From positions 1 through 44,674 of the forward strand of contig SGZH01000006.1 of NCBI GenBank assembly GCA_004214175.1: DNA of 44,674 nucleotides, given 5' to 3'. How positions within the stretch are numbered: the stretch's first letter is position 1; every line of letters starts with the position of its first letter. Of this stretch, positions 1 to 44,674 are shown in pieces. This DNA comes from Flavobacteriales bacterium (GTDB taxonomy: Bacteria; Bacteroidota; Bacteroidia; Flavobacteriales; Flavobacteriaceae). Below the pieces are notes generated by a model. The model ran no database searches. It had not been told where the DNA came from and worked only from the letters and a program-made list of their open reading frames with translations. Position numbers and translations under genes: made by a program.

Positions 1-116
1 GTGATATTTAGAATTGTAATAGATTTCTATTCCTTTTTATTCGCAGTAGTATCTGCCAGCATTAAAAAGATCAAAGGTTGAAAAGGTGTTTCCTACTTTC
101 ATAATATATATTTCTC

Positions 117-133
117 GACTACCACCGGTAGTC
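117..133 (-). terminator. Possible weak terminator hairpin after glmS
   Basis: A 7-bp inverted repeat, GACTACC/GGTAGTC with a 3-nt loop, lies 14 bases past the glmS stop. The following minus-strand sequence is AT-rich but has no clean T run, so it may be a processing or termination hairpin. The rest of bases 1-147 shows no convincing gene. Confidence 0.3.
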
Positions 134-147
134 TTAATTATTCTTAC

Positions 148-1992
148 TTATTCCACCGTGACCGACTTAGCCAAATTACGAGGTTGGTCTACATTTTTAT
201 TTAATAGTACCGCGATGTGGTAGGAAAGTAGCTGCAAAGGTATGGTGGTGAGCAGCGGACTAAAACATTCCATTGTTTCGGGGACTTCGATCACATGATC
301 GGCCAGCTCCTTTACCGTCGTATCGCCTTCGGTGACAATGGCAATGATCTTCCCTTTTCGTGATATTATTTCTTGGATGTTGGAAACTGTTTTATCGTAA
401 TAACCTTTATTAATGGCTACCACGATCACCGGCATATTTTCATCGATCAGTGCAATAGGACCATGCTTCATCTCTGCGGCAGGATAACCCTCGGCATGGA
501 TATAGGAAATCTCTTTTAGTTTTAAAGCGCCTTCCAAAGCCACCGGAAAGTTAACTCCTCGACCCAAATACAAACAATTGTGTTTGGTTTTATAGGTATG
601 AGCAATTTCTAAAATCCGTTGGTTGAGCAGTAAGGCAATTTCTACCTTTTGTGGAATGAGCTCCAACTCGTTAACAATTTCTTTAAACTGTGCCACCGAA
701 ATTGATTCTTTGGCCATGGCAATACGGAGTGCCATAAGACTCATTACCGTAATTTGCGTGGTAAAGGCTTTGGTAGAGGCCACTCCTATTTCGGGACCCG
801 CATGAGTATAGGCTCCGGCATCAGTCGCTCTCGAAATAGTGGATCCTACCACATTGCAGACTCCAAATACAAAAGCACCTTTTTCTTTGGCTAGCTTAAT
901 GGCTGCTAAAGTATCGGCGGTTTCTCCTGATTGGGAGATAGCAATAACCACATCTTGATTGCTAATAACAGGATTGCGATATTTAAACTCGGAGGCATAT
1001 TCGACCTCTACCGGGATGCGTACCAAATCTTCTAAAATATACTCGGCCACCAAACCAGCATGCCAAGAGGTGCCGCAGGCCACGATAATGATGCGTTTGG
1101 TATTTAAAAATTTATCAAGGTGTTCCTCAACTCCAGCCATTTTAATAAGGCCTTCTTCCACTAGTAATCGACCCCGATAGGTATCTTTGATGGCACGAGG
1201 TTGCTCGTAAATTTCTTTGAGCATAAAATGTTTATAGCCGCCCTTTTCGATAGCATCAAGGCTGAGCTCCAATTCTTGGATATAATAATCAGTAAAGGTA
1301 TCGGTTGCAATAGAGAGTATTTTGGGTGGACGATCTTGTTTAATGATCGCCAACTGATGATCTTCTAAATACACAGCCTTATTGGTATACTCAATAAAGG
1401 GAGAAGCATCGCTAGCAATAAAATACTCGTGATCGCCCATGCCAATAGCTAAGGGACTCCCTAGTTTAGCTACGACCAGCTCATCTGTTTTTTTAGTATC
1501 AAAAACGACGATGGCATAGGCTCCTACTACCTGACTTAAAGCCACTTGTAACGCCTTACCAAGTTGGTACTGATGCGATTTTTGAACCTCTTCAATCAAG
1601 TTAACCAAGACCTCGGTATCGGTATCGGAATGAAAAACATAGCCTTTACCCACGAGTAGTTTTTTGAGCGCTTCATAATTTTCGATGATTCCGTTATGGA
1701 TGAGGGTTAATTCCCCCGAATTGGAACTGTGCGGATGCGCATTGGCATCGGAAGGCACTCCATGAGTCGCCCAACGGGTATGCCCCATACCGATCGACTG
1801 ATTAGCGTCTTTAAAATTAGACAAGGCTGCTAAATCGGCAACCTTACCCTGTGTTTTATACAAAGACACCACTTGATTTTCATAAAGGGCCATTCCGGCA
1901 CTGTCGTAGCCCCGATATTCGAGCCGTTGAAGCCCTTTTAACACCAAAGGCGCCGCTTTTCGGTGGCCCATATAGCCTACAATTCCACACAT
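148..1992 (-). CDS. glmS: Glutamine-fructose-6-phosphate aminotransferase (isomerizing)
   Basis: GlmS makes glucosamine-6-phosphate from fructose-6-phosphate and glutamine, the entry step to UDP-GlcNAc for peptidoglycan, LPS and other envelope sugars; it is cytosolic. The protein is 614 residues, the usual length. It starts MCGIVGY, so Cys2 is the N-terminal nucleophile of the class II glutaminase domain (about residues 1-220), which also shows RGYDSAG and GHTRWATHG. Two SIS sugar-isomerase domains follow (about 290-430 and 460-600) with CGTSWHAG and SQSGETADT, and the C-terminal tail ends LAKSVTVE as in the family. A 47-residue membrane peptide gene lies 17 bases upstream on the same strand. 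Identification is secure. Confidence 0.98.
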   Translation of the reverse strand: MCGIVGYMGHRKAAPLVLKGLQRLEYRGYDSAGMALYENQVVSLYKTQGKVADLAALSNFKDANQSIGMGHTRWATHGVPSDANAHPHSSNSGELTLIHNGIIENYEALKKLLVGKGYVFHSDTDTEVLVNLIEEVQKSHQYQLGKALQVALSQVVGAYAIVVFDTKKTDELVVAKLGSPLAIGMGDHEYFIASDASPFIEYTNKAVYLEDHQLAIIKQDRPPKILSIATDTFTDYYIQELELSLDAIEKGGYKHFMLKEIYEQPRAIKDTYRGRLLVEEGLIKMAGVEEHLDKFLNTKRIIIVACGTSWHAGLVAEYILEDLVRIPVEVEYASEFKYRNPVISNQDVVIAISQSGETADTLAAIKLAKEKGAFVFGVCNVVGSTISRATDAGAYTHAGPEIGVASTKAFTTQITVMSLMALRIAMAKESISVAQFKEIVNELELIPQKVEIALLLNQRILEIAHTYKTKHNCLYLGRGVNFPVALEGALKLKEISYIHAEGYPAAEMKHGPIALIDENMPVIVVAINKGYYDKTVSNIQEIISRKGKIIAIVTEGDTTVKELADHVIEVPETMECFSPLLTTIPLQLLSYHIAVLLNKNVDQPRNLAKSVTVE

Positions 1993-2009
1993 TGTTTTAT
2001 TGTTTTTGG

Positions 2010-2153
2010 TTAATTATCATTTAAGGTCTTCATAAATATTGCTGCTAATAGGTAGGCCAACATTAAAATTGGTAAGCCGATGATTTTATGGATAGGATTC
2101 ATCTGGCTACTAAGCTGGTTAAAAAAATTCAAATATTTTTTTAAATTTTTCAT
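2010..2153 (-). CDS. Small single-pass membrane protein (47 aa), unknown
   Basis: An ATG-started frame of 47 codons begins MKNLKKYLNFFNQL and has one hydrophobic segment at about residues 25-41 (IGLPILMLAYLLAAIFM). Its N-terminus is basic, so an N-in helix is likely. It ends 17 bases before the glmS start on the same strand and may share its transcript. I do not recognise the family. It differs in sequence from the two 37-residue membrane peptides at 4298 and 6676. Support comes only from the intact frame, its position and its membrane-like composition. Confidence 0.45.
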   Translation of the reverse strand: MKNLKKYLNFFNQLSSQMNPIHKIIGLPILMLAYLLAAIFMKTLNDN

Positions 2154-2272
2154 GTTTTTATTTTTGTTCCTATAAACACTTTTACAATGGTTAGGTTCGT
2201 TTATTCCTTCTATTGAAAATAGGACTGTGATAGGTTCTTGATAGAATACTAATTGATTATTATACTATATTT

Positions 2273-2295
2273 AAAAAAAAAGGTGCACCCACCTT
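2273..2295 (-). terminator. Rho-independent terminator
   Basis: On the minus strand the stem AAGGTG/CACCTT closes a 4-nt loop and is followed by a run of eight T. It lies after the outer-membrane protein gene and its decayed copy, and before the 47-residue membrane peptide gene, so it separates the barrel gene from glmS. Confidence 0.65.
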
Positions 2296-2315
2296 AGTAA
2301 CACTTTAAAAAAATA

Positions 2316-2446
2316 AAAATTATAATCTGTATAAAGCACCGATACCGGCCCGACTGTGATTGTAGCTCCAAAAGCCTATTTACCTAATACTTGGGCATTG
2401 ATCCCCCAGCTTACCGAAAACCAATAGTTGATCCCAAAACCTTCTT
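2316..2446 (-). pseudogene. Decayed 3' remnant of an outer-membrane beta-barrel gene
   Basis: Read on the minus strand this stretch gives GFGINYWFSVSWGINAQVLG, then an in-frame stop after the next Lys, then a tail ending GPVSVLY. It aligns with the end of the intact neighbour at 2475 (LGLNVWFSDQWGLNLNTLGK ... SLGVLY). Another stop lies just before the matching part. This is what is left of a tandem second copy, or of a longer ancestral gene, whose 5' part has been lost. The 321-base stretch between the neighbouring genes holds only this remnant and the terminator. Confidence 0.65.
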
Positions 2447-2474
2447 AGTTATCATTATTGTTCGGAGAATCGTA

Positions 2475-3119
2475 TTAAATTTTGTATAAAACTCCCAAAC
2501 TTGTTTGGTGATGGTTGGTATTGCTACTCCCAACGCCCCATTTACCAAGGGTATTTAAATTAAGGCCCCATTGATCCGAAAACCATACGTTAAGCCCTAG
2601 CCCAACATTGTAAGTAAATACATCGGTAGGATCTACCAAGTTGCTTGGATTTTCTTGACTGCTAAAGTCTCCAAAATGACTGACACCCATTCCAAGCGAT
2701 ACATAAGGTTCGTAGGTTTTAGCACCCAAAAAATAATAGTTGGCAGCCACATCAAAGGCCAGGTATCCCATATCATTGCCTCCTTCTGATTCGCCGAGGA
2801 TGGTACTGCCATCAACCACTTTACCATCTTTAGCCCAGTTATGTGAGAGAATAGCTTTGGCTTTCCACTTGCTAGCAATGTTGGTTTCTACACTTAGGTA
2901 AATAGGAACACCTCCAAAAGCCCAATGGTCGCTGTTGGTAAGGTCTTCGAATCTAGCTCCTGAATTGTTAAGAGCATTGAACCCTAAACCCAGCACATAT
3001 TCAGTACCGGCACCCGTTTTTGGGGTCGTTTCTTCTTGAGGGCTTTCTTGTTCATTTTGAGCGTTCATCATTAAAACAGTGAACATACTTGCAAATAATA
3101 ATAGACTTGATTTTTTCAT
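2475..3119 (-). CDS. Outer-membrane beta-barrel protein (OmpA N-terminal/OmpW-like)
   Basis: The 214-residue protein has a signal peptide (MKKSSLLLFASMFTVLMMNA, cleaved near residue 20), then a short acidic, Pro/Thr linker. From about residue 40 amphipathic strands of alternating aromatic and glycine residues run to the end (EYVLGLGFNAL, MGYLAFDVAANYYFLG, PYVSLGMGVSHFG, FTYNVGLGLNVWFS, TSLGVLYKI). The terminal strand is typical of small eight-stranded barrels assembled by BAM. No C-terminal OmpA peptidoglycan domain is present, so it resembles only the barrel half of flavobacterial OmpA-family proteins. A degenerate second copy of the end lies just downstream. Its exact role is unknown. Confidence 0.8.
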   Translation of the reverse strand: MKKSSLLLFASMFTVLMMNAQNEQESPQEETTPKTGAGTEYVLGLGFNALNNSGARFEDLTNSDHWAFGGVPIYLSVETNIASKWKAKAILSHNWAKDGKVVDGSTILGESEGGNDMGYLAFDVAANYYFLGAKTYEPYVSLGMGVSHFGDFSSQENPSNLVDPTDVFTYNVGLGLNVWFSDQWGLNLNTLGKWGVGSSNTNHHQTSLGVLYKI

Positions 3120-3312
3120 GATAAATTGATTGTTTGAATTAATTGATTGTCTGAATTTGTTGTAATAGGGATCAGTTATAAGGATGTTTGCTGGCAGACA
3201 CCATTAAAATAGATCCACAGTATTTTTTTTTATAGACTTATTATATAAAGCTTTTTATAATCTATTATAATATTATATGAAGCAGACAAAAAAAAATACA
3301 AAACTCTCATCC

Positions 3313-3492
3313 TTATTTTTTTAAAATCTTTTTTTGCTTTAAGGATTTTTGGATCAACTCTCTTATAAAAGCGCTCACCGGTTTCGGTCTTTTGTTATTG
3401 TTAAGTGCTTCGTTTAAAATGACCCAATTAATTTGACTCACCTCCTCAGAGGTAAGCAATACTTGTAGTTTTTCAGTTAATTTTTCACTCAT
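3313..3492 (-). CDS. Small basic protein (59 aa), ribbon-helix-helix-like
   Basis: An ATG-started frame of 59 codons begins MSEKLTEKLQVLLTSEEVSQ and ends with a basic tail (IQKSLKQKKILKK). The pattern of a short strand (EKLQVLLTSEE), a helix and a second helix (RPKPVSAFIRELIQKSL) resembles small ribbon-helix-helix DNA-binding proteins, but this is a structural guess without a search. It lies between the first NusG-like module and the barrel gene on the same strand, with AT-rich gaps of 134 and 193 bases around it that show nothing else. Confidence 0.5.
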   Translation of the reverse strand: MSEKLTEKLQVLLTSEEVSQINWVILNEALNNNKRPKPVSAFIRELIQKSLKQKKILKK

Positions 3493-3626
3493 GACTTTGT
3501 GATATATTAATGTAATTATTAAGTGATAATAGTAAAATTAAAGATTAGTAAGATGTTATTATTATTTTTTTGCTTTATAAAAAATAATTAACCGTCTCTT
3601 TTTTTAAAAGTGTTGGAATACTCCTA

Positions 3627-4109
3627 TTATGCACTAATCGCTTCCTTAGTAGTGATAGAAACTTTTATGCCCAACTCTTTAAGTACCAGTTGTACTCGGT
3701 TAGCATTAATATTTTGAATCACACCATCTTTTCCCTTAAAGGGACCTTGAGAAATAGACAGACAGTCTCCTGCTTTTAAGGTTTGTACTTTGGCAGCCAA
3801 TACCTCCCCAGATAGCCAGCTTTTGAGGGTTTCTATTTCTTGATCTTTAACGATAGCGGGACGATTGAGCCAAAATAGATAGCGCACTACACCCGGAGCT
3901 GCGTACACCAATTCGCGTTCTTTGGGTGCTAAATGCACAAAAAGGTAGGAACTAAATAAAGGAACCTCAACTGTTTTTTTACGATCAGACCATTGTCGTA
4001 CTTCTTTTACTATAGGACAATAGACATCGATTCCAGATTTCTCCAATATCAAAGCTGTTTTCTTTTCGTTCCTTGCTTTTGTATAAACGACGTACCATTT
4101 TTTTTTCAT
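3627..4109 (-). CDS. Specialised NusG-family antiterminator (UpxY/RfaH/LoaP-like), copy 1
   Basis: Members of this family bind RNA polymerase in place of NusG and let it read through long operons, usually for polysaccharides or secondary metabolites. The 160-residue protein has an NGN domain (about residues 4-100, starting WYVVYTKARNEKK, with YCPIVKEVRQWSDRKK and PLFSSYLFVH) and a C-terminal KOW domain (about 110-155, QGPFKGKDGVIQNINANRVQ). It is shorter than housekeeping NusG and lacks its acidic insert. It is the last gene of a three-gene module; the preceding small gene ends 13 bases upstream. No polysaccharide operon follows in the window. The paralog at 5987 is about 90% identical. Confidence 0.9.
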   Translation of the reverse strand: MKKKWYVVYTKARNEKKTALILEKSGIDVYCPIVKEVRQWSDRKKTVEVPLFSSYLFVHLAPKERELVYAAPGVVRYLFWLNRPAIVKDQEIETLKSWLSGEVLAAKVQTLKAGDCLSISQGPFKGKDGVIQNINANRVQLVLKELGIKVSITTKEAISA

Positions 4110-4122
4110 AAACTAGTATACC

Positions 4123-4272
4123 TTACTCTGACTGGTTTAAAATTTTTTCTATTTGTAACAACTGCTTACCACTAATAGTAAGTCTAGAAGTTCGGTTGCC
4201 GAAGGTGTCATAAAAATAAGCACCCAATAGATTTTCTTTAGTAATTACTAATTCTTCAAATGGATTTTTCAA
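4123..4272 (-). CDS. Small conserved module protein (49 aa), TTG start, copy 1
   Basis: A 49-residue frame with a TTG start reads MKNPFEELVITKENLLGAYF at its N-terminus and ends IEKILNQSE. It matches the ATG-started copy at 6486 at 43 of 48 positions, which decides the TTG start here. The middle (YDTFGNRTSR) and a C-terminal helix (GKQLLQIEKILNQ) are the most conserved parts. I do not recognise the family; there is no signal peptide or membrane segment. It lies 13 bases before the NusG paralog and 25 bases after the membrane peptide, so the three are probably co-transcribed. Confidence 0.7.
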   Translation of the reverse strand: MKNPFEELVITKENLLGAYFYDTFGNRTSRLTISGKQLLQIEKILNQSE

Positions 4273-4297
4273 TGGTCAGTTATTTTTTAAATTTTTA

Positions 4298-4411
4298 CTA
4301 AGCAAGGATAATAAATCGGATGTTTATGAGCATCGATATTCCAAGAATAACGTATAGGAGTATTCTAATAGATCTGAGAAAACTTTTGCTAATTAATTTT
4401 GAATTTTCCAT
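4298..4411 (-). CDS. Tiny membrane peptide (37 aa) of the NusG-like module, copy 1
   Basis: The frame starts MENSKLISKSFLRSIRILLY and has one membrane segment covering about residues 17-36 (ILLYVILGISMLINIRF). It agrees with the peptide at 6676 at about 20 of 37 positions: the MEN start, the LYV-LGIS-L-NIRF core and the final Ala. The length is the same, while the flanking noncoding DNA is not conserved. That pattern supports translation. It is the first gene after the leader element. The function is unknown; a regulatory leader peptide or a membrane tether are possibilities. Confidence 0.65.
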   Translation of the reverse strand: MENSKLISKSFLRSIRILLYVILGISMLINIRFIILA

Positions 4412-4452
4412 AATATTAAAAGCTTATATAAATATTTATTTATAAAAAAATT

Positions 4453-4480
4453 CACGACTTCGTCGGGTCGCTCACACAAC
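4453..4480 (-). promoter_or_regulatory. Conserved leader element with ops-like core, copy 1
   Basis: This 28-base element is identical at 24 positions to the one at 6832-6859, within AT-rich DNA that is otherwise not conserved. On the minus strand the blocks are GTTGTGTGA, CGAC, GACG and AGTCGTG. CGAC and GTCG can pair across 8 bases to form a small hairpin. The 3' half resembles the E. coli ops site GGCGGTAGCGTG recognised by RfaH. The element lies 41 bases upstream of the first small gene. I infer a pause or recruitment site for the NusG paralog. Confidence 0.6.
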
Positions 4481-4625
4481 AATTTATCTAAAAAGAAGTT
4501 TTTTTAATTGTATTTAGGAGTTTTATAACATAGCACCCAAATAAAATGTATATCTTGGTTGTAAAATTATTATAGTATTCTAGTTTAATCATATATAACT
4601 AGGCAATCCACATAATTTCATGTAA

Positions 4626-4673
4626 ACTCACCTATACTCACCTATTTTAATTTAAAAAATAATCTTATTTTTG
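4626..4673 (+). promoter_or_regulatory. Promoter with a tandem 10-bp repeat upstream of the kelch-like gene
   Basis: The decamer ACTCACCTAT occurs twice head to tail at 4626-4645, one helical turn apart. It lies upstream of a -7 box TATTTTTG at 4666-4673. The repeat covers the region where the -33 contacts would be, so it may be an activator or repressor site. The ATG follows the -7 box by 8 bases, so the leader is almost absent. Confidence 0.5.
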
Positions 4674-4681
4674 TGACGCTT

Positions 4682-5935
4682 ATGAAAAATATAATTTTAT
4701 TTATTTACTTGTTATCCTACGTATTTATTGGGTTTTCTCAAAATCCAAAAATCATTGACACACTTGAAATACACAATCAGATTAAGTCATACGGTATAGA
4801 TGAAAAAAATTTAGATTTTAAATATCATTTTTTTAGTGATATCATTTTTTTAAACGATTCAACTCTCTTATACAACCCCAACTCAACTCTTCATTTATTT
4901 AAGATACATTTAGGTGATATCCCTAGGGTATCCAAAATTTCGAAAGAAACTCATTCAGGTCATAATTATAATAGACATTTATTTTTATACGATGATATTT
5001 TATATAGTTATGGTGGTCAAGGTCTATTTAATTCATTTCCTGATCTTTTATACTTTGATTATTCAACTAAAGATTGGATTATAAAAGAAATAAAAAACTA
5101 CCCATTTGATGCACAAAAAGTTTTAAACTCCTGGAAAATTGGTAATAAAATCATAGTTCTTTTATCAACTTTTTCAGAAATTGAAACAGCTAAACTTGAT
5201 ACAAAATTACAGTTATCTTTTGGAGAGATAAATCTTGATAATTTTGAATATATTCAAAAAAGAAATTTCACTAGTACTACTCAAGAATTGTTATTTCAAT
5301 CTGGTTTAGGGTTTTTTAGAGGAAATTATATATATGATTCTGATCTTTATTCTTTACACGGATATTATCAGGAATATGGTAATATTAAATACAGGATTTT
5401 TGATAAAAAATTAGCTTCTTTCCAAAGAACCACTGAATTAGATAAATTAAAACCTGTTAATGGCTTTTCATACATCTATATTAGAGATTCGACAATTTGT
5501 TATAGAGATCAACACGGAAAAATAGAATATCTTGATGTCGATTTAGGAAAAACATTGCATAGTAAAGACTATTTTAAACTATATAAATCTAAATCAAAAA
5601 TTATATCACCATATTATATTATCAGTATAATCATAATAATTTGTATAGTTATTTTTTACTTTATTAAATGGAAAAAAGCATCTTATTTAAATAGTTTGAC
5701 AGATACATCAAAACAGGAAATATTTATTATTGAAAATAAATTAAAAAATCTAAAACCAAAGATCATTACCAAAGAACAACTAGATGATTTATTAGAGATA
5801 TCACATCACACTTATGAAACTACAAAAACAAAAAGAAGTGAAATAATTAGCATTATAAATAAAAATACTAAAATAAAAATTACAAGAGTTAGAAAACAAA
5901 ATGATAAAAGATTTTTTGATTATAAAATAAGTTAG
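4682..5935 (+). CDS. Membrane-anchored kelch-like protein with small cytosolic domain
   Basis: The 417-residue protein has a signal peptide (MKNIILFIYLLSYVFIGFSQ) and an exported region of about 285 residues with repeated aromatic strands and one kelch-like motif (YSYGGQGLFNSFPDLLYFDY). One membrane helix follows (about 307-327, YYIISIIIIICIVIFYFIKW), and then about 90 cytosolic residues. The last part (LDDLLEISHHTYETTKTKRS ... KRFFDYKI) resembles a domain I associate with the ends of other flavobacterial kelch/membrane proteins and may be a winged helix; this is from memory and unverified. I chose the ATG at 4682 over a GTG at 4673 because the GTG lies in the -7 box. The gene is very AT-rich and separates the two NusG-like modules in the opposite direction. 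Confidence 0.7.
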   Translation: MKNIILFIYLLSYVFIGFSQNPKIIDTLEIHNQIKSYGIDEKNLDFKYHFFSDIIFLNDSTLLYNPNSTLHLFKIHLGDIPRVSKISKETHSGHNYNRHLFLYDDILYSYGGQGLFNSFPDLLYFDYSTKDWIIKEIKNYPFDAQKVLNSWKIGNKIIVLLSTFSEIETAKLDTKLQLSFGEINLDNFEYIQKRNFTSTTQELLFQSGLGFFRGNYIYDSDLYSLHGYYQEYGNIKYRIFDKKLASFQRTTELDKLKPVNGFSYIYIRDSTICYRDQHGKIEYLDVDLGKTLHSKDYFKLYKSKSKIISPYYIISIIIIICIVIFYFIKWKKASYLNSLTDTSKQEIFIIENKLKNLKPKIITKEQLDDLLEISHHTYETTKTKRSEIISIINKNTKIKITRVRKQNDKRFFDYKIS

Positions 5936-5986
5936 TTTAAATAACATATTTATTTGGTCGATCAGACGATTTAACATTAAAAAATA

Positions 5987-6469
5987 TTATGCGCAAATAG
6001 CGTCTTGTGTGGTAATGGAAACTTTTAAACCCAACTCTTTAAGTACTAGTTGTACTCGATTGGCATTGACACTTTGGATCACCCCATCTTTTCCTTTAAA
6101 AGGACCTTGACCAATGCATAATGAATCTCCGGCTTGCAGGTTTTGCACCTTTGCAGCTAGGACCTCGCCCGATAGCCAGCTTTTGAGGGTTTCTATTTCT
6201 TGGTCTTTAACGATAGCTGGACGATTGAGCCAAAATAAATAGCGCACTACACCCGGAGCTGCGTACACCAATTCGCGTTCTTTGGGAGCTAAATGCACAA
6301 AAAGGTAGGAACTAAATAAAGGAACCTCCACTGTTTTTTTACGATCGGACCATTGTCGTACTTCTTTAACCGTAGGACAATAGACCTCGATTCCTGATTT
6401 CTCCAACATCAAAGCAGCCTTCTTTTCGTTTCTTGCTTTTGTATAAACGACGTACCAATTTTTTTTCAT
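5987..6469 (-). CDS. Specialised NusG-family antiterminator (UpxY/RfaH/LoaP-like), copy 2
   Basis: This 160-residue protein has an NGN domain from WYVVYTKARNEKK to about residue 100 and a KOW domain with QGPFKGKDGVIQSVNANRVQ. It differs from the copy at 3627 at 16 positions. Five lie in the first 33 residues and eleven in the last 51; residues 34 to about 109 are identical. The differences in the KOW half could give different partners. Its stop lies 51 bases from the stop of the convergent kelch-like gene, and no same-strand target gene follows until copy 1. It may act in trans at another locus. Confidence 0.9.
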   Translation of the reverse strand: MKKNWYVVYTKARNEKKAALMLEKSGIEVYCPTVKEVRQWSDRKKTVEVPLFSSYLFVHLAPKERELVYAAPGVVRYLFWLNRPAIVKDQEIETLKSWLSGEVLAAKVQNLQAGDSLCIGQGPFKGKDGVIQSVNANRVQLVLKELGLKVSITTQDAICA

Positions 6470-6485
6470 AACCTAGTATATGGTA

Positions 6486-6632
6486 CTATGACTGGTTTAA
6501 AATTTTTTCTATTTGTAGCAACTGCTTACTACTAATAGTAAGGCTAGAAGTTCGGTTGCCAAAGGTGTCATAAAAATAAGCACCCAATGGGTTTTTATTA
6601 GTAATTACTAATTCTTCAAAAGGATTTTTCAT
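6486..6632 (-). CDS. Small conserved module protein (48 aa), copy 2
   Basis: This 48-residue protein starts MKNPFEELVITNKNPLGAYF and ends IEKILNQS. The frame stays open upstream for 20 more codons, but similarity to the copy at 4123 begins exactly at this ATG, so this start is preferred. It is rich in Thr and Ser in the middle (GNRTSSLTISSKQ) and has a probable C-terminal helix. No family is recognised. The NusG paralog begins 16 bases after its stop. Confidence 0.7.
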   Translation of the reverse strand: MKNPFEELVITNKNPLGAYFYDTFGNRTSSLTISSKQLLQIEKILNQS

Positions 6633-6675
6633 AGGATAGATCGTTAAGGTTGTTAATTGATTTAAATGAAAGGTA

Positions 6676-6789
6676 TTAGGCAACCAATACAAATCGAATG
6701 TTCAGTAGTAAAGAAATCCCTAACATAACATAAAGAGATACTTTAATAAATCGCATTGAATTTCTGTTGATAAGTCTCGTGTTTTCCAT
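6676..6789 (-). CDS. Tiny membrane peptide (37 aa) of the NusG-like module, copy 2
   Basis: The peptide starts MENTRLINRNSMRFIKVSLY and has one membrane helix at about residues 17-36 (LYVMLGISLLLNIRF). It has exactly the same length as the peptide at 4298 and matches at about 20 of 37 residues, mostly in the hydrophobic half. It is the first gene after the leader element and promoter of copy 2. The function is unknown. Confidence 0.65.
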   Translation of the reverse strand: MENTRLINRNSMRFIKVSLYVMLGISLLLNIRFVLVA

Positions 6790-6831
6790 AGCTAAAAAAT
6801 TTAAATTATTGTACTTTATTTAAGTTATCTG

Positions 6832-6859
6832 CACGACTCCGTCCTGTCGGTCACACAAC
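6832..6859 (-). promoter_or_regulatory. Conserved leader element with ops-like core, copy 2
   Basis: This is the partner of the element at 4453-4480 (24 of 28 bases shared). On the minus strand its core GACGGAGTCGTG matches E. coli ops GGCGGTAGCGTG at 8 of 12 positions without gaps. It lies 42 bases before the first small gene and about 60-90 bases downstream of the predicted promoter, so it would be in the transcribed leader. A hairpin CGAC/GTCG is conserved. Confidence 0.6.
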
Positions 6860-6920
6860 TATTTCTTTTTTTTAATTATTGAGAGTAATTAATTTTTGAT
6901 AAAATCATTACTTGAGAGTG

Positions 6921-6951
6921 CAAATATATAATATCAAAATACACAAAACAA
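6921..6951 (-). promoter_or_regulatory. Promoter of NusG-like module copy 2
   Basis: On the minus strand a perfect -7 box TATATTTG (6928-6921) is preceded by a TTG at 6951-6949, and also a TTTTG closer in, as candidates for the -33 element. Transcription would start near 6914, giving a leader of about 125 nt that contains the conserved element. Confidence 0.5.
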
Positions 6952-6959
6952 GATAAAAT

Positions 6960-7211
6960 GACATTTTATTACGTTTATTAACATTTATCTATAGACAAAC
7001 GGTAATATTTTAAATCTTCTAAATCTAGTATGTATCAATAAGGTATCAAATAAAAAAGTATAAATCCCTAATAAATAACATACTAGCATGGTAGTAGAAT
7101 AGTATTTTTCTCTAATGATTCTGCTTATAAAACATTTGAAAAAAGAAAAACCCTACAAAAAAAAAAAAAAAAAAATAGATGAAAAGTAGTTAACTTTCGA
7201 TGTATAAATTA
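6960..7211. other. Gene-free AT-rich stretch with a 19-base poly-A tract
   Basis: Together with 7257-7432 this is the longest gene-free DNA in the window. It contains a run of 19 A at 7157-7175, a likely slippage site. I found no credible small frame or RNA gene, and no similarity to the leader of copy 1. Confidence 0.6.
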
Positions 7212-7256
7212 AAAAAAGCATCACTTTTAGGTGATGCTTTTAACAGCGAAGCTGTT
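7212..7256 (-). terminator. Tandem hairpin terminators
   Basis: The stem GCATCAC/GTGATGC is flanked by A and T runs, so it can work on both strands. A second hairpin AACAGC-GAA-GCTGTT follows at 7242-7256. On the minus strand they would end the transcript of the rhodanese gene, about 180 bases after its stop codon. Confidence 0.7.
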
Positions 7257-7432
7257 TGTTTTCTAATACTCTATCCCCAAAATATTAGATTGCAATATTA
7301 AAAAACTTAATTTTATTACGCAACTAATTTTTAAAATAACTATAGTTTAAGTGCTTTTTATTATAGTTAAAATGATATTATATATAGGTATTTGGTATTT
7401 TATTTCTAAAATCCTAACTAATAAGCTCTGTT

Positions 7433-7846
7433 TTAATTCCTTAACTCTAATTTATTTTCTTCCCAAAGTAAAATACCACCTTCCATGTCATAAATTTTTG
7501 TAAAACCTAGTTCTTTTAATGCAATAGCGGCTTGTGCACTTTGACCTCCTCTATTACAATACACATAAACAGGTTTGTTTTTGTCTAATATTTTTACTTT
7601 TTCTTTAAAATCGGCGCTGGTAATACAAATATTTTGTGCTCCTTTGAGATGATTGCCTTTAAATTCTTCTGGAGTTCGAACATCGATAAGCTGAATTGAA
7701 CGATCTTTATAAATGGCGTCGTAAACTTGTTGAGGAGAAATAAGCTCAATTTCGCCTTTAATCGATGTTATATCAGAGGGAGTTTCTTTACAAGCACCAA
7801 AAATAATACTAACTAGTAGTAAGGTAAAAATTATAGATTTTCTCAT
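7433..7846 (-). CDS. Rhodanese-domain lipoprotein
   Basis: The 137-residue protein has a lipoprotein signal (MRKSIIFTLLLVSIIFGAC, Cys19) and one rhodanese domain (about residues 35-135). It shows LIDVRTPEEFKGNHLKGAQN and the active-site loop CNRGGQS with Cys97, so the catalytic cysteine is present. Single-domain rhodaneses move sulfur or handle thiols; the lipid anchor places this one in the periplasm or at the outer membrane. It stands alone, with a long 3' stretch ending at tandem hairpins. Confidence 0.9.
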   Translation of the reverse strand: MRKSIIFTLLLVSIIFGACKETPSDITSIKGEIELISPQQVYDAIYKDRSIQLIDVRTPEEFKGNHLKGAQNICITSADFKEKVKILDKNKPVYVYCNRGGQSAQAAIALKELGFTKIYDMEGGILLWEENKLELRN

Positions 7847-7952
7847 TATGAAGATTAGATTATTATAATAGGCAATTTAGAAATTTATAAAATAGAAACA
7901 ACAAATTATTATTATTATTTATTTAGTCAGTAAACTATTTTATATAATAAAA

Positions 7953-7976
7953 AAGGAGCCTACTAAGAGGCTCCCT
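7953..7976 (-). terminator. Rho-independent terminator
   Basis: On the minus strand the stem GGAGCCT/AGGCTCC is followed by TTTTTTATT. It lies just after the T9SS-sorted protein gene and before the rhodanese gene. Confidence 0.8.
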
Positions 7977-7998
7977 TATTTTTTAAAAGAGACTTTTA

Positions 7999-8985
7999 TT
8001 ACTTTTTAAATACTTTTTGAGTTAAGGTCCCCAATGAAGTTTCTACATTTAAAATATAAATACCCTTAGCAAGATCTGAAATATTCATTTTCCCATTTTG
8101 TAATTTTACTCCGGTATCTTGTCCCAACAAATTATGAAGACTTGAACTTTTTACAATAACAGAAGAAGGAAATTCAACATTTAAAACTTCGTTAGCAGGA
8201 TTTGGATACACCGATGCTAAGTCAGCTATCTGGTCTGAATTTGCTAAAACCTCCGCTTCCCCCTCAATGGTAAATGCCACACTTGCAAAACTTACTCCTA
8301 GGTTGGTTAAGGAGGTCCAAGAAGTTGCTCCAGCAGCAAAAATATCATTAGGATCAATTAAATGAGCCTCATTAACACCATTTTCAGGAACTCCAGCATC
8401 AAACCAATTCCATCGGGTTTCACCCACTGTTAAATCATCAAGATTAACTCTTGGATTAGCAACTAACCAGTAATCTCCAGCTGGTAAAACCAATGGCTCT
8501 CCCCCATTAGCGATTGTTACATCTACAATAAATGTATAATCACTTTCATCGTTTATTATCTCCACAACAATGGGAGGAATGGGTAACACGGATAGATCTA
8601 CAAACTCTACAACACCTGTACCGGGTTGTGTTGGATCACCAACAGGGGTATTTGTTTGATCATCATTTTCATAGATATGAATATCAAAACCGTTAATTAC
8701 CTGATCTAAGTCTCCAATATTTTGAAAACCATAAACAGTAATTTTGTCGATTCTGGTAGATTCTGCAAGGTTAAAATCATCGGTAGAATAAACGCCTAAT
8801 TCTGCTGCAGTAGAATAATCTGAAATAATACCATTTCCTCCAACAGAAGGCTGATCCCAAATAATGGCCTGCTTAGTATTGGCGGGTGGTGTGCTTGTAG
8901 AAGTATTCGATTGTGCAGTAAATTCTTGTGCATGTAAAGAAAGTCCAAACAAAAGAACTACTAACATTAATGTAATTTTTTTCAT
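7999..8985 (-). CDS. Secreted protein with T9SS type A sorting domain, unknown
   Basis: The 328-residue protein has a signal peptide (MKKITLMLVVLLFGLSLHAQ). A central region of about 230 residues is rich in Asp, Asn, Val and Pro without cysteines and probably forms beta-sandwich folds. The C-terminal sorting domain (about 255-328) has SVYPNPANEVLNVEF, DLAKGIYILNVET and a final KVFKK. Such domains send proteins through the type IX system to the cell surface or medium. The central region (IWDQPSVGGNGIISDYS, GDYWLVANPRVN) is like surface proteins annotated only as hypothetical. No enzyme motif is seen. It is monocistronic, with its own terminator. Confidence 0.85.
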   Translation of the reverse strand: MKKITLMLVVLLFGLSLHAQEFTAQSNTSTSTPPANTKQAIIWDQPSVGGNGIISDYSTAAELGVYSTDDFNLAESTRIDKITVYGFQNIGDLDQVINGFDIHIYENDDQTNTPVGDPTQPGTGVVEFVDLSVLPIPPIVVEIINDESDYTFIVDVTIANGGEPLVLPAGDYWLVANPRVNLDDLTVGETRWNWFDAGVPENGVNEAHLIDPNDIFAAGATSWTSLTNLGVSFASVAFTIEGEAEVLANSDQIADLASVYPNPANEVLNVEFPSSVIVKSSSLHNLLGQDTGVKLQNGKMNISDLAKGIYILNVETSLGTLTQKVFKK

Positions 8986-9031
8986 ATTAATATAATTTAA
9001 AAATTTATATTGTAAAAAGTATTAAAAAGAT

Positions 9032-10786
9032 ATGAATTTACCAAAAATAGGAGTTATTATTATTTTTTCATGCCTGACAATGGCATGTGATTTTGATTCA
9101 AATAAAAATACGACGGATTTTACGACCGTTTTTGAAAAAACAGCCGGACTAGAAACAGCCACCTATCCTGAGGTGATCAATTTTTACAAGCAACTTGCTG
9201 CCGACTATTCGAGCATTGCCCTCTACGAAATGGGAGCGACTGATAGTGGGCATCCCTTGCATTTGGTCACTTTTAATCCAAATAGATCTTTCGAGTCTGA
9301 ATTTAAGACCGATGAAAAACAAAATATTTTGCTGATTAATAATGGAATTCATCCAGGAGAAAGCGACGGGATTGATGCTTCTATGATGCTATTAAGAGAT
9401 TTAGCACAACAAAAAATTAAAACGCCACAGCAAACCATCATCGCAGTGATTCCTGTTTACAATATTGGAGGTGCTTTAAATAGAAACTCTACAACACGAA
9501 CCAATCAAAATGGGCCTAAAGCCTATGGTTTTAGGGGTAATGCTAGAAATTATGATCTAAATAGAGATTTTATAAAAGCAGATTCTAAAAACTCCAGAGC
9601 CTTTACCAAGATATTTAGAAAGCTTCGCCCTGCATTGTTTATAGACAATCATGTGAGTAACGGAGCCGACTATCAATATACCTTAACTCATTTATTTACC
9701 CAACATAACAAATTAGGGGGTGCTTTAGGAAACTATTTACACCAGACGTTTATGCCTGCATTGGAGGATTCGCTCGCCCAAAAAAATTGGGATATCATTC
9801 CCTACGTGAATGTTTTTAATAGTACTCCGGATCAGGGTTTTAAGCAGTTTTTTGATTCACCACGATATTCAACGGGCTATACCACCTTATTTAACACCCT
9901 GGGGATGCTGGTCGAAACACACATGTTAAAACCCTATAAAAAAAGAGTGGAAGGCACCTATGAATTGATGAAGACCTTTATTGCTATCGCCGAAAAAGAA
10001 GCGGAGCAAATTAAAAAATTAAGCCGTTATTCCCAAAGTAGGTACCCTGTAGGAGGGCAATATCCCATATCTTGGAAAATAGATAGCTCAAAAACAACCG
10101 AGCTCAACTTTAAAGGTTATACCGGTACTATAGTTTCGAGTAAGGTAACCCATACCAATCGATTGAAATACGATCGGAACCTTCCTTTTACTAAAAAAGT
10201 AGCATATCAAAATTATTACCTGCCCGATAAAAAAATTAGGATCCCTGAAAGCTACATCGTTCCTAAAGGATGGTGGCGAATCATAGAGCTTTTAAAGCTC
10301 AACCAAATTGAAATGATTCCGATAAAAAAAGATACCATAATCGAAGCAACCGTTTATAAAATTGAAAACTTTCAAACGGTACAAAATCCTTATGAAGGCC
10401 ATTACCTTCATTACAATACTCAAGTGAGCTCTAAAAAAGAACGGGTAAAGGTTAGTGCTGGAGACTTTAGGATTACTACCCAACAAGAAGGCGTCCGGTA
10501 CCTAATAGAAACACTGGAACCCTGTGCAACCGATTCTTTTTTTAATTGGAATTTTTTTGATACCATTTTACAACAAAAAGAAGGTTTTTCACCCTATGTA
10601 TGGGAAGATAAAGCTTTTGAACTCCTAGAAAACAACCCCGCACTACAAAAAGAATTTGAACGTAAAAAAACTAAGGATCCTCTTTTTGCAAAAAATGGCT
10701 ATGAGCAGTTGGATTGGCTTCACAAACAATCGGAGCATTACGAAAAAGCGCATTTGCGATATCCTATTTTGAAAATAAGTAATTAA
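9032..10786 (+). CDS. M14-family zinc carboxypeptidase, lipoprotein
   Basis: The 584-residue protein starts with a lipoprotein signal (lipobox LTMAC, Cys19). The M14 domain spans about residues 45-330. Zinc ligands are visible in GIHPGESDG (His107, Glu110) and in IDNHVSNGADYQYT (His), and the catalytic Glu is probably in MLVETHML. M14 enzymes remove C-terminal residues from peptides or cut peptidoglycan stems. About 250 further residues with beta-rich composition follow. It is exported and likely scavenges peptides. It is divergent from the T9SS gene with a short AT-rich gap. Confidence 0.9.
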   Translation: MNLPKIGVIIIFSCLTMACDFDSNKNTTDFTTVFEKTAGLETATYPEVINFYKQLAADYSSIALYEMGATDSGHPLHLVTFNPNRSFESEFKTDEKQNILLINNGIHPGESDGIDASMMLLRDLAQQKIKTPQQTIIAVIPVYNIGGALNRNSTTRTNQNGPKAYGFRGNARNYDLNRDFIKADSKNSRAFTKIFRKLRPALFIDNHVSNGADYQYTLTHLFTQHNKLGGALGNYLHQTFMPALEDSLAQKNWDIIPYVNVFNSTPDQGFKQFFDSPRYSTGYTTLFNTLGMLVETHMLKPYKKRVEGTYELMKTFIAIAEKEAEQIKKLSRYSQSRYPVGGQYPISWKIDSSKTTELNFKGYTGTIVSSKVTHTNRLKYDRNLPFTKKVAYQNYYLPDKKIRIPESYIVPKGWWRIIELLKLNQIEMIPIKKDTIIEATVYKIENFQTVQNPYEGHYLHYNTQVSSKKERVKVSAGDFRITTQQEGVRYLIETLEPCATDSFFNWNFFDTILQQKEGFSPYVWEDKAFELLENNPALQKEFERKKTKDPLFAKNGYEQLDWLHKQSEHYEKAHLRYPILKISN

Positions 10787-10806
10787 GCAAAGCTACCCAG
10801 GATCTA

Positions 10807-11430
10807 TCAAGAGATCCGGTCTTTTGGATGGGTCGTTAAATATTCCTTGGGGAATAGTAACTTGATGTTCTCATAGCTGTCTCGCAATGCTTTTTGAGAT
10901 TTTTCAAAATTTTTCCATTTGGCTTTTTTAATACCTTCGTCGGCCTGAGGGCTTAAAGCACCACCATAATCGCTATACATTTCGAACCAATAGGTGATTT
11001 TTAACTTAAATTCCCCGTTTCGCTTAAATACATGGTAGGTTTTAGATATAAAATCTCTGATTTCTAGGTTTTGAACACCTGTTTCTTCCTGTACTTCACG
11101 AATCGCAGCTTCTTCATAAGTTTCTCCTTTTTCTAGACCTCCTTTTGGTAAATCCCATTTAGAATTTCTATGAATAAATAAAATTTCTTGTTTATGATTA
11201 TAAACCAATCCTCCTGCTGCTTTTACGACTGGTAATTTTTTCTTTAAGAATTTTTCTAATTTTTCCTCGTTTTTATGATACAAGTTAATGTAGTCCAGGT
11301 CTCCTTTTAAAATTTGTTTGATTAACTTTTTAAAGTTAACAATCTTTAAAGGAAGTGATGTGTATTGACGCCCAATCTTTTTTTTAGTAGATAAAATTAT
11401 AGGAATGTCTTTAACAAAAACTTTATACAT
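10807..11430 (-). CDS. Nudix hydrolase
   Basis: The protein is 207 residues from the chosen ATG (MYKVFVKDIP). The Nudix domain (about residues 75-190) has the full box: Gly-x5-Glu-x7-Arg-Glu-x2-Glu-Glu-x-Gly, seen as GGLEKGETYEEAAIREVQEE followed by TGV. Nudix enzymes cleave nucleoside diphosphates linked to another moiety. A longer start at 11451 would overlap the pyrE coding start, so the ATG at 11430 is preferred. It sits divergently to pyrE with 7 bases between the starts, an arrangement I know from other Flavobacteriaceae. A hairpin GGATCT/AGATCC overlaps its 3' end. Confidence 0.93.
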   Translation of the reverse strand: MYKVFVKDIPIILSTKKKIGRQYTSLPLKIVNFKKLIKQILKGDLDYINLYHKNEEKLEKFLKKKLPVVKAAGGLVYNHKQEILFIHRNSKWDLPKGGLEKGETYEEAAIREVQEETGVQNLEIRDFISKTYHVFKRNGEFKLKITYWFEMYSDYGGALSPQADEGIKKAKWKNFEKSQKALRDSYENIKLLFPKEYLTTHPKDRIS

Positions 11431-11433
11431 TTG
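11426..11433 (+). promoter_or_regulatory. -7 box of pyrE, leaderless arrangement
   Basis: TACATTTG fits TAnnTTTG and is followed by CAGT and then the pyrE ATG. Transcription should start at or within a few bases of the ATG. The box also overlaps the start codon of the divergent Nudix gene. Confidence 0.65.
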
Positions 11434-11437
11434 CAGT

Positions 11438-12079
11438 ATGATTTTAAACAAAGAGACCGCTCAAAAAACAGCCGAATTACTTTTGCAAATTAATGCAATA
11501 AAATTACAACCACAAAAACCTTTTACTTGGGCCTCTGGATGGAAATCTCCGATTTATTGTGATAATAGAATTACCCTGTCCTATCCGATGATCAGAAATT
11601 TTTTGAGAGAGAATTTAGCAAAGCAAATTGAAACGATTTATGGGAAGCCCGATGTGATTGTTGGAGTAGCAACTGGAGCGATTGGAATTGGAGCCTTGGT
11701 AGCAGATGTTTTAAACCTACCCTTTTGTTATGTGAGACCCGAAGCAAAAAAACATGGAAGGCAAAATAAAATAGAGGGTAGTATAGAAAAAGGACAAAGT
11801 GCTATTGTAATTGAAGACCTTATTAGTACCGGTAAGAGTAGTTTACTGGCAGTAGATACTTTGAAAGAGGCAGGTATAAAAGTGAAAGGCATGTTGGCAA
11901 TTTTTACCTATGGGTTTGAAATTGCTGAGGATAATTTTAAGTCTGCAGCAGTAAGCTTACATACGCTTAGTGATTATAAAAACCTATTGCAATTGGCTGA
12001 AAAGTCTAATTACATCACCGCATCGGAGGCTGAAGTTTTAGCTGCCTGGCGTACTAATCCTGCTACTTGGTGCCAATAA
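11438..12079 (+). CDS. pyrE: Orotate phosphoribosyltransferase
   Basis: PyrE joins orotate to PRPP to make OMP in de novo pyrimidine synthesis. The 213-residue protein has the PRPP motif AIVIEDLISTGKSS (about residues 117-130) and the conserved GVATGAIGIGALVADVL and YVRPEAKKHGRQNKIEG segments with the catalytic lysines. The ATG at 11438 (MILNKETAQ) is chosen over one at 11405, because the earlier codon lies upstream of the -7 box. The next gene follows after 38 bases. Confidence 0.97.
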   Translation: MILNKETAQKTAELLLQINAIKLQPQKPFTWASGWKSPIYCDNRITLSYPMIRNFLRENLAKQIETIYGKPDVIVGVATGAIGIGALVADVLNLPFCYVRPEAKKHGRQNKIEGSIEKGQSAIVIEDLISTGKSSLLAVDTLKEAGIKVKGMLAIFTYGFEIAEDNFKSAAVSLHTLSDYKNLLQLAEKSNYITASEAEVLAAWRTNPATWCQ

Positions 12080-12117
12080 TTGGTGTCGTTTGACTCTATA
12101 AAACTAAAAGAAGAAAC

Positions 12118-12510
12118 ATGAATTTAACAAGTAAAAAAGTAACCGTTCAAAAATCAGCAAATGAACTTTGTGATTTTTTATGTGAGGTGAAAAATTTCGA
12201 GAAATTGATGCCCGAAAACATAAGTAAGTTTGAATTGATTCGAGAAAATGCTTTTATTTTTGCGCTAAAAGGAATGCCAGAAATTGCGCTGGAGGTAAAA
12301 GAAGTTCTTCCACCAAATAAGGTAACCCTAGGAGCTATCAGTGATAAACTTCCCTTTACACTCATCGGAAACATCGCCGCATTAAACGACCAATCAGCGA
12401 GTATTGAACTGATATTTGAAGGTGATTTTAATCCTATGATGGCCATGATGATTAAAGGTCCTATCACCAAATTTATCGATACGCTTTCCTCCAATTTAGA
12501 AGTACTCTAA
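12118..12510 (+). CDS. SRPBCC (START-like) family protein
   Basis: The 130-residue protein starts MNLTSKKVTVQKSANELCDF and shows the SRPBCC pattern: a strand, the helix-helix SANELCDFLCEVKNFEKLMP, six to seven strands, and a long C-terminal helix (GPITKFIDTLSSNLEVL). Such domains form a deep pocket for hydrophobic ligands; the ligand here is unknown. I know this gene after pyrE in related flavobacteria. Its stop codon overlaps that of the convergent birA by 4 bases. Confidence 0.85.
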   Translation: MNLTSKKVTVQKSANELCDFLCEVKNFEKLMPENISKFELIRENAFIFALKGMPEIALEVKEVLPPNKVTLGAISDKLPFTLIGNIAALNDQSASIELIFEGDFNPMMAMMIKGPITKFIDTLSSNLEVL

Positions 12511-13238
12511 AAAAGTAATTTTATTTCTTTTGGCGAAAAAGTTTTCATCGCATGGGTTTCACTTTCGATTGTTAGTTGACCTTGTGCACTCACCCCCTGA
12601 ATAATTCCGTTGAATTGCTTTCCTGAATGATCCTCAAAAACGGAAATCATCTCTTTTCTGAAAAGGAACGACTCGTATTCTTTTTTTAACAATACCATAT
12701 CTACCTTTTCTATTTTTTTTAATTGAATCACTAACTGTTCTAATAAAGAGTTAAAAACAGAATCTAAATCAAATTTTTTATGCCTCGATAAATACATAGA
12801 AGTCGCCTGAGGAAGTTGATTAAATGTTTCTTGATTCACATTCAATCCAATACCTATAATACTCGAAATAATTTGACCTTGTTTAATTTTATTTTCGATT
12901 AAGATTCCTGCCATTTTTTTGGATTGTGACATAATGTCGTTTGGCCATTTTATGGAAATATCTGGGATTTGATACGTTTCTAATGCTTTTACGAGTGCCA
13001 ATGAAACTGCAAAAGTTAAGCAGGAAATCTTACTTATTGAAAGACCATCATAGGCTTTAAACACACTGAATGATAGACTTTCATTGGCGACAGATTGCCA
13101 AACAGCATCTTGTTGACCTCTCCCTTTTGTTTGATGCTCTGTTACAACAATGGTAAAGTCGTCCAATACAGATGTCTTACTTAAGTTAAGCAAGTAAGAA
13201 TTTGTGGAACCAATGGCATTAAGTTTGATTATATTCAC
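12507..13238 (-). CDS. birA: Biotin-[acetyl-CoA-carboxylase] ligase
   Basis: BirA activates biotin as biotinyl-AMP and transfers it to the carrier protein of biotin-dependent carboxylases. The 243-residue protein shows the loop GRGQQDAVW (about 38-46) and SIKWPNDIM, both typical of the catalytic domain, with a short C-terminal SH3-like domain. The N-terminal DNA-binding domain of E. coli BirA is absent, so it is not a repressor of that type. The start is GTG (NIIKLNAIGSTNSYLL follows), because the only nearby ATG upstream runs into a stop. It is divergent to rsfS. Confidence 0.95.
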   Translation of the reverse strand: MNIIKLNAIGSTNSYLLNLSKTSVLDDFTIVVTEHQTKGRGQQDAVWQSVANESLSFSVFKAYDGLSISKISCLTFAVSLALVKALETYQIPDISIKWPNDIMSQSKKMAGILIENKIKQGQIISSIIGIGLNVNQETFNQLPQATSMYLSRHKKFDLDSVFNSLLEQLVIQLKKIEKVDMVLLKKEYESFLFRKEMISVFEDHSGKQFNGIIQGVSAQGQLTIESETHAMKTFSPKEIKLLF

Positions 13239-13260
13239 AGCATAAATAAAAATGTGTTAA

Positions 13261-13280
13261 TGTAACGTTACAATAACGTT
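13261..13280. promoter_or_regulatory. Perfect palindrome between birA and rsfS
   Basis: TGTAACGTTACA (13261-13272) is a perfect 12-base palindrome, followed after 2 bases by a second AACGTT. It lies in the 101-base divergent promoter region of birA and rsfS, about 28 bases upstream of the rsfS -7 box. It may be an operator for a dimeric regulator. Confidence 0.45.
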
Positions 13281-13299
13281 CCAATAAACAAAAAAATAA

Positions 13300-13307
13300 T
13301 AACTTTG
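13300..13307 (+). promoter_or_regulatory. -7 box of the rsfS-ftsH operon
   Basis: TAACTTTG matches TAnnTTTG exactly and lies 32 bases before the TTG start of rsfS. No clear -33 TTTG is visible. Confidence 0.5.
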
Positions 13308-13339
13308 TAACCCAATTAAAAGGGATAAATAAAATAATA

Positions 13340-13723
13340 TTGAAGAAAAACAAAGGGACCGATCAACTTATTACAGAGATCGTCAGGGGAATTGAAGAGA
13401 TTAAAGGTCAAGATATTGAAATATTAGATCTTAGAGAAATAGAAAATACGGTATGCGACTATTTTGTAATTTGTAACGGTACTTCCAATACGCAAGTAAA
13501 TGCAATTGTAAATTCTGTACAAAAATTAGTCAGTAAGACACTACGAGAAAAGCCATGGCATGTAGAAGGTAGTAACAATGCCGAATGGGTTTTGCTTGAT
13601 TATGTGGACGTTGTAGTACATGTATTCCAAAAACAAATTAGAGAATTCTATAATATTGAGGGGTTGTGGGGAGATGCAAGGTTATTAAAAATAGAAACAT
13701 CAACTAAAAAAGAAGAAGCCTAA
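13340..13723 (+). CDS. rsfS: Ribosomal silencing factor RsfS
   Basis: RsfS binds ribosomal protein uL14 and stops the subunits joining when nutrients are short. The 127-residue protein has the DUF143/Iojap fold with DYFVICNGTSNTQVNAIV (about 37-54), WHVEGSNNAEWVLLDY and a C-terminal WGDARLLKI. The start is TTG (KKNKGTDQLITEI follows), consistent with family length; no ATG is available nearby. Its stop codon overlaps the ftsH start (TAATG), so the two are translationally coupled. Confidence 0.95.
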   Translation: MKKNKGTDQLITEIVRGIEEIKGQDIEILDLREIENTVCDYFVICNGTSNTQVNAIVNSVQKLVSKTLREKPWHVEGSNNAEWVLLDYVDVVVHVFQKQIREFYNIEGLWGDARLLKIETSTKKEEA

Positions 13724-15720
13724 TGGCAAAAAATAGTAAAAAACCAGATTTAAAAAAACAAAAGCTTAATAGCTATTGGATTTATGCCGCTATCATTGTT
13801 GTTTTTATAGGCTTAAATATTTTTGGCGGTGGAAGTTGGTCACAGCTAAATAAAACAACTCAAGGAGAATTTGAAACCTTCTTGAGAGATGGCGACGTTG
13901 AAAAAGTTGAAATTATCAACCGTAAAGTAGCTAAAGTTTACCTTACCTCAGAAGCTAAAACCAAAGAAATACACCGTAGAAAAAACAAAGGCTCTGGATT
14001 TTTATCCAGTGGAAAAGAGGCTTCCTATCAATTTGAATTTGGAGATCTACAAAACTTTGAGAACAATCTGAATCTTATAAAATCAAACAATGATATAACC
14101 ACCACTGTGGTATACGAAACAGATAATAATGTAATGAGTGAAATTTTAATCTCCTTATTGCCTTTTGTGGTTATTATTGGAATTTGGATATTTATCATGC
14201 GCAGAATGTCTGGGGGAACCGGAGGAGGTGCTGGTGGACAGCTATTTAATATTGGTAAATCCAAAGCAAAATTGTTTGATCAAAAAACAGACGTAAAAAC
14301 AAGTTTTAAGGATGTTGCAGGTCTAGAAGGAGCTAAAGAAGAAGTACAAGAGATAGTAGATTTCCTAAAAAAGCCAGAAAAATATACCGCATTAGGTGGA
14401 AAAATTCCGAAAGGAGCGCTCTTAGTTGGACTTCCAGGAACTGGTAAAACCTTGTTAGCTAAAGCAGTTGCAGGAGAAGCCAATGTGCCTTTCTTTTCGT
14501 TATCAGGTTCTGATTTTGTTGAAATGTTTGTAGGGGTTGGTGCCTCTAGAGTTCGGGACTTGTTTAAACAAGCTAAAGAAAAATCTCCTTCGATTATTTT
14601 TATTGATGAGATTGATGCTATTGGTCGTGCAAGAGGTAAAAATAATATGTCAGGGTCCAATGATGAAAGAGAAAATACGCTAAATCAACTATTGACAGAA
14701 ATGGATGGTTTTGGTTCAGATTCAAACGTAATTGTATTGGCCGCTACTAACAGAGCAGATGTTTTAGATAAAGCCTTGATGAGAGCAGGGAGATTTGATA
14801 GACAGATCTATATAGACCTTCCGGATGTTAGAGAGCGTAAAGAGATTTTTGAAGTACACCTAAGACCTTTAAAAGTAGACCAAAAATTAGATACTGATTT
14901 TCTATCCAAACAAACACCTGGATTTTCTGGAGCAGATATCGCGAATGTTTGTAATGAAGCAGCCTTAATAGCCGCAAGAAAAGATAAGGAAATTGTAGAA
15001 AAACAAGACTTTTTAGATGCTGTCGATAGGATTGTTGGAGGTCTTGAAAAGAAAAATAAAATAATTACTCCAAAAGAGAAAGAAGCTATTGCTTATCATG
15101 AAGCAGGGCACGCTACCGTAAGTTGGATGCTGGAGCATGCAGCACCCTTGGTAAAAGTTACCATTGTACCGAGAGGAAAATCTCTTGGTGCTGCCTGGTA
15201 CTTACCAGAGGAACGCCAATTGGTTAAACCCGATCAAATGTTGGATGAAATGTGTGCTACATTAGGAGGTCGAGCAGCTGAGCAGATCATTTTTAATGAG
15301 ATTTCAACGGGTGCTTTGAATGACCTAGAGAAAGTGACCAAGCAAGCAAGAGCTATGGTTACTGTATATGGTTTAAATGATAAAGTAGGTAATTTGACTT
15401 ATTACGATTCTTCCGGTCAAAATGATTATGGTTTTACAAAGCCATACAGTGAAAAAACAGCGGAATTAATCGATGATGAAATTTCAAAAATTATTGAAGA
15501 GCAATACCAGAGAGCTATTCATCTTTTAATTGAGCATAAGGATAAATTAACAGAACTCGCTAAAGTACTTTTAGATAAAGAAGTTATTTTCAAAGATAAT
15601 CTTGAAAAAATATTTGGAGAAAGACCTTTCGATAAGTTAAAAAGTGAGGCTACCACAGCTAAAAAAAATGTGGAAGAGAAAGAATCCTCTGCCGTTGAGC
15701 AAGAAGATACTACAAAATAG
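13723..15720 (+). CDS. ftsH: ATP-dependent zinc metalloprotease FtsH
   Basis: FtsH is a membrane AAA+ protease that degrades misfolded membrane proteins and short-lived regulators. The 665-residue protein has two membrane helices (about 19-35 and 141-159) around an exported domain, and a Gly-rich linker (GGTGGGAGG). The AAA domain has Walker A GLPGTGKT (236-243), Walker [12 protein letters not shown] and the second region of homology [20 protein letters not shown]. The zinc protease domain has HEAGH at 459-463. Walker A has Leu237 where most FtsH proteins have Pro. The tail is Lys/Glu-rich and disordered. It is coupled to rsfS. Confidence 0.98.
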
Positions 15721-15831
15721 ACACCAGCTGTTTTTTGTTATCTCTAGATGAAGACATAAAACGCCTCATGAAAGGTTATTTTTATTCATTAAAAATGGCT
15801 ATTTGTTCTCCTTAGTTCAATATAGATTTTA

Positions 15832-15839
15832 TATATTTG
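15832..15839 (+). promoter_or_regulatory. -7 box of the LUD-cdsA-psd operon
   Basis: TATATTTG fits the consensus and lies 37 bases before the ATG of the LUD-domain gene. The 156-base gap after ftsH thus starts a new transcript. Confidence 0.5.
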
Positions 15840-15876
15840 AAACATATAAAACTTCAAAGCACTCACTAAATAAAAA

Positions 15877-16479
15877 ATGAATCTGTTTAAAAAACTTTTT
15901 GGTAAAAAAGAAAAGACAGAGGCTTCTGAAAACTCTTCTGACAAAAGCAGCTATTTCCCTTCTGATGATGCTCCAATTGACGAGAAATTTACGTACATGT
16001 TCAATAAAAATGGGGGGAAATTTCTTTATTGCCTAACCATGGATGAGATCTTTGAGGCATTTCAAAATATTTTAGAGGAAAATCAAATATCGGAAAAAGA
16101 CGTTTATTGTATCAATCGACGCTTAGGTTCAAAATTTAACTCTACTAAGTTTAATTTTAAGGAACCCAAAAACAATTCTTTTTTTCTTACCACTTGCGAA
16201 TCTTTAATAGCAAAAAATGGTTCTATTCTTTTTTCATCCAATCAAATTAAAGAAAAAAAGCTGAGTGAGTTACCCTCAAAATTTATCGTATTTGCAACGA
16301 CCAGCCAATTAACAGATACCATAAGTGAAGGTATGAGGAAAATAAAAAATCAAAGTAAAAATCTTATCCCAAGTAATATTACCACCATACAAGATTTCGA
16401 ATCAAAAAAAGAAAAAGATTTCATGAGTTATGGAAGTAGTACAAAAAACTTATATTTACTTTTGTTGGAAGACTTGTAA
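15877..16479 (+). CDS. LUD-domain protein (lactate-utilisation LutB/C-like)
   Basis: The 200-residue protein has a charged N-terminus (NLFKKLFGKKEKTEAS) and a short LUD-type domain from about residue 45. Support comes from the pattern of NNSFFLTTCESLIAKNGSIL and KFIVFATTSQLTDTISEGM and from its place between ftsH and cdsA, where I know LUD proteins in Flavobacteriaceae. LUD proteins of lactate-oxidising complexes are larger and may carry Fe-S clusters; no cluster motif is seen here. The role is unknown. cdsA starts 3 bases after its stop. Confidence 0.7.
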   Translation: MNLFKKLFGKKEKTEASENSSDKSSYFPSDDAPIDEKFTYMFNKNGGKFLYCLTMDEIFEAFQNILEENQISEKDVYCINRRLGSKFNSTKFNFKEPKNNSFFLTTCESLIAKNGSILFSSNQIKEKKLSELPSKFIVFATTSQLTDTISEGMRKIKNQSKNLIPSNITTIQDFESKKEKDFMSYGSSTKNLYLLLLEDL

Positions 16480-16482
16480 TTT

Positions 16483-17286
16483 ATGAAAGAAGTAAGTATT
16501 CGATTTTTATCGGGAGTTCTTTACGTGTCACTAGTATTATTTTCACTTTTCTCATCGAGTGAATGGTACCTTGTTTTAATTTTCTGTCTTGCTACAATTA
16601 CGGTTCATGAGTTTTTAAAACTTATAAGTATGAAAGGTGTGGTCCCTTATATTTTAGTGGCTATCCCTTTTTATTTTATAGCCTTCCATAGCATTGATTA
16701 TACCCTATTATATAGTTTGCTGTTTTTTTCTGTTTTAATGAATATTTTTTTGTTTAGAGATGTCATGCTCTTAGATAAAATCACATTTTTTAAATCAAAA
16801 CCTTACTTGTATATTATTTTTTATCTCGTCAGTGGCTTTATTTTCTTAACATTAATACCTTTTATAGGTTCCTCCTTTCAACCCAAACTAGTTTTAGGAA
16901 TTTTTATTTTAACGTGGACCAACGATACGTTTGCGTATCTTATTGGAAAAAAATTTGGAAAGAAAAAATTAAAAGAAAAGATTTCTCCTAAGAAAACAAT
17001 TGAGGGTTGTATTGGTGGTCTCCTGGCTGTGCTTATAGCAGGAGTTATTATTTTTAATACCACGCTACTCTATAGTGCTGCATTTTGGTTAATTTTGGCG
17101 CTATTAGTATCTATTTTAGGAACTACTGGGGATTTAATACAATCAAAATTTAAAAGACTTGCTGGAGTAAAAGATAGTGGAAGAATGATGCCTGGTCACG
17201 GAGGAATTTATGACAGACTTGACAGTATTATATTCGCAAGTCCATTTATATATTTATTTATAATATTCATCAATTATGTTTCATAA
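16483..17286 (+). CDS. cdsA: Phosphatidate cytidylyltransferase
   Basis: CdsA turns phosphatidic acid and CTP into CDP-diacylglycerol, the branch point of phospholipid synthesis, in the inner membrane. The 267-residue protein has about seven hydrophobic helices. The family signature starts at GDLIQSKFKRLAGVKDSGRM and continues PGHGGIYDRLDS (about residues 225-256), with the metal-binding Asp residues. WTNDTFAYLIGKKFGK is also typical. The coding region overlaps psd by 11 bases. Confidence 0.97.
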   Translation: MKEVSIRFLSGVLYVSLVLFSLFSSSEWYLVLIFCLATITVHEFLKLISMKGVVPYILVAIPFYFIAFHSIDYTLLYSLLFFSVLMNIFLFRDVMLLDKITFFKSKPYLYIIFYLVSGFIFLTLIPFIGSSFQPKLVLGIFILTWTNDTFAYLIGKKFGKKKLKEKISPKKTIEGCIGGLLAVLIAGVIIFNTTLLYSAAFWLILALLVSILGTTGDLIQSKFKRLAGVKDSGRMMPGHGGIYDRLDSIIFASPFIYLFIIFINYVS

Positions 17287-17926
17287 AGAAGGATTTAAAA
17301 TTATATCCGTTACTTTTTTAATTTTTGCTGCACTTTCAATTTTAGTTCATTTTAAAATTGAAAATGACATGCTAAAGAACGGATCATTTCTCTTACTGCT
17401 CCTACTAGTTGTTTTAATTCTCCAATTTTTCAGAAATCCAAAGAGAAATTTTATTTTAAATTCTGAACAGGTCCTATCGCCCGTTGATGGGAAAGTGGTT
17501 GTTATTGAAGAAGTCTACGAAAAAGAGTATTTTAAAGATAAGAGATTGCAGGTTTCTGTATTTATGTCGCCTCTAAACGTTCATATAACCCGTTATCCTG
17601 TGGGCGGAAACGTTGTGTACCATAAATATCATCCAGGTAAATTTTTGGTAGCTTGGCATCCTAAATCTTCTGAAGAAAATGAACGGACTACAGTGGTGGT
17701 AAAGTCGGAAGTTTTTGGAGAGGTACTTCACAGACAAATTGCAGGAGCATTAGCAAAACGAATTGTAAATTATGCAACTACTGGGCAAGAAGTTTCTCAA
17801 TCTTCGGACAGTGGATTTATTAAATTTGGTTCACGTGTAGATATTTTTTTACCTTTAGATACAAAAATTAATGTAAAACTCAACCAAAAAGTAGTTGGAG
17901 GTATTACGGTAGTAGCCCAAAAATGA
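17276..17926 (+). CDS. psd: Phosphatidylserine decarboxylase
   Basis: Psd converts phosphatidylserine to phosphatidylethanolamine. The 216-residue protein is of the short (PSD-A) type. One or two N-terminal membrane helices (about 8-45) precede the catalytic part with VLSPVDGKVV, FMSPLNVHITRYPV and the self-cleavage site FGSRVD, where Ser186 should become the pyruvoyl group. In E. coli the site is LGST; the GSR form fits the short Bacteroidota enzymes as I recall them. The start overlaps the end of cdsA, and its stop overlaps the next start (ATGA). Confidence 0.96.
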   Translation: MFHKEGFKIISVTFLIFAALSILVHFKIENDMLKNGSFLLLLLLVVLILQFFRNPKRNFILNSEQVLSPVDGKVVVIEEVYEKEYFKDKRLQVSVFMSPLNVHITRYPVGGNVVYHKYHPGKFLVAWHPKSSEENERTTVVVKSEVFGEVLHRQIAGALAKRIVNYATTGQEVSQSSDSGFIKFGSRVDIFLPLDTKINVKLNQKVVGGITVVAQK

Positions 17927-18189
17927 ATGATGAAGAACTAAATAATGCATTTTTAAAAGCGGTTAAAAGTATTAATGATCATAAAGAACCTTTTCCCGCT
18001 GATTTATTGTTACGATTGTATTCTTATTATAAAGTAGCTACCAAAGATCAAGATACTCCAAAAAGCAGAACACCACTGATTAACGCATTTAAAACTAATG
18101 CGCTATTCCAAGCACAGGGACTCACTTCAGATGAAGCAAAAAAACAATACATAGAATGTGCAAAGCATTATTTATTATATCGGAAATAG
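17923..18189 (+). CDS. Acyl-CoA-binding protein
   Basis: The 88-residue protein is a complete ACBP domain: four helices with LLLRLYSYYKVATKDQDTP (the conserved Tyr/Lys face that binds the CoA part) and YIECAKHYL at the end. ACBPs carry and buffer long-chain acyl-CoA in the cytosol. The start codon overlaps the psd stop (ATGA), so it is coupled to the phospholipid genes. ACBP is mainly eukaryotic but occurs in Bacteroidota. Confidence 0.93.
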   Translation: MNDEELNNAFLKAVKSINDHKEPFPADLLLRLYSYYKVATKDQDTPKSRTPLINAFKTNALFQAQGLTSDEAKKQYIECAKHYLLYRK

Positions 18190-18196
18190 TTAAACT

Positions 18197-18850
18197 ATGG
18201 TCATCAATCATGTAGGAACTAATAATTCTATTTTAAATAAATTTATCGCTGAGATAAGAGACGAATCTATTCAAAAAGATTCCCTTAGATTTAGAAGAAA
18301 TATTGAACGAATTGGTGAAATTTTAGGATATGAATTTAGCAAGTCTATCGACTATAAGCCCCAAGCTGTAAAAACACCCTTAGGAATAAAAAATATCCAA
18401 ATACCTACAAAAAAAATGGTGATATGCTCCATTTTAAGAGCTGGACTTCCATTACATCAAGGGCTTTTAAATTATTTTGATGATGCGGAAAACGGTTTTA
18501 TCTCTGCCTATCGGCATCATCCAAAAAATGATGAAGATTTTGAAATAATTGTAGACTATTTTGCTGCTCCAGATATGAAAGAAAAAACACTGATATTAGC
18601 AGATCCCATGTTGGCAACAGGACAATCACTAATAGCTGTTTATCAGGCAATAAAAAAAACAAGAACAATCGATCATCTCCATATTATTTCAGTAGTTGCT
18701 AGTACTAAAGGTATAGCGAATATAAAGGAATCTTTTCCAGCAAACACAGAACTTTGGGTTGCTACAATTGATAATCAATTAAATGATAAAGGTTATATTG
18801 TTCCTGGATTAGGAGATGCTGGCGATCTAGCATTTGGCACTAAACTATAA
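18197..18850 (+). CDS. upp: Uracil phosphoribosyltransferase
   Basis: Upp makes UMP from uracil and PRPP in pyrimidine salvage. The 217-residue protein shows SILRAGLPLHQGLL (about 74-87), the PRPP site LADPMLATGQS (about 134-144), and the C-terminal uracil-binding segment GYIVPGLGDAGDLAFGT. It follows the ACBP gene by 7 bases and probably shares its transcript. No terminator is evident after it. Confidence 0.96.
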   Translation: MVINHVGTNNSILNKFIAEIRDESIQKDSLRFRRNIERIGEILGYEFSKSIDYKPQAVKTPLGIKNIQIPTKKMVICSILRAGLPLHQGLLNYFDDAENGFISAYRHHPKNDEDFEIIVDYFAAPDMKEKTLILADPMLATGQSLIAVYQAIKKTRTIDHLHIISVVASTKGIANIKESFPANTELWVATIDNQLNDKGYIVPGLGDAGDLAFGTKL

Positions 18851-18919
18851 GCCCTAATAATTTTTTTATTTAAAATTCTTTTTGATATTTGTATAATTAA
18901 AATTTTAAAAAAAATCATA

Positions 18920-19498
18920 ATGAAAAAAACTTTAAAAAAATTGTTAGCACTATTATTGATTGTATTTAGTAGCTATTCTTTTACAAATCTATTGGTAGAG
19001 GAAACCGAAATTAATCTCGATGAAAGTACTATAACTTGGAAAGGTTATAAAGTAACCGGATCTCACGAAGGAACGATAAAATTTAATTCAGGAACATTAA
19101 CTTTTAATGATGGTACTTTAGTTGATGGTGCTTTTTCAATGGATATGAATTCAATAAAATGTACTGACTTACAAGGTAATTCAGCTCGCAATCTCGAAGG
19201 TCATTTAAAATCAAAAGATTTTTTTGAAACTGAAAGTCATCCCAATGCGATGTTGCAATTCAAGGAAGTGACCATGAACGGAGAAAACAATTATCGTGTG
19301 AAAGGGGATTTAACTATAAAAGGAATTACCAATAGTATCGATTTTGATTTTGCTGTGGACGGGAATAACGCATCTGCAGCCCTAAAAATAGATCGTGCTA
19401 AATTCGATGTAAAATACAAATCACCTAGCTTTTTTGAGGGATTGAAAGACAAAGTTATTTATGATGATTTTGATATTACTGTAAATTTAAAATTTTAA
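18920..19498 (+). CDS. YceI-family periplasmic lipid-binding protein
   Basis: The 192-residue protein has a signal peptide (about residues 1-22) and one YceI domain: LDESTITWKGYKVTGSHEG, GTLVDGAFSMDMNSI, GHLKSKDFF and a final DDFDITVNLKF. YceI proteins are lipocalin-like barrels that bind polyisoprenoids; expression under acid or osmotic stress is known in E. coli. It is likely monocistronic and ends at a shared terminator with valS. Confidence 0.93.
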   Translation: MKKTLKKLLALLLIVFSSYSFTNLLVEETEINLDESTITWKGYKVTGSHEGTIKFNSGTLTFNDGTLVDGAFSMDMNSIKCTDLQGNSARNLEGHLKSKDFFETESHPNAMLQFKEVTMNGENNYRVKGDLTIKGITNSIDFDFAVDGNNASAALKIDRAKFDVKYKSPSFFEGLKDKVIYDDFDITVNLKF

Positions 19499-19580
19499 TA
19501 CACTCTATATAAAAAATACCAATAATACAATATGTGGATGTGCTAATACATAAGATGTCAACAATGACATTAATAAAATT

Positions 19581-19607
19581 AAAAGCCCTTAATTAAGGGC
19601 TTTTTTT
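19581..19607. terminator. Bidirectional terminator between the YceI gene and valS
   Basis: AAAAGCCCTT/AAGGGCTTTT is a perfect inverted repeat with A and T runs on both sides. It lies between two convergent genes and can end both transcripts; the T run touches the valS stop codon. Confidence 0.9.
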
Positions 19608-22245
19608 ATTTAGTTAAACCAGATAAACTACTTTTGAGCGTAGCAATTTTTGCTAAAGCATCTGCCTCTTTTTGCTTTTCAGAGGCAACCACTTTCTCAG
19701 GGGCATTGTTCATAAATCGTTCATTATTTAACTTGGCTTGAATGCTTTTTAAGAAGCCTTCGGTATACGTTAATTCATCGGAAAGTTTAGCTATTTCAGT
19801 CTCTACATTAATTGATCCTTCCATGGGGATAAAATATTCGTTAGATTTAACTCGGAAGGTTAAAGCTCCTCCAATTTTTTCTGAAATGTATTCAAGATGT
19901 AGGACATTTCCCATTTTTTTAATGACAGCATCAAAAGAGGTACTTGCTTCAATATTGTTAATCACAAATAACTTAATCGGTTCTTTAAATGAAATATTTT
20001 TTTCTTTTCTAATAGTTCTGATACCTGATATCACTTCTGAGGCTATTTCAAAATCATTTAAAATGGTGTTGTTAACAGCATTTCTTTTAGGGTATCTTGA
20101 AATAATTAAAGCTTCCTCTGTAGATCTATCTGATATTTGATGCCAGATTTCTTCAGTTGTAAATGGCATAAAAGGATGTAGCACTTTTAAATTATTTTCA
20201 AAAGCACTAATAATCGCATCAAAAGTGATTCGGTCAATGGGTTGTTGATATCCGGGCTTTACCATTTCCAACAACCAAGAGCAGAAATCGTCCCAAATCA
20301 ACTTATAGATAGTCATTAAGCAGTCTGATAAACGATACTTAGAGAAATGGTCCTCCATTTCTGAGTAAGCACTTTGAAATTTTGACTGGAACCACTCGAT
20401 GGCAATTTTACTTGAAGTTGGTTGATCCAAAGTATCACTCACCTCCCAACCACTCACCAAACGATAGGCATTGTTGATCTTGTTGATAAATGCTTTTCCT
20501 TGTTGTAATTTTGTTTCATCAAACAGTAAATCGTTACCAGCTCCTGAGCTAAGTAACATCATACCAGCTCGAACTGCATCTGCGCTGTAATCTTCAATTA
20601 ATTTTAAAGCATCTGGAGAATTCCCTAATTGTTTAGACATTTTTCTACCCTGATGATCTCTAACTATACCTGTGAAATAAACATTATTAAAAGGCTTTTC
20701 ATTTCTAAATTCGTAGCCTGCAAAAATCATTCTTGCAACCCAAAAGAAGATAATATCGGGTCCTGTTACCAAATCATTGGTAGGATAATAATAACTAATT
20801 TCTTTATTATCTGGATTTCTAATACCATCAAAAACAGATATTGGCCAAAGCCATGAAGAAAACCAAGTATCAAGAGCGTCATTATCTTGTCTTAAATCTT
20901 CTATACCTAAATTTGCATTACCTGATTTTTCTCTGGCGATGACTAAAGCTTTATCTTTATTCTCTGCGACTACATAATCCTCTTTATGATCGCCATAGTA
21001 AAAAGCAGGAATCTGCTGACCCCACCATAATTGACGTGACACATTCCAATCTCTAATATTTTCTAACCAATGACGGTAGGTATTTTCGATTTTTTTAGGA
21101 AACAATTTAATTTCATCGGTCTCTAAAACTGCTTTTAAAGCAGGTTTTACTAAATCTTCCATTTTTAAAAACCATTGATCTGATAATCTTGGTTCAATAA
21201 CAGCCTTCGTTCTTTCTGAGGTACCCACTTTATTAATATGTGTCTCCACTTTTAAAATACAACCCAAAGAGGCTAACTCTGCGTGAATTTCTTCTCTTAC
21301 TACAAATCGATCTTTTCCTTGATAATGCAATCCGTAACTATTTAATGAAGCATCCTCATTAAAAATATCTATCACTTCTAATTGGTGTTTATCACCTAAT
21401 GCTTTATCATTGACATCATGAGCTGGTGTTACTTTTAAACAACCCGTTCCAAATTCTATATCTACATAATCATCCTCAATAATTGGAATCACACGATTGC
21501 ATATGGGTACAATCACTTTTTTTCCTTTTAAATGCGTAAAACGTTCATCGTTTGGATTAATACAAATAGCAGTATCCCCTAAAATTGTTTCTGGACGAGT
21601 TGTGGCGATAGTAAGTGTGTCCTGACTACCTTCAATTTTATAATTAATATAATACAGTTTTCCATTTTGCTCCACATACTCAACTTCTTCATCTGACAGC
21701 GTTGTTTTAGCTTCTGGATCCCAATTTACCATTCGATAGCCCCGGTATATAAGTCCTTTGTTGTGCAAATCAACAAAGGTTTTTATAACCGATTCACTCA
21801 TGTCGTCGTCTAATGTGAATTTTGTTCGGTCCCAATCACAAGAGCATCCTAACTTTTTAAGCTGCTCTAAAATTACACCTCCGTATTCATGAGTCCAATC
21901 CCAAGCATGCTTTAAAAATTCATCTCGAGATAGATCATTTTTATCTATTCCCTGTTCTTTTAATTTAGCAACTACTTTTGCCTCGGTTGCAATAGATGCA
22001 TGGTCGGTCCCTGGAACCCAACAAGCATTTTTTCCATTTAATCTTGCTCTACGAATCAACACATCTTGTATGGTATTGTTTAGCATATGCCCCATGTGTA
22101 GTACTCCTGTAACATTTGGTGGTGGTATAACGATACTGTAGGGTTCTCGTTCGTCGACTTCTGAGTGAAAATAATTATTCTTCATCCAGTAGTCGTACCA
22201 CTTGTCCTCCATGTTTTGAGAGTTACTTTTTGCTTGTGAAGCCAT
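19606..22245 (-). CDS. valS: Valyl-tRNA synthetase
   Basis: ValS charges tRNA-Val. The 879-residue class I enzyme has the HIGH motif as HMGH (50-53, in PNVTGVLHMGH), a large editing domain (about 190-340), and the KMSKS motif as KMSKQ (535-539, followed by LGNSPDAL). The catalytic core segment is WWGQQIPAFYYG. The C-terminus (about 815-879) is the coiled coil that contacts tRNA. The catalytic WWGQQ and editing parts are intact. It is divergent from the DUF1573 gene. Confidence 0.98.
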   Translation of the reverse strand: MASQAKSNSQNMEDKWYDYWMKNNYFHSEVDEREPYSIVIPPPNVTGVLHMGHMLNNTIQDVLIRRARLNGKNACWVPGTDHASIATEAKVVAKLKEQGIDKNDLSRDEFLKHAWDWTHEYGGVILEQLKKLGCSCDWDRTKFTLDDDMSESVIKTFVDLHNKGLIYRGYRMVNWDPEAKTTLSDEEVEYVEQNGKLYYINYKIEGSQDTLTIATTRPETILGDTAICINPNDERFTHLKGKKVIVPICNRVIPIIEDDYVDIEFGTGCLKVTPAHDVNDKALGDKHQLEVIDIFNEDASLNSYGLHYQGKDRFVVREEIHAELASLGCILKVETHINKVGTSERTKAVIEPRLSDQWFLKMEDLVKPALKAVLETDEIKLFPKKIENTYRHWLENIRDWNVSRQLWWGQQIPAFYYGDHKEDYVVAENKDKALVIAREKSGNANLGIEDLRQDNDALDTWFSSWLWPISVFDGIRNPDNKEISYYYPTNDLVTGPDIIFFWVARMIFAGYEFRNEKPFNNVYFTGIVRDHQGRKMSKQLGNSPDALKLIEDYSADAVRAGMMLLSSGAGNDLLFDETKLQQGKAFINKINNAYRLVSGWEVSDTLDQPTSSKIAIEWFQSKFQSAYSEMEDHFSKYRLSDCLMTIYKLIWDDFCSWLLEMVKPGYQQPIDRITFDAIISAFENNLKVLHPFMPFTTEEIWHQISDRSTEEALIISRYPKRNAVNNTILNDFEIASEVISGIRTIRKEKNISFKEPIKLFVINNIEASTSFDAVIKKMGNVLHLEYISEKIGGALTFRVKSNEYFIPMEGSINVETEIAKLSDELTYTEGFLKSIQAKLNNERFMNNAPEKVVASEKQKEADALAKIATLKSSLSGLTK

Positions 22246-22271
22246 CTTGGTATTATATTTGAAAGTAGTTG

Positions 22272-22319
22272 CAAAAATAGGTATATCTGTAAGATTATAA
22301 AAGCGAAAGATATATTTTG
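22272..22319. promoter_or_regulatory. Divergent promoters of valS and the DUF1573 gene
   Basis: On the minus strand TATTTTTG (22279-22272) fits the -7 box and lies 26 bases before the valS ATG. On the plus strand TATATTTTG (22311-22319) is a near match with one extra base, about 48 bases before the DUF1573 start. Confidence 0.45.
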
Positions 22320-22367
22320 CAGAATGGTTTAAAGTTGCCTATTTTAGCAATAAATAAATTATTGATT

Positions 22368-22781
22368 ATGAAAAAGAATGTAATTATAGCTTTAATAGCT
22401 TTTATCGGATTTGTGCAACAGTCAAACGCACAAGCTAAAATAGAATTCAATAACGATGTGATCGACTATGGAGAAATTGCCAAAGGAAGTGATGGTGTAA
22501 GAACTTTTGAATTTACAAACGTAGGAGATGCACCCCTAGTAATTAGCAATGTGAAATCTTCTTGCGGATGTACGGTTCCATCTAAACCAGATGGTCCCGT
22601 TGCTCCAGGAGAATCTAGTGCTATCCAGGTTAAGTACGATACCAAGAGAATTGGCCCAATTAGAAAAACAGTTACTGTTTATTCTAATGCAGATGAGCCT
22701 ATTATTTCATTAAAAATAAAAGGTAAAGTATTAGCTACAGGAGGTGATACTGGAAAAAGTGTATTAGAAAAATCAAACTAA
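22368..22781 (+). CDS. DUF1573 exported protein
   Basis: The 137-residue protein has a signal peptide (MKKNVIIALIAFIGFVQQSNA) and one DUF1573 domain, an Ig-like/HYDIN-like fold with TFEFTNVGDAPLVISNVKSS followed by CGCTVP. The paired Cys of SSCGCT are typical. The role in Bacteroidota is unknown, perhaps as a binding or assembly domain in the envelope. The ATG at 22368 is chosen over one at 22317, because only the later one puts the signal peptide at the N-terminus and the earlier lies in the promoter. Confidence 0.9.
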   Translation: MKKNVIIALIAFIGFVQQSNAQAKIEFNNDVIDYGEIAKGSDGVRTFEFTNVGDAPLVISNVKSSCGCTVPSKPDGPVAPGESSAIQVKYDTKRIGPIRKTVTVYSNADEPIISLKIKGKVLATGGDTGKSVLEKSN

Positions 22782-22803
22782 TTCCTGCTTCAAAATATTA
22801 GTT

Positions 22804-22835
22804 AAAAAAGGTATCAAATTTTGATACCTTTTTTT
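22804..22835 (+). terminator. Rho-independent terminator
   Basis: GGTATCAAA/TTTGATACC with a one-base centre is flanked by six A and seven T. It ends the DUF1573 transcript and can work on both strands. Confidence 0.9.
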
Positions 22836-22935
22836 GTGGAAAAAATATAAATACTATCAGTATATTAATAGAAATTAATTAATAATCGAAACAACTTTTA
22901 AGAAAAGTGCCTTTAAATCAAAGAATCTTTAATAA

Positions 22936-22943
22936 TAATTTTG
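22936..22943 (+). promoter_or_regulatory. -7 box of the aminotransferase-murB operon
   Basis: TAATTTTG fits TAnnTTTG and lies 26 bases before the aminotransferase ATG. Confidence 0.45.
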
Positions 22944-22969
22944 CAACTTTGCTTTTTAAATAAAAAGAT

Positions 22970-24160
22970 ATGCCTTTAATTTCATCCAAAGGAAAAAATA
23001 TGCCGGAATCACCAATTAGAAAATTGGTTCCCTATGCTGAAAATGCAGCACAATTAGGTAAAAAAATATATTATTTAAATATCGGACAACCTGATATTAA
23101 ATCTCCTAAAATAGCAATGGATGCAGTAGCAAATTGTACTATTGATGTTTTGGCTTATTCAAGGTCAGAAGGTTCAGAAACCTATCGAGAAAAAATATCA
23201 AATTATTACAAAAAAAACAATATACAGGTTGAATCTAATCAAATCATTGTAACTACTGGAGGCAGCGAGGCTCTGCTCTTTGCGATGGGCACTATTTGTG
23301 ACCAAGATGATGAAATCATTATACCTGAGCCATTTTATGCGAATTATAATGGTTTTGCCACCGCTTCTGGAGTAAATATTGTACCGGTAATTTCAAAAAT
23401 TGAAGACAACTTTGCACTTCCACCAATCTCAGAATTTGAAAAATTAATTACTCCAAAAACAAAGGCAATTATTATTTGTAACCCTGGTAACCCCACGGGA
23501 TACCTATATTCAAAAGATGAAATTAAAAAATTGGCAAAAATAGTTTTAAAACACAACTTGTTTTTAGTTGCCGATGAAGTATATCGTGAATTTACTTATG
23601 ATGGAGATGAACATTACTCCATATTACAAGAAGATACACTTTCAGAAAACGGTATTATTATTGATTCTGTTTCTAAAAGATACAGTATGTGTGGGGCACG
23701 AATCGGTTGTTTAGTTTCAAAAAATAAAGAAGTAATAGCTACTGCATTAAAATTTGCTCAGGCTAGATTAAGTCCTCCTACCTTTGCTCAAATTGCAAGT
23801 GAAGCTGCTTTAGATACTCCTCAAAGTTATTTTGACGATGTAATAAAAGAATATAAAGACCGAAGAAATACCTTAATTAAAAATTTGCAACAAATACCAG
23901 GAGTTAAAGTAGGAGTGCCAAAAGGAGCATTTTATTGTATTGTTGAGCTTCCGGTTGAAAATAGTGATCATTTTGCACAGTGGCTTTTAGAAGATTTTGA
24001 TTATAATGGGGAAACTATTATGGTTGCTCCTGCAGCTGGTTTCTATTCAACAAATGGAGTCGGTTTAAAACAAATAAGAATAGCCTACGTACTAAAAAAA
24101 GAAGATTTGATAAGCTCTGTTGAAATTTTAAGACGGGCCTTGAAAGAATATAGAGATTAA
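22970..24160 (+). CDS. PLP-dependent aminotransferase, class I/II (AspC-like)
   Basis: The 396-residue fold-type I enzyme shows YLNIGQPDI, VTTGGSEALLFAM, the Asn-Pro segment IICNPGNPTGYLY, ADEVYREFTYDG, and the PLP lysine in SVSKRYSMCGARIG (Lys236). Arg in the C-terminal QIRIAYVL binds the substrate carboxylate. It is most like aspartate/aromatic aminotransferases, but the substrate cannot be fixed from sequence. Its stop overlaps the murB start (TAATG), so the two are coupled. Confidence 0.93.
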   Translation: MPLISSKGKNMPESPIRKLVPYAENAAQLGKKIYYLNIGQPDIKSPKIAMDAVANCTIDVLAYSRSEGSETYREKISNYYKKNNIQVESNQIIVTTGGSEALLFAMGTICDQDDEIIIPEPFYANYNGFATASGVNIVPVISKIEDNFALPPISEFEKLITPKTKAIIICNPGNPTGYLYSKDEIKKLAKIVLKHNLFLVADEVYREFTYDGDEHYSILQEDTLSENGIIIDSVSKRYSMCGARIGCLVSKNKEVIATALKFAQARLSPPTFAQIASEAALDTPQSYFDDVIKEYKDRRNTLIKNLQQIPGVKVGVPKGAFYCIVELPVENSDHFAQWLLEDFDYNGETIMVAPAAGFYSTNGVGLKQIRIAYVLKKEDLISSVEILRRALKEYRD

Positions 24161-25173
24161 TGCACATTGAAGAACATAAATCATTAAAAGATTACAATAC
24201 TTTTAATATTCAAGCTACCGCAAGGTATTTCTGTTCTATTGGCTCAATTGAAGATTTAAAATTAGCACTTCAATCCAATATCCATCCTGATATTTTCATA
24301 CTAGGAGGTGGGAGTAATATGCTTCTAACAAAAAATATAGAAGCCCTAGTCCTACATATCAACTTAAAAGGTATAAATATTATCTCTGAAGATAAAAATA
24401 GTGTTATTTTAAACGTGATGGCTGGAGAAAATTGGCATGAATTTGTGCAATATTGTATGAATAACGATTATGGAGGGGTTGAAAACTTATCACTTATCCC
24501 GGGTAATGTAGGAACAGCACCTATACAAAATATTGGAGCCTATGGCGTAGAGCTAAAAGATGTTTTTTTAGACTGCAACACCCTATCTATTGAAAATCAA
24601 TTTGAGAAAAAGTTTACTAAAGAAGAATGTAAGTTTGCATATAGAAATTCAGTTTTCAAAGACCAAATAAAAGGAAAGTATATCATTACAAGTGTTAATT
24701 TTAAATTAACTAAGAATGATCATAAAAAAATAATTGATTATGGGAGTATTAGGGATGAATTAAAAAAAAATAATAGTCATTCACCTTCAATAAAAGAAAT
24801 TTCAGAGGCAGTAATAAATATTAGGGAGTCCAAATTACCTAATCCTAAAAATATTGGAAACAGTGGAAGTTTTTTTAAAAATCCAACAATAAATAATATA
24901 CAATTCGAAAAATTCAATAAAAAATTTCCAAAAGCACCATTTTATAAATTATCAGAATTTGAATTTAAGATTCCCGCAGGTTGGCTTATTGAAAAATCAG
25001 GTTTTAAGGGACAGCGTTTTGGTGATGCAGGAGTACATAAAAATCAAGCATTAGTGCTTGTTAATTATGGCAATGCTTCCGGAAAAGAAATTCTTGAACT
25101 CGCTGAAAAAATACAAACTAAAGTAAAAAAAGATTTTAATATTTTAATAGAACCTGAAGTCAATATCGTTTAA
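24160..25173 (+). CDS. murB: UDP-N-acetylenolpyruvoylglucosamine reductase
   Basis: MurB reduces UDP-GlcNAc-enolpyruvate to UDP-MurNAc, the second committed step of peptidoglycan precursor synthesis, with FAD and NADPH. The 337-residue protein is the longer type I form. It shows LKDYNTFNIQATA, the FAD-binding LGGGSNMLL and SLIPGNVGTAPIQNIGAYG, the active-site NSGSFFKNP and the C-terminal FGDAGVHKNQALVLVN and LIEPEVNIV. Its stop codon overlaps that of the convergent fasciclin gene within TTAA. Confidence 0.97.
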   Translation: MHIEEHKSLKDYNTFNIQATARYFCSIGSIEDLKLALQSNIHPDIFILGGGSNMLLTKNIEALVLHINLKGINIISEDKNSVILNVMAGENWHEFVQYCMNNDYGGVENLSLIPGNVGTAPIQNIGAYGVELKDVFLDCNTLSIENQFEKKFTKEECKFAYRNSVFKDQIKGKYIITSVNFKLTKNDHKKIIDYGSIRDELKKNNSHSPSIKEISEAVINIRESKLPNPKNIGNSGSFFKNPTINNIQFEKFNKKFPKAPFYKLSEFEFKIPAGWLIEKSGFKGQRFGDAGVHKNQALVLVNYGNASGKEILELAEKIQTKVKKDFNILIEPEVNIV

Positions 25174-25763
25174 TCGACAGCCATGACTTTATCAATTACA
25201 TAATAAACACCATCATCGGTAGATGTACTTTTATTGCCAATCACTCTGGCTTGGTTGCCATTGAAATCTGTTAAAACAATCTGATTACCTACAAGAGTAA
25301 TTTTAATCTTCTCTCCCATTAATGTTTTTAGACGGTAAGTACCTCCATTGGAAGCTATTTTGTTTAATAAAGTATCATAATCAAATTTTTCAGCAATAAT
25401 ATGAAGTTTCATAACAGCTGCTATTAAAAATTTATCCTTAAATAAATCTGATAATATTTTACCATCTACCGCTTTAAAAGCATCGTTTGAAGGTGCAAAT
25501 ACTGTAAATTGATTATCGGCTTTTGAAAAGATATTCGTTAGACCACTTGAAGTTAAAGAACCTGAAAATAATTTTGTTTCTTTATTAAACATTAATCGCT
25601 GAAAAAGTAAATTCTCTCCATTATCAATAGGAATTATTTTTTTTTTCAATTCAGTATTTTTTGATGAAGATTCTTTTACATCCGATTTTCTAGTATTATT
25701 TTCACAAGAAATAAAGAGGAAAAATATTGCAAATAAGTAGGTGGTATATTTAAAATTTATCAT
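25170..25763 (-). CDS. Fasciclin-domain lipoprotein
   Basis: The 197-residue protein has a lipoprotein signal (MINFKYTTYLFAIFFLFISC) and a Ser/Lys-rich linker. One FAS1 domain (about 55-197) follows with FTVFAPSNDAFKAVDGKIL and a final DGVYYVIDKVMAVD. FAS1 domains mediate adhesion or protein contacts at the cell surface. It stands alone. Confidence 0.92.
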   Translation of the reverse strand: MINFKYTTYLFAIFFLFISCENNTRKSDVKESSSKNTELKKKIIPIDNGENLLFQRLMFNKETKLFSGSLTSSGLTNIFSKADNQFTVFAPSNDAFKAVDGKILSDLFKDKFLIAAVMKLHIIAEKFDYDTLLNKIASNGGTYRLKTLMGEKIKITLVGNQIVLTDFNGNQARVIGNKSTSTDDGVYYVIDKVMAVD

Positions 25764-25826
25764 GGGTATTTATATTATATAGTGCTAAAATACACGAATC
25801 ATTAATAATAAAAGTAATAAAGATTG

Positions 25827-25834
25827 TATTTTTG
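25827..25834 (+). promoter_or_regulatory. -7 box of the small Cys protein-glycosyltransferase-sigma operon
   Basis: TATTTTTG fits the consensus and lies 17 bases before the ATG at 25852. Confidence 0.5.
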
Positions 25835-25851
25835 TACTTTAAATAAATATC

Positions 25852-26055
25852 ATGGAATTTTATATTATTACGATTGGTTTAATTCTTTTTGCAGTTTTAG
25901 GGATTACTATTAAAATTTGGGCAAAAAAAGATGGGGAATTTGCTGGAACCTGTGCTAGTCAAAGCCCTTTTCTTAACAAAGAGGGAGAATCTTGTGGCTA
26001 TTGCGGAAAAACTCCTGACCAATTCGAAAACTGTACTGAACCAACTCAAAATTAA
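25852..26055 (+). CDS. Small membrane protein with four cysteines (67 aa)
   Basis: One N-terminal membrane helix (about residues 3-23, YIITIGLILFAVLGITIKIW) is followed by a short tail with cysteines in the order C-x15-C-x2-C-x9-C (CGYCGKTPDQFENC at the end). The tail could bind a metal or form disulfides; its side of the membrane is uncertain. I recall it as a conserved flavobacterial small protein without known role. It precedes a glycosyltransferase gene by about a dozen bases and shares its promoter. Confidence 0.8.
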   Translation: MEFYIITIGLILFAVLGITIKIWAKKDGEFAGTCASQSPFLNKEGESCGYCGKTPDQFENCTEPTQN

Positions 26056-26066
26056 GTTTGATTCTC

Positions 26067-27161
26067 ATGGTATTGCTCTACCTCTTTGCTTTTGTAGTCT
26101 TTATTAATTGTTTTTATTTTATTTTATTTTCAAGGTTTTCTTTGCGAGTTGAAGATCAAGTACAAGTTATTCAAGAAAACAATTTTCCTATTTCATTAGT
26201 AGTCTATGCAAAAAATGAAGCGTCTAGCCTAAAAGAGCATATTCCATTATGGTTAAAGCAAGAATACCCAGAATTTGAAATTATTTTAATTAATGATGCT
26301 TCTTTTGACGATACCTTAAATGTCATAGAATTGTTTGAAGAAAATAACAAGAATATTAAGATTGTAAATGTCGAAAACAATGAAACTTTTTGGGGATCTA
26401 AAAAATATGCACTTACCCTTGGAATTAAAAAAGCATCGCATCAGAGAATGATTTTCACGGGTGCAGATTGTAAACCAGCTTCAAACAAATGGCTAAATGA
26501 AATTGGTTCTCACTTTTCATCAAAAAAACAAATTGTATTAGGTTATGGACCTTACAATAAAAAGAAGGGATTATTAAATAAATTGATTCGGTTTGATACG
26601 CTACTTACTGCTATTCAATATTTTTCATTCGCACTTGTTGGAATTCCTTATATGGGAATAGGAAGAAATTTAGCCTATTCCAGTAACGTTTATTATGATA
26701 ATGGTGGTTTTGTATCTCACATGGAAACTCAACCTGGGGATGATGATTTATTTATTAATCAAGTTGCCACTAAAACCAACACAGCTATTTGTTTTACAAA
26801 AAATTCGTTCACGTATTCTAAATCAAAATCAACCTGGAAACAATGGATTTCACAAAAGAAAAAACACTTAACTACAGCGAGATTGTATCAGTTTAAACAC
26901 CAATTCTTATTGAGTTTTTATTATATTTCATTACTTCTTTTTTGGATTTTTTCAGTTATTACTTTGAGCTTATTAGATTGGAAAATACCTCTAGCCCTTA
27001 TTGTATTCCGATTTATGGTTCAATATATTGTTATGTATCATGCAGCAAAAAAATTAGAAGAAAAAGATTTAATTATCTGGTTTCCGTTTTTAGAGATTAT
27101 TTTGATTATTTTTCAATTTAGTATCTTTAGTACTTATAGCTGGTCCAAATCTAATTCGTGA
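26067..27161 (+). CDS. Membrane-bound glycosyltransferase, family 2
   Basis: The 364-residue protein has an N-terminal membrane helix (about 1-20), a GT-A domain with PISLVVYAKNEASSLKEHIP, ILINDASFDDT, FTGADCKP and QPGDDDLFINQ, and two or three C-terminal helices. KQWISQKKKH stands at the place of the QxxRW motif but lacks its Arg-Trp. It resembles enzymes that add sugars to envelope lipids or polymers; the substrate is unknown. I chose ATG at 26067 over TTG at 26058. Its stop overlaps the sigma factor start (GTGA). Confidence 0.88.
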   Translation: MVLLYLFAFVVFINCFYFILFSRFSLRVEDQVQVIQENNFPISLVVYAKNEASSLKEHIPLWLKQEYPEFEIILINDASFDDTLNVIELFEENNKNIKIVNVENNETFWGSKKYALTLGIKKASHQRMIFTGADCKPASNKWLNEIGSHFSSKKQIVLGYGPYNKKKGLLNKLIRFDTLLTAIQYFSFALVGIPYMGIGRNLAYSSNVYYDNGGFVSHMETQPGDDDLFINQVATKTNTAICFTKNSFTYSKSKSTWKQWISQKKKHLTTARLYQFKHQFLLSFYYISLLLFWIFSVITLSLLDWKIPLALIVFRFMVQYIVMYHAAKKLEEKDLIIWFPFLEIILIIFQFSIFSTYSWSKSNS

Positions 27162-27730
27162 AAATAAAAAAACCCGACATTAAACTTCATATTTATAAAG
27201 CAAAAGAAGGTTCCCAAATATCTTTTAATTTTTTGTTAGATCATTTTTGGAACGACGTTTATCGTTTTCAATTAAAGCAGATTCAAAATGAATATGAAGC
27301 AGAAGATATTACGATAGAAAGCTTTTCAAAAGCCTTTGACAAAATAAATTCTTATGACGACCGCTATGAATTTAGCACTTGGTTAATTACTATTTCAAAA
27401 AATATACAAATAGATAGAAGTAGACGAAAGAATGCCTCCATTCATATTCAATCTTCAAGCACTTCAGAGGAACAGGTAAAAAGAATTCCAGATGACTCTC
27501 CCACTCCAGAAGATACGTTAATTATTAAACAAAATTTAGCGGAATTATTAAGTTTTATTAAACAACTAAAACCACATTATCAAGATGTAATTAATCTTCG
27601 TTATTTTCAAGAAATGAGTTATTTAGAAATTTCAAAGGAACTAAAAGAGCCTTTAAATAATGTAAAGGTGAGGTTACTTAGAGCTCGAAAATTATTAGCT
27701 GAAATTATTAAGCAAAATCATACGAATTGA
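27158..27730 (+). CDS. ECF-type RNA polymerase sigma factor
   Basis: The 190-residue protein has sigma region 2 (about 22-90: NDVYRFQLKQIQNEYEAEDI, WLITISKNIQIDRSRRK) and region 4 (about 130-185: LKPHYQDVINLRYFQEMSYL and NNVKVRLLRARKLL). It starts with GTG, coupled to the glycosyltransferase by GTGA. No anti-sigma gene lies next to it, which is common for some Bacteroidota sigma factors. Its regulon cannot be inferred. Confidence 0.94.
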   Translation: MKIKKPDIKLHIYKAKEGSQISFNFLLDHFWNDVYRFQLKQIQNEYEAEDITIESFSKAFDKINSYDDRYEFSTWLITISKNIQIDRSRRKNASIHIQSSSTSEEQVKRIPDDSPTPEDTLIIKQNLAELLSFIKQLKPHYQDVINLRYFQEMSYLEISKELKEPLNNVKVRLLRARKLLAEIIKQNHTN

Positions 27731-27767
27731 TATGCTTACCATCTATGTTTTTTTTAGTTAAACTTCT

Positions 27768-27775
27768 TATCTTTG
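27768..27775 (+). promoter_or_regulatory. -7 box of lipA-gap, near-leaderless
   Basis: TATCTTTG fits the consensus and ends 9 bases before the lipA ATG at 27785. It overlaps an in-frame TTG at 27773, which therefore cannot be the start of this transcript. Confidence 0.6.
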
Positions 27776-27784
27776 CCTCAAATT

Positions 27785-28657
27785 ATGGATTTAGCAACTA
27801 AAGAAAAAAAAGTATTTACTCCGAAACCAAAATGGTTAAGAGTAAAACTTCCAACCGGTAAAAAGTATACCAATCTAAGAAGCCTTGTTGATAAATATCA
27901 ACTAAACACTATATGCACCTCTGGAAGTTGTCCAAATATGGGTGAGTGTTGGACAGAGGGTACTGCAACTTTCATGATTTTAGGTAATATCTGCACTCGT
28001 TCTTGTGGATTTTGTGGAGTAAAAACCGGAAGACCTGAAACTGTAGATTGGGATGAGCCAGAGAAAGTTGCTAGATCAATCAAACTCATGAAAATTAAAC
28101 ATGCTGTTATCACTTCGGTAGATAGAGATGATCTTAAAGATATGGGTTCCATACTTTGGGCAGAGACCGTAAATGCAATAAGACGAATGAACCCAGGAAC
28201 AACACTGGAAACACTGATTCCTGATTTTCAAGGTAATAAGACCAATATAGACCGTATTTTAAAAGTACATCCAGAGGTGATTTCTCACAATATGGAAACT
28301 GTTAAAAGACTAACTAGAGAGGTAAGAATTCAAGCAAAATATGAACGAAGCTTAGAGGTTTTAAATTATTTAAAAAAACAAGGGGCACGCAGAACCAAAA
28401 GTGGAATTATGCTTGGTTTGGGTGAAACAGAAGAGGAAGTGATTCAGACAATGAAAGATTTAAGTAATGTAAATCTTGATATTATAACTCTTGGTCAATA
28501 CCTTCAACCTTCAAAAAATCATTTACCTGTTAAGGAATTCATTAGTCCGGAGCAGTTTAAAAAGTATGAAACTATTGGTCTCGAATTAGGCTTTAGACAC
28601 GTAGAAAGTGGAGCGCTAGTAAGGTCATCCTATAAGGCTCAAAAACACCTTACTTAA
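27785..28657 (+). CDS. lipA: Lipoyl synthase
   Basis: LipA inserts two sulfur atoms into the octanoyl chain bound to lipoyl-dependent enzymes. The 290-residue radical SAM protein has both clusters: auxiliary C-x4-C-x5-C ([12 protein letters not shown]) and radical SAM C-x3-C-x2-C (CTRSCGFC). The C-terminal Ser of [11 protein letters not shown], which holds the auxiliary cluster, is present. The start is the ATG just after the -7 box. gap follows after 6 bases. Confidence 0.97.
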
Positions 28658-28663
28658 GTGATA

Positions 28664-29671
28664 ATGAACGAGACTATTCAAATAGGAATCAACGGTTTTG
28701 GAAGAATAGGAAGAACTCTTTTTAGATTGCTAATTAATCATCCTAAAATTAAAGTTGTTGCAATAAATGATATTTCCAACACAAAAACTTTAAGTCACCT
28801 ATTAAAATACGACAGTATTCACGGAGTTTTAGATGAAAAAATTGAATTTTCTAAGAATAGTATTACCGTAAATAACCAAGTTGTTAGGTTTTCATCTTCT
28901 GAAAAAATTGAAAGCATAAATTGGGGAGAATTAGACCTAGTTATAGAGTGTTCGGGTAAATATAAAACTAAATCAGTATTACAGAATCATTTAAAAAGGG
29001 GTGCAAAAAAAGTGATCCTTTCTGTTCCTCCTCAGGACGACACCATCAAGATGGTTGTTTTTGGAGTTAATGAATCTTCAATCAATAAAGAAGACACTAT
29101 AATTTCAAACGCCTCGTGCACAACAAATAACGCGGCTCCAATGCTTAAAGTTATTGATAATTTATGTGGTATCGAACAAGCCTATATTACAACGATTCAT
29201 TCTTACACCACCGATCAAAGTTTACACGATCAACCGCATAAAGATTTAAGAAGAGCTCGGGCTGCTAGTCAAGCTATAGTTCCAACAACGACTGGTGCTG
29301 CAAAAGCATTAACAAAAATATTTCCTGAATTAGAAACTGTAATTGGTGGATGTGGCATTAGAGTGCCTGTCCCCAACGGATCACTTACAGATATTACCAT
29401 AAACTCAAAAACTGAGGTTACTATTTCTGACATTAATAATGCTTTTAAAGAAGCATCCGCAACAGATTTAAAAAATATTTTGCAATATACCGAAGACCCT
29501 ATAGTTTCTGTTGATATAAATGGCAACAATCATTCTTGTATTTTTGATGCTGAAATGACGTCTGTCATTGGTAAAATGATTAAAATAATAGGTTGGTATG
29601 ATAATGAGGTAGGGTATTCTTCGAGAATTATAGATTTAATCCTTTATATATCAGAGAAAAAAACCTATTGA
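28664..29671 (+). CDS. gap: Glyceraldehyde-3-phosphate dehydrogenase, type I
   Basis: The 335-residue protein has the NAD site INGFGRIGRTLFRLL, the active-site SNASCTTNNAAPML with Cys152, THSYTTDQSLHDQPHKDLRR and the C-terminal GWYDNEVGYSSRI. It works in glycolysis or gluconeogenesis. The ATG at 28664 is taken, because a GTG 6 bases earlier would begin directly at the lipA stop. Whether it is the only gap gene of the genome is not known. Its end overlaps lpxK by 7 bases. Confidence 0.96.
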   Translation: MNETIQIGINGFGRIGRTLFRLLINHPKIKVVAINDISNTKTLSHLLKYDSIHGVLDEKIEFSKNSITVNNQVVRFSSSEKIESINWGELDLVIECSGKYKTKSVLQNHLKRGAKKVILSVPPQDDTIKMVVFGVNESSINKEDTIISNASCTTNNAAPMLKVIDNLCGIEQAYITTIHSYTTDQSLHDQPHKDLRRARAASQAIVPTTTGAAKALTKIFPELETVIGGCGIRVPVPNGSLTDITINSKTEVTISDINNAFKEASATDLKNILQYTEDPIVSVDINGNNHSCIFDAEMTSVIGKMIKIIGWYDNEVGYSSRIIDLILYISEKKTY

Positions 29672-30687
29672 GATGAGTCTATTATAAAGTTCTCAATTTC
29701 GTCAAGGATGTCTTTTTTAAACATCGCTTCTTGCTCCTCTATAATAGAAGTTTTAATAGGAAGATAATAAATTGGAAAAATTTGAAATCTTGGCTGCAAC
29801 CTTACAAAATCTTTTTCGGTGGTCAATATTATAGTGCATTCTTTTAAACGTTCAATTTCAGAGTCTGAAAAATGATGATGGTCAGAAAATTTTTGATGAT
29901 TAAAATCCAATTGTTTTTTAGTTAAAAAATTAACCAAGGGTTTTGAATCAGCAATTCCAGTCACAAGTGTGAATTTCTTATTTTCTAAATGACTTAAGGG
30001 CAGCTTTTCAGTAATCCCATAAATCAACTTATCATAGGTTATTTTTGAAAAGTACACTTTTTGTTCTGGAAGTAAGTTAAGATCATTCTGAATCTCTTTC
30101 AGCTTTGCATAAGAATGTTGTTCTGGACATTTTGTAACGACTATAATATCGGCACGGCGAGCACCTTTTTTTGATTCTCTTAGGTTTCCAACCGGAAGTA
30201 CACAATCATTAACATACAACTTATGGTAACTAGTTAGTAAAATATTTTTAGACGCATTTACTTTTCTATGTTGAAAAGCATCATCTAACAAGATCAGGTC
30301 TACATTCGATTTTATTTGATCAATTCCCTCCTGTCTATTTGCACAGACTGCAACTACTATTTTTGGGAATTTTTTTTTAAACTGAAGGGGTTCATCTCCA
30401 ACATCTTCAACCTTGCTGCTTATAAGAACTTCTCTAAAACCAATAGTTTTTCTTTTATAACCTCGACTCAAAACAGCAATTTGATAGTCCTCTTTTAAAA
30501 AATGTATTAAATATTCTATCATAGGAGATTTTCCCGTTCCCCCCGTTGATAAATTACCTACACAAAATACCGGGAGGGAATACGATATACTCTTTAACCA
30601 GTTTTTATCATAACATATATTACGGATAGTTAGCAAACTTCCATATAATAAGGAAAAAGGAAAAAGGAGTCTCCGAAATATTTTCAT
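29665..30687 (-). CDS. lpxK: Tetraacyldisaccharide 4'-kinase
   Basis: LpxK phosphorylates the 4' position of the lipid A disaccharide, at the inner face of the inner membrane. The 340-residue protein has an N-terminal hydrophobic segment (RLLFPFSLLYGSLLTIRN), the P-loop VGNLSTGGTGKSP (about 43-55), VDLILLDDAFQHRKV and LTTEKDFVRL, all typical. The organism thus makes lipid A. It is convergent with gap. Confidence 0.96.
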   Translation of the reverse strand: MKIFRRLLFPFSLLYGSLLTIRNICYDKNWLKSISYSLPVFCVGNLSTGGTGKSPMIEYLIHFLKEDYQIAVLSRGYKRKTIGFREVLISSKVEDVGDEPLQFKKKFPKIVVAVCANRQEGIDQIKSNVDLILLDDAFQHRKVNASKNILLTSYHKLYVNDCVLPVGNLRESKKGARRADIIVVTKCPEQHSYAKLKEIQNDLNLLPEQKVYFSKITYDKLIYGITEKLPLSHLENKKFTLVTGIADSKPLVNFLTKKQLDFNHQKFSDHHHFSDSEIERLKECTIILTTEKDFVRLQPRFQIFPIYYLPIKTSIIEEQEAMFKKDILDEIENFIIDSSQ

Positions 30688-30770
30688 ATAGCAAAAGTAC
30701 GATTTCCCAATAAATACAGAAACAGAAGTATTTTATTTATAATTGAATATATTTACAACAAATTAATTTT

Positions 30771-31865
30771 ATGAAAATAAAAGAAGTCATCGCCATCTTA
30801 GACGAGCTAGCACCTCTATCCTATGCTGAGGAATTTGATAATACCGGATTAATAGTAGGGGATTATGAAACGGATATCAGCGGAATATTAGTTACATTAG
30901 ATTCACTAGAAAATGTGGTGGACGAAGCGATAACAAAGGGTTGTAATTTAATCGTTAGCTTCCATCCAATTATATTTTCTGGCTTGAAAAAATTAACAGG
31001 GCAAAATTATGTAGAAAAAGTGGTGATTAAAGCTATAAAAAACAATATTGCTATTTTTTCTTTACATACTGCATTAGACAATTCCTGGAATGGTGTAAAT
31101 GCAATGATTTGTAATCAATTAAAATTAAGTAACAGAAGGGTATTAATTCCCAAGAAAAATACCATCAAAAAACTAACAACCTATGTGCCAGAAAAAGATT
31201 CTCAAAAACTCTTAACACAACTATTTGAAGCAGGTGCAGGTACTATTGGAAATTATAGTAACTGTAGTTTTTCTTCCAATGGAACAGGTAGTTTTCTAGG
31301 TAATGAGGATGCCAATCCTGTTGTTGGATCAATAGGGGAATTACATTTTGAACAAGAAACACTTATAAACGTTTGCTTACCAGCCCACAAAAAAGCACCT
31401 GTTTTAAATGCACTATTAAAATATCATCCCTACGATGAAGTTGCTTATGAATTAACCACACTTGAAAACAACAATCAACATATAGGTATGGGTATGATTG
31501 GAGAATTAGAGGTCCCTCATTCTGAAACTGAATTTTTAACATTTTTAAAAAATACCATGAAAACTGAGTGCATTCGGCACTCAAAACTATTAAATAAAAC
31601 TATCAAAAAAGTAGCTGTTCTAGGTGGAAGTGGTAGTTTCGCAATTTCCAATGCTATAAAAGAAGGTGCAGATATTTTTATTACTGCAGATTGTAAATAT
31701 CATGATTTTTTTAAAGCAGAAAACAAAGTTCTCCTAGCAGATATTGGACATTACGAAAGTGAACAATTCACAAAAGAATTATTAGTTGCTTATCTTAATA
31801 AAAAAATTACTACTTTTGCAGTCCTTTTATCGCAAATAAATACCAATCCAATTACCTATTTTTAA
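30771..31865 (+). CDS. Nif3-like dinuclear metal centre protein
   Basis: The 364-residue protein has the split Nif3 domain with AEEFDNTGLIVGD, LIVSFHPIIFSGLK and SLHTALDNSWNGVN, an inserted PII/CutA-like domain (about 130-235), and the C-terminal GGSGSFAISNAIKEGADIFI and DIGHYESEQF with metal-binding His and Glu. These proteins form hexamers with two metals per subunit; a GTP cyclohydrolase-like role has been proposed but is not settled. The next gene follows after 3 bases. Confidence 0.94.
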   Translation: MKIKEVIAILDELAPLSYAEEFDNTGLIVGDYETDISGILVTLDSLENVVDEAITKGCNLIVSFHPIIFSGLKKLTGQNYVEKVVIKAIKNNIAIFSLHTALDNSWNGVNAMICNQLKLSNRRVLIPKKNTIKKLTTYVPEKDSQKLLTQLFEAGAGTIGNYSNCSFSSNGTGSFLGNEDANPVVGSIGELHFEQETLINVCLPAHKKAPVLNALLKYHPYDEVAYELTTLENNNQHIGMGMIGELEVPHSETEFLTFLKNTMKTECIRHSKLLNKTIKKVAVLGGSGSFAISNAIKEGADIFITADCKYHDFFKAENKVLLADIGHYESEQFTKELLVAYLNKKITTFAVLLSQINTNPITYF

Positions 31866-31868
31866 AAT

Positions 31869-32648
31869 ATGGCAAAGAAAAAAGAAATTACTGTAGAAGA
31901 GAAGTTAAGAGCTTTATTTGATTTGCAACTTATCGATTCTAGAATTGATAAAATTCGTGACATACGTGGTGAACTTCCTTTAGAGGTTGAAGATCTTGAA
32001 GATGAATTAGTAGGAATGAATACCCGACTTGAAAAACTAAATGATGGAATTGAGGTTGTCGCAAACAGTATTTCAGATAAGAAAAATCATATAGAGGAAT
32101 CCAAAGAACTTATCAAGAAATACACCAAACAACAAGATAACGTTCGCAACAATCGTGAATATGATTCCCTTAGTAAAGAAATTGAATTTCAAGAATTAGA
32201 AATTGAATTAAATGAAAAGCACATTAGAGAATTTAATGCGCAAATTGAACAAAAAAAGATCGTTGTTGAAGAAACTTCAGAACGTCTTAAACAGCGTCAA
32301 GAACATCTTGCGCACAAACAAGGAGAATTAAATGAAATTCTAGCTGAAACTGAAAAAGAAGAGCAAGCACTTCTTGATAAGTCCTCAGATTATGAAAAGA
32401 AAATTGAAGAGCGTTTAATTAAAGCTTACAAAAGAATTCGTACCAATGTAAAAAACGGATTAGCTATTGTTGCTATCGACCGTGGAGCCTCTGGAGGATC
32501 TTTCTTTACGATACCGCCACAAATCCAAATGGAAATTGCTGCACGCAAAAAAATAATTACCGATGAGCATAGTGGTAGAATCCTAGTTGATCTTGATCTA
32601 GCAAAAGAACAAGAACAAAAAATGGAAAAGTTATTTAATAAATTATAA
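31869..32648 (+). CDS. Coiled-coil protein of the zinc-ribbon (CdsZ-like) family, lacking cysteines
   Basis: The 259-residue protein is mostly a long coiled coil (about 30-185) and ends in the region that forms a C4 zinc ribbon in relatives. Where relatives have two CxxC pairs, this protein has GASGGSFFTIPPQ and ITDEHSGRILVD; there is not one Cys in the whole protein. The ribbon thus cannot bind zinc in the usual way, though the surrounding residues are kept. The family is linked to nucleic acid or regulatory roles without a firm function. It follows the Nif3 gene directly and has a strong terminator. Confidence 0.88.
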   Translation: MAKKKEITVEEKLRALFDLQLIDSRIDKIRDIRGELPLEVEDLEDELVGMNTRLEKLNDGIEVVANSISDKKNHIEESKELIKKYTKQQDNVRNNREYDSLSKEIEFQELEIELNEKHIREFNAQIEQKKIVVEETSERLKQRQEHLAHKQGELNEILAETEKEEQALLDKSSDYEKKIEERLIKAYKRIRTNVKNGLAIVAIDRGASGGSFFTIPPQIQMEIAARKKIITDEHSGRILVDLDLAKEQEQKMEKLFNKL

Positions 32649-32667
32649 AAATAACTATTAACAAATT

Positions 32668-32698
32668 AAAAAAGCCTTCAATATTGAAGGCTTTTTTT
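32668..32698 (+). terminator. Rho-independent terminator
   Basis: GCCTTCA/TGAAGGC around ATAT is flanked by A and T runs. It ends the Nif3/coiled-coil operon. Confidence 0.92.
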
Positions 32699-32734
32699 GT
32701 AAATTTAAATATTACTTAAGCTATTTAAAAAAAT

Positions 32735-33409
32735 ATGAAATCTAAATTCTCTTTAACCTTATTGTCATTTTTGGTGGTTCTACAAGTTTCATGTCAACAG
32801 GTCGATCCTAAAAAAAGAAAAACGAATACCACCAATATAGTACCTGTAGAAGTAGCTAGTTCTGATGGCTTTAAAAGAGCTTATTTTGCGAGTGGTTGTT
32901 TCTGGTGTGTAGAGGCCATCTATGAAAGCTTAAAAGGAGTTGAAGAATCGATTTCGGGATATAGTGGTGGTCATACAAAAAATCCAACCTACGAATCAAG
33001 TAATACCGGAAAAACTGGTCATGCAGAAGCAGTAGAAATAATTTATAATCCCGAAATAATAAGTTTCAAGTTATTGGTAGATGTTTATTTTGGGTCACAA
33101 AATATCAGTCAAGTAAATGGACAGGGAAATGACATAGGCTCGCAATACCGCTCTATAATCTTTTATCAAAATGAAAAAGAAAAAAATATAATAGCAGATA
33201 AAATTAAAGCGTTATACAAAGAAAATCCTGACAGAAAAATAGCAGCTGAGGTGATGCCTTTCCAAAAGTTTTGGATTGCTGAAAAATACCATCAAAATTA
33301 TGAAAGGTTACATCCAAACAATTCTTATATTCAAAATGTATCGATACCAAGGTTAAAAAGGTTCAAAAACAAATTTCCTGAGTTATTAAAAGAGAATAAT
33401 AAGCATTAA
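32735..33409 (+). CDS. msrA: Peptide-methionine (S)-S-oxide reductase, probable lipoprotein
   Basis: MsrA repairs oxidised methionine. The 224-residue protein has the active site GCFWC (Cys55, Cys58), then GYSGGHTKNPTYE, GHAEAVEI and a C-terminal EKYHQNYERLHPN. In front lies an export signal (MKSKFSLTLLSFLVVLQVSC) with a possible lipid Cys20, so it should repair envelope proteins rather than cytosolic ones. Gln at -3 of the lipobox is unusual, so cleavage by the ordinary signal peptidase is an alternative. Confidence 0.95.
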   Translation: MKSKFSLTLLSFLVVLQVSCQQVDPKKRKTNTTNIVPVEVASSDGFKRAYFASGCFWCVEAIYESLKGVEESISGYSGGHTKNPTYESSNTGKTGHAEAVEIIYNPEIISFKLLVDVYFGSQNISQVNGQGNDIGSQYRSIIFYQNEKEKNIIADKIKALYKENPDRKIAAEVMPFQKFWIAEKYHQNYERLHPNNSYIQNVSIPRLKRFKNKFPELLKENNKH

Positions 33410-33436
33410 TTGCTTTTACTACTTAATATTTAATTT

Positions 33437-34114
33437 ATGAATAAAATTTTTATCATTTTACTTTTTATTCCCTTATCATTATTTCTATTTAAATGCCATT
33501 CTGGCGAAGCTAATAAAAAATCAAATTCAAATGAAATTGTTGATAAAGAAGAAAATGATACCCTTAATTTACTTACTGATATTATACCAAAATTTGATAA
33601 TGGAGATGTTAATGCAGTAATTGAAATTCCAGCAGGAACAATTGATAAATGGGAGTTAGATAAAATATCTGGAAAAGTAAGTTGGGAGTTTATTGATAAT
33701 AAACCAAGAATTGTTAATTATATTGGATATCCTGGAAACTACGGTATGATACCAAGAACAATACTTCCAAAAGCAAAAGGTGGGGATGGTGATCCTTTAG
33801 ACATACTTGTTCTTGGTCCTTCCGTAAAAAGAGGTAGTACCCTAAAATGTAAAATAATTGGGGTTCTATTTTTAATGGATCGTGGTGAACAGGATAACAA
33901 ATTAATTGCTGTTTCAAATAATTCACCATTATATGAAATTAATGATATAACCGATTTAAATAAAAATTATATTGGAGTTTCAGAAATCATAAAATTGTGG
34001 TTTACAAATTATAAGGGACCAAATAAAATTGTATCAAAAGGTTTTGGTTCTAAAAATATTGCAGAAGATTTGCTTAATATGGCTATCAAAGAATATAAAT
34101 TAAATCTGCATTAA
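33437..34114 (+). CDS. ppa: Inorganic pyrophosphatase (family I), exported or lipid-anchored
   Basis: The 225-residue protein has the family I signature GGDGDPLDILVLG with Asp117, Asp119 and Asp122, and NAVIEIPAGTIDKWE, YIGYPGNYGMIP and KFDNGD. It differs from cytosolic enzymes (about 175 residues) by an N-terminal signal (MNKIFIILLFIPLSLFLFKC) and an Asn/Lys/Glu-rich linker. Cys20 may be lipidated, although Lys at -1 is unusual. It lies 27 bases after msrA. PPi outside the cytosol as a substrate is unexpected. Confidence 0.93.
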   Translation: MNKIFIILLFIPLSLFLFKCHSGEANKKSNSNEIVDKEENDTLNLLTDIIPKFDNGDVNAVIEIPAGTIDKWELDKISGKVSWEFIDNKPRIVNYIGYPGNYGMIPRTILPKAKGGDGDPLDILVLGPSVKRGSTLKCKIIGVLFLMDRGEQDNKLIAVSNNSPLYEINDITDLNKNYIGVSEIIKLWFTNYKGPNKIVSKGFGSKNIAEDLLNMAIKEYKLNLH

Positions 34115-34142
34115 AAGGCAGCTTATCAAAATATTGGTCCTT

Positions 34143-36305
34143 TTAACTTTTTAAAATTTTGTACATAGCTACTTCTCTACTATTCGTATCAATCAAGTAC
34201 AATATATAGACCCCCTTACTAAGTCCAGAAATATTAATTCTTGTCCGATTTAAATTATTAAACTTAACAGGTTGACTTAAAATTTTTCTTCCATTTAAAT
34301 CGAAAACATCAACTTTAAACTCATCGTTATTAAACGGATATTGTAAGTTTAAAAAATCATTGGAAGGATTTGGATAAACGGTACTCTCCACTTCTAGTTC
34401 CTCTTTAAAAAAATATTTCTCCCCAAAAGAAAAGGCTGCTTGACCAATTTTTTCTCCAATAATTCTGCCAGGAATATCATCTATCGGTGGATGAATCCCT
34501 CCCCATATTCTGGACAAACTAGTTTGATCGGATGCATCTCTGTAGGTAGCCCATTGTAATTGAAAATCCATACTTGGACCTACTTCAAATTTTAAAAAAT
34601 CGTTGGTGTAAACATCAAAAGTTCCCATACCACCTGGAAAAAACTCATCGTCAGTTAATAGGGTAAATACCTCTGCAGCTGCTCTCGAAAATGTTGAATG
34701 ACCAGATACATAACCTGCAAATGGAGGTGTAACAAAAGAAGGTCTCTGATATGGGAACCAATTCTCTGCAAGAATCCAACCAACACCAGCTATATCATAA
34801 TCAGCATTAATAATATAATCATGACCTTTCCATGTAAATAATTTTATTTTACCAATATTTTCTAAGTCATCTCCTTCCAGAGGATCTCCTTCTTGAATTA
34901 CTTCAATGAATCCTGGAACTAAGGGGATTCCGTGAGGATTATAGTTGGAAAGATTGGGGTGTGAAGATTGCCCTTGATCACACATATACCTGATCGCACT
35001 CATAGGTCTTATATAATCGTAATAACCTTTGATACCCCATGCAGCTATTGCAGCATCATGCATTGCACCTGATAGGATAAAATAAGATTTTATATCCCAC
35101 TCTAAATTATTGAGTATTTCACCTTCACCTCTAAACTTTTTTATAAGCTGCGGATGATCATTTACATAATTTAATATGGTGAACCAGTGACCTGGAGGCG
35201 TTTCACTATCTGGACCATCTGCCCAGAACTCTGCTAAAACCCTCCCGTAATCGCCTCTTGGAACCATTTGTTCTTCATAAGCTAAACCAGTACTTGGATT
35301 AATTTCCCAACCTGCACTTTGATCACCTCCATCAAAAAAGTCATAAAAATCTTTATACTCTTCAAAAGTTTCTGGAAAATTTGAGATATTTCCAATACTT
35401 GCTGGAGAGATATCTATCATCACATCGTCATTTGGATCTAAATGAGATCCCCATATAGAAACCAATGCAAATCCCCACTTAAATGGGTCTTCTAAACCAA
35501 TACCCGCTTGAATATAGGATGGGCTCGTTGGATCATGATAAACCCAATAATCATAATCAGGTGTTGAATGAATAGAAAGGTCTTCTTCGCTCAATGAAAA
35601 CGGAATTACTTTACCCCATTCTGGACTTAAGAATTCTGGAGAACCTCCAGGGTGATAATTCCCACTTTGATCAATAAATTCTTCAACGGTTAAGGGTTGC
35701 CAATGATTGGGTTCGGAAAGGTTTGGATTACCACCTAAGTCAGTATTCAAGGGGTCATTTAAGGGTTCGTATACTAAATTTGCATAATCATTCTGTTCAT
35801 TTGAGTTATCCTGTAGTCCAAACTCAATAATCTGTTGCGCTACATAATTCCCTAGAGCAGCAGCATCTCCACTATGATAGTCTGTGTTCTCATCATACTT
35901 ATTATAGCCCAACTCATCCATAAAATCATGGATAGAATTATATATCTCATCAATTCCAGGAGAGCTTGAAAATCTATGTAACATGATTCTATAGACCGCA
36001 TAGCTAATTGCTTTTTTTCGATTTTCATCAACCAATACATCGTTATAAAACCCATCAAATTCACAATTATAGTCACCCAAGGATTTACCTAAAAAAAAAG
36101 TGTCTGCATTTTTATCAAAAACTGCCCAAATATCATACATCGCCATGCTGGTATGAAACAAATTTCGAGCATGTACGGTTGGTCTAGCAAAATCATTTCT
36201 AATTGCATGCAAAACTTCCTCATTCCATTCTCTTGCTATAGAATAATCTTGAGCATTGGTAGTAAAACAAAAAAAATAAATAATAAAAAATAGTATTATT
36301 TTCAT
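34143..36305 (-). CDS. Vanadium haloperoxidase-like (PAP2 superfamily) protein with T9SS sorting domain
   Basis: The 720-residue protein has a signal peptide (MKIILFFIIYFFCFTTNA), a long helical domain and a C-terminal type A sorting domain (about 645-720: STVYPNPSNDFLNLQYPF, LSKGVYILYLID). It carries the three-part signature of vanadium haloperoxidases and class A phosphatases: KGYYDYIRP (Lys426, Arg433), VSGH (His536; usually PSGH) and SRIWGGIHPPID (Arg599, His605). Spacing between the first two motifs is about 100 residues, longer than in typical phosphatases. It could be a surface or secreted haloperoxidase or a phosphatase; the metal and halide cannot be read from sequence. Confidence 0.88.
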   Translation of the reverse strand: MKIILFFIIYFFCFTTNAQDYSIAREWNEEVLHAIRNDFARPTVHARNLFHTSMAMYDIWAVFDKNADTFFLGKSLGDYNCEFDGFYNDVLVDENRKKAISYAVYRIMLHRFSSSPGIDEIYNSIHDFMDELGYNKYDENTDYHSGDAAALGNYVAQQIIEFGLQDNSNEQNDYANLVYEPLNDPLNTDLGGNPNLSEPNHWQPLTVEEFIDQSGNYHPGGSPEFLSPEWGKVIPFSLSEEDLSIHSTPDYDYWVYHDPTSPSYIQAGIGLEDPFKWGFALVSIWGSHLDPNDDVMIDISPASIGNISNFPETFEEYKDFYDFFDGGDQSAGWEINPSTGLAYEEQMVPRGDYGRVLAEFWADGPDSETPPGHWFTILNYVNDHPQLIKKFRGEGEILNNLEWDIKSYFILSGAMHDAAIAAWGIKGYYDYIRPMSAIRYMCDQGQSSHPNLSNYNPHGIPLVPGFIEVIQEGDPLEGDDLENIGKIKLFTWKGHDYIINADYDIAGVGWILAENWFPYQRPSFVTPPFAGYVSGHSTFSRAAAEVFTLLTDDEFFPGGMGTFDVYTNDFLKFEVGPSMDFQLQWATYRDASDQTSLSRIWGGIHPPIDDIPGRIIGEKIGQAAFSFGEKYFFKEELEVESTVYPNPSNDFLNLQYPFNNDEFKVDVFDLNGRKILSQPVKFNNLNRTRINISGLSKGVYILYLIDTNSREVAMYKILKS

Positions 36306-36385
36306 TTATTAATATTTAAAATAAATATAATAAAAATTACCAGTTAATGTTGAGTCTGGTATATTATTTAGTTGAAAATATTAAA

Positions 36386-36414
36386 TTTGGTTAATTTAAT
36401 AATCCTTATTTTTG
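36386..36414 (+). promoter_or_regulatory. Promoter of the kynurenine operon
   Basis: A -33 TTTG at 36386-36389 and a -7 box TATTTTTG at 36407-36414 are 17 bases apart, the best full promoter in the window. The leader before kynU is about 20 nt. Confidence 0.65.
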
Positions 36415-36440
36415 TTTGAGTTCAAAAACAATCATATTTA

Positions 36441-37703
36441 ATGTACGAATATAATTTAGACTTTGCCATAAAAAAAGACAAAGAAGATCCATTAAACAAG
36501 TATAGAAATGAGTTTTTGATTCCAACGAATAACAAAGGTGAGGAATTAATATACTTATGTGGTAACTCACTTGGCTTACAACCAAAAAAAACTTCCAATT
36601 ACATACAACAAGAACTCAATGATTGGGCTAAATTTGGGGTAGAAGGTCATACCGATGCTAAAAACCCTTGGCTACCCTACCATGAATTTCTAACAAATTC
36701 TATGGCAAAAATTGTAGGTGCAAAAACCAACGAGGTGGTAATTATGAATAGTTTAACTACCAACCTACATTTAATGATGGTTTCTTTTTATCAGCCCTCA
36801 GAAAAGAAATATAAAATTCTTATTGAAAGTGATGCTTTCCCCTCTGACAAATATGCTATGGAAAGTCAATTAAAATTTCATGGTTATTGTAAAAAAGAAG
36901 GTTTAATTCAATGGAAACCTCGAGAAGGGGAAGAGTTATGTCGGATGGAGGATTTAGAACATATAATGAAGGAACAGGGGGATGAAATAGCATTAATTAT
37001 GATTGGCTGTACCAATTATTATTCAGGGCAATTGTATCCTTTAAAAAAAATTACTCAAATCGGTCATAAATACAATTGTATGGTTGGTTTTGATCTCGCG
37101 CATGGCGTTGGGAATATTCAACCAAATTTACACGAATCTGGTGCAGATTTTGCAGTTTGGTGTACCTACAAATATCTAAATAGTGGGCCAGGTAGCTTGG
37201 GAGGATGTTTTGTTCATGAACGACATGCCAAGAACAATACCCTAAATAGATTTGCTGGTTGGTGGGGCCACAATAAAAAAACAAGATTTAATATGCGTCA
37301 TGAATTTGACGTTTTACCAGGTGCAGAGGGTTGGCAATTAAGTAATCCTGCAATATTATCGATGGCAGCAATAAAAGCATCCTTAGATTTATTTGAGGAA
37401 GCAGGTTTTGAAAATATAATTGCAAAATCTAAATCACTTACTGGATTTTTAGAGTATTTAATCGATGGTTTAAACAATCCTAAGATTAACATCATCACTC
37501 CTAAAAATCCAAAAGAAAGAGGTTGTCAATTATCCATTCAGGTAAAAGATGCAAACAAAAAATTACACAGCCTATTAACTCAAAATGGAGTTATTAGTGA
37601 TTGGAGAGAGCCCGATGTTATTAGAGTAGCTCCTGCACCTCTTTATAATAGTTACCAGGATGTATACGAGTTTATCCAACGCTTTAAAAAAATACTGAAC
37701 TAA
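36441..37703 (+). CDS. kynU: Kynureninase
   Basis: KynU cleaves kynurenine or 3-hydroxykynurenine to (3-hydroxy)anthranilate and alanine, with PLP. The 420-residue protein shows YLCGNSLGLQPK, VVIMNSLTTNLHLMM, GFDLAHGVGNI, and the PLP lysine in WCTYKYLNSGPGSLGG (Lys244). It is the first gene of the operon, and its stop overlaps the kmo start (TAATG). Confidence 0.97.
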   Translation: MYEYNLDFAIKKDKEDPLNKYRNEFLIPTNNKGEELIYLCGNSLGLQPKKTSNYIQQELNDWAKFGVEGHTDAKNPWLPYHEFLTNSMAKIVGAKTNEVVIMNSLTTNLHLMMVSFYQPSEKKYKILIESDAFPSDKYAMESQLKFHGYCKKEGLIQWKPREGEELCRMEDLEHIMKEQGDEIALIMIGCTNYYSGQLYPLKKITQIGHKYNCMVGFDLAHGVGNIQPNLHESGADFAVWCTYKYLNSGPGSLGGCFVHERHAKNNTLNRFAGWWGHNKKTRFNMRHEFDVLPGAEGWQLSNPAILSMAAIKASLDLFEEAGFENIIAKSKSLTGFLEYLIDGLNNPKINIITPKNPKERGCQLSIQVKDANKKLHSLLTQNGVISDWREPDVIRVAPAPLYNSYQDVYEFIQRFKKILN

Positions 37704-39082
37704 TGAAAAGCAAAAAAGAAAAGATCTTAATAATTGGAGCTGGTTTGTGTGGTAGTCTTTTGGCATTGCGTTTGGGTCAGAGAGGTTTTCAAGTTACATT
37801 GGTCGAAAAAAGAGCTGATTTGCGTAAGATCGAACAAGATGCAGGGCGATCTATCAATTTAGCTTTTTCAGATAGAGGTATGAAAGCTATGAAAATGGTA
37901 GGCTTAGAAAATGAAGTTGAAAAACTTTGTTTGCCTATGATTGGTCGCATGATTCATGATAAAAAATCAAATAAATTCATGAGTCTTTATAGTGGTAAAG
38001 AAAATAAATATATAAATTCCATATCGCGTCCAGGTTTAAATATGTTATTATTGGATTCTGCAGAAAAACTACCTAATGTTTCTTTAATTTTTAATCAAAG
38101 TTGCGAATCATTAGATTTTGAAAATTCAACGGCCGTATTCAAGGAATATCAAACAAATGAATATAGCACCTATAAAGCTGATCTTATTTTTGGTACCGAT
38201 GGTGCTGGATCTATTGTAAGAAATAATATGTTTGACGATAAAAGTATTCGATTAAGTTTTTCAATTGATTGGTTAAGTCATAGTTACAAAGAACTTACAA
38301 TTCCTGCCAGTAAAAATGGAAAGTTTCAAGACGACCCTAAGGCATTGCATATTTGGCCTCGAGGCGAAAATATGTTAATCTCATTGCCAAATCTTGATGG
38401 AAGTTTTACGGTTACTTTATTTTTAGCACATCAAACTGGAAAAGATAATTTTGAAAAATTAAATACCGCTGAAAAGGTAAATGAATATTTTGAGCGGGAA
38501 TTTCCAGACGCCAAGGCTTTAATGCCAAATTTAGCAAAAGAATTTTTTGAAAATCCAACTGCTTACTTAGGAACTGTAAAATGTTATCCTTGGAACGTTA
38601 TGGGTAAGACATTAATTTTGGGAGATGCTGCACATGCTATCGTTCCTTTTTATGGACAAGGAATGAATGCATCTTTTGAAGATGTAGTGGTTTTGGATAA
38701 ATTTATAGAAAAACATGAAGGGGATTGGAAAACAACTTTCTCTGAATTTGAAAAAGAAAGAAAAATAGATGCAGATGCTATTGCGGAACTTGCGATTGAT
38801 AACTTCCATGAAATGAAAGAACACGTAGCCAATCCTTTATTTCAAGAAAAGAGAAAATTAGAAGTTGCACTTGAAGATAATTTTCCAAAAAAATACAATT
38901 CAAAATATTCATTAGTAACATTTAATGCCGATATTCCGTATTCTAAGGCTATGAAAATAGGAAGAGCACAAGATAAAGCTATTTTAAATTTATTAGAGGA
39001 TGGAAAGCTCAAAGATACTATGAGTTTAGAAGAAAAGCTGACTTTGGTTCTAAACGAAACAAAAGATTATTATACAGAATGA
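37703..39082 (+). CDS. kmo: Kynurenine 3-monooxygenase
   Basis: Kmo hydroxylates kynurenine to 3-hydroxykynurenine with FAD, NADPH and O2. The 459-residue flavoprotein has the N-terminal Rossmann motif GAGLCGSLLALRLGQRG, the second FAD motif LILGDAAHAIVPFYGQGMNA (about 305-325), and SRPGLNMLLLD. The usual C-terminal membrane helix of animal enzymes is absent, as in bacterial ones. It is coupled to kynU. Confidence 0.97.
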   Translation: MKSKKEKILIIGAGLCGSLLALRLGQRGFQVTLVEKRADLRKIEQDAGRSINLAFSDRGMKAMKMVGLENEVEKLCLPMIGRMIHDKKSNKFMSLYSGKENKYINSISRPGLNMLLLDSAEKLPNVSLIFNQSCESLDFENSTAVFKEYQTNEYSTYKADLIFGTDGAGSIVRNNMFDDKSIRLSFSIDWLSHSYKELTIPASKNGKFQDDPKALHIWPRGENMLISLPNLDGSFTVTLFLAHQTGKDNFEKLNTAEKVNEYFEREFPDAKALMPNLAKEFFENPTAYLGTVKCYPWNVMGKTLILGDAAHAIVPFYGQGMNASFEDVVVLDKFIEKHEGDWKTTFSEFEKERKIDADAIAELAIDNFHEMKEHVANPLFQEKRKLEVALEDNFPKKYNSKYSLVTFNADIPYSKAMKIGRAQDKAILNLLEDGKLKDTMSLEEKLTLVLNETKDYYTE

Positions 39083-39107
39083 TACTATTAAAAAAAACCT
39101 ATAACTT

Positions 39108-39515
39108 ATGAAAGAAAATGGAAAAGTTACTCCAAGAGGTGCTTACCCTCATGTAAAGAGAGTAGGCGATTTTATATTTGTATCTGGAACAAGTTCTAGA
39201 AGACCAGATAATTCTATTGCTGGAGTTGATATTATTGATGAAATGGGTACTAAATTTTTAAATATTGAAGTCCAAACGCGTGAGGTTCTAAACAATATAG
39301 ATGCGAACTTAAATAAAATTGGATCTTCTTTAAAAGATGTCGTAGATGTATCTACTTTTTTAGTAAATATGAATGATTTTGCTGGTTATAATAAAGCCTA
39401 TGCCGAATTTTTTGATAAAGAAACAGGACCTACAAGAACTACGGTTGCCGTACATCAATTACCACACCCAGATTTAGTAGTAGAAATTAAAGTTACCGCA
39501 TATAAACCTCTATAA
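39108..39515 (+). CDS. RidA-family protein, probable 2-aminomuconate deaminase
   Basis: The 135-residue protein has the RidA (YjgF) fold, with [20 protein letters not shown] and the Arg in [16 protein letters not shown] that binds the substrate carboxylate. Within a kynurenine operon that also has the aldehyde dehydrogenase for 2-aminomuconate semialdehyde, deamination of 2-aminomuconate (AmnD role) is the most likely job; a general enamine deaminase is the alternative. Confidence 0.88.
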
Positions 39516-39522
39516 TATTGCT

Positions 39523-40971
39523 ATGAAAAAAATACTAAACTATATCGATGGTTCTTATTGTGAACCTTTCTCAAAGGATTGGTTAGATAATTACAATCCA
39601 TCCAAAGGTTTAGTCTATTCAAAAATCGCTTCTTCCTCATCTGTAGATATAGAGAATGCTTACTTAGCTGCTAAAAAAGCTTTTTCATCTTGGTCCAATA
39701 CTACCATTAATGAACGAAGTGCTATTCTCTCAAAAATTGCGGATTTAATAGAAGATAATTTAGACCAATTAGCAGAAGCAGAGTCATTGGACAATGGGAA
39801 ACCATTAAGTTTAGCAAAATCAGTTGATATACCTAGAGCATCTAGTAATTTTAAATTTTTTGCACATGCCATCACACAATTTTCAAGTGAAGCACATGAA
39901 AGTATAGGACTTAATACTATGAACTTTACGCTACGACAACCTATTGGAGTGGTTGGGTGTATTTCTCCCTGGAATTTACCTCTGTATTTATTTACATGGA
40001 AAATAGCTCCAGCACTTGCTGCAGGTAATACGGTTATAGCAAAACCGAGTGAAATAACTCCAATGACAGCATTTTTGTTAGGAGATATCTGCTCAAAAGC
40101 GGGATTACCAAATGGCGTTTTAAATATTATTCACGGTACTGGTCCCTCTGCAGGGCAAGCTATTGTAGAACATCCAAATATTAAAGCTATATCATTTACG
40201 GGAGGTACAAAAACCGGTGAAACCATTGCAAGGAAAGCAGCTCCAATGTTTAAAAAATTATCTTTAGAATTAGGTGGCAAAAATCCTAACATTATTTTTG
40301 CAGACTGTCACTATGAAAAAATGCTTTCGATGACCATAAAGTCATCTTTTACAAATCAAGGGCAAATTTGTTTGTGTGGAAGTCGAATTTTTGTAGAAAA
40401 ATCGATCTATTTAAAATTTAAAAAAGACTTTATTGCTAGGGTAAGAGATTTAAAAATTGGTGATCCATTTGTTTCATCAACAAATATTGGCGCTTTAGTA
40501 TCTAAACCTCATCTTGAAAAAGTAGTATCATATATTAATTTAGCTAAGGAAGAAGGAGGGAAAGTTTTAACTGGTGGAAATAAAGTAAGCGTAAAGGGAT
40601 CTGAAAATGGATATTATCTAGAGCCTACCGTTATAGAAATCCTAAACCAGCAATGCAGAATAAATCAAGAAGAAATTTTTGGACCTGTAGTTACCATCAT
40701 GCCTTTTGACACTGAAGAAGAAGTTTTAGTGATGGCTAACAGTGTAAATTATGGATTGTCTGCAACACTTTGGACCAATAATATAGATAGAACAATGCGA
40801 ATTTCTAAAAAAATTGAAACAGGAATTGTCTGGGTAAATACTTGGTTAAATAGAGATCTAAGAACTCCATTTGGTGGAATCAAAAATAGCGGTGTTGGCC
40901 GTGAAGGGGGTTTCGAGGCTTTAAAGTTCTTTACAGAACCTAAAAATATTTGTATTAAATACGATAATTAA
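39523..40971 (+). CDS. Aldehyde dehydrogenase, probable 2-aminomuconate semialdehyde dehydrogenase
   Basis: The 482-residue enzyme has the ALDH core: GCISPWNLPLYLFTWKIAPA, ISFTGGTKTGETIA, the Glu in KKLSLELGGKNPN, the catalytic Cys283 in NQGQICLCGSR and EEIFGPVVTIMPF. By context it oxidises 2-aminomuconate 6-semialdehyde (the product of the decarboxylase below) with NAD. It starts 7 bases after the RidA gene. Confidence 0.92.
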   Translation: MKKILNYIDGSYCEPFSKDWLDNYNPSKGLVYSKIASSSSVDIENAYLAAKKAFSSWSNTTINERSAILSKIADLIEDNLDQLAEAESLDNGKPLSLAKSVDIPRASSNFKFFAHAITQFSSEAHESIGLNTMNFTLRQPIGVVGCISPWNLPLYLFTWKIAPALAAGNTVIAKPSEITPMTAFLLGDICSKAGLPNGVLNIIHGTGPSAGQAIVEHPNIKAISFTGGTKTGETIARKAAPMFKKLSLELGGKNPNIIFADCHYEKMLSMTIKSSFTNQGQICLCGSRIFVEKSIYLKFKKDFIARVRDLKIGDPFVSSTNIGALVSKPHLEKVVSYINLAKEEGGKVLTGGNKVSVKGSENGYYLEPTVIEILNQQCRINQEEIFGPVVTIMPFDTEEEVLVMANSVNYGLSATLWTNNIDRTMRISKKIETGIVWVNTWLNRDLRTPFGGIKNSGVGREGGFEALKFFTEPKNICIKYDN

Positions 40972-40987
40972 TTATTGAAATAAACTT

Positions 40988-41770
40988 ATGAATCTTAATT
41001 TGAAAAATAAAAATGCATTAATCTGTGGTAGTACTGCAGGTATTGGTAAAGCTTCTGCAATCGAACTAGCTGCACTTGGTGCCAATATCACCTTATTAGC
41101 AAGAAATGAAGAAAAGCTTAAAAATACTTTGTCTAAATTACCAACTAATAATGGACAGAACCATGATTATTTACTATCAGATTTTAGTGAACCAAATTCA
41201 CTAAAAGAGACCTTATCTACTAACATAAATAAAAACTACCATATTCTTTTGAATAATACTGGCGGACCAAAGGGTGGGCCTATATTTAATGCCAACCTTA
41301 GTGAGTTTACAGCTGCTTTCTCGCAACATTTACTATGCAATCAAATATTGGTTCAAGCAATAGTTCCAGGCATGAAAATAAATAACTTTGGTCGAATTAT
41401 TAATATTATTTCAACTTCTGTAAAACAACCGATTGAAGGACTGGGAGTTAGCAATACTATACGTGGTGCTGTTGCTAACTGGAGTAAAACTTTAGCTTCT
41501 GAATTAGGTCCTTTTGGTATTACAGTTAATAATATATTGCCTGGTGCTACAGCTACCGAGCGTTTAGACCAGATTATGATTAATATTGGTAAAAAAATAG
41601 GAAAATCACCAGAAGAAGCAAGGGAGGTAATGAAAAGTATAATACCTGCAAGAAGGTTTGCTAAACCCGAAGAAATCGCCTACGCAGTGGTATTTCTAGC
41701 TAGTGAAACAGCAGGATATATCAATGGTATAAATTTACCTGTTGATGGTGGAAGAACTAAAAGCTTGTAA
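40988..41770 (+). CDS. Atypical short-chain dehydrogenase/reductase (SDR)
   Basis: The 260-residue protein keeps the SDR cofactor motif GSTAGIGKASA (about 14-24), LLNNTGGPKGG and the C-terminal GINLPVDGGRTKSL. The catalytic YxxxK is missing: the matching positions are Ser155 and Arg159 in GVSNTIRGAVANWSKTLASE. I recall a recognised SDR subgroup with this GVSNxxRxAV segment. Its role in tryptophan breakdown is unknown; it may bind cofactor without classical catalysis. Confidence 0.88.
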   Translation: MNLNLKNKNALICGSTAGIGKASAIELAALGANITLLARNEEKLKNTLSKLPTNNGQNHDYLLSDFSEPNSLKETLSTNINKNYHILLNNTGGPKGGPIFNANLSEFTAAFSQHLLCNQILVQAIVPGMKINNFGRIINIISTSVKQPIEGLGVSNTIRGAVANWSKTLASELGPFGITVNNILPGATATERLDQIMINIGKKIGKSPEEAREVMKSIIPARRFAKPEEIAYAVVFLASETAGYINGINLPVDGGRTKSL

Positions 41771-41801
41771 TTAATACATTACATCCATAAATGAATTTAT
41801 T

Positions 41802-42884
41802 ATGAAACGAAAACTAAGAATTAACGGACATTCGCATCTTCTACCCTATCCGGAAGAGATTCCTCAATTTATGAAAGATAATGGTATTTTTTGGGTCGAT
41901 AAAGATCGAAACTTTATGCTTCAAAAAAATTGGAAACGTCCGGTTACCGATTCTAGTTTCTTTTTAAATGAAAAATTAGACTGGATGGAAAAATACCAGA
42001 TCGATCATGCAGTGGTATTAAACTTGTCACAATTGTATGGGAATGGATTACGATTAGAAGAAATGAAAAGAGCACTTCGTTTTCAAAACGATTTTAATGC
42101 TAAAATACAACAGGATCATTCTTCAAAATTTACCTGTGGGTTTGTAGTACATCCAGGATACGGGAGAGGTGCTTTGTGGGAGATAGAAAGATGTGTTGAG
42201 CAATTAGGTTTGAACTTATTATGTTTGCCAACTCATTATATGGATACAATTGGAACCTGGCGTTGCATATTTGATGAAGAAAATGAACCGATTTTTGAAT
42301 TAGCAAATAAATACAATCTCGCTATTGAAATACATCCTTATGATGGAGAAAAATTTATTAAATTAGAAAATACTGCATGGCGTTTTCATCTAATCTGGAT
42401 GTTAGCTCAATGTGCAGATGCTTATCATTTTTTTACTCTAAATGGCTATGCTGATAAATATCCCAACATGCGAACCTGTTTTGCTCATGGTGGCCAATTA
42501 GCACAGATGAATTTAGGGAGAAGAATACAAGGATTTGATGGAAGACCTGACTTATTTGAAGGAAAAAAACATCCAAGAAAATCAGTAGCTCATAAAAACA
42601 TTTTCTTTGACACCTTAGTACACGATACAGGATCTCTTCAGTTGATTATAAAAAATCAAACCTCAAAACAAATCATCATGGGTTTAGATGATCCCTATCC
42701 GTTAGGAGAAATGGAGAGCGAAAGCCAATCTTCTTATCCAGGTAAAATTTTAGATTTAGCTAAAGATCAAAACATACTAACCTCAAAAGAATGTGATTCC
42801 ATATGGGATGACAATGTTTTACAATGGCTATTTGGTGATGATAACAAAAAGAAGCAAGAATTAATTAATAAAATCATTAGTTAA
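41802..42884 (+). CDS. Amidohydrolase, probable 2-amino-3-carboxymuconate-6-semialdehyde decarboxylase (ACMSD)
   Basis: ACMSD removes CO2 from the unstable ring-cleavage product of 3-hydroxyanthranilate. The 360-residue protein has the metal motif HSH (His10, His12, in INGHSHLLPYPEEIPQF), further ligands in IEIHPYDG, the FAHGGQLAQMNLGRRIQGFD segment with His and Arg, and Asp in MGLDDPYPLGE. These fit the zinc site and substrate arginines of ACMSD. The context of kynurenine genes supports the call. Confidence 0.92.
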   Translation: MKRKLRINGHSHLLPYPEEIPQFMKDNGIFWVDKDRNFMLQKNWKRPVTDSSFFLNEKLDWMEKYQIDHAVVLNLSQLYGNGLRLEEMKRALRFQNDFNAKIQQDHSSKFTCGFVVHPGYGRGALWEIERCVEQLGLNLLCLPTHYMDTIGTWRCIFDEENEPIFELANKYNLAIEIHPYDGEKFIKLENTAWRFHLIWMLAQCADAYHFFTLNGYADKYPNMRTCFAHGGQLAQMNLGRRIQGFDGRPDLFEGKKHPRKSVAHKNIFFDTLVHDTGSLQLIIKNQTSKQIIMGLDDPYPLGEMESESQSSYPGKILDLAKDQNILTSKECDSIWDDNVLQWLFGDDNKKKQELINKIIS

Positions 42885-42895
42885 CCTAATACCAA

Positions 42896-43537
42896 ATGCA
42901 TTTTTTACCGGAAAAATTAGATGATTATGTGATTGCACATTCTCAAAAAGAACCAAAATTATTGCAAGAACTAAGTAGAGAAACTTGGCAAAAAGTTTTA
43001 GCACCTAGAATGTTAAGTGGACATTTTCAAGGTAGGGTTTTAAGTATGATATCTAAATTAATTAATCCAAAAAACGTACTTGAAATTGGAACCTATACTG
43101 GCTATTCTGCATTATGCTTAGTTGAAGGTATCCAGACAAATGGAGAACTTCATACCATTGATACCAATGAGGAATTATATGATTTTCAGAGAAGGTATTT
43201 TAATAAGTCTGGTTACGGAAATCAAATAATTCAACATATAGGTAATGCTTTAGATATAATTCCTACAATAGATAAAACTTTTGATTTAGTATTTATTGAT
43301 GCCGATAAAAAGAATTACCCCAATTATTTAAAAATAATTCTACCCATGCTTAAGAGTGGATCGGTTATCTTAACTGATAATGTATTGTGGACTGGAAAAG
43401 TAATTGAGGAATTACAAAAAGGTGATAAAGACACTGAAGCGCTAATAAAATACAATAAAATAATAAATGAAGATTCTCAATTAGAAACTATTTTGTTGCC
43501 TATTCGGGATGGTCTAACTATTACAAGAGTTAAATAA
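42896..43537 (+). CDS. SAM-dependent O-methyltransferase (caffeoyl-CoA type)
   Basis: The 213-residue class I methyltransferase shows motif I VLEIGTYTGYSALCL, LVFIDADKKNYPNY with the metal-binding Asp, and ILTDNVLWTGKV. The family methylates catechol-like hydroxyls using Mg2+. It follows the ACMSD gene by 11 bases, so it may act on hydroxylated aromatics of the pathway such as 3-hydroxyanthranilate or 3-hydroxykynurenine. Alternatively it is just the flavobacterial neighbour of the tat gene. It abuts the convergent tat gene with no gap. Confidence 0.9.
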   Translation: MHFLPEKLDDYVIAHSQKEPKLLQELSRETWQKVLAPRMLSGHFQGRVLSMISKLINPKNVLEIGTYTGYSALCLVEGIQTNGELHTIDTNEELYDFQRRYFNKSGYGNQIIQHIGNALDIIPTIDKTFDLVFIDADKKNYPNYLKIILPMLKSGSVILTDNVLWTGKVIEELQKGDKDTEALIKYNKIINEDSQLETILLPIRDGLTITRVK

Positions 43538-43855
43538 TTAAAATTTCCTTTTAATTGATCCTGTGACATCGTCGACGGTATCTTTTATATCTTTAACTTC
43601 AGAGGATATGTTTTCCGTGAAATTACGCCTAAAATCATCAGTTAATTTTTCTGGAGATTTTAAATCTATTCCTTCTTTTTTTGCAGTTTCATTAATTTCA
43701 CTTTTTATATCATTAGTAGCATCTTTAATTTGACGTATTCCCTTTCCTAACCCCCTAGCAATTTCAGGAACTTTATCAGCACCAAAAATCATAACTACAA
43801 TAAAAACGATAAAAAATATCTCAGCGCCACTAATAAATAAAGGATATAAAATCAT
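43538..43855 (-). CDS. tatA: Sec-independent translocase TatA/B-type subunit
   Basis: The 105-residue protein has one N-terminal membrane helix (about 5-22, LFISGAEIFFIVFIVVMIFG), the hinge FGADKVPEIARGLGKGIRQI with an amphipathic helix, and an acidic/basic tail of about 50 residues. It exports folded proteins together with TatC, which is not in the window. The ATG at 43855 is preferred over one at 43888, because a -7 box lies between them. TatA and TatB cannot be told apart with certainty; the Glu in the membrane helix and long tail leave TatB possible. Confidence 0.9.
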   Translation of the reverse strand: MILYPLFISGAEIFFIVFIVVMIFGADKVPEIARGLGKGIRQIKDATNDIKSEINETAKKEGIDLKSPEKLTDDFRRNFTENISSEVKDIKDTVDDVTGSIKRKF

Positions 43856-43859
43856 ACTG

Positions 43860-43867
43860 CAAATATA
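43860..43867 (-). promoter_or_regulatory. -7 box of tatA, leaderless arrangement
   Basis: On the minus strand TATATTTG is followed by CAGT and the ATG, the same layout as at pyrE (TACATTTG-CAGT-ATG). Confidence 0.6.
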
Positions 43868-43944
43868 ATAATTTTGTTGCTCAGCCATAGCTCTAGCTTG
43901 CTTAAAAAAATTAAAGTTTGAATTATTTAAATTTATTAATCCAA

Positions 43945-43978
43945 TAAAAAAAGCCGCTAATAAAAATTAAAAGCGGCT
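43945..43978 (-). terminator. Rho-independent terminator after the M1-type peptidase gene
   Basis: AGCCGCT/AGCGGCT with a 13-base AT-rich loop is followed on the minus strand by seven T. It lies 21 bases after the peptidase stop codon. Confidence 0.85.
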
Positions 43979-43998
43979 CAATCACGTTATTAAAAATA

Positions 43999-44674
43999 TT
44001 AATTTTTAACTTTATTTTTTTTGAATGAATCAAATTGACCTAATTTTTTTCGTTTTGGCCATGAATTATTACTAGTGTCAATATCAGCCGTTTCTTCATC
44101 TGGGTCAACTACTATTTTAATAATTTCTTTATCCGATGCGATTACCTTTCCAACAGATTTATCACTGGTTTTCCATATTTGAACAGGATAAGTTATTCTT
44201 TCAGAAGAACCATCGCTATAGGTGTACTCAGCTATAATAGGCATAGGGAGTTTACCTACCTTTTCGAAGGTAACCTCATAGAAAAAGTTAGGTTTTTTAA
44301 GATTTGATCTTTCTTCTGGACTTAGATTATCCATAATGTATTCCTTTAGCGTTGTCACATCATCAAGAGTTGATGTACGCATGCTTTCTTCAAAATCTTC
44401 ACTTCCTTCCTCAACAAGGTAGACTAAGGGAGGTAAATCACTTTCTTTCATTCCTCTTGCATTCATCATATTCTTTACTTCTTGATTCATTTTTGAGGTT
44501 ACATAATATTTTTTAACATCTTGTACACCTATATCAACAACATTTGTTGTGTAAAACCAACCTCTCCAAAACCAATCTAAATCCATTGCAGAAGCGTCTT
44601 CCATAGTTCTGAAAAAATCTTCCGGAGATGGATGCTTAAACATCCATCTATTTGCATAAGTCTTAAAGGAATAA
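43999..44674 (-). CDS. M1-family metallopeptidase-like protein, C-terminal part (cut by window edge)
   Basis: The reading frame is open to the right end of the window, so only the last 224 or so residues are seen. The visible part (YANRWMFKHPSPEDFFRTME, DLDWFWRGWFYTTNVVDIGV) matches the region after the zinc site in large flavobacterial M1 (gluzincin) peptidases, followed by a beta domain and a charged tail (WPKRKKLGQFDSFKKNK). The zinc motif HExxH lies outside the window. The ATG at 44643 is internal and not the true start. Confidence 0.8.
   Translation of the reverse strand, partial: YSFKTYANRWMFKHPSPEDFFRTMEDASAMDLDWFWRGWFYTTNVVDIGVQDVKKYYVTSKMNQEVKNMMNARGMKESDLPPLVYLVEEGSEDFEESMRTSTLDDVTTLKEYIMDNLSPEERSNLKKPNFFYEVTFEKVGKLPMPIIAEYTYSDGSSERITYPVQIWKTSDKSVGKVIASDKEIIKIVVDPDEETADIDTSNNSWPKRKKLGQFDSFKKNKVKN

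Follow-up and report, generated by a model that had tools for sequence, protein, structure and literature searches.

Two UpxY-family antiterminator modules with a candidate ops-like leader element in a flavobacterial contig

The stretch of DNA analysed here (the window; 44,674 nucleotides) is the entire contig SGZH01000006.1 of a member of the Flavobacteriaceae (assembly GCA_004214175.1). On its minus strand it carries two copies of a module comprising a 33-nt element, a 37-residue membrane peptide (ORF1), a 48- or 49-residue protein (ORF2) and a 160-residue NGN-KOW protein (Table 1). These modules are probably the regulatory heads of polysaccharide loci by descent, with the element recruiting the UpxY-family protein in the style of ops. 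The best reading of the element is that of an ops-equivalent signal for UpxY, which may act in cis or in trans.

Table 1. Features of the two modules and of the genes next to the contig end
Feature	Position	Strand	Evidence
Element copy A, ops-like, leader	4485-4453	-	Held-out model R3, rank 1 in window, E 0.003
ORF1 copy A, 37 aa, predicted membrane peptide	4411-4298	-	dN/dS 0.16 vs copy B; hydropathy 2.37
ORF2 copy A, 49 aa, TTG start	4272-4123	-	90% identity with copy B
UpxY-family antiterminator copy A, 160 aa	4109-3627	-	NF033644 129.4 bits; 90% identity with copy B
Element copy B, ops-like, leader	6864-6832	-	Held-out model R3, rank 2 in window, E 0.03
ORF1 copy B, 37 aa, predicted single-span membrane peptide	6789-6676	-	10 synonymous/0 nonsynonymous changes vs L068; hydropathy 2.13 (19 residues)
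ORF2 copy B, 48 aa, ATG start, predicted beta-beta-beta-alpha	6632-6486	-	8 synonymous/3 nonsynonymous changes vs L068; AlphaFold2
UpxY-family antiterminator copy B	6469-5987	-	NF033644 133.3 bits (cut-off 100); PF02357
Probable Bacteroidota-type promoter of module B, TTG-N20-TATATTTG	6921..6951	-	Sequence; matching arrangement in L068
59-aa ORF after UpxY A	3313..3492	-	dN/dS 0.12 window vs L068 (comparison extends a few codons beyond the L068 stop); no Pfam match
Outer-membrane beta-barrel-like protein	2475..3119	-	Follows UpxY in conserved gene order in two genomes of the genus
glmS-type aminotransferase, final gene before contig end	148..1992	-	SIS and glutamine amidotransferase domains

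Both NusG paralogs score above the curated cut-off of the UpxY model NF033644, and their NGN domains match PF02357 with E values of 2e-18 and 1e-19. The KOW Pfam scores (16.9 and 16.5) lie under the cut-off of 22.3 bits, and this region is covered by the NF033644 match. In the predicted structure the KOW region is made of strands, unlike the helical form of RfaH, at moderate to low confidence (block pLDDT 67-71). The proteins also fall below the cut-offs of the RfaH model TIGR01955 (79.5 and 83.9 bits against 144.5) and of the LoaP model NF033641 (49.6 and 50.1 bits against 125). By these family models they are UpxY-family antiterminators, with antitermination assigned from family membership, which bears out their earlier designation as specialised NusG paralogs. 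Bacteroides UpxY, which belongs to the same family by the curated model, is described as preventing premature termination in the 5' leader of capsule loci (PMC7819879). Bacteroides UpxY heads polysaccharide operons with a leader, as does the orthologue of the window proteins in the L112 locus.

The element copies are 85% identical over their 33 nt, and downstream of module B there is a convergent gene followed by copy A. Both copies claimed in the preliminary description were found, and in the same order; their spacing is similar only, with an ORF1-ORF2 gap of 25 nt in A and 43 nt in B, and the 28-base element it named proved to be part of a slightly longer, bipartite one. In copy A an in-frame stop lies two codons 5' of the TTG start of ORF2. 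A third copy of the module, its order unchanged, is present in a genome of the same genus (L068), where a 55-aa relative of the 59-aa ORF likewise follows UpxY. This third copy, together with the mostly synonymous changes in ORF1 and ORF2, argues that the modules are not a chance arrangement. We take the sequence at 6921..6951 to be a probable Bacteroidota-type promoter by its agreement with the consensus; the arrangement recurs at the corresponding site of L068 (from 7521).

Behind the window modules no polysaccharide-specific gene is visible before the contig end, the last genes being those for the outer-membrane (OMP)-like protein and, in our reading of its domains, glmS. The contig ends at position 1, just past glmS, so the preliminary statement that no such operon follows is no fact about the genome. 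The nearest relative (L068/L112) has one orthologous module, and it stands at the start of a polysaccharide locus: the genes after it encode OMP-like proteins, GDP-mannose dehydratase, glycosyltransferases, a Wzz match, a WecA-type transferase and CpsB/CapC. A second genome of the genus (G152) has the element, UpxY, the same OMP, a WecA-type transferase and SLBB export. The first of the syntenic genes, the 59-aa ORF and the OMP, are present in the window ahead of the contig end; the OMP-like protein is 53% identical to L112:3062-3580 and 48% identical to L117:4213-4854, with its own Pfam match below the cut-off. When the continuation of the locus was sought elsewhere in the 70%-complete genome, the WecA-type gene of L112 gave a weak partial match only. 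An autonomous module without an operon was rejected on the orthologous polysaccharide locus and the contig end. Of the earlier suggestion of autonomous regulators acting in trans, the autonomy is made unlikely by that locus, while action in trans is plausible from the far elements of UpxY-bearing genomes.

The element belongs to a bipartite family of approximate form TG(T/G)GAC-N6/7-GGCGAAGCC(A/G)T(G/A), whose core is a C(GRA)G mini-hairpin at the place where E. coli ops has its loop, followed by CGTG. The model used for wider searches (R2) was seeded with 30 of the 39 loci listed plus the two window copies; of the nine omitted, six were Flavobacterium loci that nearly duplicated others and three were weak (L003, L089, L097). 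Since R2 contains the window copies, the window was searched with a held-out model (R3; 29 seeds, excluding L068 and both window copies), for which the third-ranked match, after elements A and B, had an E value of 1.3. A search of window positions 2000-8000 against Rfam gave no match at E 1. Core positions were counted with a pattern in which positions 3, 4, 6 and 7 are fixed and position 8 must be C or T; one of 34 loci (L200) could not be parsed.

All 32 seed sequences can form the three inner pairs of the stem, two pairs showing two-sided changes. Covariation score and percentage paired exceed those of shuffled alignments (reached in 0/500), whereas the number of double-change pairs does not (227 of 500 shuffles reach an equal number). 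The window and L068 copies are atypical in having a GAC/GTC stem and score 19-24 bits with the held-out model, and when the window elements are folded by themselves as DNA, the result is not unusual (z -0.95 and 0.07). A constant T follows the stem, and a conserved TGTGA half lies outside it.

RfaH/ops of Proteobacteria shares several features with this arrangement: a short element heads polysaccharide operons, a tiny hairpin with a G-to-A loop closed by C-G precedes CGTG, and a lone regulator gene can stand far from its elements. The element described here differs from ops in having a loop of three bases, not four, and in the added upstream TGTGA half. Counted by letters, the likeness to ops (8/12) has P 0.003 in one register but about 0.08 over 28 registers, and similarity from letters alone was rejected as not significant across all registers. 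LoaP/dfn has in common with the present modules a specialised NusG paralog and a leader hairpin.

Across 246 genomes of the order, R2 matches were found in 45 of 63 genomes with UpxY and in 2 of 183 without (Fisher 5e-32); with three seed genomes removed, the former count is 42 of 60, against the same 2/183. Several of the order genomes apparently belong to Flavobacterium, the genus of some R2 seeds. Counted per genus, the element occurs in 24/30 with UpxY and 1/52 without (p 4e-14). The 63 genomes were hand-picked among the matches listed and comprise all 53 above the curated cut-off and 10 lower-scoring ones (71.5-99.5 bits), nine of which extend to at least profile position 156, the tenth (G292) being partial. 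If the 53 alone are taken as UpxY-bearing, a hand count gives 40/53 against 7/193. Outside the window's family, also by hand count, 26 genomes with UpxY have the element and 16 do not; of those without UpxY, 2 have it and about 162 do not. R2 gave no match in 18 of the 63 UpxY-bearing order genomes, and in the family set the model R1 gave none within 1.5 kb at 14 of 36 UpxY loci.

Elements either adjoin upxY or stand far away, ahead of polysaccharide genes, and often lie downstream of or far from upxY in the order studied, a difference from the Bacteroides UpxY loci. Within 3 kb of upxY, 28 of 29 R2 matches are on the upxY strand. Far matches in the order number 24, and the analysis covered 18 of them, lying in 17 regions. 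In 17 of 20 regions behind elements (19 away from upxY and one 2.6 kb after it), Pfam confirmed a gene for polysaccharide or nucleotide-sugar metabolism among the first long ORFs, with one early long ORF per region chosen by hand, not always the very first, from a survey of the element strand only. As expected of an ops-like recruitment element, the conserved mini-hairpin lies on the sense strand and opens the candidate target operons.

Purifying selection on the small frames, on which the preliminary description had let its proposal depend, was detected between copy B and L068 (Table 1), and comparative sequence data indicate that both frames are real, with such selection in at least one comparison each. 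For ORF2 of A versus B, the four synonymous and six nonsynonymous changes are not significant (P 0.23). ORF1 and ORF2 have no Pfam match at cut-off and no NCBIfam match. The AlphaFold2 model of ORF2 copy B has a mean pLDDT of 69.8, and its fold search gave no significant match (best E 2.3). No UpxZ was recognised beside the window upxY with family models, which gave no Pfam match at cut-off for ORF1, ORF2 or the 59-aa ORF; the Bacteroides UpxY/UpxZ arrangement differs in this respect, the window having two lineage-specific small proteins instead.

The small proteins do not generally accompany such NusG paralogs, which is the outcome that the preliminary description had named as counting against its proposal (NusG genes without them in most relatives). 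A membrane-peptide ORF ends within 300 nt upstream at 3 of 97 UpxY loci (one of them L068), against 2.3 expected from shuffles, and an ORF2 model run against 397 genomes of the family found no convincing match beyond the window's own, the next best (E 0.001) containing internal stops. Within the genus, two of five UpxY-bearing genomes have the small proteins; in the other three the element lies only 81-100 nt from upxY, too short a distance to leave room for the two ORFs. Leaders behind elements contain a membrane-peptide ORF in 4/30 cases against 0.27 expected from shuffles (36 of 66 leaders, being shorter than 90 nt, were excluded), which makes no general rule, as three come from the window's lineage and the fourth is L011. 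A role of the small proteins as general companions of UpxY was rejected, given an upstream-ORF count near that of shuffles and the lack of another convincing ORF2-model match. By sequence, ORF1 and ORF2 are lineage-specific small proteins encoded between element and upxY, and it is possible that they modulate UpxY.

We envisage that RNA polymerase would start upstream of the element and pause at it, about 50 nt into the leader, where the UpxY-family paralog would be recruited. UpxY would recognise the core with its GRA mini-hairpin, probably in the non-template DNA strand where this is exposed; it may also recognise the TGTGA half further upstream, which would probably be in duplex form. It would then travel with the polymerase and suppress early termination along the long operon; copy B may serve the element of copy A in trans. 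Saba et al. (2024) reportedly found that, at a pause, UpxY of Bacteroides recognises non-template DNA together with duplex DNA upstream, and such reading of two DNA parts would fit the bipartite element. RfaH is described as reading the ops hairpin in non-template DNA (PMC5995543).

It seems unlikely to us that the element works at the RNA level, folding into a hairpin in the nascent leader transcript to which UpxY binds once the transcript has left the polymerase. The conserved stem would suit either nucleic acid, and there is a described precedent in LoaP: no pause was discernible at the dfn hairpin, and its binding is ascribed to the RNA form (PMC12691694). The stem has only three or four pairs, its loop is of the GNA type that on a G-C stem makes very stable DNA mini-hairpins (PMC4686876), the constant T after it is more in keeping with a pause site than with RNA folding, and the TGTGA half is conserved outside the stem; these points tell against an RNA hairpin and are not decisive. 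We give much less weight to the element being an operator of an unrelated DNA-binding protein, or an attenuator, that is linked to UpxY through the shared polysaccharide neighbourhood only. Copy A does precede a T run and was flagged as terminator-like, and proteins that look by eye like winged helices are often the first encoded behind far elements; copy B, however, has no T run, and 45 of the 47 element-bearing order genomes have UpxY, even with upxY on another contig, and the element keeps to the sense strand.

A further reading, which would add to recruitment of UpxY by the element without replacing it, makes ORF1 and ORF2 partners dedicated to UpxY in this lineage, perhaps a membrane tether and an inhibitor in the role that UpxZ has in Bacteroides, setting which UpxY copy may act; it appears rather doubtful. 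The selection on both frames, their location in each of the three known copies, between the element and upxY, and the coexistence of two UpxY copies in one genome speak for it, whereas the searches that did not find them at other UpxY loci, the empty family and fold searches, and the TTG start and non-significant comparison of ORF2 copy A speak against. Hardly tenable is the proposal of autonomous regulators lacking target operons, or of a membrane-linked antitermination system: although no operon directly follows module B in the window and some upxY genes elsewhere lie far from elements, a polysaccharide locus follows the orthologous module, such loci also follow elements that lie far from upxY, and the membrane peptide is no general companion of UpxY.

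Since 2020 the way in which UpxY of Bacteroides and LoaP are recruited has been established. According to a survey of that year, the mode of recruitment was unknown for specialised NusG paralogs encoded within their target operons (PMC7593976). With recruitment by the element as the preferred reading, UpxY targets throughout the order, including far ones, can be predicted from a sequence-defined element, so that the regulons of many flavobacteria can be listed and tested. If that reading is correct, the element would be an independent case of a non-template DNA hairpin as regulatory signal, with a type of loop that DNA chemistry has shown to be exceptionally stable. It is conceivable, if somewhat short of probable, that in Bacteroidota and relatives one old signal (a GRA-loop DNA mini-hairpin with a pause site after it and TGTGA(C) before it) serves UpxY-type elongation factors as their common address at surface-polysaccharide operons, both in cis and in trans. 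On this view the RfaH/ops pair would be a branch of a broader code by which NusG paralogs recognise very small hairpins extruded from non-template DNA.

Modules A and B both lie on the minus strand in the same order: a 33-nt bipartite leader element resembling ops, with a predicted mini-hairpin as its core, then a 37-residue ORF1, a 48/49-residue ORF2 (in copy A with TTG as the obligatory start) and a 160-residue NusG paralog. By sequence, both paralogs belong to the UpxY family, and they share 90% identity. From ORF2 to mid-upxY the two copies are near-identical (about 85-100%), with clearly lower identity outside, a pattern that suggests gene conversion. The 420-residue protein encoded between the modules has a signal-peptide-like start, one hydrophobic span and a weak Kelch match (E 0.007). 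The window spans contig C52 in full; the genome it comes from is incomplete (1.33 Mb, completeness 69.6%), so sequence past glmS, at the window's left end, is out of view.

Coordinates of the module features and of the gene between the modules
Feature	Position	Strand	Remark
upxY, module A	3627-4109	-	
Leader element A	4453-4485	-	
Terminator-like flag at element A	4454-4471	-	T run follows
upxY, module B	5987-6469	-	
Leader element B	6832-6864	-	no terminator-like flag
Near-identical tract, copy A	3847-4250		ORF2 to mid-upxY
Near-identical tract, copy B	6207-6610		ORF2 to mid-upxY
420-aa protein	4673-5935	+	convergent, between modules A and B

Judged by their substitution counts, ORF1 and ORF2 are real proteins, with a weaker case for copy A ORF2. 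Between copy B and L068, the module locus of the nearest same-genus relative (G161), ORF1 shows 10 synonymous and no nonsynonymous changes (0 of 2000 neutral placements were as low) and ORF2 shows 8 and 3 (P 0.0015); purifying selection, whose absence would have counted against the preliminary description, is seen in these small frames. Between A and B, dN/dS for ORF1 is 0.16 and ORF2 has 4 synonymous and 6 nonsynonymous changes (P 0.23), with 7 of each between A and L068 (P 0.075). The same description asked whether the small proteins always precede a NusG paralog. They are not general: both occur in two of the five UpxY-bearing genomes of the genus, and a membrane-peptide ORF ending within 300 nt upstream of upxY was found at 3 of 97 UpxY loci (L003, L011 and L068) against 2.3 expected. 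The L011 leader, from another genus of the family, has a 41-residue membrane-peptide ORF between element and upxY, unlike ORF1 in sequence. When 149 and then 397 genomes of the family were searched with ORF2, the window's own genome alone gave convincing matches; the next-best (E 0.0035 and 0.001, respectively) both had internal stops. The predicted ORF2 structure comprises three strands and one helix (mean pLDDT 69.8), and a structure search with this model gave no significant match.

Inspection of leader sequences from other upxY genes revealed a related element. A model built from ten sequences (R1) and searched against 149 family genomes matched within 1.5 kb of 22 of the 36 UpxY loci beyond the window, always on the UpxY strand; two of the 22 had served as R1 seeds. 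Of these matches, 6 precede upxY and 16 follow it, standing ahead of the next feature. At E ≤0.01, 10 of 12 matches outside the window lay within 1.5 kb of UpxY loci. A second model (R2; 32 sequences, window copies included), searched against 246 order genomes, matched in 45 of 63 UpxY-positive genomes (hand-picked: 53 above the NF033644 cut-off and 10 lower-scoring) versus 2 of 183 UpxY-negative ones, or by genus 24/30 versus 1/52. Its matches in the order number 53, of which 29 stand no more than 3 kb from upxY, 28 on the same strand; the other 24 lie farther away or on another contig, 22 of them in UpxY-positive genomes. Across the phylum set R2 matched at E ≤0.05 in 53 of 296 genomes, a count made without regard to UpxY presence. 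Eight of these matches were opened and had polysaccharide-type or UpxY-like genes nearby (by eye), the element position being wrong in one (L238). At three loci of f31, another family of the phylum (L237, L239, L242), genes that by eye are of polysaccharide-export or chain-length type follow the same kind of element at a distance of 0.25-0.42 kb. When a third model (R3), of 29 seeds without the window and L068 copies, was run on the window, the two leader sites ranked first and second (E 0.003 and 0.03; next 1.3). Both are atypical, with a GAC/GTC stem and, in copy B, a GGA loop. The window's genome yielded no site beyond these two, and G161 a single one. Literature on UpxY, ops, NusG paralogs and Flavobacterium yielded no report of the element in the titles, abstracts and passages covered, a set that excludes Saba et al. 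2024 and Chatzidaki-Livanis et al. 2009.

The inner three stem pairs form in all 32 seeds; at two of these pairs A-T replaces G-C, with both sides changed, in five and in three sequences respectively, the latter three a single lineage. Core positions 2 (always G) and 11 (always T) do not vary among 33 further sites; both lie outside the fixed positions of the pattern, though these letters are favoured by the model. In 30 of the sites a G(T/G)GA(C/G) half stands 6 or 7 nt ahead of the core. The element's GGCGAAGCCGTG and the GGCGGTAGCGTG of ops have both ends in common (GGCG and CGTG); the match by letters alone is not significant across all registers. As background, the exact pause register is G-10, T-1 and G+1. 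As described in the respective papers, ops forms a G4-A7 loop closed by a C3:G8 pair with T6 flipped (PMC5995543) and fits the consensus pause, in which the flanks slow polymerase and the centre is variable (PMC6391919); DNA mini-hairpins with GNA and GNNA loops on G-C stems are very stable, with a melting temperature of 78 degrees for GCGAAGC (PMC4686876). In the aligned UpxY proteins the NGN domain has a QWSDRKK signature with almost no variation; RfaH differs there.

Twenty regions behind elements were read: 17 far from upxY, one 2.6 kb from it (G386) and, out of the family set, a further two of the far kind (G025, G031). Pfam confirmed a polysaccharide or nucleotide-sugar gene in 17 of the 20. 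Of the remaining three, one has an ABC transporter ahead of ORFs that by eye look like glycosyltransferases, one (L210) a DUF2061 gene ahead of ORFs that by eye look like sulfate-activation genes, and the third gave no match. At L116 a DUF2061 gene stands between upxY and a GDP-mannose dehydratase gene; DUF2061 and sulfate-activation-like genes at L210 and L116 suggest sulfated polysaccharides. The leading genes behind the element often include one for a protein of ~155-190 residues that by eye resembles winged-helix proteins (L207, L212, L213, L216, L218, L219, L223, L240); the one scanned, from L216, had no Pfam match.

G161 (CAJIZF010000001.1, FRAM18_bin221) has a single module with the same element, ORF1 and ORF2, and a UpxY 96% identical to that of the window. 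Before the module, L068 and the window share rhodanese, 584-residue protein, NUDIX and phosphoribosyltransferase genes, named by eye in L068 and, for rhodanese and NUDIX only, by Pfam in the window. After the G161 module come a 55-residue relative of the window's 59-residue ORF, OMP-like genes and then polysaccharide genes (GDP-mannose dehydratase, epimerase, family 2 glycosyltransferases, WecA-type transferase, CpsB/CapC, and a Wzz match below its cut-off), several frames of this locus being broken or short in the assembly. No counterpart of the 420-residue protein was seen there between module and operon. Another same-genus genome, G152, combines element, UpxY, a similar OMP (48%), WecA-type transferase and SLBB export genes. 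Because these loci are so arranged and the window retains the 59-residue ORF together with an OMP that shares 53% identity with an OMP-like gene of the G161 locus, gene order and homology make it most likely that the window modules head a polysaccharide locus. UpxY would be recruited at the element on paused polymerase and then carry it through the operon; since the element precedes upxY in this genome, the upxY transcript would itself be subject to UpxY as well. The convergent gene and copy A part copy B from the operon, so that at present copy B may work chiefly in trans.
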